Below, one piece after another: positions 1-64,000 of a DNA stretch of 64,000 nucleotides; within the stretch, counting starts at the first letter, position 1; every line of letters begins with the position of its first letter. The notes below the pieces were generated by a model that did not search any database, had not been told where the DNA came from, and worked only from the letters and a program-made list of their open reading frames with translations. This DNA comes from Paracoccaceae bacterium (lineage in GTDB: Bacteria; Pseudomonadota; Alphaproteobacteria; Rhodobacterales; Rhodobacteraceae). The position numbers and the translations under genes were made by a program. The stretch lies in contig WKFK01000011.1 in the NCBI GenBank assembly GCA_014872815.1, positions 248,001 through 312,000 on the forward strand. The letters are read 5' to 3'.

Positions 1-511
1 CTTTTGCGATGTTGTTGATCAGTTCCATGATCAGAACGGTTTTACCCACGCCGGCGCCGCCGAACAGACCAATCTTACCACCTTTGGAGTAAGGCGCGAG
101 AAGGTCGATAACCTTAATACCGGTCACCAGGATTTCGGACTCAGTCGCCTGCTCAGCGAACTCAGGCGCTGGCTGGTGGATGGCGCGGGTTTCGTCCGTT
201 TCCACTGGGCCTTTTTCGTCGATTGGCTCACCAACCACGTTCAGAATACGACCGAGAGTCGCGTTACCAACCGGGATCGAGATCGGAGCGCCAGTGTCTT
301 CCACTTCTGCGCCGCGAACCAGACCTTCGGTCGCGTCCATTGCAATGGTACGAACGGTGTTTTCACCGAGGTGCTGGGCAACTTCCAGAACCAGTTTCTT
401 ACCATTGTTATCGGTGTTCAGTGCGTTCAGGATCTCCGGCAGAGAGTCGTCGAACTGCACGTCGACAACAGCGCCGATGACCTGGGTCACCTTACCTTTT
501 GCGTTTGCCAT
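1..511 (-). CDS. atpD: F0F1 ATP synthase subunit beta (N-terminal part, cut by window edge)
   Basis: Catalytic beta subunit of the F1 head, which makes ATP from ADP and phosphate using rotation driven by the proton gradient. About 170 N-terminal residues are visible. They begin [18 protein letters not shown], the conserved beta-barrel start, and run to the P-loop GGAGVGKT near residue 160, where the window ends. It is the last visible gene of atpH-atpA-atpG-atpD, all on the minus strand, 16 bases after atpG; atpC would be expected just outside. Identification is certain from motif and context; only the truncation limits the call. Confidence 0.98.
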
Positions 512-527
512 GTTTCGTCTCCGGTTC

Positions 528-1400
528 TTAGAGCGCTTCAGCGCCCGAGATGATTTCAATAAGCTCGTTGGTGATCACAGCCTGACGCGAGCGGTTAAAC
601 TCGATGGTCAGCTTGTCGATCATGTCGCCTGCGTTGCGGGTTGCGTTGTCCATTGCGGACATTCGCGCGCCCTGCTCGGAGGCACCGTTTTCCAGCAGCG
701 CTGCAAAGATCTGTGTAGCGACACCGCGCGGCAGCAGGTCAGCCAGAATGGCCTCTTCGCTGGGCTCGTAGTCATACAGAGTGCTTGCGCCATCCTCTTC
801 TGCCTCAAAGGAAGCTGGGATGATCTGCTGTTCGGTTGGGATCTGGCTCACAACGTTCACGAACTTCGCATAGAAGATCGTGGCCACGTCAAACTCACCC
901 GCGTCAAAGCGCACAAGAATGTCGCGGGCAATGCCCTGAGCGTCATCGTAACCCACGCGCTTGACCTCCGTCAGGTCAACGTGGCCTACAAAGTCATCAC
1001 CCAAATCACGTTTGATGGCGTCACGGCCCTTCTTGCCAACAGTCAGAACCTTGACGGTTTTGCCTGCGGCTTTCAGTTCCTCAGCCTTCGCACGTGCCAA
1101 CTTAGCGATGTTTGCGTTGAAACCGCCACACAGACCACGTTCCGCGGTCATCACCACCAACAGATGGGTCTGATCGCTTCCGGTGCCCGCAAGCAGCTTC
1201 GGTGCAGATTCGGAGCCGCCAACCGAGGCCGCGAGCCCGGACAGAACGGCGTTAAACCGTTCTGTGTATGGGCGCGACTGCTCAGCAGCTTCCTGCGCGC
1301 GGCGAAGTTTCGCCGCGGCAACCATCTGCATGGCTTTTGTGATCTTACGAGTGTTTTTCACACTCTCGATCCGGTTTTTTAGGTCCTTCAGACTAGGCAT
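528..1400 (-). CDS. atpG: F0F1 ATP synthase subunit gamma
   Basis: Central rotor stalk of F1, linking ring rotation to the catalytic sites. The 290-residue product has the family's usual length. It starts [17 protein letters not shown], the conserved N-terminal helix, and ends with the matching C-terminal helix ([17 protein letters not shown]) that forms the coiled coil inside the head. It lies 12 bases after atpA and 16 before atpD in one operon. The ATG start is the conserved one. Nothing unusual is seen. Confidence 0.98.
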
Positions 1401-1412
1401 TGTCCGAACCCC

Positions 1413-2951
1413 TTATGAAAAGTCAGCTGCGAATTCGTCCAGCGCGGCTTTCACTTTGTCTGCGGCGTCACCTTTGATCTTAGGATCTTCGTCGGTGATC
1501 CAAGCCAACAGGTCGGCCTTCTGGCTGCGCAGGAAGTTCAACAGACCTTCTTCGAAGCGTGCAACGTCGCTCAGCTCGATTTTGTCGAGGTAGCCGTTCA
1601 CACCTGCGAAGATCACGCAGACGATTTCCGCGTTGGTCAGTGGGGAGTACTGCGGCTGTTTCATCAGCTCGGTCAGACGTGCACCACGGTTCAGCAGCTG
1701 CTGAGTTGCGGCATCAAGGTCGGAACCAAACTGCGCAAACGCAGCCATTTCACGGTACTGAGCCAGAGACAGCTTAACCGGACCGGCAACCGAAGACATC
1801 GCTTTGGTTTGCGCCGAGGAACCCACACGGGACACCGACAGACCGGTGTTCACAGCTGGACGGATACCTTGGTAGAACAGTTCGGTTTCCAGGAAGATCT
1901 GACCGTCGGTGATGGAGATCACGTTGGTTGGAATAAACGCGGAAACGTCGCCACCCTGGGTTTCAATGATTGGCAGCGCGGTCAGCGAGCCAGCACCGAA
2001 GTCCTCGTTCAGCTTCGCGGAACGCTCAAGCAAACGGGAGTGCAGGTAGAAAACGTCACCTGGGTACGCTTCACGGCCTGGTGGGCGGCGCAGCAGCAGG
2101 GACATCTGACGGTAAGCAACAGCTTGCTTGGACAGGTCATCATAGATGATCAGCGCGTGCTTGCCGTTGTCGCGGAAGTACTCGGCCATCGCGGTCGCGG
2201 CGTAAGGCGCGAGGAACTGCAGAGGCGCAGGCTCGGAAGCGGTTGCAGCAACAACAATGGAGTATTCCATTGCGCCGGACTCTTCCAACTTCTTCACCAG
2301 CTGAGCAACGGTGGAACGCTTCTGACCAACCGCAACGTACACACAGTACAGTTTCTTGCTTTCGTCGTCGCCAGCGGCTTCGTTGTAAGACTTCTGGTTC
2401 AGGATCGCGTCCAGAGCCACAGCAGACTTACCAGTCTGACGGTCACCAATGATCAGCTCACGCTGGCCACGGCCGATTGGGATCATTGCGTCAACGGACT
2501 TCAGGCCGGTCGCCATTGGCTCGTGTACGGATTTACGTGGGATGATGCCAGGCGCTTTGACGTCTGCAACGCCGCGCTTGTCCGCTTTGATTGGACCTTT
2601 GCCGTCCAGCGGGTTGCCCAGACCATCAACAACGCGGCCCAGCAGGCCTTCACCGATTGGCACGTCCACGATGGAGTTGGTGCGCTTAACAGTGTCGCCT
2701 TCTTTGATATCACGGTCAGAACCGAAGATAACGACACCAACGTTGTCGTTCTCAAGGTTCAGCGCCATGCCTTGAATACCACCAGGGAATTCAACCATCT
2801 CACCGGCTTGAACGTTGTCCAGACCGTAGACGCGCGCAATACCGTCACCGACGGAAAGCACACGGCCGACTTCGGCCACTTCGGCCTCTTGGCCAAAGTT
2901 TTTAATCTGCTCCTTAAGGATCGCAGAGATTTCGGCTGCTTGGATACCCAT
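1413..2951 (-). CDS. atpA: F0F1 ATP synthase subunit alpha
   Basis: Regulatory nucleotide-binding subunit of the F1 hexamer. The 512 residues match the family length. The N-terminus is [19 protein letters not shown], the P-loop is GDRQTGKSA around residue 170, and the alpha/beta signature [14 protein letters not shown] lies near residue 365. Its ATG overlaps the stop of atpH (TAATG, 2949-2953), which indicates translational coupling. Identification is certain. Confidence 0.98.
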
Positions 2952-3511
2952 TATCCGACCTCTTTCATTGCATTCTGGAGGGAAGCAAGCTTGGAGCGGA
3001 TCGACGTGTCGATCATCTTCGAGCCCACTTTAACTACAAGACCGCCCACGAGGCTCTCGTCGACGGTCGCGTTGATTTTGACATCTTTACCCACACGTGC
3101 GGCCAGCGTTTTCGCCAGCTTCTCGCTCTGGGTTTTGGTCAAAGCTTTGGCGGTGGTGACATCAGCAGTCACTTCGCCTTTGTTCTCGGCAATCATTGCC
3201 TGCAGTTGCTCGATCAGCTGTGGCAGAACAAACAGGCGGCGTTTTTCAGCCATTAGGCCCAGCACGTTTACGAGAACGTCCTGCACACCCATTTTCTTCG
3301 CCACTGCGGAAATCGCAGCACCTTGCTCTTCGCGGCTGATCAGCGGCGAATTGATCAGATCAACAAGCTCGGCGCTGTCGGCAAGTGCCGCGCCCAGACC
3401 ATCGATGCTGGTTTCCAATTCGCTCAGCGCATTGTTCTCTTGTGCGATCTCAAAGACCGCGGCGGCATAGCGTTCTGCAATGCCGGAGGAGATCGAAGCT
3501 GGTTCGGACAC
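2951..3511 (-). CDS. atpH: F0F1 ATP synthase subunit delta
   Basis: Peripheral-stalk subunit (OSCP) that joins F1 to the membrane part. I place the start at a GTG (3509-3511), giving a 186-residue protein starting [16 protein letters not shown]. It has an AAGGG ribosome-binding site five bases upstream, and this is the usual length in related bacteria. A longer in-frame reading from 3568 adds 19 residues (with [10 protein letters not shown]) that do not look like the family. It is the first gene of the visible atp operon; the promoter should lie in 3512-3944. Confidence 0.93.
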
Positions 3512-3944
3512 GTCCACCCTTCCGCTTGCTGGCCTCGCACTCGGCATACAATTGTATGCATCGCGCAAGGACGTTTCATTACCTCGGGACTAACGAGGCG
3601 TTAAAATCCGTCGCGGGTGTAGCAGAGGCTTGCTCAGCTAGCAACATTGTTTGATGTAAACATGTGTGTTGCGAAAAGCCTGTTTTTCAAGGCTTTGCGC
3701 TGAGTGCGACCCTTTGCCTGTTAACTCTAGGGCAAAAAGTGTTTCGCAAACATCCGTTTTTGTCGAATCCCACCTATAAAATGAACCTGACAAAAACCTG
3801 ACGTAGAGACAATTTTCTCAACTTTTGATTTTCAATTCAGATACTCTGCCACGCCACTTAACGGCGATATCAACACTTTCTCAACCCGCTCTCGCCCTAC
3901 TGCAAATTGGGGATTTAGACCTGATTCTAAGTGTGGGAACGATC
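3512..3944. other. 433-bp gene-free region between the atp operon and the RTX-like gene
   Basis: Holds the divergent promoters for atpH (minus) and the RTX-like gene (plus). It is clearly richer in A/T than its flanks. Visible structures are a hairpin at 3671-3700 (arms GCGAAAAGCC and GGCTTTGCGC, one mismatch, A/T loop) and a small hairpin in the atpH 5' region (CCTCG...CGAGG near 3582-3598). A CtrA-like sequence with one mismatch, CTAA-N7-TTAA, is at 3590-3604. No convincing small gene was found. Confidence 0.6.
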
Positions 3945-5528
3945 ATGGGACCTTTACTATTACTGTCATTACTCGGCTTTGGCGCGGCCACTGCATTGGT
4001 AGACGTTGGCCCAGATGAGTCAACGGATGACTCGCAAGGCGATGGCCCAGAGGGTGACCGCGAAGAAACGCTCACCGAAGAAGTCTCAACCGACCTGCTG
4101 GATGGGTTTGACCCCGCTCCGGCCACTGGATCGGTGGAGGTCCTGACCGAAACGGAGGATCAAACCTCACCATCAAATCTCCACGGCACCGAGGGTGACG
4201 ACATCCTCCATGCCCGTGGCGAGGAGAACATCGACGGCGGCGCAGGCGATGACACGCTGAGGTCCTTTGGAGAGGGGATGATCCTCGGTGGTGAAGGCGA
4301 TGACGTTTTCACACTTGGCGGTGAGGCCGAAGGATTTGGAGGCGAAGGAGAAGACTATATGTATATCTCCGACGCGGCCTCCGGGTTTGGCGGGGATGGT
4401 GATGACACCTTTTTCCTGAAGCATAGCAACGACGCCGATGACGGCGCAGCAACGGCCGAAGGGGGAGATGGGAACGACACGTTCATCATGAAGCCGCTCT
4501 CAGGTTTGCCAGAAGAAACCGTTGCCCACGTTCTCACAGGCGGCGCAGGTGCGGACGTTTACGCCTTTGACATCGACGGCGCGACAGCGATCCGAGACGG
4601 CGCCGAAGAAGACAACCAGATCATCGCCACCATCTCAGACTTTGACCCAGCCGAAGACATGCTCATGCTCGATATTGGCGCAAAGTCCAGCTTTGACGAT
4701 GTCGACGAACTGCCACTGCCGGAGGTCTCAACCACCGAAGATCCGGGCGGGGAATTTGTGGACGTCCACTTCAGCTGGACCAACCCGCTGAACCCCGACA
4801 ATGTCGAAACCCGTACTGTACGCCTGGAAGGCCTGTCTGAATTTGACACCAGTGATGTGCAGCTGACCAGCATGTTTGATCCAGACAGCCAGCACAATGA
4901 AACGGACACCGGCGATGCCGATGCCCATCGTGTCTTTGGCCTGACACCAACGGAAGGCAGCGACGTTGCGGACGACCTGACGCTGAGCGAAAACTCCGCG
5001 ACTGTCCTGAAAGATGGCGATGACAATGCTGAAATCACCGACGGAAGCCACTTGGTCTACGGCGGAGAAGGCAATGACAGCATCGAAGTCACTGAGGCCA
5101 ATGACGGAGTTATCCAACTCTTCGGCGGCGAAGGTGACGACATACTGACCGCCGACCTGGTACAGAACAACGACACCGCTCTGATTGGTGGCGATGGCGA
5201 CGACACCATCACCTTTGGCATGGGCCACTATGTCGAAGGCGGTGAAGGCAGCGACACGTTGGTGTTGAACCTGCACGAAGACGCTATGGATCAAGGCCCT
5301 GCCGTACTCAAACAGCTCACAGGCAATCACTTGACCATCAACATCCCTGAAGGGCTTGAAGGTGAGGTGGACGTGATCAACCACACCTACAGCAACGGCT
5401 TTGAAGTGGCCTATTCGGAGATTTTTGTGGGTGACGTCTGCATCCTGAAAATCATGGAAGAGGACTTTGCAACGGGTGTGGGCATCGCGGAAGAAGACCC
5501 GCGTCTGGAAATCCTGCGCGCCGCCTAA
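3945..5528 (+). CDS. Acidic RTX-like calcium-binding repeat protein with N-terminal membrane segment
   Basis: I choose the ATG at 3945 (527 residues). It has GGGAA six bases upstream and starts MGPLLLLSLLGFGAATAL, a short hydrophobic segment typical of this roseobacter family; in-frame starts back to 3825 add an unlikely extension. The rest is very acidic. It carries two groups of hemolysin-type nonapeptide repeats (GGAGDDTL, GGEGDDVF, GGDGDDTF, GGDGNDTF, then GGEGNDSI, GGEGDDIL, GGDGDDTI, GGEGSDTL), which bind calcium in a beta-roll, flanking a central non-repeat region. No protease, lipase or adhesin domain is seen, and no type I secretion genes are nearby. Likely a surface or secreted protein; function unknown. 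Confidence 0.85.
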   Translation: MGPLLLLSLLGFGAATALVDVGPDESTDDSQGDGPEGDREETLTEEVSTDLLDGFDPAPATGSVEVLTETEDQTSPSNLHGTEGDDILHARGEENIDGGAGDDTLRSFGEGMILGGEGDDVFTLGGEAEGFGGEGEDYMYISDAASGFGGDGDDTFFLKHSNDADDGAATAEGGDGNDTFIMKPLSGLPEETVAHVLTGGAGADVYAFDIDGATAIRDGAEEDNQIIATISDFDPAEDMLMLDIGAKSSFDDVDELPLPEVSTTEDPGGEFVDVHFSWTNPLNPDNVETRTVRLEGLSEFDTSDVQLTSMFDPDSQHNETDTGDADAHRVFGLTPTEGSDVADDLTLSENSATVLKDGDDNAEITDGSHLVYGGEGNDSIEVTEANDGVIQLFGGEGDDILTADLVQNNDTALIGGDGDDTITFGMGHYVEGGEGSDTLVLNLHEDAMDQGPAVLKQLTGNHLTINIPEGLEGEVDVINHTYSNGFEVAYSEIFVGDVCILKIMEEDFATGVGIAEEDPRLEILRAA

Positions 5529-5536
5529 GCTTCGCC

Positions 5537-6283
5537 CTAGGCCGGCGCCACCTCCGGCGTCGGGTTCAACACACTCAATGGCTTTTTGACCCGCGCCGAT
5601 ACGCCCGGCCCGCTGGGCGCATGTACGCGCTTGCTGGCTTCCACAATCAGCACCCCGCCCGCCATCACCGGCGACACGGTTTTGCCAATGCTCTCCCAAA
5701 TCGCTCCGGTCTTGCGCCAGAAGCGCTTATGGCTGGGCGGCTGATACAGCGTTGCGCGGTGGCGCTCCGGCATAAAGCCATGCTGGCGCAACTGCGTCTC
5801 CAATTGCCCTGCTGAATAGGGCCGTCCAAACCCAAAGGGCGTTTTATCGCTGCTTGACCACATACCGGTACGGTGCGGCACCACAAACATCGCCCGTCCC
5901 CCCGGCCCCAAAACCCGATGCGCCTCCGCCAAGACATCCCCCGGACGCTCGCTGGTTTCCAGCCCATGCATCAGCACCAATCGGTCCACGTGCCCTGTTT
6001 CCAGCGGCCAAAGCGTTTCCTCGCAAAGCACCGAGACATTCGCCATCCCTGCCGGCCAAGGCATGACCCCTTGCGGCGCAGGCATCAGGCCAAGCACCCG
6101 CCGTGCTTCCGGCAAATAAGGCCGCAACAGCGGCACTGCAAAGCCAAACCCGGCCACAGTCTGCCCCTTGGCTTCGGCAACAGGCCAGAGCTCCAGGATC
6201 TCGTCACGCACAGCCTTTTGGGCCGCGCGCCCCAAAGTGCTGCGGTAGTAGAAATTTCGTAGATCCTGCACATCAAGATGCAT
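5537..6283 (-). CDS. Class I SAM-dependent methyltransferase
   Basis: 248 residues from the ATG at 6281-6283, preceded by GGGGAG nine bases upstream. This start gives [18 protein letters not shown], the characteristic N-terminus of this alphaproteobacterial group. The middle has the methyltransferase-11 pattern: an acidic strand end ([10 protein letters not shown]), then [27 protein letters not shown]. The canonical GxGxG loop is degenerate ([16 protein letters not shown]). Substrate is unknown. It is divergent from gloB; the pairing methyltransferase/hydroxyacylglutathione hydrolase is common in related genomes. Convergent with the RTX-like gene, eight bases apart. Confidence 0.85.
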
Positions 6284-6344
6284 TGCACCCGGCTCCCCAA
6301 TCGGCAAATCTAGAGCTAACATAACAATGCAGAGGCGGATTTCC

Positions 6345-7112
6345 ATGCCCCATCAGATTGTCACCATTCCCTGTCTGTCTGACAACTACGCGTTTCTCAT
6401 CCATGATGCCGCCTCCGGTGCAACCGCCCTTGTGGATGCCCCTGAGCCCGGCCCCATTCTGAACGAGCTCAAATCCCGTGGCTGGACACTCAGCCACGTA
6501 TTGTTGACCCACCACCATTGGGACCATGTCGATGGCCTGCCCGACATTCTCGCCACCCACCCCGCCAAAGTGATTGGCGCGAAAGCAGATGCGCACCGCC
6601 TGCCCGCCCTAGACCTGGCCGTCTCTGAGGGAGAGACCTTCGACTTTGCAGGAGAAACTGTCTCGGTCCTTGACGTTTCCGGCCATACCGTCGGCCACAT
6701 CGCGTTTCACTTCCCCAACACGGCCGCCGTCTTCACCGGTGACAGCCTGATGGCCATGGGCTGTGGCCGCCTGTTCGAAGGTTCTCCAGCGCAGATGTTT
6801 GACAGCCTCAGCAAACTCGCCGCCCTGCCCGATGACACCTCCGTTTGCTCCGGCCACGAATACACCGCCTCAAACTGCGCTTTCGCCGACTCCCTAGGCG
6901 AGGACAACGCCGCCGTGGCCCAACGCATCGCCGACACCAACGCCATGCGCGCCAAAGATACCGCCACCGTGCCGTCAAATCTGGGCTTGGAGAAACAAAC
7001 GAACCCCTTCCTGCGCAGCAATGATCCCGCTCTACAGAAGGCGCTTGGCATGGAAGGCGCCGCGCCCGTGGACGTCTTCACCGAGGTCCGCAAACGCAAA
7101 GACAACTTTTGA
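6345..7112 (+). CDS. gloB: Hydroxyacylglutathione hydrolase (glyoxalase II)
   Basis: Hydrolyses S-lactoylglutathione to lactate and glutathione in methylglyoxal detoxification. 255 residues, the usual length. Metallo-beta-lactamase fold with the zinc-binding motif [10 protein letters not shown] near residue 55, HTVGHIAF near 112, [17 protein letters not shown] near 130 and the GHEYT motif near 173. The C-terminal [11 protein letters not shown] is the family signature for glutathione binding. The start [17 protein letters not shown] has GAGGCGGA upstream. Confidence 0.96.
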
Positions 7113-7335
7113 TCCGGCACTGGCAGGACGGCGTAAACCCCTTACATACTTGCCCAATGGGGCGGCGGCTCACGAGAGAGTGACCCAACCAGAGGCTGAA
7201 TAGAGCGAAATCTGTATCAAATTTTGCAGAAAGTCCTTGAAGACCGCCGCCAATCGACCAAACTTTAACCATACGACCCTATGGTGAAGGCAGGGCCAAC
7301 CGCCTTCATCGAAACCCGGAGGGAGCAGTCACACC

Positions 7336-9663
7336 GTGCCGTCATTTTCGAACTCACTAGAACAAGCCATCCACGCCGCGCTCGCGCAGGCCAACCAGCG
7401 CAAGCACGAGTTTGCCACGCTGGAGCACTTGCTCCTGTCGCTGCTGGAAGAGCCCGATGCCCTACGCGTGATGCAGGCTTGCGGCGTGAACATCGACGAG
7501 CTGCGCAAAGACCTTGAAGGCTTCATTGACGATGACCTGTCCAATCTGGTCACTGACATCGAAGGCTCCGAGGCCGTGCCAACGGCCGCGTTCCAACGCG
7601 TGATCCAACGTGCAGCGATCCACGTGCAAAGCTCTGGCCGCACCGAAGTGACCGGTGCCAACGTGTTGGTGGCAATTTTTGCCGAACGGGAATCCAATGC
7701 CGCCTACTTCCTGCAAGAGCAGGACATGACACGCTATGACGCGGTGAACTTCATCGCGCACGGCGTTGCCAAAGACCCCGCCTTTGGCGAGGCCCGCCCT
7801 GTAAGCGGCGCAGATGACGATCAGGAACAGCGCATCGAAGGCACCGCCGAAGGTGGCGAAGGCAAAGAAAGCGCGCTGGCAAAATACTGCGTTGATCTGA
7901 ACGTGAAAGCCAACAAAGGCGACGTGGATCCACTGATCGGCCGCGATCACGAAGTCGAGCGTTGTATCCAAGTTCTCTGCCGCCGCCGCAAAAACAACCC
8001 GCTTCTCGTGGGCGATCCGGGCGTGGGCAAAACCGCCATCGCCGAAGGTCTGGCCCGCAAGATTGTGCAGGGGGAAATCCCTGAGGTTCTAAGCCAGACA
8101 ACCATTTATTCCCTCGACATGGGCGCGCTGCTCGCGGGCACCCGCTATCGCGGCGACTTTGAGGAGCGCCTCAAGGCTGTGGTGACCGAGCTGGAAGATC
8201 ACCCGGATGCCGTGCTGTTCATCGATGAAATCCACACGGTGATTGGTGCTGGCGCCACTTCTGGCGGCGCAATGGACGCGTCCAACTTGCTGAAACCTGC
8301 GCTGCAGGGCGGCAAGCTGCGCACCATGGGCTCCACCACCTACAAAGAGTTCCGCCAGCACTTCGAGAAAGACCGCGCCCTGTCCCGTCGCTTCCAGAAA
8401 ATCGACGTGAACGAACCAACCGTGCCAGACAGCATCAAGATCCTCAAAGGTCTGAAAGAATACTTCGAAGAGCATCACAGTGTAAAATACACTGCCGATG
8501 CGATCAAAACCGCCGTGGAGCTTTCCGCACGCTACATCAATGACCGCAAGCTGCCGGACAAAGCCATCGACGTGATCGACGAAGCAGGTGCCGCGCAGCA
8601 CCTTGTGGCCGCCTCCAAGCGCCGCAAGACCATCGGTGTAAAAGAGATCGAGGCTGTTGTGGCCAAGATCGCGCGCATCCCACCCAAAAGCGTCTCCAAA
8701 GACGACGCCGAAGTGCTCAAGGATTTGGAAAAGTCCCTCAAGCGCGTGGTGTTTGGTCAGGACAACGCCATCGAGTCGCTCAGCTCCGCCATCAAACTGG
8801 CCCGTGCCGGTCTGCGTGAGCCTGAAAAGCCCATCGGCAACTATCTCTTCGCCGGTCCAACCGGTGTGGGTAAAACCGAAGTGGCGAAACAGCTGGCGGA
8901 CACGCTGGGTGTGGAATTGCTGCGCTTTGACATGTCTGAGTACATGGAGAAGCACGCGGTCTCCCGCCTTATTGGCGCGCCTCCCGGCTATGTCGGTTTT
9001 GACCAAGGCGGCCTGCTGACCGACGGCGTGGATCAGCACCCGCACTGTGTGTTGCTGTTAGATGAGATCGAAAAAGCCCACCCCGACGTCTACAACATCC
9101 TGTTGCAGGTGATGGACAACGGGGAACTGACCGATCACAACGGCCGCACCGTGAGCTTCCGAAACGTGGTTCTGATCATGACCTCCAACGCGGGAGCCTC
9201 TGAGCAGGCGAAAGCCGCCATCGGCTTTGGCCGCGACCGTCGCGAGGGTGAAGACACCGCCGCGATTGAGCGCACCTTCACGCCAGAATTCCGCAACCGT
9301 CTGGACGCGGTGATCTCCTTCGCACCACTGCCAAAAGAGGTCATCCTGCGCGTGGTGGAGAAGTTTGTACTGCAGCTTGAAGCGCAGCTGATGGATCGCA
9401 ACGTGACCATCGAACTGACCCCGAAAGCGGCTCAATGGCTGGCGGACAAAGGCTACGATGACAAGATGGGCGCCCGCCCGCTTGGCCGCGTGATCCAGGA
9501 GCACATCAAAAAGCCACTGGCCGAAGAGCTGCTGTTTGGCAAGCTCGCCAAAGGTGGCGTGGTCAAAGTGAAGGTCAAAAACGGCAATCTGGAGCTGGAT
9601 TTGGCTGGTCCGGACAACCCGCGTATCACCGGCGACAAGCCACCGCTGCTGACGGCGGACTGA
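7336..9663 (+). CDS. clpA: ATP-dependent Clp protease ATP-binding subunit ClpA
   Basis: Unfoldase of the ClpAP protease. 775 residues, starting at GTG (7336) with GGAGGGAG upstream. The N-terminal Clp repeat domain (about 1-145, for ClpS binding) is followed by two AAA+ modules with Walker A motifs GDPGVGKT (226-233) and GPTGVGKT (507-514). DEIH and DEIE Walker B motifs and the Clp1/Clp2 signatures are present. The adaptor gene clpS is elsewhere in the window (44.3 kb). Its stop overlaps the next gene's start (TGATG), so it is translationally coupled to an M23 peptidase. An inverted repeat (ACCATA...TATGGT, 7268-7285) lies in its leader. Confidence 0.97.
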
Positions 9664-10625
9664 TGCTCAGAAACAGTCTTGCACTGATCGGCGCGCTCGC
9701 AGCTTTCCCCGCTGCGGGCGCGCCAACGTTTTCGCTGCCTGTGGACTGCGAGTTGGGCGAAACCTGCTTCATTCAGAACTATGTCGACCAAAACGAGGGT
9801 GACGGTTATTTCGACCACACCTGTGGATCGCTCTCTTATGATGGCCACAAAGGCACCGACTTTGCCCTGCCCTCCACCGATGCCATGGACGCTGGCGTGA
9901 ATGTTTTGGCCGCAGCCGATGGTGTGGTTTTGGGCACCCGTGACGGCATGATCGACAAGGTCATCGCCACCGAAGACATCCCCAAACTCAACGGCAAGGA
10001 CTGCGGCAATGGCGTCTCCATCGATCATGGCGACGGTTGGGTCAGCCAATACTGCCACATGAAACAAGGCTCTGTGTCCGTATCCCAAGGGGACCAAATC
10101 TCCCGCGGTCAAATGCTTGGTCAGATCGGGCTCTCCGGTCGCACACAATTTCCCCACCTGCATATCTCAATCCTCGAAGGAAACCGCGTTGTGGATCCTT
10201 TTGCACCAGACCGTTTGGGGGTCTGCGGCGAAAGTTATGACACACTCTGGGCAGGGGACATCTCCTATGTCGGCGGCGGCCTGATCCGCGTGGGCTTTGA
10301 GGTAGGCGTGCCGAAATACCGGTCGGTGAAATCAGGTATGGCGGGGCGCGACCGCATGCCGTCACAAGCCAAAGCACTGGTTCTCTTCGGCTACGCTTTC
10401 GGCAGCCTGCCCGAAGACGAAATGACCCTGACCATCACCGGTCCGCAAGGCACTGTCTTTGATCAGACCGTTGTACTGGAAAAAACGCAGGCGCAGTACT
10501 TCCGCGCGGGTGGCAAGCGCACTCCAATGGGCGGCTGGCCTAAAGGCCTCTACAAGGGCGAGGTCACCATCACTCGGGGTGGCGCACAACTCGACCAGCG
10601 GAGCATTACTCTCACGGTCGAATAG
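9663..10625 (+). CDS. Exported M23-family (LytM-type) metallopeptidase
   Basis: 320 residues with a clear signal peptide ([20 protein letters not shown]). The peptidase domain has the zinc motifs GHKGTDF (His62, Asp66) and PHLHI near residue 165, so it should be catalytically competent against cell-wall peptides. A C-terminal domain of about 110 residues of unknown type follows. The ATG overlaps the clpA stop. The only direct link to clpA is this coupling. It is convergent with the MotB/OmpA-like gene five bases away, so an envelope theme runs through this stretch. Confidence 0.9.
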   Translation: MLRNSLALIGALAAFPAAGAPTFSLPVDCELGETCFIQNYVDQNEGDGYFDHTCGSLSYDGHKGTDFALPSTDAMDAGVNVLAAADGVVLGTRDGMIDKVIATEDIPKLNGKDCGNGVSIDHGDGWVSQYCHMKQGSVSVSQGDQISRGQMLGQIGLSGRTQFPHLHISILEGNRVVDPFAPDRLGVCGESYDTLWAGDISYVGGGLIRVGFEVGVPKYRSVKSGMAGRDRMPSQAKALVLFGYAFGSLPEDEMTLTITGPQGTVFDQTVVLEKTQAQYFRAGGKRTPMGGWPKGLYKGEVTITRGGAQLDQRSITLTVE

Positions 10626-10630
10626 CGCAC

Positions 10631-12847
10631 CTATTTCTCGGTAAATTTCAGTTCGATCCGGCGATTGCGCGCCCGCGCTTCAACTGTGTCTGCCGGGTCA
10701 ACCGGCTGGTATTGACCAAACCCGTTTGCGGACAACCGTTCTGGCGGCAGGCCCAGCACGTCGATCATATAGCGTACAACAGACAGCGCCCGCGCTTGGC
10801 TCAGCTCCCAGTTATCTGCAAACACGCCGCCAGTGATCGGCACATCGTCGGTGTGACCATCCACGCGCAAAATCCAATCAATGTTGCTCGGGATATCATC
10901 AATCACACCTTGCAGAATACCCGCCACTTTGGCGACCTCGGCCTGCCCCTCAAAGGACAGGTCCGCCCCGCCAGGCGGGAACAGCACTTCAGAAGAGAAC
11001 ACAAAGCGGTCGCCCACAATACGCACCCCTTCCTGCGCGCCGAGCAAACTGCGCAGCTGTCCAAAGAACTCGGAACGATACTGCTCCAGGTCTTTGGTTT
11101 GGTTCTCCAGCGCAATCTTCTCCTGTTCCAGCCGGATGCGTTCTGCCTCTTCCAACAGGCGCCGCTTTCGCTCTTCTGCCGCCGCCCGGGCTAGGGCCGC
11201 GTTCAGATCGGAGCCCAACGCCTCAAGCTGCACCTGCGCCGCCGCATCTTTCTCTGCATACTCGTCCAGAATGGTCTGCAGCTGCCCCAATTGCGTGCGC
11301 AACGCGCCAATCTGTTGGTTCAATGCCGCAATCTGGCGCAGACTCTTCGCCGATTTGGCCTCTTCTTCTGACAGCGCCTTATTGGCTTCCGCCAACAACG
11401 CATCCCGCCGTTCCGCCTCAGTCAGCGCTGCAGCCTCTGCATTTTCAGCCGCTTTCTGCGCCGCCAGTGCCCTCGCCAATTCTTCTTCAACGTTCAGGAC
11501 ATCACGCAGCTTTTGTTCTGCTGCCAGTTTCGCTGCCAAAGCGGTCGCCAAACGTTCCCGCAAGGAAGCCCCCCCTTCCGTGGCCTCCACCTGCGCCGCG
11601 ACAGCCGCTGCCAGTTGCTCTTCCAGATCCGCCACCTGTAACGCCAGCCCGTCGGCCATGGCTGCAGCTTCCGCCCCTTCGGTTTCCGCCGCGAGTTTCG
11701 CGGCCAATGCTTCTGCCAGCTGCGCTTCAAGGTCTTCCAAGTCGGTTGTGCGTTCCCCGACCTGCGCCTCAGCCGTCGCCCGCGCGGCCACTTCAGCCAC
11801 CAACTGACTCTGTAACTCGCTCACCGTACGCCGGTTCTCTTCCAACCCCAGTAACGCCGCTGCCAGCTCCGCCTTCACGGAGGCCAGCTCACCTTCACGC
11901 GTTTCGAGTTCCGTCTCAACCGTCGCCAATTTCAGCACTGTATCGGCCAAATCCGCATCTACGTTCTGTCCTTCAACCAGCGCCGCCGCCAGCTTCAGGT
12001 CGAGATCATCCCGCGCCGCTTCTGCCGCCGCCAACAATGTCAGCGTGTCCTCGGCCTCTTTACGCTGCGCCTCAAGCGCCAACGTCATCGCCGTCAGCTC
12101 CGCATCCGCATTCTCAAGCCGCTTGCGCAACTCTTCGGCCGCCGCCGCTTCTATCAAACGCCGCTGCTCTTCCGCGGTCAACGCGCTCTCCAACTGATCG
12201 GCCTCGGCCGCGAGCGCATCAATCCGCAGCTGCCCTTCTGCGACGTCTGTTCTCAAACTATCGATCAGCGCCTGCATCGCCTCAGCTTCCGCCGCTGCCA
12301 AACGCGCCGCTTCTGCGCCCGCATCGATTTCACTGCGCGCCTGCGCCAATGCCAGATTCAACGCTTCACGCTCGTCGATCAGCGTGTCACGCTCGCCTTC
12401 CAATGCGGCAATATCCGCCCGCGCGTCATCCCGCTGCGCTAGCAAAGTCGCGACCTGCGCCTCAAAACTGGTGATCTGCGCCTGCGCCGCCTCCAATGCC
12501 GCTGCCTGTGCATCCCGTGTCGCCGTCAGCGCGGAAATAAGCGCATCCTGCTCGCGCAGCTGCGTGTCGCGATCCCCTAGGGTAGCTGCCAGCCCGCCAA
12601 TCTCGGTTTCCAGCGCCTGCGCGCGTGTGCGTTCCAACCCCAAGGCATCTGCCAAAGCCGCCACCTCGGATTGCAGCGCGTTCAGCTCCGTGTCTTTTTC
12701 GGTGATGGTCTCCGACAACACAAACTGCACGATCATAAAGATCGTCAGCACAAACATCAGAACCAGCAAAAGCCCGGTCATGGCGTCCACAAAGCCGGGC
12801 CAGATGCTGGCTTGAAAACGTTGTCCGGTGCGTCGGGAGAGGGCCAT
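10631..12847 (-). CDS. MotB/OmpA-like peptidoglycan-binding protein with very long coiled coil
   Basis: 738 residues. One N-terminal membrane helix (about 18-46) carries Asp21 in WPGFVDAMTGLLLVLMF, the position of the proton-carrying Asp in MotB/ExbD. About 550 residues of uninterrupted Ala/Glu/Leu/Arg-rich heptad sequence (roughly 47-600) follow. The end is an OmpA-type peptidoglycan-binding domain (about 625-738; DGHTDDVPI, NWELSQARALSVVRYM, ARNRRIELKF). It lies three bases downstream of the MotA/ExbB-like gene, forming a stator-type pair. Databases usually call this a peptidoglycan-binding protein; ZorB of Zorya systems has a related layout. The coiled coil is far longer than in MotB. Confidence 0.85.
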   Translation of the reverse strand: MALSRRTGQRFQASIWPGFVDAMTGLLLVLMFVLTIFMIVQFVLSETITEKDTELNALQSEVAALADALGLERTRAQALETEIGGLAATLGDRDTQLREQDALISALTATRDAQAAALEAAQAQITSFEAQVATLLAQRDDARADIAALEGERDTLIDEREALNLALAQARSEIDAGAEAARLAAAEAEAMQALIDSLRTDVAEGQLRIDALAAEADQLESALTAEEQRRLIEAAAAEELRKRLENADAELTAMTLALEAQRKEAEDTLTLLAAAEAARDDLDLKLAAALVEGQNVDADLADTVLKLATVETELETREGELASVKAELAAALLGLEENRRTVSELQSQLVAEVAARATAEAQVGERTTDLEDLEAQLAEALAAKLAAETEGAEAAAMADGLALQVADLEEQLAAAVAAQVEATEGGASLRERLATALAAKLAAEQKLRDVLNVEEELARALAAQKAAENAEAAALTEAERRDALLAEANKALSEEEAKSAKSLRQIAALNQQIGALRTQLGQLQTILDEYAEKDAAAQVQLEALGSDLNAALARAAAEERKRRLLEEAERIRLEQEKIALENQTKDLEQYRSEFFGQLRSLLGAQEGVRIVGDRFVFSSEVLFPPGGADLSFEGQAEVAKVAGILQGVIDDIPSNIDWILRVDGHTDDVPITGGVFADNWELSQARALSVVRYMIDVLGLPPERLSANGFGQYQPVDPADTVEARARNRRIELKFTEK

Positions 12848-12850
12848 GGC

Positions 12851-14083
12851 TTAGCCCTCCTTGCCGCCCTTGGGCGCAGGGGGGCGCTTCAACTGCACCT
12901 TTGTTGCAGGACCCGATGCCTCTGCTTCTGCTGCCTTTCCGATGCGGCGCAGCGCCCGCGCAATGCCGGTCAGTTCCGTGCGCAACTCGGTCATGCTTTC
13001 CTGTCGGCCTGCAGAAATCTCTTCCAGAATGCGCAGCATTTGCACGTCAATGGAGCGCAACCGCATCCGGCTTTCCGCATCCATGCCGCCGTCCAATCCG
13101 CCGCCATCAGACAGCTGCGCAATCAAACGCTCTTGCCCTTCCGCAATCCGCAACAACGCTTGCGTCGCCGTATCCTGCGCATCCAAGCGATCCGCCATAC
13201 GATGCATCGCTTCAGACAAAGCCGCCGTATCACCGCCACCTTGCCCAGCACCATTGGCCGCCATGGTTTGACGCAGCTGCTCCAACTGTCCGGACATATG
13301 CTCAAACGCCGCGCCCAGAACAGACATGTCGCCACCCTCGCCCTCGCCGGTGGAGAACCCCACCCGCGTGATCGAGCTCAGCCATTCTTCAAGCTGACCG
13401 TAAAACCGGTTTTGCTCCTGACTAGCAAGCAGTTCCAAAAGCCCAACCACAAGCGATCCGGCCAATCCAAGCAAAGACGAAGCGAAAGCAACGCCCATGC
13501 CGCCCAATTGACTCTTGAGGCCTTCCATCATCTTGCCAACCGCATCCGCAGGTGCGGCGCCATCCGCGAGGTTCAGGCTCTGAATGGTGTCCACCACCGC
13601 CGGAACTGTCGTCGCCAAACCGTAAAACGTCCCCAGCAGGCCCAGAAAAATCAGCAGGCTGACAATGTAGCGCGTTATTTCTCGCCCTTCGTCAATTCGA
13701 GTGGCAACAGAATCCAAGATTGACCGACTAGAAGACGATGAAATTTGCGAGTTCGCGCCGCGCTCGCGCAACAGGCTGGCTAGAGGAACAAGCATTTTAG
13801 GTGGATTGGCCGCGTTGTGCCCGCCTAATCCGCCGGAGAATTCTTCGATCCAGCGCACAGATCGAAACAATGAAAGTACCTGAGCAAAAGTGGCGGCGAC
13901 GCCAATAACGAATACAAACAGAATAAAGAGGTTTAACGCCGGGTTGGCCTCAAAGACAGAGTACACGTTCTCAAGTGCTATAAACCCTGCGAACAGTGAA
14001 GCGCCCAACACTGCTAGCATCAGGCCCACCTGTTTCCAAGGTTTCGTAAATCTCGGCTCGACTGTACGGTCCGGCTGATCCAT
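12851..14083 (-). CDS. MotA/TolQ/ExbB-family proton channel protein with C-terminal tail
   Basis: 410 residues with predicted membrane helices near 18-40, 49-72, 138-160 and 196-221. The last two hold the MotA/TolQ/ExbB core (LIFLGLLGTFYGLATTV and GGMGVAFASSLLGLAGSLVVG). The remaining ~185 residues form a hydrophilic, helix-rich cytoplasmic tail, similar in layout to ZorA. It is first of a two-gene operon with the MotB/OmpA-like gene, so the two should form a proton-driven rotary or force-transmitting complex anchored to peptidoglycan. No flagellar, Tol-Pal or TonB genes are adjacent. Its partner process is unknown. Confidence 0.85.
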   Translation of the reverse strand: MDQPDRTVEPRFTKPWKQVGLMLAVLGASLFAGFIALENVYSVFEANPALNLFILFVFVIGVAATFAQVLSLFRSVRWIEEFSGGLGGHNAANPPKMLVPLASLLRERGANSQISSSSSRSILDSVATRIDEGREITRYIVSLLIFLGLLGTFYGLATTVPAVVDTIQSLNLADGAAPADAVGKMMEGLKSQLGGMGVAFASSLLGLAGSLVVGLLELLASQEQNRFYGQLEEWLSSITRVGFSTGEGEGGDMSVLGAAFEHMSGQLEQLRQTMAANGAGQGGGDTAALSEAMHRMADRLDAQDTATQALLRIAEGQERLIAQLSDGGGLDGGMDAESRMRLRSIDVQMLRILEEISAGRQESMTELRTELTGIARALRRIGKAAEAEASGPATKVQLKRPPAPKGGKEG

Positions 14084-14176
14084 TTAGATGGGTCCTGACG
14101 CTTTGTTTTTCAGGCTCACCCTACTGCCATGTCCCTGCGCTGCCAAGGAATTTCACCTCGCGGGACAAGATAGTCG

Positions 14177-14701
14177 TCACGCAGCAGTCAATCTGCGCAC
14201 TTCTTGGGACAGCCACTTCAGATCCGCATCCTCAATGCCCAGCTCAAAAAGATGGTTTGCGGTGTTATGCAGATACTCTGTGTTAGGTCCACGCCCACCC
14301 ACTGCCGTGGCAATAATCCGCGCCTGCTCGTCCAATGACAGGTGACAATACTGCACGTGGTCGGGATCAATCACATAGGTCACCGCCTCAACGGCACGCC
14401 CATCATGGAGTGTTAGTGGCAGAGTCTCTTCCAGATAGGCGGAGCTCACCAACTCGCGTTCCCGAAGATACTCCAACGTGCGGGCTTCATGGCCGTCGGC
14501 GACCTTCAGCGCCAGCCCCTGGCAATGCGCACCTACCTCCGCATCCAAGGCCAGTACCAATCCCGGCGCTTCCTCGGTGCCCCGATGATGGATCGAGCGC
14601 ATACAAAAACTTCGATGCCAGCCGTCCAGCCGCGCCACCGCCTGCTCCGCCACCTCAAATCCGGGGTTCCACAAAAGCGATCCGTATCCAAATACCCACA
14701 T
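14177..14701 (-). CDS. ChaC-like gamma-glutamylcyclotransferase
   Basis: 174 residues from ATG 14699-14701, with GAGG seven bases upstream. The protein starts MWVFGYGSLLWNPGF; the YGSL motif binds the gamma-glutamyl group and is diagnostic. The family splits glutathione to 5-oxoproline and Cys-Gly. The catalytic acid is likely the Glu in YLEETLPL. It is divergent from the DUF2125 gene, with only 70 bases between the chosen starts. A longer in-frame version to 14773 would overlap that gene and lacks family similarity. Confidence 0.9.
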   Translation of the reverse strand: MWVFGYGSLLWNPGFEVAEQAVARLDGWHRSFCMRSIHHRGTEEAPGLVLALDAEVGAHCQGLALKVADGHEARTLEYLRERELVSSAYLEETLPLTLHDGRAVEAVTYVIDPDHVQYCHLSLDEQARIIATAVGGRGPNTEYLHNTANHLFELGIEDADLKWLSQEVRRLTAA

Positions 14702-14771
14702 AGTCTGCCTCTGGTCCTGCTGGCTTTGCGCCGTTAAACACCAAACCGACTCTGTGAGAAAGGCCCAAGCC

Positions 14772-15770
14772 ATGATGAAATTGCTGTTTCGACTGATCGT
14801 TCTGGCCGCGCTCGGCTGGTCCGGCTTCTGGCTGTTTGGCTATATGACGCTCTCTTCGGCAGTACCCGCATGGTTCGAGGACCGCCGCGCCGAGGGCTGG
14901 GTGGCAGAGTATGATGACCTTTCCGTATCTGGTTTCCCGAGCCGCTTGGACAGTACCTTTGAAAACCTCACACTGGCTGACCCGCAAACCGGCGTGGCCT
15001 GGAGCGCGCCGTTTTTCAACATGCACGCGCTCACATACCGCCCACACCATGTCATTGCTGTTTGGCCGCACAGCCAAACCCTCGCTATTCCCAGCGAAAA
15101 ACTCACAGTAAGCTCCGGCGACATGCGCGCGTCCCTGGTGCTTGATCCCGGAACGGATCTTACGCTCAACCGCACCAATGTCGCCATCGAAAGCCTCGGC
15201 ATAACCTCAAGCGCAGACTGGCAGATGACCGCAAGCGCTCTGAACCTCGCCATGCATCGCGATGAAAATGACGCCAACACCTATCGCCTTGCCCTTAAAG
15301 CCGACGAGCTGACGCCGCCTGCGGGCTACACCTTACCCAACAACATCGACTTGCCACGCAGCTTCACCAGCTTCCGCGCCGATCTTACCGCCAGTTTTGA
15401 CCGACCGTGGGATCGCTCCGCCATCGAACAATCCCGTCCACAACCCACAGCGCTTGATCTGACACTGGCTGAAATCATCTGGGGTGATCTACAGCTGCAC
15501 GCCGCAGGCAAAGTCACAATCGACACGTCTGGCTACCCCTCTGGCGAAGTCACCATCCGCGCAGTCAACTGGCGGGACATCCTCGACGTGGCCCGCCTGT
15601 CCGGCCAAATTCCGGTGTCTGTAATCGATACCGTCGAACAGGCCCTTGGCTTCATCGCCCAACTGTCCGGCAACGCCAACGAACTCGATATTCCGCTGAC
15701 CTTTGCAAACGGCGCCACCAAACTTGGCCCACTGCCCATCGGCCCAGCCCCGCGCATTTTCCTCCGCTAA
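14772..15770 (+). CDS. DUF2125-family membrane-anchored protein
   Basis: 332 residues from ATG 14772 (AAAGG nine bases upstream); an upstream GTG at 14754 would add six residues. It starts with an uncleaved-looking membrane anchor (MMKLLFRLIVLAALGWSGFW) followed by a beta-rich extracytoplasmic domain with SGFPSRLDSTF near residue 57, a recognisable DUF2125 signature. No function is established for the family. Convergent with the extensin-like gene ten bases away. A small hairpin overlaps the stop codon and runs into GGTTTT (15761-15780). Confidence 0.82.
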   Translation: MMKLLFRLIVLAALGWSGFWLFGYMTLSSAVPAWFEDRRAEGWVAEYDDLSVSGFPSRLDSTFENLTLADPQTGVAWSAPFFNMHALTYRPHHVIAVWPHSQTLAIPSEKLTVSSGDMRASLVLDPGTDLTLNRTNVAIESLGITSSADWQMTASALNLAMHRDENDANTYRLALKADELTPPAGYTLPNNIDLPRSFTSFRADLTASFDRPWDRSAIEQSRPQPTALDLTLAEIIWGDLQLHAAGKVTIDTSGYPSGEVTIRAVNWRDILDVARLSGQIPVSVIDTVEQALGFIAQLSGNANELDIPLTFANGATKLGPLPIGPAPRIFLR

Positions 15771-15779
15771 GCGAGGGTT

Positions 15780-16604
15780 TTACCGACAGTACGGCCCGCC
15801 GCGATGCTTCGCGATGTCAAAGTGAAAATGGTCTTTGTGGTAGCGGTCTGCGTTGGGACCAAGCACCGTGCCAAACGGCCCACAGGCCTGCTTGTGCATC
15901 TTCTTCAGCATGCGGCCCTTCTTGCCATTGTTCCAGTCTTTCAAGACAGATAGGCTATCGCCGTTTTTAAGGGTAATGGCTGAAATATCAATCGCCTTGC
16001 CCTTACCATGCTCGCTGATCTTGGCACCGGGGCGGTTGTTGCGCGTCCGACAGGAATATCCGGCGGCAACTTTGATCTCTTTTGCACCGCCACCAAAGCT
16101 ACGGACAGACTTCTTGAGCCCTTTGTCGACCCATTTCTCCAAAGCCTTCGCCGTGTCACAGGTCATCACAGCCGGGGTCGACAGCTTCACGCCATCCACT
16201 TCATACAGCTTGATAGCGCCTTTCTTGATGCCGCAGCCCCGCAGTTTACCCGGCACCGGCGGCACTTCCTTGCCAATCAAACGCTTGTTGCGACACACCT
16301 TGCCAATGCCAGCCGCCTTGTGCGCTTTGCGCTCCGCTCGCGTCAAACGCGCAGGCTTTGGCTCCGCCGCCTCGATGGTCGCAGCCGTCGCAGGCACAGC
16401 CGCCGCCACACGTGTCACACTGGCCGCCGCAGACCCAGGGCGCAAGACTGGCCGTAGGGAACGCTCCGGGGCAAGGCTTGGCAACGCCACAGGATAGACG
16501 GGCCGCAATACCGGACGCAAACTGCTTTCAGGCGCCTGAGCTTGCGCAAGGGTGCCCGCCACACAAGCCGCAATCAGCGTCACGTATGTCCACACCCGCG
16601 TCAC
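15780..16604 (-). CDS. Secreted extensin-like (DD-peptidase-fold) protein
   Basis: 274 residues starting at GTG (16602-16604), which overlaps the stop of the upstream gene (GTGA). A signal peptide (ending near AQA, residue 23) is followed by a Pro/Arg linker containing SLRPVLRP twice (28-35 and 49-56). The C-terminal extensin-like domain (about 105-274) has SEHGKGKAIDIS and HKDHFHFDI. These supply the metal ligands of the LAS/D-Ala-D-Ala peptidase fold, and its Cys residues suggest disulfides. Likely a periplasmic peptidoglycan peptidase; the substrate is not shown. The same linker motif recurs in the DD-carboxypeptidase at 45.6 kb. Confidence 0.88.
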   Translation of the reverse strand: MTRVWTYVTLIAACVAGTLAQAQAPESSLRPVLRPVYPVALPSLAPERSLRPVLRPGSAAASVTRVAAAVPATAATIEAAEPKPARLTRAERKAHKAAGIGKVCRNKRLIGKEVPPVPGKLRGCGIKKGAIKLYEVDGVKLSTPAVMTCDTAKALEKWVDKGLKKSVRSFGGGAKEIKVAAGYSCRTRNNRPGAKISEHGKGKAIDISAITLKNGDSLSVLKDWNNGKKGRMLKKMHKQACGPFGTVLGPNADRYHKDHFHFDIAKHRGGPYCR

Positions 16605-17524
16605 GCCTTAGGCGCCTCCCGGCCAAAGTTTGGCGCAGCGGTATCCTGCCCCGCCTCGATAATCCCACGGCGAATTTCTCGCGTGCGGGTAAAATACTGA
16701 TGCAGATGCTCACCGTCCCCGGTGCGGATCGCCCGTTGCAAAGCAAACAACTCCTCGGTGAAGCGGCCCAAAATCTCCAGCGTCGCGTCTTTGTTAGTCA
16801 AAAACACGTCGCGCCACATGGTTGGATCAGACGCCGCAATACGGGTGAAGTCCCGAAAACCCGCCGCCGAGTATTTAATCACTTCGCTGTCGGTCACACG
16901 ACGCAAATCGTCGGCAACACCCACCATCGTGTAAGCAATCAGGTGCGGCGTATGGCTGGTCACGGCCAGCACCAAATCGTGGTGATCCGCATCCATCTCA
17001 TCCACATTGGCGCCCATGCCTTCCCAGAGTGCGCGCAGCTGCGCCACAGCATCCACATCGCTGCCTTCTACCGGCACCAACAGGCACCAACGGTTGTCAA
17101 ACAGCTCTGCAAACCCACTTTCCGGTCCAGAATGCTCTGTCCCTGCCAAAGGGTGGGCAGGGACGAAATGTACGCCTTCTGGCAAATGCGGACCAACTGC
17201 ATCGATCACATCGCGTTTCACAGACCCCACATCAGTCACGGTCGCGCCCGCTTTGAGATGCGGCGCAATCTCTTGTGCGACCGCGCCCATCGCGCCCACT
17301 GGCACGCAAAGGACAACCAAATCCGCATCCGCCACGGCGTCCGCCACGCTGTCACAGACCCGATCACACAGCCCAATCCGCCGTGCCGTGTCCCGCGTGG
17401 CCTCAGATCTGGCAAAGCCAGTCACGTCTCCAGCCAAACCACCGCGCTTCATCGCCCAAAACATCGACGAGGCAATCAGCCCCAACCCAATCAAGGCCAC
17501 GCGGTTGTAGACTGGTGAGGTCAT
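16601..17524 (-). CDS. tyrC: Prephenate/arogenate dehydrogenase
   Basis: NAD-dependent dehydrogenase of tyrosine synthesis, making 4-hydroxyphenylpyruvate from prephenate or tyrosine from arogenate. 307 residues. The N-terminal Rossmann fold has GLGLIASS near residue 13, and the signature [10 protein letters not shown] near 142 binds the substrate. The start overlaps the stop of hisC (17521-17524), and its end overlaps the extensin-like gene, so three genes are coupled. HisC-type enzymes can also transaminate aromatic keto acids, which fits the pairing (established for the family; inferred here). Confidence 0.93.
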
Positions 17525-18606
17525 CGTGCGCCGTCCTTGAACTGGCCAATGGCATGCGCCACCCGACGACAGCTTGGCTCATCCCCCACGGTGATACGCA
17601 GACAATTTGGCAGGCCATAGCCCGCGACACGCCGCACAATCAAGCCTTGGGATTTCAGATACTCATCACAGGCTTCCGCTTCGGCCTGATCGGCAAACCG
17701 CGCCAGAATAAAGTTGGTGCAGGAGGTGTCAGACGGCACGCCATGTTCCATGAGGGCTTCTGCCAGCCAAGCCCGCAAACGCGTGTTGTCCGCACGACAC
17801 TTTGCCACCCACTCCTGATCGCGCACCGCTGCCGCTGCCAGCTTCATCTGAATGTCATTCAGGTTAAATGGCTGGCGCACGCGGTTGAGCACATCGATGA
17901 TCGCCTGAGGTGCATAGCCCCAGCCCACGCGCAACCCGCCCAGACCGTAAATCTTGGAGAACGTCCGGGTCATCACCACGTTCTCACGTGCTTCCACAAG
18001 GCTCGCGCCACCATCAAACCCCTGCACGTATTCTGTGTAGGCGCCATCATGCACCAAAATACAGCCTTCAGGCAGACCATCGGCCAAACGCGCCAAATCA
18101 TTGCCGCCAATCATTGTCCCGGTCGGATTGGCGGGGTTCGCCAGAAACACGATTTTGGTTTTTTTGGTGCAGGCCGCCAACATGGCATCCACATCCACAA
18201 CCCGCTCGCGCTCTTTGGCCACAACCGGCGTCGCGCCAACCATTTTGGCCAAGATCGGGTACATGGAAAAGCCGTGTTCCGGATACACGATCTCGTCGCC
18301 CACACCGGCATAGGCCTGCGTAATGAATTGCAACACCTCGTCACTGCCCACGCCGCAAATGATGCGGTTGGCATCCAAACCATGCACCTCAGCAATCGCC
18401 GCGCGCAGCTCCGCATGATCTGTGCTCGGGTAGCGATGCAGGTTCAGCCCTGTCTTGGCATGCATGTCGGTCACGACTTCGCTGCATCCCATCGGGTTTT
18501 CATTTGACGACAGTTTCACAACGTCTTTGACGCCGTCCACAGTCGCACTGCCGCCCACATACAACTCAATATCCATGACACCGGGCTGCGGCTCAATTCG
18601 TGACAT
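17521..18606 (-). CDS. hisC: Histidinol-phosphate aminotransferase
   Basis: PLP enzyme of histidine synthesis; also likely an aromatic aminotransferase in tyrosine/phenylalanine synthesis because the next gene is prephenate dehydrogenase. 361 residues. The ATG at 18604-18606 is chosen because GAGGGAG lies seven bases upstream; the adjacent GTG gives one extra residue. Visible: the N-terminal [12 protein letters not shown], the NPANPTG motif near residue 160 and the PLP-lysine region [16 protein letters not shown] near 217. Full family length. Confidence 0.95.
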
Positions 18607-18930
18607 CACGTTACTCCCTCGTTGCCTGCTGTTTAGCGGGGCACCAAAGGCTTGGAAAGATGGGAAGCTTCAGACGCGGGGAATTGCCCCAACAAAACCC
18701 CACCGCCTGTTGCAAACAGGCGTCATATGGACAATTTGTCCGCCCCTAGACAGCACAAAACCCGACAGGGTGGAAACCCACCTGCCGGGCACACTTCACC
18801 CAACCGCATCTCGCCAAAGCGCAGCAACAGCGCGCGCAACAATAACAAAGTCAACACCCACGTGTTGACGCGCACATGGCGCCACCAACAGTGCGACAGC
18901 CCTCGTAGGCAAGCCTGCCTGCCGTGGCTC
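18607..18930. other. 324-bp gene-free region with several hairpins
   Basis: Lies between the start of hisC and the end of the small CtrA-box gene (both minus strand), so it holds the hisC promoter and the terminator of the small gene. Inverted repeats are at 18678-18690 (GGGGAATTGCCCC), 18704-18722 (CGCCTGTT, loop GCA, AACAGGCG, perfect) and 18761-18789 (the terminator listed separately). No credible reading frame or tRNA was found. Read as minus-strand RNA it would be compact and structured. Confidence 0.5.
18752..18790 (-). terminator. Rho-independent terminator of the small unknown gene
   Basis: On the minus strand a GC-rich hairpin (arms CCCGGCAGGTGG and CCACCCTGTCGGG with small bulges, loop GTTT) is followed at once by TTTTGTGCTG. 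It is 140 bases downstream of the stop at 18931. The T-run is short, so termination may be partial. Confidence 0.6.
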
Positions 18931-19287
18931 TTAGGCGTAGTAATCCACCACAGATTTGGAGCTATCAATGCCTGCCGCATCCAACTTGCTACGCAGCACC
19001 TGCGCAAAGTTGTCTCCGCCAGACGCCTGATAAGAGGCCACCGCCGAACGGATCGCACTCATAACTGCGCCATCCATCGCCTTCTGTCTCTGCGGCTCAT
19101 AGCCCTGCAGCTGACTGCGAGAGGATTCCTGTACCGGCTCCACTTTTTCTGACTTCGAAGCCTCTTTAGGCGCCTGCACCGGCTGCCCGGCGTATTTCGC
19201 CAATGCCGCATGCAACATCGCGTTCTGCGTTGCGCTCAATCCAGACCACCCCGTGGTCTCTCCTAATATGCCAACCGCTTCTACCAT
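18931..19287 (-). CDS. Small protein of unknown function, CtrA box upstream
   Basis: 118 residues from ATG 19285-19287, with AAGGAGA seven bases upstream. No domain recognised. The N-terminal part (MVEAVGILGETTGWSGLSATQ) is followed by a helix, a Lys/Glu/Pro/Ser-rich linker (about 40-65) and a C-terminal helical part ending SSKSVVDYYA. It has no signal peptide, membrane helix or cysteine. It stands alone with its own terminator and a perfect CtrA-type site 130 bases upstream. This suggests membership in the CtrA regulon (motility, gene transfer agent, competence or cell cycle in this family). That role is inference only. Confidence 0.8.
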   Translation of the reverse strand: MVEAVGILGETTGWSGLSATQNAMLHAALAKYAGQPVQAPKEASKSEKVEPVQESSRSQLQGYEPQRQKAMDGAVMSAIRSAVASYQASGGDNFAQVLRSKLDAAGIDSSKSVVDYYA

Positions 19288-19705
19288 AGCGATGTCTCCT
19301 TCTTGCACTTACCCGAGTGAACGGAGCCGCCCCCAAAAGCCGCCGTGCGCGAGGTGCAAAAACCTTGCCATCTTTTTAACGACAAAACAACCAAACCAAT
19401 AAAATTGCTTGTAAAATTAAGAGCTTCTTAACCCAATACAACTGGACATTTCGGCACCAATCGGTCCGCATTTAATCAAAGCCACCGTGGCTTTTACTCC
19501 TTACGGGCAACATCCATATTGCTTTAAGCCAATCAAATATGCTCAAAGCAGGGTACGAACCCCGGCAATAAAGGCATTGCGCGCTGCTGTCAGGGTGAGC
19601 GGAGCCACTTCGCTCATCAGAGATCTAAGCCGGTCTTTCGCGTGCACTTGGCTCCCTTCATGTAACTTTTAGGCGGCGCGCCGCCACAAGCAAGAGGGTT
19701 TTGCC
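19288..19705. other. 418-bp gene-free divergent promoter region
   Basis: Separates the small unknown gene (minus) from the ectoine-hydrolase-type operon (plus). The half next to the small gene is A/T-rich and contains the CtrA box at 19417-19432. The half next to the aminotransferase is G/C-richer, with a weak hairpin near 19594-19616 (TGAGCG...CGCTCA) and a GAGGG ribosome-binding site just before 19706. No small gene was found. Confidence 0.6.
19417..19432 (-). promoter_or_regulatory. CtrA-binding site (TTAA-N7-TTAA)
   Basis: TTAAGAGCTTCTTAAC reads as a perfect TTAA-N7-TTAAC match to the alphaproteobacterial CtrA consensus. It lies 130 bases upstream of the small gene's start, in an A/T-rich promoter region. 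In GC-rich DNA such a site is rare by chance. The palindromic core could act in either direction, but the nearer gene is on the minus strand. Confidence 0.65.
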
Positions 19706-21079
19706 ATGCTGCACAACGACAAACTTGAACAATGGGATCGTGAAAACTTCTTCCACCCCTCCACCCACTTGGCGGAATTTGCGCGGGGCAATGTGCCTCA
19801 CCGCGTGATCACCGGCGGCACCGGCTGCCACATCGAGGACCGCGACGGCAACCGCCTGCTCGATGCCTTTGCGGGCCTCTACTGCGTCAACGTCGGCTAC
19901 GGCCGCAGCGACATTGCCGATGCGATTTCGGACCAAGCCAAAGAGCTGGCCTACTACCACTCCTACGTGGGGCACGGCACCGAAGCCTCCATCACATTGG
20001 CCAAAATGGTGCTCGACCGCGCCCCCGACCACATGTCCAAGGTCTACTTCGGCCTCTCCGGCTCGGACGCCAATGAAACCAACATCAAACTGATCTGGTA
20101 CTACAACAACATCCTCGGCCGCCCCGAGAAGAAAAAGATCATCTCCCGCTGGCGCGGATACCACGGCTCCGGCCTGATGACCGGCTCTCTGACCGGCCTT
20201 GAACTGTTCCACAAAAAATTTGATCTGCCGCTGGCGCAGGTGGTGCACACGGAGGCGCCCTACTACTTCCGCCGCGAGGATCAGAGCCAATCTGAGGCCC
20301 AGTTTGTCGCTCATTGCGTTGCCGCGCTGGAAGAAACCATTGCCCGCGAAGGGGCCGACACCATTGCCGCTTTCATTGGCGAGCCGGTTCTTGGCACCGG
20401 TGGCATTGTGCCGCCACCTGCGGGCTACTGGCCTGCGATCCAAGCCGTTCTGGACAAGCACGACATCCTGCTGGTCGCGGATGAAGTTGTCACCGGCTTT
20501 GGCCGCCTTGGTTCAATGTTTGGTTCTGACCACTACGGTCTGAAACCGGACCTGATCACTATCGCCAAAGGTCTGACCTCCGCCTACGCGCCGCTGTCTG
20601 GCTCAATTGTCTCCGACAAAATGTGGTCCGTGCTGGAAAAAGGCACCGACGAAAACGGCCCCATCGGCCATGGCTGGACCTACTCCGCGCACCCGATTGG
20701 CGCCGCCGCAGGTGTGACCAACCTCAAGCTGATCGACGAACTCAACCTCGTAGTAAATGCTGGTACTGTGGGCGCTTACCTCAACAAAACCATGTCTGAA
20801 GCCCTCGGCGCGCACGCCAACGTAGGCGACGTCCGTGGCGAAGGCATGATGTGTGCTGTCGAGTTTGTCGCTGACAAAGACAGCCGCACCTTCTTTGACG
20901 CAGCCGACAAGATTGGCCCTCAGATCGCCGCCAAGCTTCTGGAGCAGGACAATGTGATTGCCCGCGCCATGCCACAGGGTGACATTCTGGGCTTTGCCCC
21001 ACCGTTCTGCCTGACCCGCGACGAAGTTGACCATGTTGTTGCCGCCACCGTGCGCGCCGTCGCATCCGTCCTGCCGTAA
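19706..21079 (+). CDS. Class III PLP aminotransferase (omega-amino-acid type)
   Basis: 457 residues, the usual class III length. Visible: LLDAFAGLYCVNVGYG near residue 52, the substrate/PLP region GLSGSDANETNIKLIWYYN, EPVLGTGGIVPP near 230, LLVADEVVTGFGR near 255 and the PLP-lysine motif ITIAKGLTSAYAPLSG near 287. It is first in an operon with a DoeA-like hydrolase (20 bases downstream) and an M20 deacetylase. In ectoine breakdown a class III enzyme (DoeD type) transfers the amino group of 2,4-diaminobutyrate, so that role is plausible. Sequence alone does not separate it from other omega-transaminases. Confidence 0.85.
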   Translation: MLHNDKLEQWDRENFFHPSTHLAEFARGNVPHRVITGGTGCHIEDRDGNRLLDAFAGLYCVNVGYGRSDIADAISDQAKELAYYHSYVGHGTEASITLAKMVLDRAPDHMSKVYFGLSGSDANETNIKLIWYYNNILGRPEKKKIISRWRGYHGSGLMTGSLTGLELFHKKFDLPLAQVVHTEAPYYFRREDQSQSEAQFVAHCVAALEETIAREGADTIAAFIGEPVLGTGGIVPPPAGYWPAIQAVLDKHDILLVADEVVTGFGRLGSMFGSDHYGLKPDLITIAKGLTSAYAPLSGSIVSDKMWSVLEKGTDENGPIGHGWTYSAHPIGAAAGVTNLKLIDELNLVVNAGTVGAYLNKTMSEALGAHANVGDVRGEGMMCAVEFVADKDSRTFFDAADKIGPQIAAKLLEQDNVIARAMPQGDILGFAPPFCLTRDEVDHVVAATVRAVASVLP

Positions 21080-21099
21080 GACCCCCAAAGGAGCACAAG

Positions 21100-22284
21100 A
21101 TGACTCAATCCAAAGCCCCTTTCAGCACCGCTGAATATGAACGCCGCCTCTGCAAAACCCGCGCCGCCATGGCAGACGCAGGTCTGGACGCGCTGTTTGT
21201 GACCGACCCGTCCAACCAGGCATGGTTGACCGGATATGATGGCTGGTCGTTTTACGTCCACCAAGGTGTGATTGTGACCATGGAAGGCGAACCCATCTGG
21301 TGGGGCCGCTACATGGACATGATGGGCGGTCGCCGCACCTGCTGGATGGATCATGCCAATATCCTCGGCTACGGCGATCATTTTGTGCAATCCACGGTCG
21401 TGCATCCGATGCAAGACCTCGCAGAACAGCTCAAAACGCGCGGCTTCACGGCCGCGCGGATTGGTGTGGAAATGGAGAACTACTACTACTCCGCCAAAGC
21501 CCATGCCGTCCTCACCGAAGAACTGCCCGAGGCCACGCTGGTGGACGCCACCGCACTGGTGAACTGGCAGCGTCTGGTGAAATCCGATGTCGAGGTGGAC
21601 TTCATCCGCAAGGCTGCCCGCATCACCGAAAAGGTCATGTTGACCGCTATCGACCGCGCCGCCCCCGGCGTGCGCAAAAACGATGTGGTGGCCGACATCA
21701 TGAAAGCCGGCATCGAAGGCATCGGCGACGATTGGGGCGACTACCCCGCCATCGTGCCGCTCACGCCCTCCGGCCTAGACGCCACCGCCGCCCACCTTAC
21801 TTGGGATGGCACCCCGATGCGCGCAGGCGAAGCCACCTTCTTTGAGCTTTCCGGCTGCTACCGCCGTTACCACGCCCCGATCAGCCGCACCGTTTTCCTC
21901 GGCACACCGTCCGATGACATGCTGCGCGCGGAGGAAGCCCAGCTTGAAGGCATCGCTGCCGGTTTGGAAGCGGCCCGAGCGGGCAACCGCACCAGCGACA
22001 TCGCCAATGCCTTTATGGATGTGCTGGCAAAGCACGGCATCGAACGCTCCGGCCGCATGGGCTACCCCATCGGCCTCAGCTACCCACCCGATTGGGGCGA
22101 GCGCACCGCCTCAATCCGCACTGAGGATGAAACCGTGCTACAACCCGGCATGGTCTTCCACTTCATGCCCGCCCTCTGGATGGACAGCTGGGGGCTGGAG
22201 ACCACCGAAACCATCCTGATCCGTGAAAATGGCGCCGCAGAGCCGCTCTGTGATCTGGAGCGCAAGCTCATCGTCAAAGGCTGA
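21100..22284 (+). CDS. doeA: Ectoine hydrolase-like protein (DoeA/EutD type, M24 fold)
   Basis: 394 residues. The N-terminal creatinase-like domain has VTDPSNQAWLTGYDGWSF (about 34-51) and CWMDHANILGYGDHFVQS (81-98), which match ectoine hydrolases rather than general Xaa-Pro peptidases. The C-terminal pita-bread domain has FFELSGCYRRYHAPISRTV; Glu249 is at the position of the nucleophilic Glu described for EutD, and the usual M24 metal ligands are not all present. It should open ectoine to N-acetyl-diaminobutyrate. It sits between a class III aminotransferase and an ArgE-like deacetylase, 20 and 3 bases away. The substrate is inferred from motifs. Confidence 0.8.
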   Translation: MTQSKAPFSTAEYERRLCKTRAAMADAGLDALFVTDPSNQAWLTGYDGWSFYVHQGVIVTMEGEPIWWGRYMDMMGGRRTCWMDHANILGYGDHFVQSTVVHPMQDLAEQLKTRGFTAARIGVEMENYYYSAKAHAVLTEELPEATLVDATALVNWQRLVKSDVEVDFIRKAARITEKVMLTAIDRAAPGVRKNDVVADIMKAGIEGIGDDWGDYPAIVPLTPSGLDATAAHLTWDGTPMRAGEATFFELSGCYRRYHAPISRTVFLGTPSDDMLRAEEAQLEGIAAGLEAARAGNRTSDIANAFMDVLAKHGIERSGRMGYPIGLSYPPDWGERTASIRTEDETVLQPGMVFHFMPALWMDSWGLETTETILIRENGAAEPLCDLERKLIVKG

Positions 22285-22287
22285 CCC

Positions 22288-23445
22288 ATGCTGGAGACCA
22301 CCAAACAGATCCTCTCCGAGCTGATCGCCTTCCCGACGGTCTCGGTCGACAGCAACCTCGACATGATCGCCTCCCTCGCCGCACGTCTCAAAGACTGCGG
22401 CGCCAAGGTGGAGATCTTCCACGACGAGACCGGCAAAAAGGCCAATCTCTTTGCCACCCTCGGTCCCGAGGTCGACGGCGGCATTGTGCTCTCTGGTCAC
22501 AGCGACGTGGTGCCGGTCACTGATCAGGACTGGACCTCCGATCCGTTTGCCATGGAAGAACGCGATGGGCGTCTTTACGGGCGCGGCGCCTGCGACATGA
22601 AAGGTTTCATCGCCGCCACCGTCGCCATGGCACCCCACTTTGCCCAGCGGGCCACCAACACGCCGGTGCATTTTGCCTTCACCTATGACGAGGAAACCGG
22701 CTGTATTGGTGCAGGCCATCTGGTTGAGGCCCTCAAAGAGCGCAACATCAAACCGCGGCTGGCCATCATTGGCGAGCCGACCTCCATGCGCATCATCGAA
22801 GGCCACAAAGGCTGTTATGAATACAGCACCCGCTTTCAGGGCCTGGAAGGCCACGGCTCTACCCCTGATCAGGGCGTCAACGCCGTGGAATACGCCGCGC
22901 GCTATGTCTCCCGCCTTTTGGAACTGAAAGCCAAGCTTACCACCATGGCGCCCGCGAGCAGCCACTTTGAGCCGCCCTGGACCACCGTGAACGTCGGCGC
23001 CATCCACGGCGGCAACGTGCACAACGTCATCGCCTCCAAGGCGCAAGTGGACTGGGAAATGCGCCCCGTGCAGGCCAGCGACGCTACCTTTGTGAAAGAG
23101 GCCCTCAAAGCCTACTGCGAAGACGAACTCTTGCCTGCCATGCGCAAGGTCTACCCCGACGCGCAGATCGACACCGAGGTGGTGGGCGAAGTCGCAGGCC
23201 TCATCCCGGAAGACGACAACGCAGCCCGCAAATTGCTGATGGAACTCACCGGCGCCAACGGTGCGGACCTAGTGCCTTTTGGCACCGAAGCAGGTCTGTT
23301 TCAGTCAATGGGCATGGATGTGGTGGTCTGCGGCCCCGGCTCCATCGAGCAGGCCCACAAAGCCGACGAGTTCATCGCGCTGGATCAACTGGCCGATTGC
23401 CTCAAGCTGCTGGAAAAGCTCGGCGACACACTGGCCAAGGGCTAA
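22288..23445 (+). CDS. argE: ArgE/DapE-type M20 deacetylase
   Basis: 385 residues of the M20 zinc peptidase family closest to acetylornithine deacetylase. Metal-binding motifs: LSGHSDVVPV near residue 71, RGACDMKG near 102, and the catalytic Glu-Glu in TYDEETGCIGA near 135. The dimerisation domain contains GLEGHGSTPDQGVNAVEYA. The start is 3 bases after the DoeA-like stop. Alone it would be called argE. In this operon it could instead remove the acetyl group from N-acetyl-diaminobutyrate, the job DoeB (a different family) does in Halomonas. Both readings are open. Confidence 0.82.
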   Translation: MLETTKQILSELIAFPTVSVDSNLDMIASLAARLKDCGAKVEIFHDETGKKANLFATLGPEVDGGIVLSGHSDVVPVTDQDWTSDPFAMEERDGRLYGRGACDMKGFIAATVAMAPHFAQRATNTPVHFAFTYDEETGCIGAGHLVEALKERNIKPRLAIIGEPTSMRIIEGHKGCYEYSTRFQGLEGHGSTPDQGVNAVEYAARYVSRLLELKAKLTTMAPASSHFEPPWTTVNVGAIHGGNVHNVIASKAQVDWEMRPVQASDATFVKEALKAYCEDELLPAMRKVYPDAQIDTEVVGEVAGLIPEDDNAARKLLMELTGANGADLVPFGTEAGLFQSMGMDVVVCGPGSIEQAHKADEFIALDQLADCLKLLEKLGDTLAKG

Positions 23446-23486
23446 GCCCGCCCAGCGCCGCAGCAACGTCCAAAACCCAAACAACC

Positions 23487-23521
23487 AAAAAGGGCCGCGA
23501 TACACTCGCGGCCCTTTCCGT
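23487..23521 (-). terminator. Rho-independent terminator of rpsD
   Basis: Minus strand: stem AGGGCCGCGA / TCGCGGCCCT (loop GTGTA) running into TTTTTGGTTG. Near-perfect and about 30 bases after the rpsD stop. On the plus strand it is followed by only TTTCCG, so it may stop the argE-like transcript less well. Confidence 0.9.
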
Positions 23522-23546
23522 ATTCTGTAACCTAGGTCGGCGAAGA

Positions 23547-24167
23547 TTAGTTCTTCGCGTAGAATTCCACGACCAGGTTTGGTTCCATAACAACCGGGTA
23601 TGGCACGTCAGAAAGGCCTGGGGTGCGCACGAAGGTTGCGGTCATTTTGTTGTGGTCGGCGTCGATGTAGTCAGGCACGTCGCGCTCGTTCAGCTGAACA
23701 GCTTCCAGCAGAACTGCGAGCTGCTTGGACTTCTCACGCACTTCAATCACGTCGCCTTCTTTGACGCGGTAAGATGCGATGTTCACGCGCTTGCCGTTCA
23801 CCAGAACGTGGCCGTGGTTCACAAACTGACGGGCAGCAAACACGGTTGGAACAAACTTGGCGCGGTAAACAACTGCGTCCAGACGGCGCTCCAGCAGACC
23901 GATCAGGTTTTCACCGGTGTCGCCTTTTACACGCTCAGCTTCGCCGTAGATGCGACGGAACTGTTTCTCGGTCAGGTCGCCGTAGTAACCTTTCAGCTTC
24001 TGCTTGGCGCGCAGCTGAGTACCGAAGTCGGACATCTTGCCTTTGCGGCGCTGACCGTGCTGGCCTGGGCCATAGTCACGACGGTTGACTGGGGATTTTG
24101 GACGACCCCAGATGTTTTCGCCCATCCGGCGGTCAATTTTGTACTTGGCAGCAGTTCTTTTTGTCAT
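23547..24167 (-). CDS. rpsD: 30S ribosomal protein S4
   Basis: Primary 16S rRNA-binding protein needed for small-subunit assembly. 206 residues, starting [20 protein letters not shown]. It contains the S4 RNA-binding domain around 95-160 ([37 protein letters not shown]). It stands alone with its own terminator, as is common in alphaproteobacteria. AAGGAGAT lies upstream of the ATG. Confidence 0.98.
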
Positions 24168-24298
24168 CTGCTGATCTCCTTCGTTCAGGTTTCGAAGGGC
24201 GTTGTCCTCTTGCCAGATTTTGCTGACATGACAGGCATCCTCTTGCGAGGGCCACCAACACCAATGAAGCCGCGCTTATACGGGGGATTCTGGGGGAG

Positions 24299-25414
24299 TC
24301 AAGTGCCCGGCTCAGCTATCTTACCGAGGTAGTGATTGGCGTACTCTGTGTCGATCTCGATCCAGAGAGGCGAATGATCGGACATCTGCCAAGTACGCCA
24401 TTTCGCATACCGTTTTTCCAACGGCTGGTCGGGCTCCAAATCATCTGGAATCATGCTCGCCCATACCTCACGGTCTTCATCCGTATCACGAAACACGTCA
24501 GAAAACATATTGACCACACCACCACCCAAAACGCGAAATCGCTCATCTTTAACTCGCAAAGCAATCTGGTCATAGTATTTGCCATGATCTAGGCGCACGA
24601 TATCGCCGCCAATTTCATCCGGCACTCTGAAGCCGTTGCTCTCCAATGCCTCCATTGTCTTATGCTCCGGAGAAACGACATTGAAGTCCCCAAGAAGTAT
24701 GTAATTTTCCGCCTGCTCCGGACGGTTTTTTAGGCCTCGATTTTCTTTGTCCTGACGTTTGCGAAAGAAGGCCATCAGCTTACTAATCTCATCTATCCGC
24801 CGCTTCAATTTGGCCCCGGATGCACTGCCGTAATAGATGTGTACTGTGCAGAGGTTGAACTTGAACCAACCGGATTGAAAGGCAACCGTGTACGGTGTAC
24901 GAGCGAACTGGTTTCCCACCTCATGCAAGATTTTCTGCCCGTCTTCTGTGCCAGCCAGCTTCTTGGTGACAATCAACTGTCCAGACGGCAGCACCACTTC
25001 TCCGGCCATTTTTCGAAACCAGACCTTTTCAGTGTTATACACAAATGCAAGTCTCTCAGAGTTTCCACTCCACCCTTCGGTGGTATCAGTGACGATGTAA
25101 TCCCACTCCCGGCCTAGAATACCCACCAATTTTTGCAGCGGCTCCAGATCACGGTTAACCTCCTGTACGGCAATAAGATCAAAGCAGGACATCATTTCCG
25201 CCAGATAGTAAAAGGTCTCCGGCAGGCGAGGCCCCCACTTAAACTTATTGCCGTCGAAATCCCGGATATTCCAAGTCGCCAACAATAACTTTGAATCTGA
25301 TTTTCGGGAATGCAACGGTTCCAGTGTGGCGCGCATCTGTAACAAGCGCTTGGCGCAACGCTCACGCGCTGCTTTGTCTCGAATGCGGCGCATCCCAGTA
25401 TAATTTAAAGACAT
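24299..25414 (-). CDS. Endonuclease/exonuclease/phosphatase-fold protein
   Basis: 371 residues with the DNase-I-like catalytic set: ATWNIRDF (Asn, ~47), LIAVQEVNRD (Glu, ~82), LGDFNVVSPEH (Asp/Asn) and SDHSPLWIEI near the C-terminus (Asp-His pair). No signal peptide is seen, so it acts inside the cell or leaves by another route. The substrate (DNA, RNA, phosphodiester lipid) is unknown. Base use is visibly richer in A/T than the neighbours, and it stands alone between rpsD and a small regulator, which suggests lateral acquisition. A TATTAT -10-like element and AAGGTG lie just before the ATG. Confidence 0.85.
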   Translation of the reverse strand: MSLNYTGMRRIRDKAARERCAKRLLQMRATLEPLHSRKSDSKLLLATWNIRDFDGNKFKWGPRLPETFYYLAEMMSCFDLIAVQEVNRDLEPLQKLVGILGREWDYIVTDTTEGWSGNSERLAFVYNTEKVWFRKMAGEVVLPSGQLIVTKKLAGTEDGQKILHEVGNQFARTPYTVAFQSGWFKFNLCTVHIYYGSASGAKLKRRIDEISKLMAFFRKRQDKENRGLKNRPEQAENYILLGDFNVVSPEHKTMEALESNGFRVPDEIGGDIVRLDHGKYYDQIALRVKDERFRVLGGGVVNMFSDVFRDTDEDREVWASMIPDDLEPDQPLEKRYAKWRTWQMSDHSPLWIEIDTEYANHYLGKIAEPGT

Positions 25415-25552
25415 AACAATTCACCTTATAATACATGACACGCACACATAACACGAAACCATGACGGGTGCATAACGCTCACAAAATATGGGACTGCATG
25501 CACCAACTTTCGCTACTAGGTAAGTTCTTACGCTTCAGGGAGCGCACCGGTC

Positions 25553-26086
25553 CTACCCCACCAACCCAATCACCTGACTGATCCGCGCCCCGGCGTTCAC
25601 GGCCTGATAGGTCGGAAAGGGCACCCGCTCGGACAAATCAATCTCCCGCGCGACCCAGTCTTGGGCTTCTAACTTCTGCAAAGAAGTGGACAGCGCCCGA
25701 TCCGTAATCGCGCCCAACCCCGCCTTGAAGCCGGAAAACCGTTGCGGTCGCGTCGCCAGCGCCAACACCGGCACGGTCCAGCTTTTGCGCAGCAGCTTAG
25801 TGTCACTTTCCTCCGCCGCCTGCAGAATCTCATCTGCCTTAGCCGCCGCCGCCACGCCCAGATCTGTCAAAACAAATTCCGGCCGCAGCGGATGCCCGTG
25901 ACCGGGATTTCGCATCACCATCCCCAGCTCCATCAAATGCGCCAGACTGGCCCCAAAGGCCGTGCGCCCTGCCCCGGTGGCGGCAATCAACGTTGCCTGC
26001 CGCCCCGGCACACCGCGATGCATCTGCGCCAAAATGTCGAGGGCCCAGGCCCGAGAGGTGATCTTGACAAGCAACTTAATGTCCAT
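25553..26086 (-). CDS. Winged-helix transcriptional regulator (HxlR/MarR-like)
   Basis: 177 residues. Residues 1-75 form a winged helix (KITSRAWALDILAQMHRG, then LAHLMELGMVMRNPG and a wing ending PEFVLTDLG). A second similar half follows (KSWTVPVLALATRP, AITDRALSTSLQKLEAQDWV), so the protein looks like two HxlR-like modules in one chain. It is divergent from a VOC gene, with only 51 bases between starts and a palindrome directly abutting its ATG. No ribosome-binding site precedes that ATG, so its mRNA may be leaderless. Probably represses itself and the VOC gene; the ligand is unknown. Confidence 0.78.
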   Translation of the reverse strand: MDIKLLVKITSRAWALDILAQMHRGVPGRQATLIAATGAGRTAFGASLAHLMELGMVMRNPGHGHPLRPEFVLTDLGVAAAAKADEILQAAEESDTKLLRKSWTVPVLALATRPQRFSGFKAGLGAITDRALSTSLQKLEAQDWVAREIDLSERVPFPTYQAVNAGARISQVIGLVG

Positions 26087-26091
26087 AAAAT
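26064..26091 (+). promoter_or_regulatory. Sigma70-type promoter of the VOC gene
   Basis: TTGACA (26064-26069), 16 bases, then TAAAAT (26086-26091). This is an excellent housekeeping promoter match, with transcription expected near 26098. The -35 box lies inside the first codons of the divergent regulator and the -10 overlaps the palindromic operator. Confidence 0.7.
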
Positions 26092-26107
26092 ATAGTAACT
26101 ACATTTT
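26087..26107. promoter_or_regulatory. Palindromic operator shared by the wHTH regulator and VOC gene
   Basis: Core AAATATAGTAACTACATTT is part of a 21-bp inverted repeat with nine of ten base pairs matching around a central A (half-site TAGT/ACTA). It covers the VOC -10 box on one strand. On the other it covers a TTGCTG-N17-TACTAT promoter that would start at the A of the regulator's ATG. HxlR-type proteins are known to bind short palindromes of this kind. Binding by the adjacent regulator is inferred. Confidence 0.7.
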
Positions 26108-26137
26108 TTGAAATCAGCAACCACTAAGGACCGCACC

Positions 26138-26509
26138 ATGGCTCTTGCCGCATTGACCAACATCATCACGCTCTCAATTTCTGTGAGTGACCGCCACGCC
26201 AGCGCCGCCTGGTTCAAAGAGAAGCTCGGCTTTGAGTTGCGCTACCATATTGACGAAGCCGGCTGGAGCGAACTGAGCACCAAAACCGAGGGCGTGATCC
26301 TTGGCCTCGGCGAGCAATCCGAGCCTAACCCCGGCAACTGCGTCCCGGTGTTTGGCGTCGACGACATCGACACCGCCCGCAGCGCGCTTGAAGCCGCTGA
26401 CGTGAAATTTGACGGCCCTACGCAGGTGATCCCGGACATGGTCAAGCTGGCGACCTTCTATGATCCGGACGACAACGCCTTCATGTTGGCCGAAGACCTC
26501 TCCAGCTAA
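26138..26509 (+). CDS. VOC (glyoxalase/bleomycin-resistance) family protein
   Basis: 123 residues from ATG 26138 with AAGGA seven bases upstream. Single VOC module: LTNIITLSISVSDRHASAAWF at the start (split here: ISVSDRHASAAWFKEKLGFEL), and DMVKLATFYDPDDNAFMLAE at the end, with a likely metal ligand in each half. Substrate unknown; members range from isomerases to antibiotic-binding proteins. It is controlled with the divergent regulator through the palindrome and ends in a strong terminator. Confidence 0.85.
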   Translation: MALAALTNIITLSISVSDRHASAAWFKEKLGFELRYHIDEAGWSELSTKTEGVILGLGEQSEPNPGNCVPVFGVDDIDTARSALEAADVKFDGPTQVIPDMVKLATFYDPDDNAFMLAEDLSS

Positions 26510-26511
26510 GC

Positions 26512-26541
26512 AAAAAACCCCGCCAGTTCGGCGGGGTTTTC
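26512..26541. terminator. Bidirectional rho-independent terminator
   Basis: ACCCCGCC / GGCGGGGT stem, loop AGTTC, flanked by AAAAA on the left and TTTT on the right. It therefore works for both the VOC gene (plus) and the Hint-domain gene (minus), which converge here. Confidence 0.93.
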
Positions 26542-26560
26542 ATTTGAGTCTCTCGATTGT

Positions 26561-27631
26561 TTAAGCTGCGTCGTGCATCAAAATTGCCGCTTCACTTGTG
26601 GTCAGATTGCGCCGTGCGTGCGGCCCGTAGCTGTGCGGATTCTGCGCCAACTCCGGCTGGCGCGCAAACAACCGCGCGCGGTCCTCTTCCTTCAGCGCGT
26701 CCAGCGCCGCATTGGCCGGGTGGAAACTTTCCGTTTCCACCCCATTGGCCCAGATCACCTCATGACACGGCAAAAGCAGATGCACATAGGTCACCTCCTT
26801 GAGCGCCGTATCCACACTGATGCTATTACCATTCACCAGATCCCGCGCCGCCACCAGAACCTCGTTCTCGTTAAACAGTGCGCGCGCGGTATGCCCGCGC
26901 ACCAGCATCCGATGCTCCGGGCTGACCAGCAACTCCTGATCCGGTCGCTCAATGCCCAACGCCCCAGGCCTGATGCGGATTGGCCGCAGCTTTGGCATCG
27001 CAAACAGCCGCGCGCCGGTCATGCGACGCGATCCAATCCACTGAATCTGCTGCGCCCCACTGTCCCGCGTCTGCACTTGATCGCCTTCGCGCAGTTCTTC
27101 AATCAATCGCGGCCCCTGCGGTGTCGCGATCCGCGTGCCCGGGGTAAAACAAATCACCCCAGTGCCGTCTTGCATTGCTTTGGGTCGCTGCAATGCGCTC
27201 ATGGAGGAATGCACCACCCAAAGCTCTTTGTTTTTCGGCGGAAGTTCATCCAAGAACATCAATAGCGGCGCACTGCCCGCTACCTCGATCACGGTCGCGG
27301 TGTAACTCTCCGCGCCGTCGGTCACCACAAAACCGCCCTCCATCAAGGGCAGTTCAATGTCGATCGCATCCAGACTCTGGATGTCGGTTTGATTGTTCAC
27401 CGCTGCCCCTACCAGCTTGCGTACCATATGCGCGGCACGCTTGCGGATGCTTGCCCCTTCTTCCCCACGGTCCAGACGCAATAACCCATTGGGGCCGTCC
27501 ACACGGACGGCGTCCCTTGACCAGGACCACACCACGCCTGTTTCCAGCGCCTGCAACGGTGCAGCCTTCTGACCATCTATTTCTGTCTGTGACCAGGAGA
27601 TGACAAACGTGCCACGAAAGCCCGTTTTCAT
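26561..27631 (-). CDS. Hint-domain (hedgehog/intein-type) protein
   Basis: 356 residues. About 155 N-terminal residues match no domain I recognise (MKTGFRGTFVISWSQTE...). The Hint module starts at CFTPGTRIATPQGPRLIEEL (~162), with the nucleophile Cys, and includes VSPEHRMLVRG near 240; a tail of ~100 residues follows. Related Hint_2 proteins in roseobacters are thought to self-process, but the product and partner are unknown. No signal peptide. A perfect CtrA box is 30 bases upstream of the ATG, so expression is probably under CtrA. The short A/T-rich leader has no other feature. Confidence 0.82.
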   Translation of the reverse strand: MKTGFRGTFVISWSQTEIDGQKAAPLQALETGVVWSWSRDAVRVDGPNGLLRLDRGEEGASIRKRAAHMVRKLVGAAVNNQTDIQSLDAIDIELPLMEGGFVVTDGAESYTATVIEVAGSAPLLMFLDELPPKNKELWVVHSSMSALQRPKAMQDGTGVICFTPGTRIATPQGPRLIEELREGDQVQTRDSGAQQIQWIGSRRMTGARLFAMPKLRPIRIRPGALGIERPDQELLVSPEHRMLVRGHTARALFNENEVLVAARDLVNGNSISVDTALKEVTYVHLLLPCHEVIWANGVETESFHPANAALDALKEEDRARLFARQPELAQNPHSYGPHARRNLTTSEAAILMHDAA

Positions 27632-27660
27632 TGCCTGATTACCTGCCTTGTATTTTTTTA

Positions 27661-27676
27661 TTAAGGCAAGGTTAAC
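27661..27676 (-). promoter_or_regulatory. CtrA-binding site (TTAA-N7-TTAA)
   Basis: TTAAGGCAAGGTTAAC matches the CtrA consensus TTAA-N7-TTAAC without mismatch. It lies 30 bases upstream of the Hint-domain gene's start codon, where CtrA would contact RNA polymerase at or near the -35 region. It is the second perfect site in this window; both are intergenic. Confidence 0.68.
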
Positions 27677-27758
27677 AAAGAGAGCGTCACCTGCCTAGAC
27701 AGAATTTTTCCAAAAAACCAATGTGACTCAGTGTGTTGCAAAAAGCACCTCACGCAAC

Positions 27759-28706
27759 TCAAAAGCGAAAACTCAGACGAATGGCCCCCACCAGCTGTCC
27801 CTCATATTGCATTTCAAACTCTTCACTGAGGTAGGTTACGCCATAAAAAAGGTGGTGTTTCTTGCCCTGCCAATGCACGCCTGCGCGCAGGCGCGTCCGC
27901 AAATCGGTCAACTCATAGCCGCGATCCTCAGGCAAATAGACACTACTAAAAACCTTAGCCACATCCGCGCCGACAACAAAGCTCATGCCTTTTTCCTGAT
28001 TTGGCCCAGAGCGATACCGATTGCCCGTGACCCAGTCGCGCGACATCAGCGCCCCCTGACCGAACTGACCCAAAGTAAGGTCAACACCTGCGCGCACGAG
28101 ATTTTCATCCCCCAATCGGGCCTCCACAAAAGGACGCAGACTGGCCTGGCTGCCGAGCGCAAAGTCGCGCCCAGCTTCGCCGACAAACCGCACCAGCCAT
28201 TTATTGGGAATTTGATTGGCCCGCACTTCGTCGGAAGGTCCCGGAAAATCAAACAAGTCATGAATCGCCCCCTGAAGGCGATCAAGCCTCGTTTGCGGCC
28301 CCAGTGCCAGGATGTCTCCCCCAAAAGAAAACTCCGTGGATCGGCGTTGAAACTGTGTATGAACACCTGCGCTCAACATGCCAGCCCAAGGACGATCCAT
28401 TGGCATGTGCTTCGTCAGACTGGCGGGTGAGAGGATTTCCCCACCGATACGCAACTCCAGCAAGTCACCTGGCGCTGTTGGCAGGTGCCCGTTCCAGCCA
28501 TACCCCCAAAAGCGACTCGTGCCATAAGACGCGGTGCGCCAACGGTCTTTGCCATCCCCCAGAAGGTCATTTACGAACAGGCTACCAAACCCAAGGTAGT
28601 CCCGCCCACCAATCGTCAGGCCAGTCTTTTCACTCTCTGGCGCAGCAAAAGCCCCTTGGGTCGACATCACAAAACCCAGTACAATAGCAGCAACACGTCG
28701 CAGCAT
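27759..28706 (-). CDS. LpxR-family outer-membrane lipid A deacylase-like protein
   Basis: 315 residues from ATG 28704-28706, with a signal peptide (MLRRVAAIVLGFVMSTQGAFA). LpxR removes the 3'-acyloxyacyl chain of lipid A in the outer membrane. Family features seen: FVNDLLGDGKDRW with the Asn-Asp pair near the mature N-terminus, a His in GAIHDLFDFPGP at the place of the catalytic His, and a C-terminal strand ending RLSFRF typical of outer-membrane barrels. The family's usual Tyr-Thr-Asn-Gly after DR is altered, so activity is likely but not certain. No other lipid A genes are adjacent. Confidence 0.8.
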   Translation of the reverse strand: MLRRVAAIVLGFVMSTQGAFAAPESEKTGLTIGGRDYLGFGSLFVNDLLGDGKDRWRTASYGTSRFWGYGWNGHLPTAPGDLLELRIGGEILSPASLTKHMPMDRPWAGMLSAGVHTQFQRRSTEFSFGGDILALGPQTRLDRLQGAIHDLFDFPGPSDEVRANQIPNKWLVRFVGEAGRDFALGSQASLRPFVEARLGDENLVRAGVDLTLGQFGQGALMSRDWVTGNRYRSGPNQEKGMSFVVGADVAKVFSSVYLPEDRGYELTDLRTRLRAGVHWQGKKHHLFYGVTYLSEEFEMQYEGQLVGAIRLSFRF

Positions 28707-28896
28707 AATCAGTCCCCATTCACGCCCCCCGGCAGGTTTCTGATAGCGCGCACGCATCCCCCACGTCAGCGAAAGACTGACATATTGGTAAATACGCGAA
28801 AAATTGTGCTTAGTTTCTTAGGACGTCAGTAAAGCCCGCACAGGCCGCCCTAAACAGAGATGACAAGCGTGAATCTCAAGGTCAGTTTCACCAAAA

Positions 28897-29511
28897 TCAA
28901 AACAGCCCGGCTTCTTTTGCAATCAAAGCTGCCTGCGTCCGGTTGCCTGCATCAATCTTGCGATACAGGTTCTTCACATGCAGTTTGACGGTGGGCTCGG
29001 ACAAATCCAAATCCCGCGCAATTTCCTTGTTGGACTTGCCCACGGACAACCCCTCCAACACTTGCAATTCACGACGGGTCAGTTTTTTCGCGATCGGATG
29101 AGGTTCGGCTGCGTCCGCCGCCTGCATCAGCTCGGCTGGGATAAACTGTTCCCCCGCTGCCATGAATTTGATGGCATTCACCAAAGAGGACGCCGACAGC
29201 GTTTTGGGCACAAAGCCAGAGGCCCCCGCCGTCATCGCCTTTTGCACAATGTCACGACTTGCTTCGCCAGAAATCAGCGCCACACGGGGTGAGGACGAAT
29301 GGGACAAAACCCGCTTTACGCCGTCGATGCCCTGCATGCCTGGCATATTGTAGTCGAGCAAAACGAGATCAAAAGGCCCTTTGCTATCCAGCGCCGCCAA
29401 CGCTTGATCAAGATTTGCAGCTCCCACAGATTCCATTGAACCCGTAGCATCAACAAATGCCGTCACTGTATCCAACAACAACTCATGGTCGTCAGCGATT
29501 AAAATTTTCAA
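28897..29511 (-). CDS. NarL/FixJ-type response regulator
   Basis: 204 residues: receiver domain 1-120 (acidic pair DDH at 7-9, phospho-acceptor Asp53 in LVLLDYNMPG, Lys in FVPKTLSA) and a LuxR-type helix-turn-helix 140-204 (KLTRRELQVLEGLSVGKSN, EIARDLDLSEPTVKLHVKNL). It is divergent from a secreted SUOX-fold gene and a hybrid kinase carrying an Hpt-like end, so it is the natural phosphate acceptor of that kinase (inferred from position). Targets unknown. Confidence 0.92.
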   Translation of the reverse strand: MKILIADDHELLLDTVTAFVDATGSMESVGAANLDQALAALDSKGPFDLVLLDYNMPGMQGIDGVKRVLSHSSSPRVALISGEASRDIVQKAMTAGASGFVPKTLSASSLVNAIKFMAAGEQFIPAELMQAADAAEPHPIAKKLTRRELQVLEGLSVGKSNKEIARDLDLSEPTVKLHVKNLYRKIDAGNRTQAALIAKEAGLF

Positions 29512-29784
29512 AGCGGTCCTCCAAGGGGCCGAATTTCAGTGCGCCTATCGCAACCTACTATAGCCAAAATACCCAAACCAGCGACGGCTTGTTACAAAAT
29601 ATCCATACAATGTGTACCCTGCTGTTGCCCCTTCCAAGGTCAGAAGCAGAAAAATTCAAACAAAAAGCCTGCATTACGCAACGGCAAACCTACCCTTTTG
29701 TATAGGACGTTTATCCACTTGACCAGATGCGCGCAAAACGTGTTCGGTATTATAAAGAAGTTAAGCATAACGAGGCGGCAGGAC

Positions 29785-30306
29785 ATGCGTAAAACATTCC
29801 AACGAGTTTTCGCGCTTGCTGTTTGGCTTTTGCTACCACTCACAAGCCCTGTTTGGGCAGCTGACACAATGGACGCTCCGTCCGGCGATGTCATTCTGAC
29901 TGTGTCGGGAACGATCGACGTCACCAACGTCGCCGACACTGCTCAGTTCGATTTGGAGATGCTGCGCGCATTACCTGCAGCCTCCATTTCAACCACGACC
30001 ATTTGGACCGATGGGGTTCTAATGTTCACGGGTGTACCGCTGGCGTCGCTGCTGGAAACTCTGGGGAGTTCCGGCAGCACGCTACGGGCTTCCGCCATCA
30101 ACGACTATACCATCGAAATCCCGGTCGACTCGCTCGAAGCTGACGCACCGATTCTGGCGTATGAAATGAACGGCACGCCGATGCATCGCCGTGACAAAGG
30201 GCCGTTGTGGGTGATTTACCCCTTTGATTCCGACGCCAAGTACCGCACGTCTCAAATCCATTCGCGCGCCGTATGGCAACTCGACAGGATTGAAGTCGTC
30301 GACTAA
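29785..30306 (+). CDS. Secreted SUOX-fold (molybdopterin-oxidoreductase-like) domain protein without cysteine
   Basis: 173 residues from ATG 29785 (AGGAC upstream), with a signal peptide MRKTFQRVFALAVWLLLPLTSPVWA. The mature part has the sulfite-oxidase-like fold pattern: ILTVSGTIDV, LRALPAASISTTTIW, FTGVPLASLLE, INDYTIEIPVD, MNGTPMHRRDKGPLWVIYPF. It contains no cysteine, whereas sulfite-oxidase enzymes ligate molybdenum through one, so it is probably not a redox enzyme. It is followed 99 bases later by a hybrid histidine kinase. A periplasmic ligand-binding partner of the kinase is a reasonable inference. Confidence 0.85.
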   Translation: MRKTFQRVFALAVWLLLPLTSPVWAADTMDAPSGDVILTVSGTIDVTNVADTAQFDLEMLRALPAASISTTTIWTDGVLMFTGVPLASLLETLGSSGSTLRASAINDYTIEIPVDSLEADAPILAYEMNGTPMHRRDKGPLWVIYPFDSDAKYRTSQIHSRAVWQLDRIEVVD

Positions 30307-30405
30307 AGTTTCGCGCATGGAAATTGTGCGTACTCTTTCTGACAATTCTGAAATCAGGTGGCGTTTGGGCGCTTGCACCGTGGTTTTCAACAGCGGGCCT
30401 AGTTG

Positions 30406-32946
30406 GTGAGCCGCCTGCCAACATCCGCTTTTGCCGTCGGCGCAAATGCGCCCCTGCGCAGAAACAAAGCCATGCGCATACTCGGCGTCATACTCACCGC
30501 ACTGATTGCAGTTTTGCTGATTTTTGCTTTCCTGACGGCCTCACAGGTCTTCACAAACCTGCGTAACATTAAATTGCTCGCTTCCAACGATCTGGAGTGG
30601 TCACTGGCACAAATCGAGCTGGAAACCCGCGACTTTTCTGGCGCCTTGGAAGCGGCGCGCCTGTCACCAGAGCCTGATCTGGACCGCCTGCGCCTCAGAT
30701 TTGACATCCTCTATAGCCGCGTGAGCTCAATGGGATCTGCACCTGCCTATTTACGCTTGGCAGTCGTGCCAGAATTTGAGGCCGCACTCAAACGCATCAA
30801 CACCTTCATGGCCGACGCTGTCCCAATGATCGACAGTCCAGATGAAGCCCTGATTGAGGCATTGCCACTCTTGACGGCACAATCCGCGCACCTACGCGCA
30901 GATTCCCGTGCCTTATCATTGTCGGGGATTGCGCTTTATGCGGCAGAAAACGACAGGGCACGGCAACGCATCACCAATACGCTTTACCGACTGGCCACAA
31001 TCGCGCTCCTTTTGATCGTCGCTGTTGTGGGACTGCTCATCAATCTCTTGTTCGCCAACCGGGCCGCCAGAGAAAAAGGAGCCGCACTGACGCAGGCCAA
31101 TCGCCGCATGACCACCATTCTTTCCACCTCCATGGACGGCGTGCTTGTGGTCGACAGCACCGGCGCCGTGCTCGAGTTCAACAAAGCGTCGGAGACCATT
31201 TTCGGGTATCGATACGAAGACATTCGCGGCCAAAACATTCAGGACTTAATCGCACCACCAAACCTACGTGACGACCACTACCGCGCCATGCAACGCATCC
31301 TCAATGGGCAAGACCGCCATGCCGCCGGCAAAGGCCGTGTCCGCATGGACGCCAAACGCGCAGATGGCACAATTTTCCCAATCGAAATCGCCATCGAAAT
31401 GGCAGAAGACAACGATGAGAAAATCCTGATTGGCTTTTTGCACGACATCTCTGATCGTGTCGCAGCCGAAGAAGAATTGCTCGAAACGCGTGACCGCGCC
31501 CTCGCCGGCGAACGTGCCAAAGCCGAGTTCCTTGCGGTGATGAGTCACGAAATCCGCACGCCTCTGAACGGCATTCTCGGAAATCTCAGCCTGCTCAACG
31601 ATACGGCACTTAGTCCTGTCCAGACACGCTATGTGCGCAACATGGAAATCTCCGGCCGCGTACTGATGCGCCATGTCGACACGGTGCTCGACATCACCCG
31701 CTTTGAAGCTGGAAAACTCGACATTAACATCGCCTGCACGGACCTGTCTTCCATGTTGCAGGAGCTGGTCGAAAGCCAACTTTCCGCCGCCAATCGCCAT
31801 GGCACGACGCTCAGCTGGCGCTGGGAGGGGCCTGCCCGCTCTTGGGTACGCACCGATCGTGCCGCGCTGGAGCAGGTGCTGCTCAATCTGGTGGGCAATG
31901 CCATCAAGTTCACCGACAACGGCACGATCACCATTGAGGCCGAAGCCTTGCCGGAAATCATCAACGGTACTCCCGCCGTCGAACTGCGCGTCATCGACAC
32001 AGGCATCGGCATTTCAGAAGACCGCCTACCGAAAGTGTTTGACGATTTTGTCACCAATGACCCCACATTGGGCCGCGTGCCCGGCGGAACCGGCCTCGGG
32101 CTTGGCATTGCGCGGCGCATCGTGACGGCTCTGGGAGGCGAGATCGGCGTGGAAAGCACACCGGATGTCGGCAGCACCTTTTGGGTACGTTTGCCCATGG
32201 AGGAAGGCCGACAACCACCAGCGAAAGAGTCCAATACTCCAGAACCAGCCGTCGCGCACCTGCACATGCTCGTGGTCGAGGACAATGAAATCAATCGAGA
32301 ACTCGCCCAAGAATTGCTGCAACGCGAAGGCCATTGGGTCACGCTCGCCTCAAACGGCGCCGAGGGTCTCCAGCTTGCAGATAGCAAACCGTTCGACATG
32401 ATCTTGATGGACATCGCCATGCCGGTCATGGACGGGCTTGAGGCGACCAAGCGAATTCGCGCCGGCATCGGACCCAACAAAGATACCCCGATTGTGGCCG
32501 TCTCAGCCAACATCCTGCCAGACGACCGCGACCGCTTCCTTGCGGGCGGCATGAGTGCGTTTTTGGCAAAACCCATTCGGCGCTCATCTTTGCAAAAATT
32601 GCTGCAAGAGCATTTTGCAATTGGTGAGCCAACCTCACCCATGACCGCTGGCTTGCCAGAGAGCACATTCAATCGACTCCAAGCGCGGTTCCTAAAGGAA
32701 GGGGACGCGCTCATCGCCGCCATTACGGCGCCCTACCGAGATTTTGAGGATGTGGCCAAACGCTGCCACGATCTGTCCGGTGCCGCCGCCATCTTCGGCG
32801 CCCACGCCTTGCAAGACATTCTGGCGCAGGCGGACACCGCCGCAAAACAGGGCAACACGCGTCTCTTTGAGGAACTCGTCGCGCAAATTCCACCCCTGTG
32901 GCGCGCAACACGCGGCGATCTCAACGCGCCGGACGCCGCCGAATAG
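30406..32946 (+). CDS. Membrane hybrid histidine kinase (PAS-HisKA-HATPase-REC-Hpt)
   Basis: About 846 residues. The start is uncertain: GTG 30406 (chosen), an adjacent TTG 30403, or ATG 30472 (first residues MRILGVILTALIAVL). Domains: membrane helix ~24-46, periplasmic sensor ~47-190, second helix ~197-217, PAS ~236-350, HisKA with the phospho-His in FLAVMSHEIRTPLNG (~381), HATPase (N-box LVGNAIKF, G-boxes DTGIGIS and GGTGLGLGIA), receiver with Asp ~669 (ILMDIAMPVMDG) and a C-terminal Hpt-like helix with His ~788 (CHDLSGAAAIFGA). A full phosphorelay in one chain. Its partners are probably the SUOX-fold protein (input) and the divergent LuxR-type regulator (output). Confidence 0.9.
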   Translation: MSRLPTSAFAVGANAPLRRNKAMRILGVILTALIAVLLIFAFLTASQVFTNLRNIKLLASNDLEWSLAQIELETRDFSGALEAARLSPEPDLDRLRLRFDILYSRVSSMGSAPAYLRLAVVPEFEAALKRINTFMADAVPMIDSPDEALIEALPLLTAQSAHLRADSRALSLSGIALYAAENDRARQRITNTLYRLATIALLLIVAVVGLLINLLFANRAAREKGAALTQANRRMTTILSTSMDGVLVVDSTGAVLEFNKASETIFGYRYEDIRGQNIQDLIAPPNLRDDHYRAMQRILNGQDRHAAGKGRVRMDAKRADGTIFPIEIAIEMAEDNDEKILIGFLHDISDRVAAEEELLETRDRALAGERAKAEFLAVMSHEIRTPLNGILGNLSLLNDTALSPVQTRYVRNMEISGRVLMRHVDTVLDITRFEAGKLDINIACTDLSSMLQELVESQLSAANRHGTTLSWRWEGPARSWVRTDRAALEQVLLNLVGNAIKFTDNGTITIEAEALPEIINGTPAVELRVIDTGIGISEDRLPKVFDDFVTNDPTLGRVPGGTGLGLGIARRIVTALGGEIGVESTPDVGSTFWVRLPMEEGRQPPAKESNTPEPAVAHLHMLVVEDNEINRELAQELLQREGHWVTLASNGAEGLQLADSKPFDMILMDIAMPVMDGLEATKRIRAGIGPNKDTPIVAVSANILPDDRDRFLAGGMSAFLAKPIRRSSLQKLLQEHFAIGEPTSPMTAGLPESTFNRLQARFLKEGDALIAAITAPYRDFEDVAKRCHDLSGAAAIFGAHALQDILAQADTAAKQGNTRLFEELVAQIPPLWRATRGDLNAPDAAE

Positions 32947-32949
32947 CCC

Positions 32950-33858
32950 CTATGGCATTTCGGCACCAAGCGTCGGCGGAAACTCCTGCACAGCTTTAAG
33001 GAACCAGCCCAACGCACGGCTTCTATGTCCTCCGCTGCGATAGGCCACGGCCATTGGCAAAGACGCCTGCTGCGGGAAATCCAAAATCTCAAACCGACTG
33101 CGGAAATGACGGCTCTGCGCATAGCTGTCCACCACAACCCCCACCGCTTCACTGCGTTCAATCACCCCGGCGGCCATGGTGAAACTGGGCATGATGTGCA
33201 GTCGTCGCATTGGGTCGACCTCCCCCGCTTGCACCAAATGCTGGATCGGCTCCGCATACGGCCCGCTGGGCTCTGGCACAATCAATGGCAACCCGGCAAG
33301 ATCCTCACTGCTCACCGGACGCCTCGCCAACGGATGCCCCCGCCGCACAAAAAACAGCGCATTGAGCGGCGGCAGAGGATCGCACCGCACCCCGGCTTCA
33401 GCCATCAAAGGCCGCGACGGGCCGATCAGGGCATCCAAATCCCCCTGACGAAACAATTGCAGCGCCGTCTCAAACGGAGCCCCGCGCAAGTGAATACGGA
33501 CCTCCGGGTGTGCCCCAACAAGCGCCCAGACCGCCCGGCTCATCAACCCTTCCATCGAGCTGGGAGACACCCCAATCCGCAGCACCTGCTCTCGTGTCTG
33601 CCGTCCCTCATCTACATCTGCGGCCAGCTGATCCACATCCGCCAGTATCCGCGCGGCGCGATCAATAAACGCACGTCCTTCTGCCGTGGCCGTCACCCCT
33701 CGCGCATGGCGCTCAAACAGCGCCGCGCCCACGTCCTGCTCCACGTCAGCCACCGCCTTTGTCACCGCCGATTGCGTCACATTCAACGCGCGCGCCGCGG
33801 CCGAGATCGCCCCTTGGCGGTCCACGGCCACCACATAGCGCAGCTTGGTCAGATTCAC
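32950..33858 (-). CDS. LysR-family transcriptional regulator
   Basis: 302 residues from GTG 33856-33858, which has GGAGG five bases upstream. An in-frame ATG at 33933 would add 25 residues (up to SYSLEEW) not typical of the family. The N-terminal helix-turn-helix is LTKLRYVVAVDRQGAISAAA, then LNVTQSAVTKAVADVEQDVG; a substrate-binding domain follows. It is divergent from an acyl-CoA catabolic operon whose first gene starts 91 bases away, so it is the likely regulator of that operon. The inducer is unknown. Confidence 0.9.
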   Translation of the reverse strand: MNLTKLRYVVAVDRQGAISAAARALNVTQSAVTKAVADVEQDVGAALFERHARGVTATAEGRAFIDRAARILADVDQLAADVDEGRQTREQVLRIGVSPSSMEGLMSRAVWALVGAHPEVRIHLRGAPFETALQLFRQGDLDALIGPSRPLMAEAGVRCDPLPPLNALFFVRRGHPLARRPVSSEDLAGLPLIVPEPSGPYAEPIQHLVQAGEVDPMRRLHIMPSFTMAAGVIERSEAVGVVVDSYAQSRHFRSRFEILDFPQQASLPMAVAYRSGGHRSRALGWFLKAVQEFPPTLGAEMP

Positions 33859-33949
33859 CCATTCCTCCAATGAATAGCTTGAGAGAATATTGAATTTGCC
33901 AGATACCTTCGTCAATCCGATACTTCTGCGCAAGCGAGGAGGATTTCAC

Positions 33950-35134
33950 ATGAGTCACGAGGCCATTGTCGCCGGCGTCGGCATGATCAAATTTGCCAAA
34001 CCGGGGGCATCAGACAGCTACGATCAAATGGGCGCCGCCGCCGTGCGTGCCGCGCTAAAAGACGCAGGGCTCGGCTACGAGGACGTACAACAGGCCTACG
34101 CGGGCTACGTCTACGGCGACAGCACCTGCGGCCAGAAAGCCCTCTATCACGTCGGCATGTCCGGCATTCCGATCATCAATGTGAACAACAACTGTTCCAC
34201 CGGCTCCACCGCGCTCTATATGGCGCGCCAAGCCATCGAAAGCGGCATGGCGGACTGCGTGCTCGCCGTTGGCTTTGAGCAAATGCAACCCGGCGCGCTC
34301 ACATCGCATTGGACAGACCGCCCAACGCCGTTTGATGATTTCGATAATGCCTGTGACACGCTGGTGGGGCACGCCGAAGTTCCCCTCGCCCTGCGCTACT
34401 TCGGCGGCGCGGGCAAATCGCATATGGAGAAATTTGGCACCGAGCTGGCTGATTTTGCCAAAATCCGCGCCAAAGCCTCCCGCCACGCAACTCGCAACCC
34501 GCTGGCCCTCTTTGCCAAGGAAGTTTCCGAGGCCGAGGTCATGGCCGCGCCGGTCATGTGGGACGGTGTGATGACCCGCCTGATGGCCTGCCCGCCCACC
34601 TGCGGCGGGGCCGCTGCGGTCCTGTGCTCGGAGAGCTTCGCAGCCAAACACGGTCTCGATGCAACAGTGAGGATCAAGGCCCAAGCCATGACCACCGACT
34701 ACGCCTCCACCTTTGAGGCGCAGGACATGATGCAGGTCGTCGGCTACGACATGACCGCCGCTGCCGCAAAACAGGTTCAGGAAGCCTCTGGCATCGCCAT
34801 AGACGACGTCGATGTCGTCGAATTACACGACTGCTTCGCCCACAACGAACTCATCACCTACGAAGGCTTAGGACTGACCCCCGAAGGCACAGCCCAAAAG
34901 TTCATCGCCGACGGCGACAACACCTACGGCGGCAAGTTTGTCACCAACCCCTCCGGCGGCCTTTTGTCCAAGGGCCATCCGCTTGGTGCCACCGGTCTCG
35001 CCCAATGCTACGAGCTGACCCATCAACTGCGCGGCACGGCTGACGCCCGTCAAGTCGACGGCGCTCGCACCGCACTGCAACACAACCTCGGCCTCGGCGG
35101 CGCCTGTGTCGTGACCCTCTATCAGGCGGCATAA
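33950..35134 (+). CDS. SCP-x-type thiolase (acetyl-CoA acetyltransferase family)
   Basis: 394 residues from ATG 33950 with GAGGAGGA upstream. Catalytic Cys82 in NVNNNCSTGSTALYMA, His in ELHDCFAHNEL, and the C-terminal GGLLSKGHPLGATG, matching the lipid-transfer-protein/SCP-x thiolase branch rather than FadA or PhaA. It should cleave a 3-ketoacyl-CoA, often one that is branched or carries a ring. It is first of six same-strand genes with MaoC hydratases, an acyl-CoA dehydrogenase, an SDR and a CoA-transferase. The substrate is not determined by sequence. Confidence 0.9.
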   Translation: MSHEAIVAGVGMIKFAKPGASDSYDQMGAAAVRAALKDAGLGYEDVQQAYAGYVYGDSTCGQKALYHVGMSGIPIINVNNNCSTGSTALYMARQAIESGMADCVLAVGFEQMQPGALTSHWTDRPTPFDDFDNACDTLVGHAEVPLALRYFGGAGKSHMEKFGTELADFAKIRAKASRHATRNPLALFAKEVSEAEVMAAPVMWDGVMTRLMACPPTCGGAAAVLCSESFAAKHGLDATVRIKAQAMTTDYASTFEAQDMMQVVGYDMTAAAAKQVQEASGIAIDDVDVVELHDCFAHNELITYEGLGLTPEGTAQKFIADGDNTYGGKFVTNPSGGLLSKGHPLGATGLAQCYELTHQLRGTADARQVDGARTALQHNLGLGGACVVTLYQAA

Positions 35135-35138
35135 CCCC

Positions 35139-35606
35139 ATGGGCATCTTCAACCGATCCACCAAAGGCCATGTGACCCCGCCCATCGAGGTTACTCTGGA
35201 GCGCGGCGCGCTGACGTTCTTCTCCGAAACCATCGGAGAGACCGACCCGATCTACCTTGATCCGGAGGCCGCACAAGCTGCCGGCCACCCCGACATTTTG
35301 GCCCCCGCCACCTACGCCGTGGTCGTTGGCACCTTTGCCGACCAGATCGCCCGCCGCAAAGGTCAGCCCGATATTCTGGAGCTGATCAACGGCGATCTGC
35401 GGGTGTTGCTGCATGGCACGGAGGCCTACACCTACCACGGCTCGATGTTTGCCGGAGACGTTGTGACCGTCGAAAATGAGGTGACAGATTTCACCGACGC
35501 CAAAGGTGGCAAATTGGAAATCGCCCACATCACCACCCGCATCACCCACCCCACGCGCGGCCTCTTGGTTGAGGCCACCCGCGGCATCATCCACCGCTTG
35601 GGCTGA
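35139..35606 (+). CDS. MaoC-like N-terminal-domain hydratase/dehydratase (FAS1-type)
   Basis: 155 residues, starting 4 bases after the thiolase stop. Hot-dog fold: LTFFSETIGETDPIYLDPEAA early, ILAPATYAVVVGTFAD in the middle and YTYHGSMFAGDVVTVENEV later. Such proteins pair with a second MaoC protein (next gene) to form a heterodimeric enoyl-CoA hydratase, the small half lacking the full catalytic loop. Here the pairing with the downstream gene is by position. Confidence 0.88.
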   Translation: MGIFNRSTKGHVTPPIEVTLERGALTFFSETIGETDPIYLDPEAAQAAGHPDILAPATYAVVVGTFADQIARRKGQPDILELINGDLRVLLHGTEAYTYHGSMFAGDVVTVENEVTDFTDAKGGKLEIAHITTRITHPTRGLLVEATRGIIHRLG

Positions 35607-35618
35607 GGGAGAGACATC

Positions 35619-36038
35619 ATGACCGTCACACCAACCAATGCCCAAGTCGGCGACACACTACCAGCGCTGACCTTTGGCCCAATCTCCCGCACCACATTGG
35701 CGCTTTACGCTGGTGCCTCCGGGGATCACAACCCAATCCACATCGATCTGGATTTTGCAAAAAACGCGGGCATGGATGACGTTTTTGCCCACGGCATGCT
35801 GTCCATGGCGCAACTGGGCCGCCTCGTCTCCAACTGGGCGGGACAGGACCGCATGCGTGCGCTCTCAACCCGCTTCACCGCGATCACACCGGTTGACGCC
35901 ACCGTCACCTGCACGGGCACCGTTGTGGACCGCCACGAAGAGCACGGCCGCGTCCTGCTTACCGTAACACTCGCCGCGCACATAGACGACGGCACCCAAA
36001 CCTTACGCGGCGAAGCCAAAATCTGCGGCACGCCTTAA
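35619..36038 (+). CDS. MaoC-family enoyl-CoA hydratase
   Basis: 139 residues. The catalytic hydratase-2 motif YAGASGDHNPIHIDLDFA (Asp and His in the active site) is intact near residues 30-47, followed by FAHGMLSMAQLGRLV. Probably the catalytic half of a heterodimeric (R)-specific enoyl-CoA hydratase with the preceding gene. Followed by a 117-base space containing two strong inverted repeats before the acyl-CoA dehydrogenase. Confidence 0.9.
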   Translation: MTVTPTNAQVGDTLPALTFGPISRTTLALYAGASGDHNPIHIDLDFAKNAGMDDVFAHGMLSMAQLGRLVSNWAGQDRMRALSTRFTAITPVDATVTCTGTVVDRHEEHGRVLLTVTLAAHIDDGTQTLRGEAKICGTP

Positions 36039-36046
36039 TTCATCTT

Positions 36047-36103
36047 GCCTGAAGCGCATCGCGCTTCGGGCCGCGCCCGACCCGCCCCATGGGCGGGCGC
36101 GTT
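36047..36103. repeat. Paired inverted repeats (intergenic hairpin element)
   Basis: Hairpin A, 36047-36071: 11-bp arms GCCTGAAGCGC and GCGCTTCGGGC around ATC, one G-T pair. Hairpin B, 36081-36097: CCCGCCC, CAT, GGGCGGG, with CGCG on both outer sides (36072-36075, 36098-36101). Very GC-rich, inside an operon between the second MaoC gene and the dehydrogenase. It looks like a REP-type mosaic element that could attenuate transcription or stabilise mRNA. Confidence 0.65.
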
Positions 36104-36155
36104 CCGCACCCACCCCGGGCCAGTCGCGGCCCTTTTGGGGACAAGGAGACATCAA

Positions 36156-37304
36156 ATGCCCAATCACATGTGGATGAACGAAGACCACCTAGCCTTCGCC
36201 GACACTGTCAAACGCTTCTTTGACGAAGAGGTCACCCCCAACAAAGATGCCTGGACCGAAGCTGGCGTCATCCCCAAGTCCCTTTGGAAAAAAGCCGGAG
36301 ACCTCGGCATCCTCGGCGCTACCTTCCCAGAAGAACACGGCGGGCTTGGCCTCTCGCGCCATTTCGACGCCGTGACTTTCCTAGAGCAAACCAAAGCCGG
36401 CGACAGCGGCTGGGGCGTGTCTGTGCACAACATCGCCGCGCATTACATCACTGCCTTTGGCACCGACGAGCAAAAGGCCCGCTGGCTGCCAGACCTCGCC
36501 TCAGGTGACAAAATCGCCGCCATCGCCATGACCGAACCGGGCACCGGCTCCGATCTGCAAGCGGTGAAAACCACCGCCATCCGCGACGGCAACGAATACC
36601 TGATCAACGGCTCCAAAACCTTCATCACCAACGGCGGATCCGCTGACCTGATCGTGCTCGTCGCCAAAACCGACCCCAGCGCCAAAGGCCGGGGTGTTTC
36701 CCTGATTATGGTGGAGACCGAAGACCTCGAAGGCTTTGCTGTGGGGCGCTGCCTCAAGAAGATGGGCATGAAGCGCAACGACACCGCAGAGCTCAGCTTC
36801 ACCGACGTGCGCGTGCCACTCACCAACCTCATCGGCACTGAGGAAGGCCAAGGCTTCATCCAACTGATGAAACAGCTCCCCTGGGAACGGCTGATCCTCG
36901 GCTACATGGCTCTTGGCGCGTCCCAATGCGCACTTGAGCACACGCTCGCTTACGTGAAAGAGCGTAAAGCCTTTGGCAAACGGGTCATGGACTTCCAAAA
37001 CACCCGTTTCAAACTCGCCGAATGCGCCACCAAAATCGAACTGCTCGCGTCCTTCTGTGACACATGCCTGGCCGAACTCGACGCAGGTCAACTCACCGCC
37101 GAAAAAGCCGCCATGGCAAAATGGTGGGGCACCCAGACCCAATGCGAAATCGTGGACGAATGCCTCCAGCTGCACGGCGGCTATGGCTACATGTCTGAAT
37201 ATCCGATCAGCGAACTCTACACCGACGCCCGCGTGCAAAAGATCTACGGCGGCACCAACGAGATCATGAAAGAAGTGATCGCCCGCTCGCTGGACATCGA
37301 CTGA
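36156..37304 (+). CDS. Acyl-CoA dehydrogenase
   Basis: 382 residues from ATG 36156 with AAGGAGA upstream; earlier in-frame starts run through the hairpin element and are rejected. FAD enzyme forming a 2,3-enoyl-CoA. Visible: the flavin-binding IAAIAMTEPGTGSDLQAV near residue 122, YLINGSKTFITNGGSAD near 148, and the C-terminal QLHGGYGYMSEYPI and YGGTNEIMKE; the catalytic Glu is expected in the latter region. Middle gene of the LysR-flanked operon. Confidence 0.93.
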   Translation: MPNHMWMNEDHLAFADTVKRFFDEEVTPNKDAWTEAGVIPKSLWKKAGDLGILGATFPEEHGGLGLSRHFDAVTFLEQTKAGDSGWGVSVHNIAAHYITAFGTDEQKARWLPDLASGDKIAAIAMTEPGTGSDLQAVKTTAIRDGNEYLINGSKTFITNGGSADLIVLVAKTDPSAKGRGVSLIMVETEDLEGFAVGRCLKKMGMKRNDTAELSFTDVRVPLTNLIGTEEGQGFIQLMKQLPWERLILGYMALGASQCALEHTLAYVKERKAFGKRVMDFQNTRFKLAECATKIELLASFCDTCLAELDAGQLTAEKAAMAKWWGTQTQCEIVDECLQLHGGYGYMSEYPISELYTDARVQKIYGGTNEIMKEVIARSLDID

Positions 37305-37314
37305 GGACCGCAAC

Positions 37315-38139
37315 ATGAAACTCACCGGAAAAACCGCTTACATCACCGGCGCAGGCAACGGCATCGGCCGCGCTGTCGCCCTGAAACTCGCCTCAGAAGG
37401 CGCCAACATCGTGCTCAACGACCTTGAGGAGGCCCCGGCCCAAGCTGTGGTCCAAGAAATCACCGCTGCGGGTGGCAACGCCATCGCGGTCGTCGGCTCG
37501 GTCACGGAAAACGGTTTTGCCGAGCGCTTCATCGGCGCCGGTGTCGAAAAATGGAACGCCATCGATATCATCGTCAACAACGCAGGCTATACCTGGGACA
37601 GCCTGATCGGCCACATGACCGACGATCAGTTTGACGCTATGATGGACGTCCATGTGAAAGCGCCCTTCCAAATCCTGCGCGCCGCCTCCGGCTTCATCAA
37701 AAGCGCGGCCAAACAAGAGGCCGAAGAGGGCCGCGAAGTTTTCCGCAAGGTGGTCAACATCTCGTCCATTGCAGGCACGGGCGGCAATGTTGGCCAGGCC
37801 AACTACTCCTCCGCCAAATCCGCCGTTCTGGGCCTGACCAAATCGCTGGCCAAAGAATGGGGCCGATATAAGGTCAACGTGAACTGCGTTGCCTTCGGCT
37901 ACATCGAAACCCGCCTGACCGAGGCCACCGACGACAAGAAATCCATCACCGTGGACGGCAACACCGTCGGCATCGGCATCCCGACAAAAGTCGCAGGTAG
38001 TTTTGCGGCTATGGTCCCGCTTGGTCGCCCCGGCACGCCCGAAGAAGCGGCGGATGGCGTCTATCTGATGTGCTGTCCGGAAAGCAATTATGTCTCCGCG
38101 CAAGTACTCACCGTCGGCGGCGGTCTGAACGGCCTTTAG
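37315..38139 (+). CDS. SDR-family 3-hydroxyacyl-CoA dehydrogenase/oxoacyl reductase
   Basis: 274 residues with the cofactor motif TGAGNGIGRA near residue 11, NNAGYTWDS near 86, catalytic Ser in VVNISSIAG and Tyr-x-x-x-Lys in NYSSAKSAVLG. The full catalytic set is present. It starts 10 bases after the acyl-CoA dehydrogenase. In this operon it should oxidise the 3-hydroxyacyl-CoA made by the MaoC proteins before thiolase cleavage. It is slightly longer than a standard FabG. Confidence 0.9.
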   Translation: MKLTGKTAYITGAGNGIGRAVALKLASEGANIVLNDLEEAPAQAVVQEITAAGGNAIAVVGSVTENGFAERFIGAGVEKWNAIDIIVNNAGYTWDSLIGHMTDDQFDAMMDVHVKAPFQILRAASGFIKSAAKQEAEEGREVFRKVVNISSIAGTGGNVGQANYSSAKSAVLGLTKSLAKEWGRYKVNVNCVAFGYIETRLTEATDDKKSITVDGNTVGIGIPTKVAGSFAAMVPLGRPGTPEEAADGVYLMCCPESNYVSAQVLTVGGGLNGL

Positions 38140-38205
38140 TCATTTGGCTCGGGCACAAGCCTGGGCTGCGCCCCTAAACGACAAACCGTGGCGACGAGGA
38201 AAACC

Positions 38206-39300
38206 ATGCTCAACGGCATCCGCATCATCGAAATCGAAGGCCTCGGCCCCGGTCCCTTTGCCGCCATGCACCTCGCCGATCTGGGCGCGGATGTGATCAC
38301 CATCCACCGCAAAGGCGGCGGGTCCATCACCGCAGACCAATCCGTGCTAGATCGTGGCAAGCGCTCCATCGCGCTGGATCTCAAAGACCCCGACGATCTA
38401 GCGACAGCCAAACAGCTCATCGCCTCCGCAGATGCGCTGATCGAAGGCTTCCGCCCTGGGGTCATGGAACGCCTTGGCCTCGGCCCTTCTGATTGCCACG
38501 CAACCAATCCGCGTCTGGTTTATGGCCGCATGACAGGATGGGGGCAAACCGGCCCCCGCGCTGAAACCGCAGGTCACGACCTCAACTACATCGCCCAATC
38601 CGGCGCGCTCTGGTACGCCTCTGAACCCGGCTCCCCGCCGATCACCCCCGCCACGCTTGTGGGCGACATCGGTGGTGGCGCGCTTTACCTCACCGTGGGC
38701 ATTCTCTCAGGCATCCTGAATGCCCAGACCACGGGCAAAGGCACAGTTGTCGACGCCGCCATTGTAGATGGCTCCGCCCACATGATGACACTCCTCATGG
38801 CCCTGCGCCAAGCCGGCGGCCTATCAATGGAGCGCGGTCACAGCCTGCTCGATGGCCCGCATTGGTCCCGCAGCTACGTCTGCTCAGATGGCGGCTATGT
38901 TTCCGTCCAGGCGCTGGAGCCACAATTCTACGCCGCTTTTCTGGAAAAACTCGACCTGTCTGACGACCCTGAATTTGCCAAACAACACGACCGCGCTCTC
39001 TGGCCCAAACTCACCGCCCGCCTGACCGACATCTTTGTGCGTGAACCCCGCTTGCACTGGGATGATCTGTTTGCAGGCTCTGACGCCTGCGTCGCCGTGG
39101 TGCTGTCCCCGGAAGAAAGCGCCAACGCACCCCATATGTCGGCCCGCCATGTCTGGCATCACACCGAAGGCACCCTGCAAGCCGCCCCTGCCCCGCGCTT
39201 TGACGGGCGAACGGCAGACATCAAACCCGCCCCAAAACGCGGCCAACACACGGATGAGATTCTATCCGACCTCAAAAAGACGCAACGCCCGGCCCCTTAA
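38206..39300 (+). CDS. CaiB/BaiF-family CoA-transferase
   Basis: 364 residues from ATG 38206 with GAGGA six bases upstream (a GTG at 38188 would add six residues). Class III CoA-transferase or racemase fold: IRIIEIEGLGPGPFAAMHL at the start, and VLDRGKRSIALDLKDP near 46. The catalytic Asp is likely in TLVGDIGGGALYL. The alpha-methylacyl-CoA racemase branch (Amacr) also starts GLGPGPFAAM, so racemisation of 2-methylacyl-CoA is a good alternative to CoA transfer. That would suit a branched substrate entering the beta-oxidation genes upstream. Confidence 0.87.
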   Translation: MLNGIRIIEIEGLGPGPFAAMHLADLGADVITIHRKGGGSITADQSVLDRGKRSIALDLKDPDDLATAKQLIASADALIEGFRPGVMERLGLGPSDCHATNPRLVYGRMTGWGQTGPRAETAGHDLNYIAQSGALWYASEPGSPPITPATLVGDIGGGALYLTVGILSGILNAQTTGKGTVVDAAIVDGSAHMMTLLMALRQAGGLSMERGHSLLDGPHWSRSYVCSDGGYVSVQALEPQFYAAFLEKLDLSDDPEFAKQHDRALWPKLTARLTDIFVREPRLHWDDLFAGSDACVAVVLSPEESANAPHMSARHVWHHTEGTLQAAPAPRFDGRTADIKPAPKRGQHTDEILSDLKKTQRPAP

Positions 39301-39378
39301 CGCAACAGAGGCGCGCCAATGGCGCACCTCCGCAAAACAGTCGTAATACCGACGTGATACCGACGTCAAAATCGAGGG

Positions 39379-40416
39379 TTAACGCCCCACGTTGCGCACC
39401 GTATCAATCATCAGCTGCACATTCTCCGGATCCGCATCCGGCGTGATTCCGTGGCCCAGGTTGAAGATATGCGGTCCCTTGCCAAACGCCTCGACAATCT
39501 TGCGTGTCTCATCCACCAGATCCTGCCCGCCAGTGACCATATGGCTGGACTTCAGGTTGCCTTGCACACAGCCATCCACCTGCACATTCGCTGCCGCCCA
39601 TTCCGGCGTCACACCATCATCCAGCGCCACACAGTCTGCACCCGTCGCCTTGGCAAAGCCGACATAGCGCTCCCCTGCGCCGCGAGGGAAGGCAATCACT
39701 GGCACATCCGGATAGCGCGTTTTGAGCTCTGCAATGATTTTCTTTGCTGGTTCAAGGGCATAGCGATCAAAGTCCGCCCCCTTCAGCGACCCGGCCCAGC
39801 TGTCAAATAGCTTCACCACCTCGGCCCCCGCCTCGATCTGTTTGGACAGGTAATCCACGGTGCCCTCGATCAGAATGTTGATGATCTGATCAAAGACTTC
39901 CGGGTTTTCGTCCTTAAGCTTATGCGCTGGCCCCTGATCCGGCGTGCCACGGCCAGCAACCATATAGGTTGCAACGGTCCAAGGCGCGCCTGCAAAGCCA
40001 ATCAATGTGGTCTCTTTAGGCAACTCACGGCGCAGGATTCGCACGGTTTCATAAACCGGGTTCAGCGTCTCATGGATCGCGCTCGCCGCGTTAAGTTTGT
40101 CAAAATCCGCCTGTGTTTCAATGGTCGACAGCCGAGGCCCTTCCCCGGTGACAAACCACAAATCCGCACCCAACGCTTGCGGCAGCAAGAGGATATCCGC
40201 AAACAGGATCGATGCATCAAACCCATAACGACGGATCGGCTGCAGTGTCACCTCAGCGGCCAATTTGCTGTTATAACAAAGACTTAGGAAGTCACCCGCC
40301 TGCGCACGTGTGGCGCGGTATTCCGGCAGATAGCGACCCGCCTGGCGCATCATCCAGATTGGTGGGGTTTCAAGTGTTTCGCCCGCCAGCGCCCGCAAGA
40401 TCGTCTTTTCGGCCAT
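39379..40416 (-). CDS. hemE: Uroporphyrinogen decarboxylase
   Basis: Converts uroporphyrinogen III to coproporphyrinogen III in haem synthesis. 345 residues, the usual length. Start ATG 40414-40416: AAGGA lies seven bases upstream, whereas the ATG two codons earlier is too close to it. Signature [17 protein letters not shown] near 19-35 and [16 protein letters not shown] near 140. Divergent from hemC with about 100 bases between, so the two share a promoter region. Further haem genes: hemF close by and hemN at 58 kb. Confidence 0.97.
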
Positions 40417-40519
40417 GCCCATGTCCTTCCTGTGTTGCGCCCTCGTGGTCTGGCAACAGCGGCAAGATGTCAAGACCACAACGCTTGTCAGGACACCCTG
40501 TCGCGGCTATCCAAGCGCC

Positions 40520-41479
40520 ATGACAGTGACTTTGCCAACCCCCGCCTCTCCGCTGAAAATCGGCACCCGTGGTTCCCCGCTCGCGCTGGCGCAAGCCTAT
40601 GAAACCCGTCGTCGTCTGATGGCCGCGTTTGACCTGCCGGAAGACGCGTTTGAGATTGTGGTCATCACCACTTCCGGCGACAACGCCCAACTGATCGCCA
40701 AGGACAAGCCACTCAAGGAAGTGGGCGGTAAAGGCCTGTTCACAAAGGAAATTGAAGAGGCCATGCTGGTCGGGGGCATCGATATTGCTGTGCACTCGAT
40801 GAAGGACATGCCGGTCCTGCAACCAGACGGCCTGCTGCTGGACACTTATCTGCCACGCGAAGACACCCGCGATGCCTTTGTCTCGCCAAACCACGCCTCA
40901 CTCGCCGAGCTGCCAGAAGGCGCCACCGTGGGCACCTCCAGCCTGCGCCGTCGCGCACAGCTGTTGAATTACCGCAGCGATCTCAATGTCGTGGAGTTCC
41001 GGGGCAACGTCCAAACCCGCTTGAAAAAGCTGGAGGACGGCGTGGCAGATTGCACCTTCCTCGCCATGGCGGGCCTCAACCGGTTGGACATGGCCCATGT
41101 GGCCTCTTCGGCCATCGCTCCGGAAGACATGCTACCGGCAATTGCGCAAGGTGCGATCGGCATCGAACGCCGCGCCGATGACATGTCCACAGCCGCCCTG
41201 CTCGAAGCGATTCACGACGGCCCAACCGGCCAACGTCTTGCGGCGGAACGCGCCTTTTTAGCAGCTCTAGACGGTTCCTGTGAAACCCCTATCGCGGGCC
41301 TTGCAGAGTTGGACGGCAGCACCATCCGCTTGCGCGGCGAAGTGCTGCGCCCGGACGGTTCTGAAAGTCTGCGCGACGATCAAACCGCCCCAATCGAAGA
41401 TGGCGCCGCGCTTGGCGAAGGCATGGCCAAATATCTTCTGGATCGCGGCGGCGAAGGCTTTTTTGACTGGCGCAGCTAA
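40520..41479 (+). CDS. hemC: Porphobilinogen deaminase (hydroxymethylbilane synthase)
   Basis: Joins four porphobilinogen units to hydroxymethylbilane. 319 residues from ATG 40520. Motifs: KIGTRGSPLALAQA at the start, KDMPV near 95, TSSLRRRAQL near 143, FRGNVQTRL near 160 and GSCETPIAGLA near 255, where the Cys carries the dipyrromethane cofactor. An earlier in-frame start would overlap hemE. Convergent with hemF; a perfect 8-bp hairpin (41469-41488) overlaps its stop. Confidence 0.97.
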   Translation: MTVTLPTPASPLKIGTRGSPLALAQAYETRRRLMAAFDLPEDAFEIVVITTSGDNAQLIAKDKPLKEVGGKGLFTKEIEEAMLVGGIDIAVHSMKDMPVLQPDGLLLDTYLPREDTRDAFVSPNHASLAELPEGATVGTSSLRRRAQLLNYRSDLNVVEFRGNVQTRLKKLEDGVADCTFLAMAGLNRLDMAHVASSAIAPEDMLPAIAQGAIGIERRADDMSTAALLEAIHDGPTGQRLAAERAFLAALDGSCETPIAGLAELDGSTIRLRGEVLRPDGSESLRDDQTAPIEDGAALGEGMAKYLLDRGGEGFFDWRS

Positions 41480-41489
41480 GGCTGCGCCG

Positions 41490-42383
41490 TCACACCCACT
41501 TCGCCAACGGCGGCAGGCTCATCAGCACGGCGTTGGCGTCATGACCGGTTTCCAGACCAAACTTGGTGCCCCGGTCATAGACGAGATTGTATTCCGCATA
41601 GAGGCCGCGATGCACCAGCTGCGCGTCCTTTTCAGCCTCTCCAAACGAATCCACACGCCGCTTTTCAACCAACGGAACAAAGGCTGGCAAGAAAGCCTTG
41701 CCAATGTCTTGAATGAAGGCAAAGTCTGCCGCCCAATCACCGGTGTTGTGGTCATCCAGAAAGATGCCGCCCACGCCGCGTGCACGGTTGCGATGCGGGA
41801 TGTAAAAATACTCGTCAGCCCAAGCCTTTAGCCGTGGATAATGGTCCGCGCCATGCGCATCGCAATGTGCTTTCTGCACCCCGTGGAAATGCGCCGTGTC
41901 CTCGTCATACTCCAAACATGGGTTGAGGTCAGAGCCACCGCCAAACCACCAGCCATGCGGGGTCCAGAACATCCGTGTGTTCATATGAACGGCAGGGCAA
42001 TGCGGGTTTTGCATATGCGCCACCAAGCTGATGCCGCTGGCCCAGAAACGCGGGTCCTCTTTCATACCTGGCAGGCCTTTGCGAGCGGCCATGGCATTCT
42101 GTGCGCGCTCCCCCAGCTCGCCATAAACGGTAGAGACATTCACGCCGACTTTCTCAAAAACACGCCCACCGCGCATCACCGACATCAACCCGCCACCGGC
42201 GTCCGACCCATCCGCGCTGCTGCGCTTGGTTTCGGTGACTTCAAAACGCCCAGCAGCCTGATCGGCAAACGGTCCTTCTGCGTGGCTATCCTCAAGCCCT
42301 TCAAAAGCGGCCACAATCTGATCGCGCAATTCACGAAACCATGCGCTCGCCCGCTGCTTTTCGGTATCCATTTGATCAGACAT
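41490..42383 (-). CDS. hemF: Oxygen-dependent coproporphyrinogen III oxidase
   Basis: Oxidative decarboxylation of coproporphyrinogen III using O2. 297 residues from ATG 42381-42383, with GGAAGGGG upstream. Conserved blocks: RVFEKVGVNVSTVYGEL, PAVHMNTRMFWTPHGWWFGGG, HRNRARGVGGIFLDD and GLYAEYNLVYDRGTKFGL. It is the aerobic counterpart of HemN (58.1 kb), which is under an FNR box; no FNR box is seen here, as expected. Confidence 0.97.
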   Translation of the reverse strand: MSDQMDTEKQRASAWFRELRDQIVAAFEGLEDSHAEGPFADQAAGRFEVTETKRSSADGSDAGGGLMSVMRGGRVFEKVGVNVSTVYGELGERAQNAMAARKGLPGMKEDPRFWASGISLVAHMQNPHCPAVHMNTRMFWTPHGWWFGGGSDLNPCLEYDEDTAHFHGVQKAHCDAHGADHYPRLKAWADEYFYIPHRNRARGVGGIFLDDHNTGDWAADFAFIQDIGKAFLPAFVPLVEKRRVDSFGEAEKDAQLVHRGLYAEYNLVYDRGTKFGLETGHDANAVLMSLPPLAKWV

Positions 42384-42459
42384 GCCTGCCCCTTCCGTTG
42401 TGTTCCGCAATGCCTATCATCGGCACGAAACAGACGCCAGCGGCAGAACAGCGCGGCGC

Positions 42460-43260
42460 CTAGTGCGCAGGGGTGCTCACAGTGTCCAAGAGCGAGCGAC
42501 CGCCATCAACAGTCACAATCTGTCCCGTCATGAAGCCCGACGCCTCAGAGGCCAAAAACTGAACCGCATCCGCCAACTCTCCCGGCGACGCAATACGGCC
42601 CAAAGGCGTGTGCTGCTCAATCTCGTCGCGACAATCACGGTTGTCTTTCAACGCGTTCTGCAAACTTGCCGACATGACTGACCCAATCGCCACCGCGTTC
42701 ACACGGATGCGTTCGGGAGCCAGCGCCACAGCCATCGCACGAGTCATCTGATCCAGCGCGGCGGTTGCAATCGAATAGCCCAAAAGATCGGGCTGCGACC
42801 GCTGCGCCGCAATCGAACTCAAGTTCACAATCGAGCCTACGGCCCCCTCTTCACTCCCTTCGGCCTGTTTGATCATCCGCTTTGCAACAATCTGGCTCAA
42901 CCGCAGCGAAGTCATTAGGTTCTGTTGGATCATCAGGTCAACGGAGTTGTCATCCGGATCGAGTGGATCGCTGGTGGTCACCTGGCGACACCCATTGATC
43001 AAAATATCAATCTCATCAAAGGCATCAATCGTCGCGGAGATCAGATTGTTGATCGTCAGCTTCTCTCTCAGGTCACCCGCAAAATAGCGAATATTCCCCT
43101 CTTCCGGACGCTCGCCAAACTCAGCGCATAGGCTCTTTTCGTCCATGTCGGCAAACATGACATTGGCGCCATGCTCTGCAAAATGCCGCCCCACAGCCAA
43201 GCCAATACCATTGGCCGAGCCGGTGATAATGGCGGTCTTCCCCGCAATATTAAACGACAT
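42460..43260 (-). CDS. SDR-family protein with the catalytic Lys replaced
   Basis: 266 residues. Rossmann motif GSANGIGLAV near residue 11 with FADMDE after strand 2 (an NAD-type acidic residue), INGCRQVTT in place of NNAG, and catalytic Ser in VNLSSIAAQ. The Tyr motif reads GYSIATAALDQ, so the usual Tyr-x-x-x-Lys has Thr at the Lys position. Checked in the DNA (TAT TCG ATT GCA ACC). The C-terminus is family-typical (GQIVTVDGGRSLLDTV). It may be a degenerate or non-redox SDR, for example a binding or regulatory protein. Its place after hemF suggests nothing specific. Confidence 0.85.
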   Translation of the reverse strand: MSFNIAGKTAIITGSANGIGLAVGRHFAEHGANVMFADMDEKSLCAEFGERPEEGNIRYFAGDLREKLTINNLISATIDAFDEIDILINGCRQVTTSDPLDPDDNSVDLMIQQNLMTSLRLSQIVAKRMIKQAEGSEEGAVGSIVNLSSIAAQRSQPDLLGYSIATAALDQMTRAMAVALAPERIRVNAVAIGSVMSASLQNALKDNRDCRDEIEQHTPLGRIASPGELADAVQFLASEASGFMTGQIVTVDGGRSLLDTVSTPAH

Positions 43261-43305
43261 TTACGATCCCCATCACGCTGTCCATGAGCCTACACCAGCT
43301 CTGTG

Positions 43306-44289
43306 TCACCCTCTGGCCCGAGTGGGGCGCTGTGCATGCAATACCTTGAATCGGGTGTCCCCGGCAACGGCTTCGACCGACTGGAACGCATCCTGCAAGG
43401 TCGCCTCATAAGGCAGATGCCGGTTTGCCACCATCCACAACTGCCCGGAAGGGGCCAACATCTTGGCCGCGGCCCGAATGAAACGCTCGCCCAGCGCAGG
43501 CTCCGCTTTTCGCCCTGTGTGGAACGGCGGGTTCATCACCACCGTGTCTACCCGATGGCCGGGCTTAAAGTTGGTGGCATCCGCCCAGTGAAACTGCGCC
43601 CGTGGATCGGACAGGTTTTCCTTGGCACATTCCAGCGCGACATAATCCGCCTCAACCAAATGCAACACATCAAACGCCTGATGCGCCACCATCACACTGG
43701 ACAGATAGCCCCATCCAGCGCCCAGATCGGCCACAACGCGGCCTAGTTTGGGCGGCAAGGCTTCCGCCAGCATTTTGGACGCCGGATCAATGCCATCCGC
43801 GCTAAACACCCCTGGCCGCGTGACAAAGCGCTCTGCCACTTTGGAGGGCTCGCCCGCCCGCCAATCAGCAAAGTCCCCGCCTTCAAACCAGAACAGGCGA
43901 CCATGGGCCTTGGCAAAGCTGCCCAGAACCTCAGCACGTTTGCAGCATTCCTTATAAAGTCCGTCCACACCATCGGTCTTCTGACCATCGACAATCACCA
44001 GATCAGCACAAGCAGTCGCACGCGCAATCAGATCGCGCGCCAACGCTTTGGCTCTTGGCAAAACCACTACCGCGGCGGCGTACCTACCTTCTTCCACAAC
44101 AGCGGCCGCGTAGCCCGCATCCGAAAAGGCATCAAAATCCGGCTTCAGGTGCTGCACCACATGCACCTGGCCACGCGGCAGCGTACTCAGATCATAGCCG
44201 ACGCGCGGCGCAAACACGGCAATCCGCCCTTCAGACGGCAAAGACAGGCCGTAGTCCTCTACGGCCAAAGACAATCGGGAATGGGACAT
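43306..44289 (-). CDS. RsmC/RlmG-like class I methyltransferase
   Basis: 327 residues, with an N-terminal pseudo-methyltransferase half and a C-terminal active half, as in the rRNA guanine-N2 methyltransferases RsmC/RlmG. The SAM loop VVADLGAGWGYLS is near 190, and the catalytic NPPF is in VVMNPPFHTGRKAEP near 257; NPPF is typical of amino-group methylation. The 16S (G1207) target is the best guess but not proved. It lies 27 bases downstream of clpS on the same strand. Confidence 0.87.
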   Translation of the reverse strand: MSHSRLSLAVEDYGLSLPSEGRIAVFAPRVGYDLSTLPRGQVHVVQHLKPDFDAFSDAGYAAAVVEEGRYAAAVVVLPRAKALARDLIARATACADLVIVDGQKTDGVDGLYKECCKRAEVLGSFAKAHGRLFWFEGGDFADWRAGEPSKVAERFVTRPGVFSADGIDPASKMLAEALPPKLGRVVADLGAGWGYLSSVMVAHQAFDVLHLVEADYVALECAKENLSDPRAQFHWADATNFKPGHRVDTVVMNPPFHTGRKAEPALGERFIRAAAKMLAPSGQLWMVANRHLPYEATLQDAFQSVEAVAGDTRFKVLHAQRPTRARG

Positions 44290-44316
44290 ATCAAGCGGTG
44301 ATCTGGGCGGACCCGA

Positions 44317-44655
44317 TCACTCCTTCTCCATCGTACACTGCAAGGGATGTTGGTGCCGCTGCGCCAAATCCATCACCTGCGTGACCTTGGTTTCTGCAAT
44401 CTCATGGCTGAACACACCCACAACCGCCACGCCTTTCTTGTGCACAGTCAGCATGATCTCAAACGCCTGCGCGTGGGTCATCGAAAAGAATCGTTCAAGC
44501 ACATGCACCACAAATTCCATAGGCGTGTAGTCGTCGTTGAGCAGCATCACCTTGTAAAGCGGTGGCTTTTTGGTGCGGGTACGGGTTTCCAGCGCGACGC
44601 CAAGATCGCCGCCGTCATCGTCACCCATGCTCATGGTCATCGTCTGCAATGGCAT
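44317..44655 (-). CDS. clpS: ClpS adaptor of the ClpAP protease
   Basis: Binds N-degron substrates and hands them to ClpA. I use ATG 44653-44655 (112 residues, [15 protein letters not shown]); ATGs a few codons later are equally possible and no strong ribosome-binding site decides it. The core is conserved: [35 protein letters not shown] and the C-terminal [10 protein letters not shown]. The variable N-terminus inserts into ClpA. Its partner clpA is 35 kb away in this window. Confidence 0.95.
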
Positions 44656-44742
44656 ATTCACTAGAATCCGGTTCGTGGTTTGCTGTTTATATAGCCTGAA
44701 GTTGGTCTTAGAAAAGAGGTCTGGAACAATCGGACCTTTTTC

Positions 44743-45444
44743 ATGCCCAAGACCCTCACAACAGTTGCTTTTGATGCGGATGATACGCTTTGGCACACGG
44801 AACGGTTCTTTCGTCTCACCCAGACCAAATTTGCCGAGCTTCTAACAGATTTCACCGAGCCGGATCACCTCGAAGAACGCCTCTTGGAAGCCGAACGGCG
44901 CAACGTGGGACACTACGGTTTTGGTACCAAAGGATTCGTCCTATCTATGATCGAAACCGCGATTGAGGTAACTGAGGAACGCGTGCCTGCCTCCGTGATT
45001 GCCGAGCTCATGGCCTGCGGTCGCGAGATGCTACAACACCCCATCGACCTGCTGCCACATGCCCGTGAAGTTGTTGAAACACTGGCAAAATCCCACCGAT
45101 TGCTATTGATCACCAAAGGCGATCTTCTCGATCAGGAGCGCAAGGTGGCCCAGTCCGGGTTGGGCGATTTGTTTGAATGGGTCGAGATTGTCAGCCACAA
45201 GACACCCGACATTTACACACGCACTTTCATGCGCCATGCCGACGGCCCCGACCGCGCCCTGATGGTGGGCGACTCGATTAAGTCTGACATTGTGCCTTCG
45301 CTGTCTGTCGGCAGTTGGGCGGCGCATGTACCCAATGGCCCCGCTTGGGCGCTGGAACAAGCGGAAACGCCCAAAGAAAATCCACGATTTGTGGCGCTTT
45401 CGTCACTGTCTGAAGTTTTACCGCTGGTGGAAGAGATTGGCTAA
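44743..45444 (+). CDS. HAD-superfamily hydrolase
   Basis: 233 residues. HAD motif I is [11 protein letters not shown] (two Asp, near 9-13), motif II is in LLLITKGD, and motif IV is [11 protein letters not shown] near 168. Cap region between motifs I and II (subclass I). Likely a small-molecule phosphatase; the substrate is unknown. Divergent from clpS with 87 bases between. No strong ribosome-binding site is seen, so the start is moderately sure. Confidence 0.88.
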
Positions 45445-45636
45445 CGGCATCAGAAGGCAGGTCTAGCGACCCAAAGAGGCCAAGCCACAACATCTGCCAA
45501 ACCGCCTTCAAAGCTCCGCTCAACCTGCCCAAAACACAAGCTTTATTCGGTTTCGCGACTGTGTTACGCTTGATGTAATAAATAATGGTCAGACCGGAAA
45601 ACCGGCGTCCTGAGGCAGAGAAAAAGAGCAGTTCAC

Positions 45637-47028
45637 ATGAAGGTGCGGCGCATTCAGCCGGCCCGTTTCGGGCTATTTTTGGCGACACTGGCATTCTGTG
45701 CAGTGATGACCCCGATGGTGTCCTGGGCGGCACCTTACGCAGCAATGGTGATTGACGCACGGGACGGCAAGGTCCTGCACAGTCGCAACGCCGACACGCG
45801 GCTCCATCCAGCGTCGTTGACCAAAATGATGACGCTCTACATCGCCATAGAAGCTGTTGAAAATGGCGAGATCAGCCTCGACACCAAGGTGAAAATCTCC
45901 AAAAACGCTGCCGCAGAGCCGCCATCCAAACTCGGCTTGAAAGCCGGTCAACGCATTGCTCTGCGCTACCTCATCCGCGCTGCGGCTGTTAAGTCCGCAA
46001 ACGATGCGGCTACCGCTATCGGGGAGGCGCTGGAAGGATCTGAGGCGGCCTTTGCCCGCCGAATGAATCGCACGGCCAAGGCCTTGGGTATGTCCAATAC
46101 CACGTTCAAGAACGCCCATGGCCTTACTGAAACGGGGCACATGTCCACCGCGCGGGACATGACCACCTTGGGTCGCCACGTGCTTTACGATTATCCGGAC
46201 TACTACAATCTCTTCTCCCGCCGCTCCACCAGCGCCGGGATCAAGACCGTCAACAACACCAACCGCCGCTTGCTGGACGCCTATAGAGGCGCGGACGGTA
46301 TCAAAACCGGCTATACCCGCGCAGCAGGGTTCAACCTTGTGGCCTCTGCCGAGCGCGGCAACAAACGTGTGATTGCAACCGTATTTGGCGGCCGGTCCAC
46401 AGCCACCCGAAACGCGAAAGTGGCGGAACTGTTGGACCTAGGCTTCAAACGGTCCGACAATCGTGTGGCCCTGCGCAAACCCGGACGCCCAGCCTATCAG
46501 GGCAAAACTGCCCCCGTCGGCAAAACCATCCGTGTCGCCACGGCGGTCAAGAAATCCCTGCGCCCTGTCCTGCGCCCAACAACGGTCGCGCAGACACAAC
46601 AGCCGCCTGCGACAGGTACAACCGCTGTGACAGAGGCCACCATTGTGGCGGAAGCCACAGTCATCGAACATGACATCCAATCCGCGCTCTTGCAGGCGCA
46701 GGACAACACTGGCGTGACTCTCGCCAGTCTGAAGGAAGAGCCTACACCGCCGCCACAGCCGAAAGTCGTGACGCGGATTTCCACCGCGGGCGGGCGTCAT
46801 TGGGGCATCAACGTGGGCCGCTACTCCAGCCGTTTTGCCGCTGAAAAGATGTTGTTAAAAACCGCCCTGGCGGAGATGGCCACTCTGGATGGCAGCTTGC
46901 GCAAGGTTGTTAAGAACTCACGCGGGTTTGAAGCGAACTTCCTCGGTATGACCAAAGAAACTGCTGACCTCGCCTGCCGCCGCCTTCAGGCAAGACAGGT
47001 CACCTGCTACACACTCGGCCCAAGCTAA
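45637..47028 (+). CDS. D-alanyl-D-alanine carboxypeptidase with SPOR domain
   Basis: 463 residues. Signal peptide to about residue 31 (SWA-AP). Penicillin-binding active-site set: Ser60-Leu-Thr-Lys63, Ser120-Ala-Asn122, Lys223-Thr-Gly225. It trims the terminal D-Ala of peptidoglycan in the periplasm. A linker (about 285-385) holds SLRPVLRP at 307-314, the motif also found twice in the extensin-like protein. The C-terminal SPOR domain (about 388-463; GINVGRYSSRFAAEKML) should bind denuded glycan at the division site. A terminator follows directly. Confidence 0.94.
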   Translation: MKVRRIQPARFGLFLATLAFCAVMTPMVSWAAPYAAMVIDARDGKVLHSRNADTRLHPASLTKMMTLYIAIEAVENGEISLDTKVKISKNAAAEPPSKLGLKAGQRIALRYLIRAAAVKSANDAATAIGEALEGSEAAFARRMNRTAKALGMSNTTFKNAHGLTETGHMSTARDMTTLGRHVLYDYPDYYNLFSRRSTSAGIKTVNNTNRRLLDAYRGADGIKTGYTRAAGFNLVASAERGNKRVIATVFGGRSTATRNAKVAELLDLGFKRSDNRVALRKPGRPAYQGKTAPVGKTIRVATAVKKSLRPVLRPTTVAQTQQPPATGTTAVTEATIVAEATVIEHDIQSALLQAQDNTGVTLASLKEEPTPPPQPKVVTRISTAGGRHWGINVGRYSSRFAAEKMLLKTALAEMATLDGSLRKVVKNSRGFEANFLGMTKETADLACRRLQARQVTCYTLGPS

Positions 47029-47050
47029 GCCTGACACCTTTACACAACAA

Positions 47051-47083
47051 AAGACCGTCGCAGTCACTGGCGACGGTTTTTAG
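47051..47083 (+). terminator. Rho-independent terminator of the DD-carboxypeptidase gene
   Basis: Stem ACCGTCGC / GCGACGGT, loop AGTCACTG, followed by TTTTTAGTTG; 26 bases after the stop. On the minus strand the same stem is followed by CTTTTGTTG, so it may also end the ccoGHIS transcript, which finishes at 47103. Confidence 0.88.
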
Positions 47084-47102
47084 TTGTGATGTCAACTCAC
47101 TC

Positions 47103-47261
47103 TTAGGTTTTGGGCTTATCGTCATATTGACCAGACAGGATACGCTGCGCATCGCCTTCCGGATCGTCATATTGGTTGGACCGCACGGTATAGAGGAACC
47201 CAACCAAACCGACGCCACCTAAAAACAGGGAAATGGGGATCAGATACGACAGAACTTGCAT
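47103..47261 (-). CDS. ccoS: cbb3 oxidase maturation protein CcoS
   Basis: A 52-residue protein read directly from the DNA: MQVLSYLIPISLFLGGVG (one membrane helix), then a short acidic tail with NQYDDPEGDAQRILSG and GQYDDKPKT. This matches CcoS in size, helix and the repeated Tyr-Asp-Asp/Pro-Glu-Gly-Asp pattern. CcoS is needed to insert haem and copper into cbb3 oxidase. It starts one base after the ccoI stop (TGACATG) and is the last gene of ccoGHIS. It is easily missed because of its length. Confidence 0.93.
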   Translation of the reverse strand: MQVLSYLIPISLFLGGVGLVGFLYTVRSNQYDDPEGDAQRILSGQYDDKPKT

Positions 47262-47262
47262 G

Positions 47263-49452
47263 TCATCCTCTTAGGCGCAGGGCGTTTAGGGACACTGTAA
47301 TCGAAGATGTCGACATCGCCAACGCAGCAATCAATGGAGTCGCCAAACCAGCCACCGCCAACGGCACCGCGACGATGTTGTAGACAGTCGCAATCCGGAA
47401 GTTCTCGCGAATACGCTTGATTGCACTTTTGGATACGTCCACCGCCTCCGGGATTGGCGACAAATCGCTTCCCAACAGCACAATATCGGACGCCACCCGA
47501 GCGGCATCCAACGCTGACGCAGGCGAAATCGATACATGTGCTGAAGCCAGCGCGGCCGTGTCATTCAACCCATCGCCGACCATCAACACAAAACGTCCAT
47601 CTTGCGCCAGGGTCTGCACCCGTTTGGCCTTGTCCTCCGGCAGCGCCTCCGCCACCCATTTGGCAATGCCCAAGCGGGTCGCCAAGCTTTCCACCGCGCC
47701 AGTGGTGTCCCCAGACATCAAGATAACGTCCTTGCCTGCGGCCTGCAGCGCCCGCACTGCCTCCTCTGCTCCGTCCCTTAAAGCATCTTCAAACAGGAAT
47801 GCCATCGGCGCATTATCCCCAACTCTCAGGAACGCTGACGTCTGATTGCCCGCCGTCGCGCCCACCCATGTTGGCCGCCCCAGTCGCACAAGTCTGTCAC
47901 CAACTTTCCCCTGTGTGCCGTAGCCTGGCACCTCTTCAAGTTCGCTCACCAGCGCCGGACGCACACCCGCCGCTTGTGCTGCTTTGGTGATTGCCAAACT
48001 TAGAGGATGTGCCGATGCCATGGACAGGGCCAACGCTATGGCGAGGTCATCTTTGTCAAAACGATCCAAGTTGGTCAGCTCCGGCGCGCCAGCCGTCAAT
48101 GTGCCGGTTTTGTCAAACACCACTGTGTCCACCTGCGCCAAACGCTCCAGTGCGGTACTGTGCTTGATCAACATACCCTTACGGAACAACCGCCCCGACG
48201 CCGCAGTGGTAACTGCAGGCACAGCCAACCCCAGTGCACAAGGACATGTGATAATCAAAACCGCCGCCGCGATATTAAGCGCAGTACGCATGTCAAATGT
48301 GAACAGATACCACCCAAGAAAGCTGAGCGCCGACAAGATATGCACGCCAGGCGCATATAGCTTGGCAGCCTTGTCCGCGAGTGACGTATAGTTTGAGCGG
48401 CCCGATTCAGCCACGGCCACCAAATCGGCCATGCGGTGCAAGCTGGTCTGCTCTCCGACCGCCGTGGCCCGAATGACCAAAGGCCCGGTTAGGTTCACTT
48501 CACCCGCGCTCACAATCTGCCCAGGTTCCGCAAACACCGGCAGCGTTTCGCCAGTCAGCAAAGACCGATCCAGCTCTGAGCGCCCTTCCACGATCTCGCC
48601 GTCCACAGGCATGCGCCCGCCTGGTTTGACTTTGATCCAATCGCCAACAGCGAGCTCTTTCACCGCAACGGTCTCGTCCTTGCCGTCAATAACACGCACG
48701 GCGCGCGGTACTTCCAAGGCGGCCAGTTCCTCCGCAGCGGAGCGTGCCACCGCGCGGGTGCGGTGATCTAAATAGCGCCCAGCCAGCAGGAAAAACACCA
48801 ACGTGAGCGCGGCGTCAAAATAAGCGTGCTCCCCAGACAAAGTGGTTTCCCACAGCGATGTAACCACGGCCAATACGATCGCCAAAACAATAGGCACATC
48901 CATGTTCAAGCGCTTGTGCTTCAACGCGCTCCAAGCATGCACAAAAAACGGCTTGCCGGAAAACGCAATGGTCGGCAGCGCAATCGCCGCCGAAATCCAG
49001 TGAAACATGTCCCGCGTCGCCGCTTCGGCTCCGGACCAGACCGACACAGACAACAGCATGACGTTCATTGTGGCAAAACCCGCCACCGCCAGACGCATCA
49101 ACAGATCACGCCCCGCTTTGTCAGCCTGTGTTGCACTTAACGTACCGGCGTCAAGCTCATGTGCCTCATAGCCGACCTGCTCCAGAACAGAGGTCAAATC
49201 CTCAGCGGTCACTTCTGGATCTGCCTCCACCGAGGCCCGCTTTAAGGTCAGGTTCACCCGTGCGGAATGCACGCCCGGATGCGCCGCCAATGCGCCCTCA
49301 ACCGTAGAGATACACGCCGCGCAATGCACACTTGGTACAGAAAGCGCAATGCGCGCCTCTTGTTGTTCGGCCCGCTCTGCCAAAGCTTCCGCCGCGGGAG
49401 CCGCGTCACAGGCTGGACAGGCCGAGATATTCGGGCGCATTGCCGCAGTCAT
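47263..49452 (-). CDS. ccoI: Copper-exporting-type P1B ATPase CcoI (FixI)
   Basis: Supplies copper for the CuB centre of cbb3 oxidase. 729 residues. The N-terminal metal domain has Cys44-Ala-Ala-Cys47 and an extra CPAC at 12-15. Membrane copper motif CPC at 403-405 (ITCPCALGLAVP), phosphorylation Asp447 in DKTGT, and hinge GDGLND near the end. Order ccoG-ccoH-ccoI-ccoS is standard. It starts four bases after ccoH. Confidence 0.96.
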   Translation of the reverse strand: MTAAMRPNISACPACDAAPAAEALAERAEQQEARIALSVPSVHCAACISTVEGALAAHPGVHSARVNLTLKRASVEADPEVTAEDLTSVLEQVGYEAHELDAGTLSATQADKAGRDLLMRLAVAGFATMNVMLLSVSVWSGAEAATRDMFHWISAAIALPTIAFSGKPFFVHAWSALKHKRLNMDVPIVLAIVLAVVTSLWETTLSGEHAYFDAALTLVFFLLAGRYLDHRTRAVARSAAEELAALEVPRAVRVIDGKDETVAVKELAVGDWIKVKPGGRMPVDGEIVEGRSELDRSLLTGETLPVFAEPGQIVSAGEVNLTGPLVIRATAVGEQTSLHRMADLVAVAESGRSNYTSLADKAAKLYAPGVHILSALSFLGWYLFTFDMRTALNIAAAVLIITCPCALGLAVPAVTTAASGRLFRKGMLIKHSTALERLAQVDTVVFDKTGTLTAGAPELTNLDRFDKDDLAIALALSMASAHPLSLAITKAAQAAGVRPALVSELEEVPGYGTQGKVGDRLVRLGRPTWVGATAGNQTSAFLRVGDNAPMAFLFEDALRDGAEEAVRALQAAGKDVILMSGDTTGAVESLATRLGIAKWVAEALPEDKAKRVQTLAQDGRFVLMVGDGLNDTAALASAHVSISPASALDAARVASDIVLLGSDLSPIPEAVDVSKSAIKRIRENFRIATVYNIVAVPLAVAGLATPLIAALAMSTSSITVSLNALRLRG

Positions 49453-49455
49453 GTC

Positions 49456-49920
49456 TTAACTCTTCTCTACACGCAGGATCACGCGTTGCTCAAACGGAGT
49501 GCCGTCCAGTGCGGTGGCATTCATACGGATGTTCCAGTTCCCTGGTGCCAGCTCTTCACGCGCCACATAGGCCTTGCCATCAAACTGAAAGTTTGGCTGC
49601 CGGTCGTCCTTAACATGGGTCGCCCGGCCAAGGACTGCGTCCAGATTAGAAACCTGAACCGGCTTGCCGTTTACATCGGTAATCGACAAGATCAACAACC
49701 CACCTTTGGCCTGAGCGCTTACGTCCCAACCCAATGCTTCTTGGGCGTTGCGCCGCTTGTCAAAGCTCTGACTGGCAACATAAGAGTTCTTCACTTCAAC
49801 GCCCGGGAATGTCGCGACGGCATTCCAAGCCATTGTAAAGTTCACGGCAATAATCACCCCAAATGCTCCGACAAAGATCATCAAGAAGTGTTTACCGGTA
49901 AATTTCCCCTGCGCCATCAC
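49456..49920 (-). CDS. ccoH: cbb3 oxidase assembly protein CcoH (FixH)
   Basis: 154 residues: an N-terminal membrane helix (FLMIFVGAFGVIIAVNFTMA) and a periplasmic beta domain (GWDVSAQAKGGLLILSITD, LAPGNWNIRMNATALDG), matching FixH. It assists assembly and stability of the oxidase. Its start overlaps the ccoG stop by four bases (ATGA), indicating coupling. Confidence 0.95.
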   Translation of the reverse strand: MMAQGKFTGKHFLMIFVGAFGVIIAVNFTMAWNAVATFPGVEVKNSYVASQSFDKRRNAQEALGWDVSAQAKGGLLILSITDVNGKPVQVSNLDAVLGRATHVKDDRQPNFQFDGKAYVAREELAPGNWNIRMNATALDGTPFEQRVILRVEKS

Positions 49921-51356
49921 TGACCCTTTCCATTAAATACGGTGTCTTTGTGCACACGATCGCCATTGCCGGTATCTTCAAACCAGAAACGGAAATCTGT
50001 CAGACTGCCATCAGCGGGGGCCGATCCGGCTGGTGCAATGACATATACTCGTTGGTTCTTCATCTGGTCCGCTGGCACTTCAACGGTTTCATAAGGTGTC
50101 CCCTCAAGCTGTACACGCAGGCTTGGATCCCCTTTGATCGAAATCCGGAACATCCGGTCTTCGCCGTGTTTGTTGCGCAAACGCACTTCGTATGTGTTGC
50201 GGATCGAGCCGTCTGACAGGGTCACAAACGTCGGGTTGCGCACCGGTGCCACTGTGGCTTCGATATCAGAGCGCATGAACAGTGCCACCACAAGGCCAAT
50301 GCCCACAATCGACCATAGCGAGGTGTACATAATGGTGCGCGGGCGGAAGATGTGCTTCCAGATGTTGCGGGGAGGTTGCCCATCACGCTCTCGATCTTCG
50401 TCAGAAAGCGCCAGATAGTCGATCAACCCGCGTGGCTTTCCGATCTTCTCCATGATGTCGTCACAGGCATCAATGCACAGGCCACAGGTGATACACTCCA
50501 TCTGTTGGCCATCGCGAATGTCGATCCCCATCGGGCAAACGTTCACGCAAGCCATACAGTTGATGCAATCGCCATGGGCATCTTCTGGTTCATCCTTGCG
50601 GGCCTTGCCCCGGGGTTCACCACGCCAGTCACGATAGCCGATGGTCAAAGTGTCCTCGTCCATCATCGCAGCCTGAATGCGCGGCCAAGGGCAAGCGTAG
50701 ATACAAATCTGCTCACGCGCGAAGCCACCAAAGAAGAAGGTCGTAAACGTCAGGATAGCAACAGTCGTGTATGCAATCGGATGGGCGTTTCCGGTTACCA
50801 GATCTACGGCCAAGGTTGGCGCATCGGCAAAATAAAACACCCAAGCCCCACCTGTGGCCATGGCAATCAACAGCCAAGTAATCCACTTGGTGACCCGTAG
50901 GCGTGCTTTGCGAAAATCCAGCTTCTTCTGGCGATGCAAACGCAATCGCGCGTTGCGATCCCCTTCGATCCAACGTTCCACCAGTATGAACAAATCTGTC
51001 CAAACGGTTTGCGGGCAGGCATAGCCGCACCAGACCCGCCCCAAGGCGGAGGTAAACAAGAATAGGCCGAGTCCCGCCATGATAAGAAGGCCAGCAACAA
51101 AGTAGAACTCGTGTGGCCAAATCTCGATCATGAAAAAGAAGAAGCGGCGGTTCGCCAGATCAATCAGGACGGCCTGATCAGGGAGGCTCGCACCTCTATC
51201 CCAGCGCAGCATTGGCGTCAGGTAATAGATACCCAGCGCAACCGCCATAATTATCCATTTTAAATTTCGAAACGGCCCGTAAACGCGCTTCGGAAAGATT
51301 GGCTCTCGTGCCTCGTACAGGGACGGTGCAGGACTTTTGCTCACGGAATCACTCAC
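49917..51356 (-). CDS. ccoG: Cytochrome oxidase accessory protein CcoG (FixG/RdxA)
   Basis: Polyferredoxin cupric reductase that delivers Cu(I) for cbb3 oxidase. 479 residues from GTG 51354-51356 (VSDSVSKSPAPSLYEAREP). The longer in-frame start at 51431 is rejected because the FNR box would lie inside the gene. About five membrane helices, 2x[4Fe-4S] motifs (CINCMACVNVCPMG and CITCGLCIDACD, ~230-260) and a C-terminal periplasmic Ig-like domain. The CGYACP in the second helix loop is the other conserved Cys site. First gene of FNR-controlled ccoGHIS. Confidence 0.94.
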   Translation of the reverse strand: MSDSVSKSPAPSLYEAREPIFPKRVYGPFRNLKWIIMAVALGIYYLTPMLRWDRGASLPDQAVLIDLANRRFFFFMIEIWPHEFYFVAGLLIMAGLGLFLFTSALGRVWCGYACPQTVWTDLFILVERWIEGDRNARLRLHRQKKLDFRKARLRVTKWITWLLIAMATGGAWVFYFADAPTLAVDLVTGNAHPIAYTTVAILTFTTFFFGGFAREQICIYACPWPRIQAAMMDEDTLTIGYRDWRGEPRGKARKDEPEDAHGDCINCMACVNVCPMGIDIRDGQQMECITCGLCIDACDDIMEKIGKPRGLIDYLALSDEDRERDGQPPRNIWKHIFRPRTIMYTSLWSIVGIGLVVALFMRSDIEATVAPVRNPTFVTLSDGSIRNTYEVRLRNKHGEDRMFRISIKGDPSLRVQLEGTPYETVEVPADQMKNQRVYVIAPAGSAPADGSLTDFRFWFEDTGNGDRVHKDTVFNGKGQ

Positions 51357-51410
51357 ATATTTTGGAGATGAGATTGCTTGCTCTTGTTCCAGTGATTGGA
51401 CGACAGAACA

Positions 51411-51424
51411 TTGACCTGAGTCAA
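51411..51424 (-). promoter_or_regulatory. FNR/FnrL box upstream of ccoG
   Basis: TTGACCTGAGTCAA is a perfect palindromic FNR-type box (TTGAC-N4-GTCAA), 55 bases upstream of the ccoG GTG. If it acts at -41.5, transcription starts near 51376. The -10 region (AACAAG) is weak, as is common for activated promoters. Confidence 0.88.
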
Positions 51425-51476
51425 ATCTCACATTTGTGACTCACCTTTACACCCGCACCACGCAAACCACCCTGCG

Positions 51477-52472
51477 TCAGAGTAGCTCTGCGCGCATTTG
51501 CGCAGGGGTGCGGCCGGTCCAGTTCTGGAACGCACGATAGAAAGAGTTGGGGTCTCGATAGGCCAACAAATAGGAGATTTCCTCCACGCTCATGTCGGCT
51601 TGGCGCAAGTAATGTAAGGATAAATCTGATCGCGTGTCATCCAAAACGGATTGAAACGTCTGACCTTCCTTGCTGAGGTGACGCTGTAGACTGCGACGGC
51701 TTGTCACAAGCCGATCACTCACGGCATCAACCGACGCCTGTCCCGCCGGAAGCAATTCCAACAACGCATTCCTGACCCGCGTGGCCATTGACTGTGCACG
51801 CTGATGTTCCGCCAATTGTCGTGTCAACTCGCGCTCAAACCCGGCCCACAGCTGTGGATTTTCTGAGATGAGCGGACGGTATGCGTCTTCCCGCGTCAGT
51901 GTCAGCCTGGGCAATGGTGTCACCACAGCCTTTCTGCCGTAATGCCGATCAAACACCGCTTGATCTTCCATCAATTCAGGCACACCCACTTCAACGGGCA
52001 GGAAATCCACACCGGTAAACGTGCGTCCCATTTCCAAGAAATACACCATCTCAAACGCGGCCATACACTTTGGCACATCCAAGTTCGGTTCAGCCACATC
52101 GATTTCAAGTATGAGATGCCTCTCTGTCTCCGAGACAAGTAACTTGATCGGCGCAACAAGCGGTTTGAAAATCGCTTTGCGCTTTAAACCGGTGGCAATA
52201 TTAGGGCTACAAGAGAAGGCAAACGCGGCCGGAATAAAAGGCCCTCGCGCCATTGCTTTGGCCATCTCAATAACCACTTTCGGATCGTCGATTTCATCTG
52301 AAATCGCTTCCCAAAGCGAAAAAAACTGTTGGGCAGTCACGCCTTTGTTCTCGGTATCAAACAAGTCCACCGGCATCCCTGCTCGTTTCAGGACCCGCTC
52401 AGGCGAAATTCCGCAGGATCGCAAAAGACCCGCTGTGGACTTATGAATTGGATACCGGACCTGCTTTTGCAT
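51477..52472 (-). CDS. AraC-family transcriptional regulator (OruR-like layout)
   Basis: 331 residues from ATG 52470-52472, with GGAGG five bases upstream. The N-terminal arabinose-binding-like domain (about 20-200; LLRSCGISPERVLKRAGMP, the type found in OruR/ArgR-like regulators) is followed by a C-terminal AraC helix-turn-helix pair (DAVSDRLVTSRRSLQRHLSK and SVEEISYLLAYRDPNSFYRA). It sits between ccoG and ccoP, which is unusual for a cbb3 cluster. An FNR box and a highly structured leader lie upstream, so it is probably induced at low oxygen. Targets and ligand unknown. Confidence 0.88.
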   Translation of the reverse strand: MQKQVRYPIHKSTAGLLRSCGISPERVLKRAGMPVDLFDTENKGVTAQQFFSLWEAISDEIDDPKVVIEMAKAMARGPFIPAAFAFSCSPNIATGLKRKAIFKPLVAPIKLLVSETERHLILEIDVAEPNLDVPKCMAAFEMVYFLEMGRTFTGVDFLPVEVGVPELMEDQAVFDRHYGRKAVVTPLPRLTLTREDAYRPLISENPQLWAGFERELTRQLAEHQRAQSMATRVRNALLELLPAGQASVDAVSDRLVTSRRSLQRHLSKEGQTFQSVLDDTRSDLSLHYLRQADMSVEEISYLLAYRDPNSFYRAFQNWTGRTPAQMRAELL

Positions 52473-52646
52473 ATGTGCCTCCATCTGGAGACAAATACAT
52501 AGAGGCATTGGCGCAGTTCGCCAACCAAATGGCACAATTTGCAAGTGATTTGAGAAATTGTGGGTGCCAATCTTTCCAGGAAACGCGCGAACAGGACGGA
52601 AAGATCGACACCCAATGGACAGCTCCGGTTGCGGCGTGCTGCCCTT
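52473..52646 (-). ncRNA. Candidate structured RNA leader of the AraC gene (three hairpins)
   Basis: Minus-strand RNA from the predicted start near 52646 can form three consecutive hairpins. (1) 52561-52614: a 17-bp stem with 20-base loop, arms TGGGTGTCGATCTTTCC and GGAAAGATTGGCACCCA; its only two irregular pairs are U-G and G-U in the minus-strand RNA and would be mismatches in plus-strand RNA. (2) 52534-52561: ACAATTT/AAATTGT. (3) 52508-52524: TTGGCG, AACTG, CGCCAA. A GGAGG ribosome-binding site follows. It has no T-run, so it is a leader more likely than a separate sRNA. Matches no family I recognise. Confidence 0.5.
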
Positions 52647-52652
52647 GAGACT

Positions 52653-52694
52653 GTTCTACCAAGGGACGTCGACCAAAAACTTGATCTTGGTCAA
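52653..52694 (-). promoter_or_regulatory. FNR/FnrL box and class II promoter reading toward the AraC gene
   Basis: TTGATCTTGGTCAA (52681-52694) is an FNR box differing by one base from the ccoN and hemN boxes. On the minus strand a -10-like TAGAAC lies at 52653-52658, placing the box centre close to -41.5 from a start near 52646, the classic activator position. On the plus strand there is no -10 and the ccoP terminator follows at once, so the box must serve the minus strand. Confidence 0.78.
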
Positions 52695-52721
52695 ATTCGC
52701 AAATTTTTCCGGCAAAAACGC

Positions 52722-52760
52722 ACAAAAAAAAGACCGCCCCGATTTCCCGGAGCGGTCTGT
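52722..52760 (-). terminator. Rho-independent terminator of ccoNOQP
   Basis: Minus strand: AGACCGCTCCGGG / the matching CCCGATTT side giving stem AGACCGC-CCG, then GCGGTCT followed by TTTTTTTTGTG. Eight Ts after a strong stem, about 20 bases downstream of the ccoP stop. It insulates the AraC promoter region from the oxidase operon. Confidence 0.93.
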
Positions 52761-52779
52761 GTTTGCTAAGTGGGCGAAG

Positions 52780-53646
52780 TTATTCGCCGCCACCCAATTG
52801 GTGCACATAGGCAGAAACCGCACGCACCTGTGCTTCGGTCAGGCGATTGCCCCAAGATGGCATCACACCAAAGCGGCTGTAGGTGACTGTCTCTTTGATG
52901 GAGGCATAGTCCCCACCATAGAGCCAGATCGCATCTGCCAAGTTTGGCGCGCCTTGAGAGCGATCGCCAGTGCCGTCGTCCATGTGGCAAGAGGAGCATT
53001 CGTCCGCAAAGACCTCAGCCCCGGCCGCAACCAAAGAGGCGTCTTGCGGTTCGCCAGACAGCGACATGACAAAGTTCACAACCGCGTCGATCTGCGCATC
53101 TTCGAGGTAGTCATCCCCAAAGGCTGGCATCTCGGAATACCGCGCATCGTCGTCTTCCTCGTTGCGGATACCATGCTTGATGGTCAGGTAGATGTTTTCA
53201 ATGTCACCTCCCCAGAGCCAATCATTGTCCAGCAGGTTGGGATAGCCAACCGCGCCGGCTGCACCGGAACCGTGACACTGAGCACACCAGGTTTTGAACA
53301 CCGCGTCGCCAGCAGACACCGCATACGGACCCAATTCCGGATCTGTGGTGATCTGTGTCAGCTCAGCTGCTTCCAGCTTGGCATTGATCGGCGCAAGCTT
53401 GTCTTCCGCCGCTTGGATTTCGGCCACCACGTCACCACGGGTTGACCAACCAAGTACACCAGCGGTTGCCCCCTTGATGCCAGGCCAGGCTGGATAGGCA
53501 ATGGTATAGCCGATGCCCCAGATGATCGTGGCGTAGAACACCCACAGCCACCAACGCGGCATCGGGTTGTCAAATTCTTCGATCCCGTCCCAAACGTGAC
53601 CTGTGGTGTTTGGATCGTTGTCGAATTTTTTCGATGGCTTGCTCAT
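52780..53646 (-). CDS. ccoP: cbb3 cytochrome c oxidase subunit III (dihaem)
   Basis: Membrane-anchored dihaem c protein that receives electrons for the catalytic subunit. 288 residues. Membrane helix about 32-50 ([20 protein letters not shown]); haem c sites CAQCH (121-125) and CSSCH (217-221), with axial Met candidates in [10 protein letters not shown] and GVMPSWG. Starts [11 protein letters not shown], overlapping the ccoQ stop by four bases. Last gene of ccoNOQP. Confidence 0.97.
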
Positions 53647-53828
53647 GTCCGCGCCTCCTCAGTCGTGGCGGGTTTATCTTCATGACGGAATGGAATGCTG
53701 GCCGTGTCTTTGTATTCCTTGCTTGCGCCAGGGCGGAACACCCAGAACACAATTGCCAGGAAGAACAAGAACAGGAACAGAAGCATCCAGCTGTCCGCAA
53801 ATTCTCGCAGGAAGGAATAGGTTTCCAT
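53643..53828 (-). CDS. ccoQ: cbb3 oxidase subunit CcoQ
   Basis: 61 residues: [17 protein letters not shown], one membrane helix ([18 protein letters not shown]) and a polar cytoplasmic tail. Size, helix and the RPGA(S/K) junction are typical. It stabilises the complex and, in Rhodobacter, influences redox signalling. It lies between ccoO (12 bases) and ccoP (4-base overlap). Confidence 0.95.
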
Positions 53829-53840
53829 GTGGCTCCCCCC

Positions 53841-54572
53841 TTACCGCGATGCGTCCGGCGTGAAGGTCGAGAAATCAACCAACGTACCAAGCATTTGAAG
53901 ATAAGCGATCATCGCATCCATTTCGGACACCCCAGCTTGACCGTCAAAGTTGCGCACGTTGACGCTGTCTTCGCCGTAGCGCTCCAGAAGACCATCATAG
54001 TCGCTGTCCGGATCGGCCTGCGCCATGAAGTCAGACTGGGCGTTTTCCAGCATGTCTTCGGTGTATGGCACACCCACAATCGCATTCGCTTTCATGATAT
54101 CACCGATGTATTTGCCATCGATCATCTTCTTCTCGAGGAAGCCGTATTTCGGCATCACGGACTCTGGAACAACACTCTGCGGATCACGCATGTGGTCCAG
54201 GTGCCAGTCGTCCGAATAGCGTCCACCTACGCGAGCCAGATCCGGCCCGGTCCGTTTGGACCCCCACTGGTGTGGGTGGTCGTATTTGGACTCCGCTGCC
54301 AGCGAGTAGTGACCGTAACGCTCCACCTCATCGCGCATCGGACGCACCATCTGGCTGTGGCACACGTAGCACCCTTCACGCAGATAGATTTCACGTCCCG
54401 CAAGTTCGAGAGGGGTGTAAGGGCGCATGCCCTCCACATCCTCAATGGTGTTTTCCAGCCAGAACAAAGGTGCGATTTGCACAATGCCGCCGATGGTTAC
54501 GACCAAGAAGCTGCATACAAGCAAGAGGGTCGCGTTGGTCTCGAGGATCTTATGTTTGTCGAGAATAGCCAT
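53841..54572 (-). CDS. ccoO: cbb3 cytochrome c oxidase subunit II (monohaem)
   Basis: 243 residues. N-terminal membrane helix ([20 protein letters not shown], about 15-34), haem c site CYVCH at 68-72 and axial Met in the conserved [15 protein letters not shown]. It passes electrons from CcoP to CcoN. Fifteen bases after ccoN in the operon. Identification certain. Confidence 0.97.
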
Positions 54573-54587
54573 AGCTGCCGGCCCTCC

Positions 54588-56189
54588 TTATTCAGCCGGG
54601 ACTGCAACGGACAGGCTGGCTTCTTTCGCCGGTGCCTTACGTACAGTCATCCACAGGTTGTAGCACATGATGAGAGAGCCAGCGAGGAACAGAACCCCAC
54701 CCAGACCGCGCACCACATACATCGGGAACTTCGCTGCCACAGTGTCGGCAAAGGAGTTCACCAAGAAGCCATTGGCATCCACTTCACGCCACATCAGGCC
54801 TTCCATGATACCGGTCACCCACATGGACGCCGCGTAGAGCACAATGCCGATGGTGGCGAGCCAGAAGTGCCAGCTTACAAGCTGCAGTGAGTAGAGACGC
54901 TCACGTTTCCACAGCACAGGCACCAGGAAGTACAGGCAGCCGAAGGTGATCATGCCGTTCCAGCCAAGTGCACCGGAGTGTACGTGACCAATGGTCCAGT
55001 CGGTGTAGTGAGACAGAGAGTTCACAGCGCGGATCGACATCATTGGACCTTCGAAAGTCGACATGCCGTAGAAACCTACCGAGATCACCATCATACGGAT
55101 CACAGGGTCGGTGCGCAGTTTGTCCCAAGCACCGGAAAGAGTCATCAGACCGTTGATCATGCCACCCCACGACGGCATCCACAGCACCACGGAGAACACC
55201 ATACCGAGGGTCGAGGCCCAGTCCGGCAGCGCAGTGTAGTGCAGGTGGTGCGGACCAGCCCAGATATACAGGAAGATCAGCGCCCAGAAGTGGATGATCG
55301 ACAGCTTGTAGGAGAACACCGGACGCTCAGCCTGCTTCGGAATGAAGTAGTACATCATGCCGAGGAAGCCCGCAGTCAGGAAGAAGCCCACAGCGTTGTG
55401 GCCGTACCACCACTGCACCATCGCGTCTTGCACACCGGCCCAAACAATCACGGACTTGGAGCCGAAGATGGACACCGGAATGGTCAGGTTGTTGACCACA
55501 TGCAGCATCGCCACAGTGACGATAAACGCGAGGAAGAACCAGTTGGCCACGTAGATGTGCGGCTCTTTACGCTTGATTACGGTACCGAGGAACACCGCCA
55601 GATAAGCAACCCAAACAATAGTCAACCACAGGTCCACATACCATTCAGGCTCGGCGTATTCTTTGGACTGCGTACCGCCCAGAAGGTAGCCTGTCGCTGC
55701 CAGAACGATAAAAAGTTGGTAGCCCCAGAAGACAAACCAACCCAGGTTGCCCCCCCAAAGCCGCGCCGCGCTGGTGCGCTGCACAACGTAGAAGGATGTC
55801 GCGATCAGCGCGTTACCGCCAAACGCAAAGATCACCGCCGAGGTGTGCAGAGGGCGCAGTCGACCAAAGTTGGCGAAGCCCTGTGCCCACTCAAAGTTGA
55901 GTGCCGGAAAGGCCAGTTGGAACGCGATAAAGACGCCCACCAAAAACCCTACGACGCCCCAGAAGGCGGTCGCGACCACGCCGAAGCGGACCACGTCATC
56001 CATGTATTCATCCTGCGGATGCACCTGCTCGGTGCCGGTTTTTCGCAGAACCCAAATAAAAAGCCCAAAGGACACACCCGCGATAAGCAGGGCGTGCACC
56101 ATATAAGCTAAATCACGCGCATAGTTGGCCGCTATCATCGCGAAAAACGTGATGAGGGCCAGCGCGATCAGCTTGAAGTAATTTACCAT
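54588..56189 (-). CDS. ccoN: cbb3 cytochrome c oxidase subunit I (catalytic)
   Basis: 533 residues, 12 or more membrane helices. Haem b/b3 and CuB His ligands are visible in [30 protein letters not shown] (with the cross-linked Tyr-His region), [14 protein letters not shown] and [15 protein letters not shown]. High-affinity, proton-pumping terminal oxidase used at low oxygen. First of ccoNOQP; an FNR box shared with the divergent usp gene is about 100 bases upstream. Confidence 0.98.
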
Positions 56190-56282
56190 TTCGCGTCCCT
56201 TCGTCTTGCCCTGCCCGATTCTTCTTCGGGCTTTGGGCGGATTTGACCAATCGTCTTTTGCAGGTGCAGCGAGCGATCCGCT

Positions 56283-56296
56283 TTGATCTGGGTCAA
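56283..56296. promoter_or_regulatory. FNR/FnrL box shared by ccoN and usp
   Basis: TTGATCTGGGTCAA, identical to the fnrL/hemN box. It lies 94 bases from the ccoN ATG and 113 from the usp ATG. For usp a -10 (TATCTA, 56322-56327) sits at the distance expected for a class II FNR promoter. On the ccoN side the -10 is less clear. Confidence 0.9.
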
Positions 56297-56409
56297 GGAA
56301 ACCCTTCCGAATGTCTGCCTGTATCTATTTCAAGAAACACGGCTTTCTATGCAGCCACATGCAAAAGTCGTATCCAAATTACATCTTTTCATAACACGGG
56401 TTAGTGACA

Positions 56410-57249
56410 ATGAACTACAAATCTTTGATGTGCGTTCTGACGGACTCGGACTTCACCGAAGCGCCTCTTGCACAAGGAATCGCGCTTGCGAAGGCTCAGG
56501 ACGCCCACCTTGATGTGCTCGCGCTTGGCGTGGATCGGTCGCAAACTGGCTACTTCTATGCGGGTGCAGACGCACTATTGATGCAAGAAATGCTCAAACG
56601 CGCCCACGAAGAGGCGGACGCGGTAAAGGCTGCAGCGGAGACAGCACTCGCAAAAACCGACATCCGTTGGGGGTGTGATACCGGCGTTACGCAGATCGCA
56701 GACCTGGGGCGACACGTGGCCGCACGGGCCCGTTTTGCCGACCTGGTCGTGCTCCCAAAGCCATACGGCAAGAATCAAGGCACCGAATTGGAGCCCACAT
56801 TGGAGGCCGCTTTGTTTGAAGGACAGGCCCCCGTTTTGATGGTACCTGAAACGGCGAAACCTTTCACCGCACCCAAAACGATTTCGATAGGCTGGAACGA
56901 AAGCGCCGAGGCGCTGGTCGCCACCCGCGCAGCCTTGCCATTCCTGAAAGCGGCGGACCTTGTTCATGTGGTGGTGATCGATCCGCCGACCCACGGCCCA
57001 AACCGTTCTGATCCCGGCGGCCTTCTGTCGCAATTCCTGTCTCGCCACGGTGTTCGTGTCGAAGTCGACGTTTTGTCCAAAACCCAACCACGCGTGTCTG
57101 ACGTCCTGTTGCGTCACGCAACGGACACAGAAACAGACATGATCGTCATGGGGGCATATGGCCACTCTCGTTTCCGCGAAGCGATCTTGGGCGGCGCCAC
57201 CCGTAACATGTTGGAACAATCCAACATTCCAGTGTTTTTGGCTCACTGA
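56410..57249 (+). CDS. Tandem universal stress protein (UspA family)
   Basis: 279 residues from ATG 56410 (a GTG at 56404 adds two residues). Two Usp domains: the first (1-140) is degenerate, the second ends with the ATP-binding signature IVMGAYGHSRFREAILGGATRN. Usp genes divergent from ccoN are frequent in Rhodobacteraceae. Likely a cytoplasmic stress protein induced by FnrL at low oxygen. Ends in a shared terminator. Confidence 0.92.
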   Translation: MNYKSLMCVLTDSDFTEAPLAQGIALAKAQDAHLDVLALGVDRSQTGYFYAGADALLMQEMLKRAHEEADAVKAAAETALAKTDIRWGCDTGVTQIADLGRHVAARARFADLVVLPKPYGKNQGTELEPTLEAALFEGQAPVLMVPETAKPFTAPKTISIGWNESAEALVATRAALPFLKAADLVHVVVIDPPTHGPNRSDPGGLLSQFLSRHGVRVEVDVLSKTQPRVSDVLLRHATDTETDMIVMGAYGHSRFREAILGGATRNMLEQSNIPVFLAH

Positions 57250-57302
57250 TTTGGGTCAGAATAAAGCTCATTCGGGTATCATGGGACGCCCACTATAGAG
57301 CA

Positions 57303-57331
57303 CAAAAGGCGGGGATCCCCCCGCCTTTTCC
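57303..57331. terminator. Bidirectional terminator between usp and fnrL
   Basis: Perfect stem AAAGGCGGGG / CCCCGCCTTT with loop ATCC (57305-57328), A-run on the left and T-run on the right, so it serves both converging genes. Confidence 0.93.
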
Positions 57332-57351
57332 ATTCCAGCAACGCTGAGGGT

Positions 57352-58092
57352 TTAAGCCATCATTCCGCCATCAGAATCGTCGCCGGCCTCATCAAGCAAG
57401 CGCTCAAAACTTGGTACAGTCACATGCCGCTTGCCTTCCAACTGGATCACCCCGTCACGTTTCAACGCTGACATCTGGCGGCTTACCGTTTCCAAAGTCA
57501 GGCCGAGATAGTCCGCCATCGCCTCACGGGTCAGCGGCAAATCAAACACAATCTTTCCGCCCACGCCCTCCAGCTTCAACGACGCATCGCGGCGCCCAAT
57601 AATGGACAGCAAGCTGGCGATTTTTTCGCGCGCGGTTTTACGCCCCAAAACCAGCATCCATTCACGCGCCGCATCAAGTTCATCCAATGTCATTTCAAGC
57701 AACCGTTGAGCGACATGTGGTGTCTCCAGCATCATGCTCTCAAACGGTTTGCGCCGGAAGCAGCACATCACCAGATCCGTGGTCGCCACAACGTCATAAG
57801 ACGCGGTTTCCCGACCTGGGCGACCAACAAAGTCGCTCGGCAACAAAAGCCCCACCATCTGCGTGCGCCCATCTTCCATGGTTTGCGTGAGCGAGGCGAT
57901 GCCGGACACCACCGAGCCGACAAATTCCATGCGATCTCCGGACCAGATCACCGTCTGACCGGCTTCAAAACTCCGATAGTATTTGATGCCCTCAAGTGTC
58001 TCAAGTTCATCCGTATCACACCGCGCGCACACGGCGCGATGCTTAATTGGGCAGCTATCGCAGCCGACTGTTAAGTCCAATGTCTCGTTCAT
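57352..58092 (-). CDS. fnrL: FNR-type oxygen-sensing regulator FnrL
   Basis: 246 residues from ATG 58090-58092 (MNETLDLTVGCDSCP). N-terminal cluster cysteines Cys11, Cys14, Cys22 and Cys25, with Cys110/111 for the fourth ligand, can hold an oxygen-labile [4Fe-4S]. cNMP-binding-like barrel (GQTVIWSGDRMEFVGSVVSG). The C-terminal Crp helix-turn-helix has LTLETVSRQM, whose Glu and Ser-Arg read TTGAT half-sites, matching the boxes in this window. The FNR box at 58112-58125 is only 20 bases from its start, so FnrL probably represses itself while activating divergent hemN. Confidence 0.96.
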   Translation of the reverse strand: MNETLDLTVGCDSCPIKHRAVCARCDTDELETLEGIKYYRSFEAGQTVIWSGDRMEFVGSVVSGIASLTQTMEDGRTQMVGLLLPSDFVGRPGRETASYDVVATTDLVMCCFRRKPFESMMLETPHVAQRLLEMTLDELDAAREWMLVLGRKTAREKIASLLSIIGRRDASLKLEGVGGKIVFDLPLTREAMADYLGLTLETVSRQMSALKRDGVIQLEGKRHVTVPSFERLLDEAGDDSDGGMMA

Positions 58093-58111
58093 CGCCTGTT
58101 CATACCTAGAC

Positions 58112-58125
58112 TTGATCTGGGTCAA
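58112..58125. promoter_or_regulatory. FNR/FnrL box between fnrL and hemN
   Basis: TTGATCTGGGTCAA. Toward hemN it is followed by a -10-like CATCTAT (58142-58148). Toward fnrL it is within 20 bases of the start codon, where it would block polymerase. Confidence 0.92.
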
Positions 58126-58148
58126 AGGTTCGCATTCCCTACATCTAT

Positions 58149-59516
58149 ATGAGTACGCTCATGGAACAGGAAAAACAATTGGCCAAACTCGGACTGTTTG
58201 ACGCGAAGGTTCCGCGTTACACAAGCTATCCGACAGCACCACACTTCAACAATGACGTTACGCCAGACACCTACAAGGCGTGGATTGAAGCGATTCCAAC
58301 CGGTTCGCAAGTCTCCCTCTACGTGCATGTGCCGTTTTGTCGCCGCCTCTGTTGGTTCTGCGCGTGCCGCACGCAGGGCACGTCCACGCTCTCTCCGGTT
58401 GCAGCTTATGTAGAGACGTTGAAAGACGAACTCAAAATTCTGCAAGCTTCCCTGCCCGAAGGTGTGACCCTATCTCGCCTACATTGGGGCGGCGGAACAC
58501 CAACCCTGCTTGACGCGCCCATGATGGAAGACCTCGCCAGTGCGATCTTCGACGTTGCGCCTATGGCCCAGAACGGCGAGTTCTCGGTGGAGATCGATCC
58601 CAATGAAATCGACCACAGCCGACTGGACGCGCTGGCTAAGGCCGGCATGAACCGCGCATCCATTGGCGTGCAGGATTTTGACGATGAAATCCAAAAAACC
58701 ATTGGTCGCATCCAAGGCTATGACATCACCCGTGATGCGGTCGAAATGATCCGCGCGCATGGCGTGAAAAGCGTGAATGCGGACATTCTGTTCGGCCTGC
58801 CACACCAAACTCAAGCGCGTATCACGGAAAGCGTCCAGAAACTGCTGTCGCTCTCTCCCGACCGTGTGGCGCTCTACGGCTATGCGCACGTCCCTTGGAT
58901 GGCGAAACGCCAGCAAATGATCCCCTCTGACGCGCTTCCAACACCGCAGGAACGTCTCGCGCTGTTTGAAACCGCACGCAAACTCTTCCTTTGGGACGAC
59001 TACGACGAAATTGGCATCGACCACTTCGCCACCAAAACCGATGGCCTGTCTGTGGCACAGCGTAAAGGCACACTGCGCCGCAATTTTCAGGGCTACACGG
59101 ATGATACAGCCGACGTGCTTCTGGCGGTTGGTGCGTCATCCATTGCGCGCTTCCCGCAAGGCTACGCGCAAAACGCCCCGGCCACTTCGGCTCACACCAG
59201 CGCCATTCGAGACGGACAGTTTTCCACCTCCCGCGGGCACACCTTCACCGATGAGGATCGCCTGCGCGGCCGCCTGATCGAAGCCCTGATGTGCGACTTC
59301 CGCATCGATGCCGAAGAAATTGTCGACCGCTTCGACATCTCCCGCGCCGAGTTGAACGAGTTGTTCTCCAAGGTCATGGCGCAATTTCCGGACATCTTGG
59401 CGCTGGAAAGTAACGCCTTGGTCATCCCGGATCCTGCGCGTCCGTTGACCCGCATGATTGCGCGGGCGTTTGATTCTTATGACATGAGTAAGGCACAACA
59501 CAGCGCTGCGATCTGA
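58149..59516 (+). CDS. hemN: Oxygen-independent coproporphyrinogen III dehydrogenase (radical SAM)
   Basis: Anaerobic counterpart of HemF. 455 residues; start ATG 58149, with a second ATG at 58161. The second is attractive because the FNR box and -10 predict transcription starting at about 58155-58160, which would make the mRNA leaderless. Radical SAM cluster motif Cys-x3-Cys-x2-Cys in HVPFCRRLCWFCACRTQG (~61-68), GGGTPTLL near 118, and the HemN C-terminal domain. The RYTSYPTAPHFNN start is diagnostic. Divergent from fnrL with a shared FNR box. Confidence 0.96.
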   Translation: MSTLMEQEKQLAKLGLFDAKVPRYTSYPTAPHFNNDVTPDTYKAWIEAIPTGSQVSLYVHVPFCRRLCWFCACRTQGTSTLSPVAAYVETLKDELKILQASLPEGVTLSRLHWGGGTPTLLDAPMMEDLASAIFDVAPMAQNGEFSVEIDPNEIDHSRLDALAKAGMNRASIGVQDFDDEIQKTIGRIQGYDITRDAVEMIRAHGVKSVNADILFGLPHQTQARITESVQKLLSLSPDRVALYGYAHVPWMAKRQQMIPSDALPTPQERLALFETARKLFLWDDYDEIGIDHFATKTDGLSVAQRKGTLRRNFQGYTDDTADVLLAVGASSIARFPQGYAQNAPATSAHTSAIRDGQFSTSRGHTFTDEDRLRGRLIEALMCDFRIDAEEIVDRFDISRAELNELFSKVMAQFPDILALESNALVIPDPARPLTRMIARAFDSYDMSKAQHSAAI

Positions 59517-59563
59517 TCTCAGGCGGATCATACTTTCAAATTGGGCCGGTCCACTGGATCGGC

Positions 59564-60007
59564 CTATTTTGGTGGCACCCACTGATAGAGCGTATCGAAC
59601 GCTTCCTGCCCGGTAACTTCAAATCCGTGCTGGCGATAAAACGCGTTGGCTGGGCTGTCTTTTAACACCATCAACCTCACCGGCAGATCCCGCTTTGCCG
59701 CATCGCGCAGCACACAGTGCAGGATTAGACTGCCGATCCCGCCACCTTGCTGATCCGGCGCGATATACAGGTGATCAAGATACAGATGATCACCTTTATC
59801 CTGCACCGCAAAGAAGCCCAGCAACTGCTTCCCTGACAACACCAGCGTTGTATCCGCTGGCACAAAACTGTCCAGAAACCGCCGTCGCGCCCGCTCCTGA
59901 TTGAAACGCCCCACAGCCTCCAGGCTGGGTCGCATCGCATTTACCCGCAGCGTGGCCAACCGCTTGGCATCGGTCTCTTTAGCTGCATCAAATCTTAAGC
60001 TGGTCAC
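59564..60007 (-). CDS. GNAT-family N-acetyltransferase
   Basis: 147 residues starting at GTG (60005-60007), overlapping the yejF stop (GTGA). The acetyl-CoA loop is in DQQGGGIGSLILHCVLRDA (~87-105), with LYLDHLYIAP before it and NAFYRQHGFEVTG after it. Substrate unknown. The coupling to a peptide/microcin-C-type ABC transporter recalls acetyltransferases that inactivate imported compounds, but that is speculative. Confidence 0.87.
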   Translation of the reverse strand: MTSLRFDAAKETDAKRLATLRVNAMRPSLEAVGRFNQERARRRFLDSFVPADTTLVLSGKQLLGFFAVQDKGDHLYLDHLYIAPDQQGGGIGSLILHCVLRDAAKRDLPVRLMVLKDSPANAFYRQHGFEVTGQEAFDTLYQWVPPK

Positions 60008-61584
60008 GTCGGCGCCGCCGCCAGCAGCTCACGTGTGTAATCGGTCTGTGGGTTCTCAAACAGATCCTCTGACGCGCCCGCCTCCACCACATCCCCGGTT
60101 TTCATCACCATGATCTTATGGCTCATCGCCCGCACCACATGCAGGTCATGGCTGATGAACAGATAGGACAGACCGTATTTCTTCTGCAAATCTCGCAGAA
60201 GTTCCACAATCTGCACCTGCACCGTCATATCCAACGCCGAGGTCGGTTCATCCAGCACCACCAGCTTGGGGCGCAATATCATCGCCCGCGCAATCGCAAT
60301 CCGCTGACGCTGCCCGCCGGAAAACTCATGCGGATAGCGGTCCATTGCCGCCGGGTCGAGACCAACCTCGGTCATGACTTCGCCCACCAAGGTGCGCGTA
60401 TCACGTCCATCCGGGTTGCCATGCACACCTAGCCCTTCAGAGATGATCTGCTCACAGGTCATACGTGGACTCAGACTGCCAAACGGGTCCTGAAACACAA
60501 TCTGCATGTCCTTGCGCAGCGCGCGCAGCTCTTTAGTGCTCCACTGACGCACATCATGTCCGTCGAAAGTGATTTTGCCGTCGCTGCTGATCAACCGCAT
60601 GATCGCCAGCGCCAACGTGGTCTTGCCAGAACCACTCTCGCCCACAATTCCGAGCGTTTCCCCGGCTCGCACCGACAAGCTTGAATCATTCACTGCTTTG
60701 ACGTGCCCAACTGTGCGTTTCAGCAGACCTTGCTGAATCGGGAACCACACCCGCAGGTTCTCGGTAGACACCATCTCTTCGGCACTGTCATCGACCGGCT
60801 CCGGCACACCGGACGGCTGCGCGCTCAGCAACAACTGCGTATAGGGATGCTGCGGGTTATCAAATATTTCCGACACAGGCCCGGCTTCAACAATCTCGCC
60901 ATCCTTCATGACACAGACCTTGTCGGCAATCCGCCGCACCACGCCCAAATCATGCGTGATGAACAAAAGCCCCATGCCCTCACTGGCCTTCAGCTCCGCC
61001 AACAGCTGCAAAATCTGCGCCTGAATGGTCACGTCGAGAGCCGTGGTCGGCTCATCCGCAATCAGAATATCCGGCTTATTCGCCAGCGCCATCGCGATCA
61101 TCACCCGCTGCCGTTGCCCACCGGACAGTTGATGCGGATAGGAGCTCAACCGTTGCTCCGCATCGCGCAGACCAACCTTCTGCAAAAGCTCCAACACCCG
61201 CGCTCGGGCCTTGTCGCCTGTCACGCCTTGGTGCAGGGCTAGACTCTCACCCAATTGCTTCTCAATCGTGTGCAACGGGTTGAGCGATGTCATCGGCTCC
61301 TGAAAGATAAAGCTGATGTCGTTGCCACGCACCTTGCGCAACAGCTTGTCAGGCGCGGCAACCATTTCCTGACCATCATAGATCACCGATCCGGACACCT
61401 CTGCGCTTCCCGGCAGCAAGGACACGGTGGACAAGGCCGTCACCGACTTACCAGACCCGGATTCCCCCACAAGCGCCACGGTCTCACCGCGATCTACCGT
61501 GAAGGACACACCTTTTACGGCTTCAACACGTTCTCCATCCTGCCGGAAAGCCACGCGCAGGCCTTTGACCTCCAAAACGCTCAT
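60004..61584 (-). CDS. yejF: ABC transporter, fused ATP-binding protein (YejF type)
   Basis: 526 residues with two complete ATPase domains: Walker A GESGSGKS (~41) and GESGSGKT (~313); signatures [12 protein letters not shown] and [12 protein letters not shown]; Walker [13 protein letters not shown] and [11 protein letters not shown]. The fused layout is that of YejF, which powers import of peptides and microcin C. It overlaps yejE by four bases. Confidence 0.94.
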
Positions 61585-62687
61585 GAGAAAGTCTTCCTTG
61601 GGTCAAATGCATCGCGCACGCCTTCAAAGATGAAGACCAGAAGCGACAGCATGATGGCAAAGGTGAAAAACGCGGTGAACGCCAGCCACGGCGCCTGAAG
61701 GTTTTGCTTCGCCTGAAGGGTCAACTCCCCAAGGCTCGGCGCCGACGACGGCAGACCAAAACCAAGGAAGTCCAACCCGGCCAGCGTGCTGATCGTGCCG
61801 GTCACAATGAACGGCAGCATGGTCACGGTCGCCACCATCGCATTGGGCAGCATGTGGCGGAACATGATAACGCGGTTGCTCACGCCCAGCGCTTTGGCTG
61901 CGCGCACATATTCCAGATTGCGCGCCCGCAAGAACTCTGCCCTGACCACACCGACAAGCGCCGTCCAGCTGAACAACACCGTCAACAGCACAAGCAGCCA
62001 GAAACTACGCCCCAAAATCGCGAACATAATGATGATAATATAAAGGCTCGGCGTCGCGCCCCAAATCTCGATCAGCCGCTGAAAAATCAGATCAATCCAG
62101 CCACCAAAGTACCCCTGTATGGCCCCCGCCGCGATGCCAATCAGGCTCGCCGCCGTGGTCACCACCAGCGTGAAGATGATCGACAATCGGAAGCCATAGA
62201 TCACCCGCGCAACCACATCCCGTTTCCGGTCATCGGTGCCAAGCCAGTTGGTCCCATCCGGCGGCAACGGCGCCGCGCCTGGTCGATCTACTGGCGTGTC
62301 ATAGCTGTACGGGATCAGCGGCCAAAGCGTCCAACCTTTGTCGAACTCCGCATGTTCAAACGTGCCCGCGTCGATCTGTTCCAGCATCTCCTCCGGCTCG
62401 TCGAAACAATCCTCGACCCCGCCAGAGGCAATCAGACATTCCACCACAGGATCTGTGTAAACCGCCTCGGTTTTGAAATCTCCGCCAAAGGTGGTCTCAG
62501 GGTAAAAGTTGAAGATCGGCGTGAAATATTCACCGCGATAGTTGATCAAGATCGGCCGGTCATTCGCAATGAACTCGGCAAATAAGGAGACCACAAACAT
62601 CACAGTGAAGATGATCAAGGACCACAAGGCCCGCCGGTTGCGCTTAAAGTTGTTCCAGCGACGTTGGTTCAGGGGAGACAATGCCAT
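61581..62687 (-). CDS. yejE: ABC transporter permease (YejE type)
   Basis: 368 residues. An N-terminal cytoplasmic/membrane segment (NNFKRNRRALWSLIIF) is followed by a large periplasmic insert (about 48-150), typical of YejE, and the permease core with the EAA-like AAKALGVSNRVIMFRHMLPN near 265. Starts one base from the yejB stop. Identification is good by layout. Confidence 0.94.
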   Translation of the reverse strand: MALSPLNQRRWNNFKRNRRALWSLIIFTVMFVVSLFAEFIANDRPILINYRGEYFTPIFNFYPETTFGGDFKTEAVYTDPVVECLIASGGVEDCFDEPEEMLEQIDAGTFEHAEFDKGWTLWPLIPYSYDTPVDRPGAAPLPPDGTNWLGTDDRKRDVVARVIYGFRLSIIFTLVVTTAASLIGIAAGAIQGYFGGWIDLIFQRLIEIWGATPSLYIIIIMFAILGRSFWLLVLLTVLFSWTALVGVVRAEFLRARNLEYVRAAKALGVSNRVIMFRHMLPNAMVATVTMLPFIVTGTISTLAGLDFLGFGLPSSAPSLGELTLQAKQNLQAPWLAFTAFFTFAIMLSLLVFIFEGVRDAFDPRKTFS

Positions 62688-63775
62688 CAGCCTTCCCTCT
62701 TCTCAAAATCAATGCGGGGATCGACAAAGACGTACATCAGGTCAGACAAGATGCCGACCACAAGGCCAATAAGGCCAAACACAAATAGCGTGCCAAAGAT
62801 CACCGGATAATCCCGCGCCACCGCGGCTTCAAAGCCCAATCGCCCTAGCCCATCAAGCGAGAATATCGTCTCAATCAGGACTGATCCGCCAAAGAACACT
62901 CCGATAAACACCGCCGGAAAACCTGCGATCACAATCAGCATCGCATTGCGGAACACGTGACCATAAAGCACCCGCTTCTCGGTCAAGCCTTTGGCCCGCG
63001 CGGTCATCACATAGTGCTTTTTGATCTCATCCAAAAAGCTGTTCTTGGTCAGCAGTGTCAGCGTGGCAAAGGCGGCAATTGTCGAGGCCAAAACTGGCAA
63101 AGTGATGTGCCAGAAGTAATCCAATACTTTGCCGATCGTCGTCAGGTCTTCGAAGTTGTCCGAGGTCAGCCCCCGCAGCGGGAAAATCTTCCAGTAAGAG
63201 CCACCGGCAAACAGCACCAGAAGCATGATCGCGAACAGGAACCCGGGAATAGCATAACCGATAATGATCGCCCCTGAAGTCCAGGTATCAAACGGCGTGC
63301 CATCCTTGACTGCCTTGCGAATGCCCAACGGAATAGACACAGCATAGGCAATCAGCGTCGCCCATAGCCCCAGCGTGATCGACACCGGCATCTTCTCTAA
63401 CACCAAGTCCACCACGGTGATTTTACGGAAATAGCTCTCCCCAAAATCAAGCCGCAAATAGTTGCCCATCATCGTCAAGAAGCGTTCCAAAGGCGGTTTG
63501 TCAAAGCCAAACTCCTTTTCCAGCTCTTCGATGAACTCTTTGGGCAACCCCCGTGCGCCTAAGTACTCACTGTCCGACCCGAAAGTCTCCTCCGTGGCCA
63601 CATCATCGCCGCCTCCTGCAAAGCCGGAGAACACATCCCCCTCTCCCTGCATTTTGGCAAGCACCTGTTCCACAGGGCCACCTGGCACAAATTGCACCAG
63701 CGTGAAGTTGATGATCATGACCCCAAGTAGCGTCGGGATCACAAGCAATAGTCGTCGGAGGATATAGGCGCCCAC
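62687..63775 (-). CDS. yejB: ABC transporter permease (YejB type)
   Basis: 362 residues. Starts [19 protein letters not shown], the typical dipeptide-permease B N-terminus, with [16 protein letters not shown] near 30-45 and the EAA-loop [22 protein letters not shown] near 250. A periplasmic insert between helices 1 and 2 (about 45-115) is characteristic of YejB. Follows the solute-binding gene by four bases. Confidence 0.95.
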
Positions 63776-63779
63776 CGGA

Positions 63780-64000
63780 TTATTTCCTCAACGCGCCAGA
63801 GGCGATCAAAGCCTCATGCTTCTCTTTTTCATACCACCAGAAATCCAACACACCTGTTGCATAAGGCGGCAGCTCATCGGGCCGTCCATACATGTCAAAG
63901 TAAGCCACCCAGCTCTCTCCGACATAACCGGCGTGCGCCATGATACGTTCATACCGCAAAGCACGATCTAGCGCTGTCAGCGCTACAACCTCGTCTTCGC
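63780..64000 (-). CDS. yejA: Peptide ABC transporter solute-binding protein (YejA type), C-terminal part
   Basis: The last ~72 residues of a substrate-binding protein, cut by the window edge, translated directly: [19 protein letters not shown], then [31 protein letters not shown], ending ALRK. The ALDR...LRYE, GRP..PPY and WW..D/EK pattern matches YejA-type binding proteins. First gene of yejABEF in the usual order. Confidence 0.85.

Follow-up and report, generated by a model that had tools for sequence, protein, structure and literature searches.

A conserved hairpin encoded between ccoP and ccoG in a Paracoccaceae bacterium is, in our reading (probability about 0.65), a small RNA of the HRC-8-4 type controlled by FnrL, rather than a leader of the araC-type regulator gene that follows it. 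The window, that is, the whole stretch of 64,000 nucleotides analysed here, contains the following elements, given in the order in which they are met on the minus strand:

57352..58125, minus strand: fnrL, the presumed activator (NF045989 equivalog, 459 bits, cut-off 300)
52780..53646, minus strand: ccoP, cbb3 oxidase subunit III (TIGR00782 equivalog, 410 bits)
52731..52758, minus strand: terminator-like site 3' of ccoP, 12 pairs and a T-rich tail (1 found versus 0.5 in shuffled sequences)
52681..52694, minus strand: FNR/FnrL box TTGACCAAGATCAA (the plus strand reads TTGATCTTGGTCAA), retained by all 17 loci of the same genus
52653..52658, minus strand: -10 element TAGAAC at class II distance, with a predicted start at about 52646 (same-genus comparison)
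52617..52644, minus strand: 5' hairpin GGGCAGC/GCUGUCC, whose sequence differs outside the closest relatives
52561..52614, minus strand: conserved large hairpin, 17-pair stem and 20-nt loop, fitting the HRC-8-4 description (fold and comparison)
52579..52594, minus strand: loop core CUGUUCGCGCGUUUCC, 16 nt, the proposed pairing region, near-invariant in 104 distinct loci
52530..52544, minus strand: AraC-type direct repeat 1, TTGCAAATTGTGCCA (pair with a 21-bp spacing found in 20 of the 23 araC loci)
52509..52523, minus strand: AraC-type direct repeat 2, TGGCGAACTGCGCCA, partner of repeat 1
51477..52472, minus strand: araC-type regulator with Arabinose_bd and HTH_18 domain matches; no NCBIfam equivalog at cut-off in the profile search
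51411..51424, minus strand: FNR-like box TTGACTCAGGTCAA at the front of ccoG, located by eye
49917..51431, minus strand: ccoG, open reading frame as listed (TIGR02745 equivalog, 552 bits)

FNR boxes were defined by the pattern TTG[AG]N6[TC]CAA. The box and class II -10 element upstream of the hairpin, already pointed out in a preliminary description of this region, were indeed present, and the comparison with the 17 loci of the same genus revealed that the TA found at a fixed spacing behind the box had kept its T in 15 of them and its A, the second position of the -10, in all 17, while the two expected start positions were occupied by an A in 13 and 14 of the loci, respectively. Since ccoP is followed by an intrinsic terminator-like site of its own, the FNR promoter most likely begins a separate transcript. 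Because the FNR-like box falls inside the ccoG reading frame as listed, the gene probably starts further in.

The 222-nt stretch running from the FNR box to araC showed a folding energy of -82 kcal/mol, compared to -62.4 (sd 4.3) kcal/mol for shuffled sequences (z -4.5; none of 200 shuffles as good). The three-hairpin architecture of the leader previously proposed was not conserved: conservation was apparent for the large hairpin only, and the small one at about 52560-52535, which overlaps an AraC-type direct repeat, had no counterpart in the near relatives L004 and L005 (compared by eye, unfolded). Two of the 17 pairs of the large hairpin are, as described, U-G and G-U wobbles in the minus-strand RNA only. 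The selection on RNA structure deduced from that pattern was corroborated by the comparison of 104 distinct loci, in which all 12 modelled stem pairs covaried, with both sides changed and pairing kept, and 93.5% of the stem cells were paired. Cells with a double change amounted to 260, versus 72 in shuffles (none of 500 as good) and 24-140 when the strands were slid against each other; double-sided changes at 12 out of 12 pairs argue for selection acting on the RNA structure. The 104 loci derived from at least 169 core matches, after discarding 58 without cco or FNR context and 7 duplicate hairpins; among the matches listed in a scan of the whole collection, those 58 formed at most 11 of 14 pairs. 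An Rfam 15 scan, suggested in the preliminary description, found no family at gathering score in the window. The best weak match in the leader was Cyano-2 (23 bits versus a cut-off of 40), which was taken as chance.

The loop core CUGUUCGCGCGUUUCC was nearly invariant over the 104 loci, an invariance which is partly a selection effect because 89 of them had been found by searching for this very core; the 15 loci found through araC carry it as well. In 40 loci hand-picked from the covariance-search hits, mostly absent from the loop-region search, the first ten loop bases were the most constant and GUUUCC was variable, and the first 10 nt of the core were retained in the most diverged copies read. 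Two of these diverged copies (L249 and L250) have kept CUGUUCGCGC and lost GUUUCC, a pattern hinting that the 5' half of the loop serves a second target or function. According to RNAfold, six bases of the loop core are only about half unpaired, and the loop contains the self-complementary CGCGCG, a conceivable site for a kissing dimer.

By taxon, place and architecture, compared by description, the hairpin appears to belong to HRC-8-4, a motif reported in 2021 with 160 representatives, all of them in Rhodobacterales and mostly located between ccoNOQP and ccoGHIS (PMC8632094). The section of that paper devoted to HRC-8-4 describes a terminator-like stem with a conserved tip, 'generally' followed by a U-run, names hvrB as the commonest gene inserted downstream, mentions further cases off the cco genes, beside hvrB, and proposes a riboswitch or a binding site for HvrB. 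Our hairpin shares the place (in the ccoP-ccoG interval or next to hvrB) and the strong stem with conserved tip nucleotides, whereas the copy in the window has no U-run after the stem. Thus, the layout that had been regarded as unfamiliar was in part already published, namely the hairpin between the two cco operons, where hvrB, and not araC, is the most frequent insert. FNR promoters, araC and petB are all unmentioned in the HRC-8-4 section. The literature searched contained HRC-8-4 by name only in PMC8632094, and searches on cco- or FnrL-linked sRNAs returned no description of a function for the hairpin RNA. No transcript of the hairpin was found in that literature, the text of a Ruegeria sRNA paper having no match for cco or cbb3. 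Against this literature, the pattern set out below, in which the hairpin either follows ccoP or carries its own FNR box, appears to be new here. PMC8632094 also reports uORFC-8-2, a conserved leader containing cysteine codons that precedes cysS in Rhodobacterales.

Among 295 sampled genomes of the family, the 22-nt loop region was detected in 85 at up to 2 mismatches, a covariance model found the motif in 139, and the N-terminal domain of ccoP was present in 268. Genomes were called motif-positive or motif-negative from that one covariance search with strict filters. The genome of the window has a single copy at up to 3 mismatches. Tandem copies were observed elsewhere: L078 and L111 harbour two hairpins 91 nt apart behind ccoP, and three copies with a spacing of about 91 nt occupy G250:C42:10827-11068.

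The strongest clue to the role of the putative RNA is, in our view, the relation between its position and the FNR box. The hairpin lies within 120 nt behind ccoP in 58 loci, and only one of these has an FNR-like match, TTGGTGGCGGTCAA, which falls inside ccoP and is chance-like. When the hairpin is located elsewhere, an FNR box was found 60-200 nt upstream in 41 out of 44 loci (Fisher p 9e-24), these 44 having been chosen by cco linkage alone, with two of the 104, admitted via FNR box plus stem, left out. The three exceptions are the second tandem copies of L078 and L111, and L165, a locus truncated 128 nt upstream of the core. The non-duplicate loci among the 40 hand-picked covariance hits repeated the rule, with an FNR box in none of 25 behind ccoP versus 6 of 7 elsewhere, the exception (L237) being located 138 nt behind ccoP. 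Selection thus seems to hold the RNA under FnrL irrespective of its neighbours. In L116 (Shimia thalassica) the hairpin is placed directly behind ccoP, hvrB is next and no FNR box lies between them; compared with the window, whose genus is presumably Shimia as well, both arrangements seem to be present in one genus, where the move could be dated.

A cis-acting 3'-terminal element of the cco mRNA, with a loop bound by an RNA-binding protein or a ribonuclease and an effect on ccoNOQP stability or termination, would fit the 58 of 104 loci lying within 120 nt of the ccoP end, as well as the T-rich tail (5 or more T within 8 nt, shortly behind the stem) found in 46 of the 104 loci versus 45 of 311 control windows, and the conserved 16-nt loop could serve as a protein site. 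We nevertheless consider this reading unlikely, given that an own FNR box, as retained by the detached copies, would be pointless for a cis element of the cco mRNA, and that in the window a separate terminator-like site stands between ccoP and the hairpin. The idea of the HRC-8-4 authors, a terminator-embedded riboswitch or a protein-controlled attenuator of the downstream gene, perhaps bound by HvrB, draws on the terminator-like architecture and the conserved tip, and is in line with hvrB being next in 24 of the 104 loci. It fits poorly, however, with the variety of the next recognised gene (one of five query proteins within 1,000 nt), which was ccoG in 43 loci, hvrB in those 24, araC in 15, a convergent gene in 9 (coding for DUF2270 in 7 and an RTX-repeat protein in 2) and none recognised in 11, the locus ending in the remaining 2. 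Convergent neighbours leave nothing to attenuate: in L177, for instance, the motif stands 1,291 nt away from ccoP, preceded by an FNR box at -89 and followed by a convergent gene for DUF2270. A convergent gene being beyond the reach of leader control, these cases favour a trans-acting RNA over an attenuator. Moreover, ccoG lies no more than 500 nt away in 40 loci, and 37 of these show an FNR box in the 400 nt that follow the hairpin; in 30 cases the box precedes the point where the ccoG match begins. This indicates that ccoG is often under its own promoter. Attenuation of the downstream gene is, on this evidence, improbable.

The preliminary description had also considered that the hairpin could serve as an FnrL-driven leader attenuating araC. 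In the window the FnrL promoter, the hairpin and araC do follow one another on one strand, and the lack of a U-run makes read-through into araC possible. Nevertheless, araC is the next gene in only 15 of the 104 loci, all belonging to the genus of the window, a T-run follows the hairpin in three loci of that genus (L015-L017), and araC has direct repeats of its own. Matches to the araC-type protein were obtained in 58 of 100 relatives (E 0.001). Of the 23 best matching loci, which were read, 17, all from the same genus as the window, have ccoG after araC, with ccoP upstream within the fetched stretch in 15, and all 17 have kept the FNR box and the same hairpin loop while the stem sequence has changed. 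The other six showed no cco gene and no such hairpin in the fetched stretch. Direct repeats TTGC..ATTGCGCCA, 21 bp apart, were present in all six of these and in 14 of the 17 cco-linked loci; their preservation away from cco genes suggests that they belong to the control of araC itself. The pair is most simply a predicted AraC operator, which would explain the lower part of the proposed leader. The araC attenuator consequently lost ground and is, to our mind, the least probable of the readings weighed here, and the comparative evidence favoured the other possibility that had been raised, the precursor of a putative oxygen-responsive sRNA. In L021, one of the loci without cco genes, the araC orthologue is divergent from a reading frame that by eye resembles the small subunit of a (2Fe-2S) oxidoreductase, and the upstream regions of L019, L020, L022 and L023 look similar by eye. 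The original partner of the regulator may be such a (2Fe-2S)-type enzyme rather than the cbb3 oxidase.

For the FnrL-controlled small RNA, we infer transcription, processing, pairing and an effect of the pairing along the following lines. In many species the hairpin would be made as the 3' end of the FnrL-driven ccoNOQP mRNA; where it is detached from ccoP, as in the window, a separate class II FnrL promoter would drive its transcription. A largely single-stranded 16-nt loop core, displayed by the stem, would pair in trans with mRNAs; the petA-petB junction of the bc1 operon, at the petB Shine-Dalgarno, is the best of the predicted targets. At low oxygen, petB(C) would be lowered while the cbb3 oxidase is induced.

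Complementarity to the petB Shine-Dalgarno region, AGGARRCGCG...AUG, resides in the 3' half of the loop. For the genome of the window, the predicted duplex between the loop and AGGAGACGCGCGA-AUG at the start of petB has 15 pairs, including two G-U, and an energy of -26.6 kcal/mol, and it spans both the Shine-Dalgarno and the start codon. AGGARRCGCG was found directly before petB in 25 of the 295 genomes, corresponding to 24 of 139 motif-positive versus 1 of 156 motif-negative ones (p 1e-7; cross-tabulation made by eye). In 40 motif-positive and 40 motif-negative genomes, chosen non-randomly from the search lists, the strict GGARRCGCG preceded petB in 13 and none, respectively, and among the petB genes with AGGARR the strict site was present in 13 of 21 versus 0 of 16. 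The same site before any ATG gave 163 matches in 14 motif-positive and 134 in 14 motif-negative genomes, some ten per genome; being about equal in both groups, it indicates that base composition does not explain the enrichment at petB. Most motif-positive genomes (115 of 139), among them the same-genus G004, are without the strict petB site. The energy of the loop-petB duplex did not differ significantly between motif-positive and motif-negative genomes (80 genomes, p 0.08), duplexes of -20 kcal/mol or lower being found in 13 of 40 versus 3 of 40. On a petB tree of 46 genomes, most of whose branches are weak, the site was scattered (13 changes). The group having both site and motif required 14 changes, at least 4 of them forced by the starred branches, and a value as low was reached in 161 of 500 shuffles; the three genome classes taken jointly showed some clustering (10 of 200 shuffles were as low), and an independent-pairs test of motif versus site had just 3 usable pairs and was powerless.

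Searching the window for complementarity to the loop with up to 3 mismatches returned the motif itself only. As for the 5' half of the loop, matches to CGCGAACAGGAN{2,10}ATG occurred in 201 of the 295 genomes, and the 27 loci read out of 30 fetched showed no recurring target: 9 had a reading frame of at least 80 aa, with one gene appearing twice. Among 30 motif-positive loci with the petB-type site, petB (6) alone recurred, the 14 genomes involved having been preselected for the petB site. Taken together, petB is a possible genuine target of the loop, with the odds leaning slightly against it. In Dinoroseobacter shibae the repression of petC/B is FnrL-dependent, and genes for NADH dehydrogenase, succinate dehydrogenase and ATP synthase are likewise repressed (PMC5398030), so petB is not singled out. 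Furthermore, bc1 feeds the cbb3 oxidase, and the benefit of repressing petB is not obvious. The complete scheme, in which HRC-8-4 would be a Rhodobacteraceae sRNA responding to oxygen, held under FnrL control at the ccoNOQP 3' end or by its own promoter, shifting the respiratory chain through pairing of its loop with the petB ribosome-binding site and explaining the petC/B repression of D. shibae, is accordingly put forward more tentatively than its petB component.

Several known systems resemble parts of this scheme. FnrS of E. coli is an FNR-activated sRNA that represses its targets at low oxygen, and it has an Rfam entry. The hairpin shares with it, at the sequence level, the FNR box and the class II -10, but differs in genomic place and in the proposed pairing through the loop; homology was not indicated, as the Rfam scan gave no gathering match and FnrS was absent from its 10 weak matches. 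In Rhodobacter sphaeroides, the promoter regions of the sRNAs RSs0019 and RSs2461 are bound by FnrL according to PMC4263372, which also names FnrS; RSs0019 is encoded on chromosome 2, whereas ccoNOQP is on chromosome 1. NrrF of Neisseria meningitidis represses the petABC operon by base pairing (PMC5586341), although it is controlled by Fur and pairs with the petA 5' UTR, instead of the petB Shine-Dalgarno proposed here. The R. sphaeroides sRNAs SorX, PcrX, CcsR1-4 and UdsC (PMC8625941, PMC6238624) are likewise contained within mRNA 3' UTRs, and the tandem hairpins of L078, L111 and G250 recall the multi-copy CcsR RNAs. The text of PMC8625941 had no match for cytochrome or for 0693/0692, the numbers of ccoP and rdxB in PMC4263372.

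With petB as a specific and falsifiable proposal for its target, a widespread RNA motif of the HRC-8-4 type gains a testable role, in which a single RNA would couple the induction of the high-affinity oxidase to another part of the respiratory chain. If true, a large group of marine and phototrophic bacteria would possess an additional, FnrS-like layer of oxygen control, and the hairpin would provide a clear case of an sRNA that shifts between an mRNA 3' UTR and a dedicated promoter while its regulator is retained.
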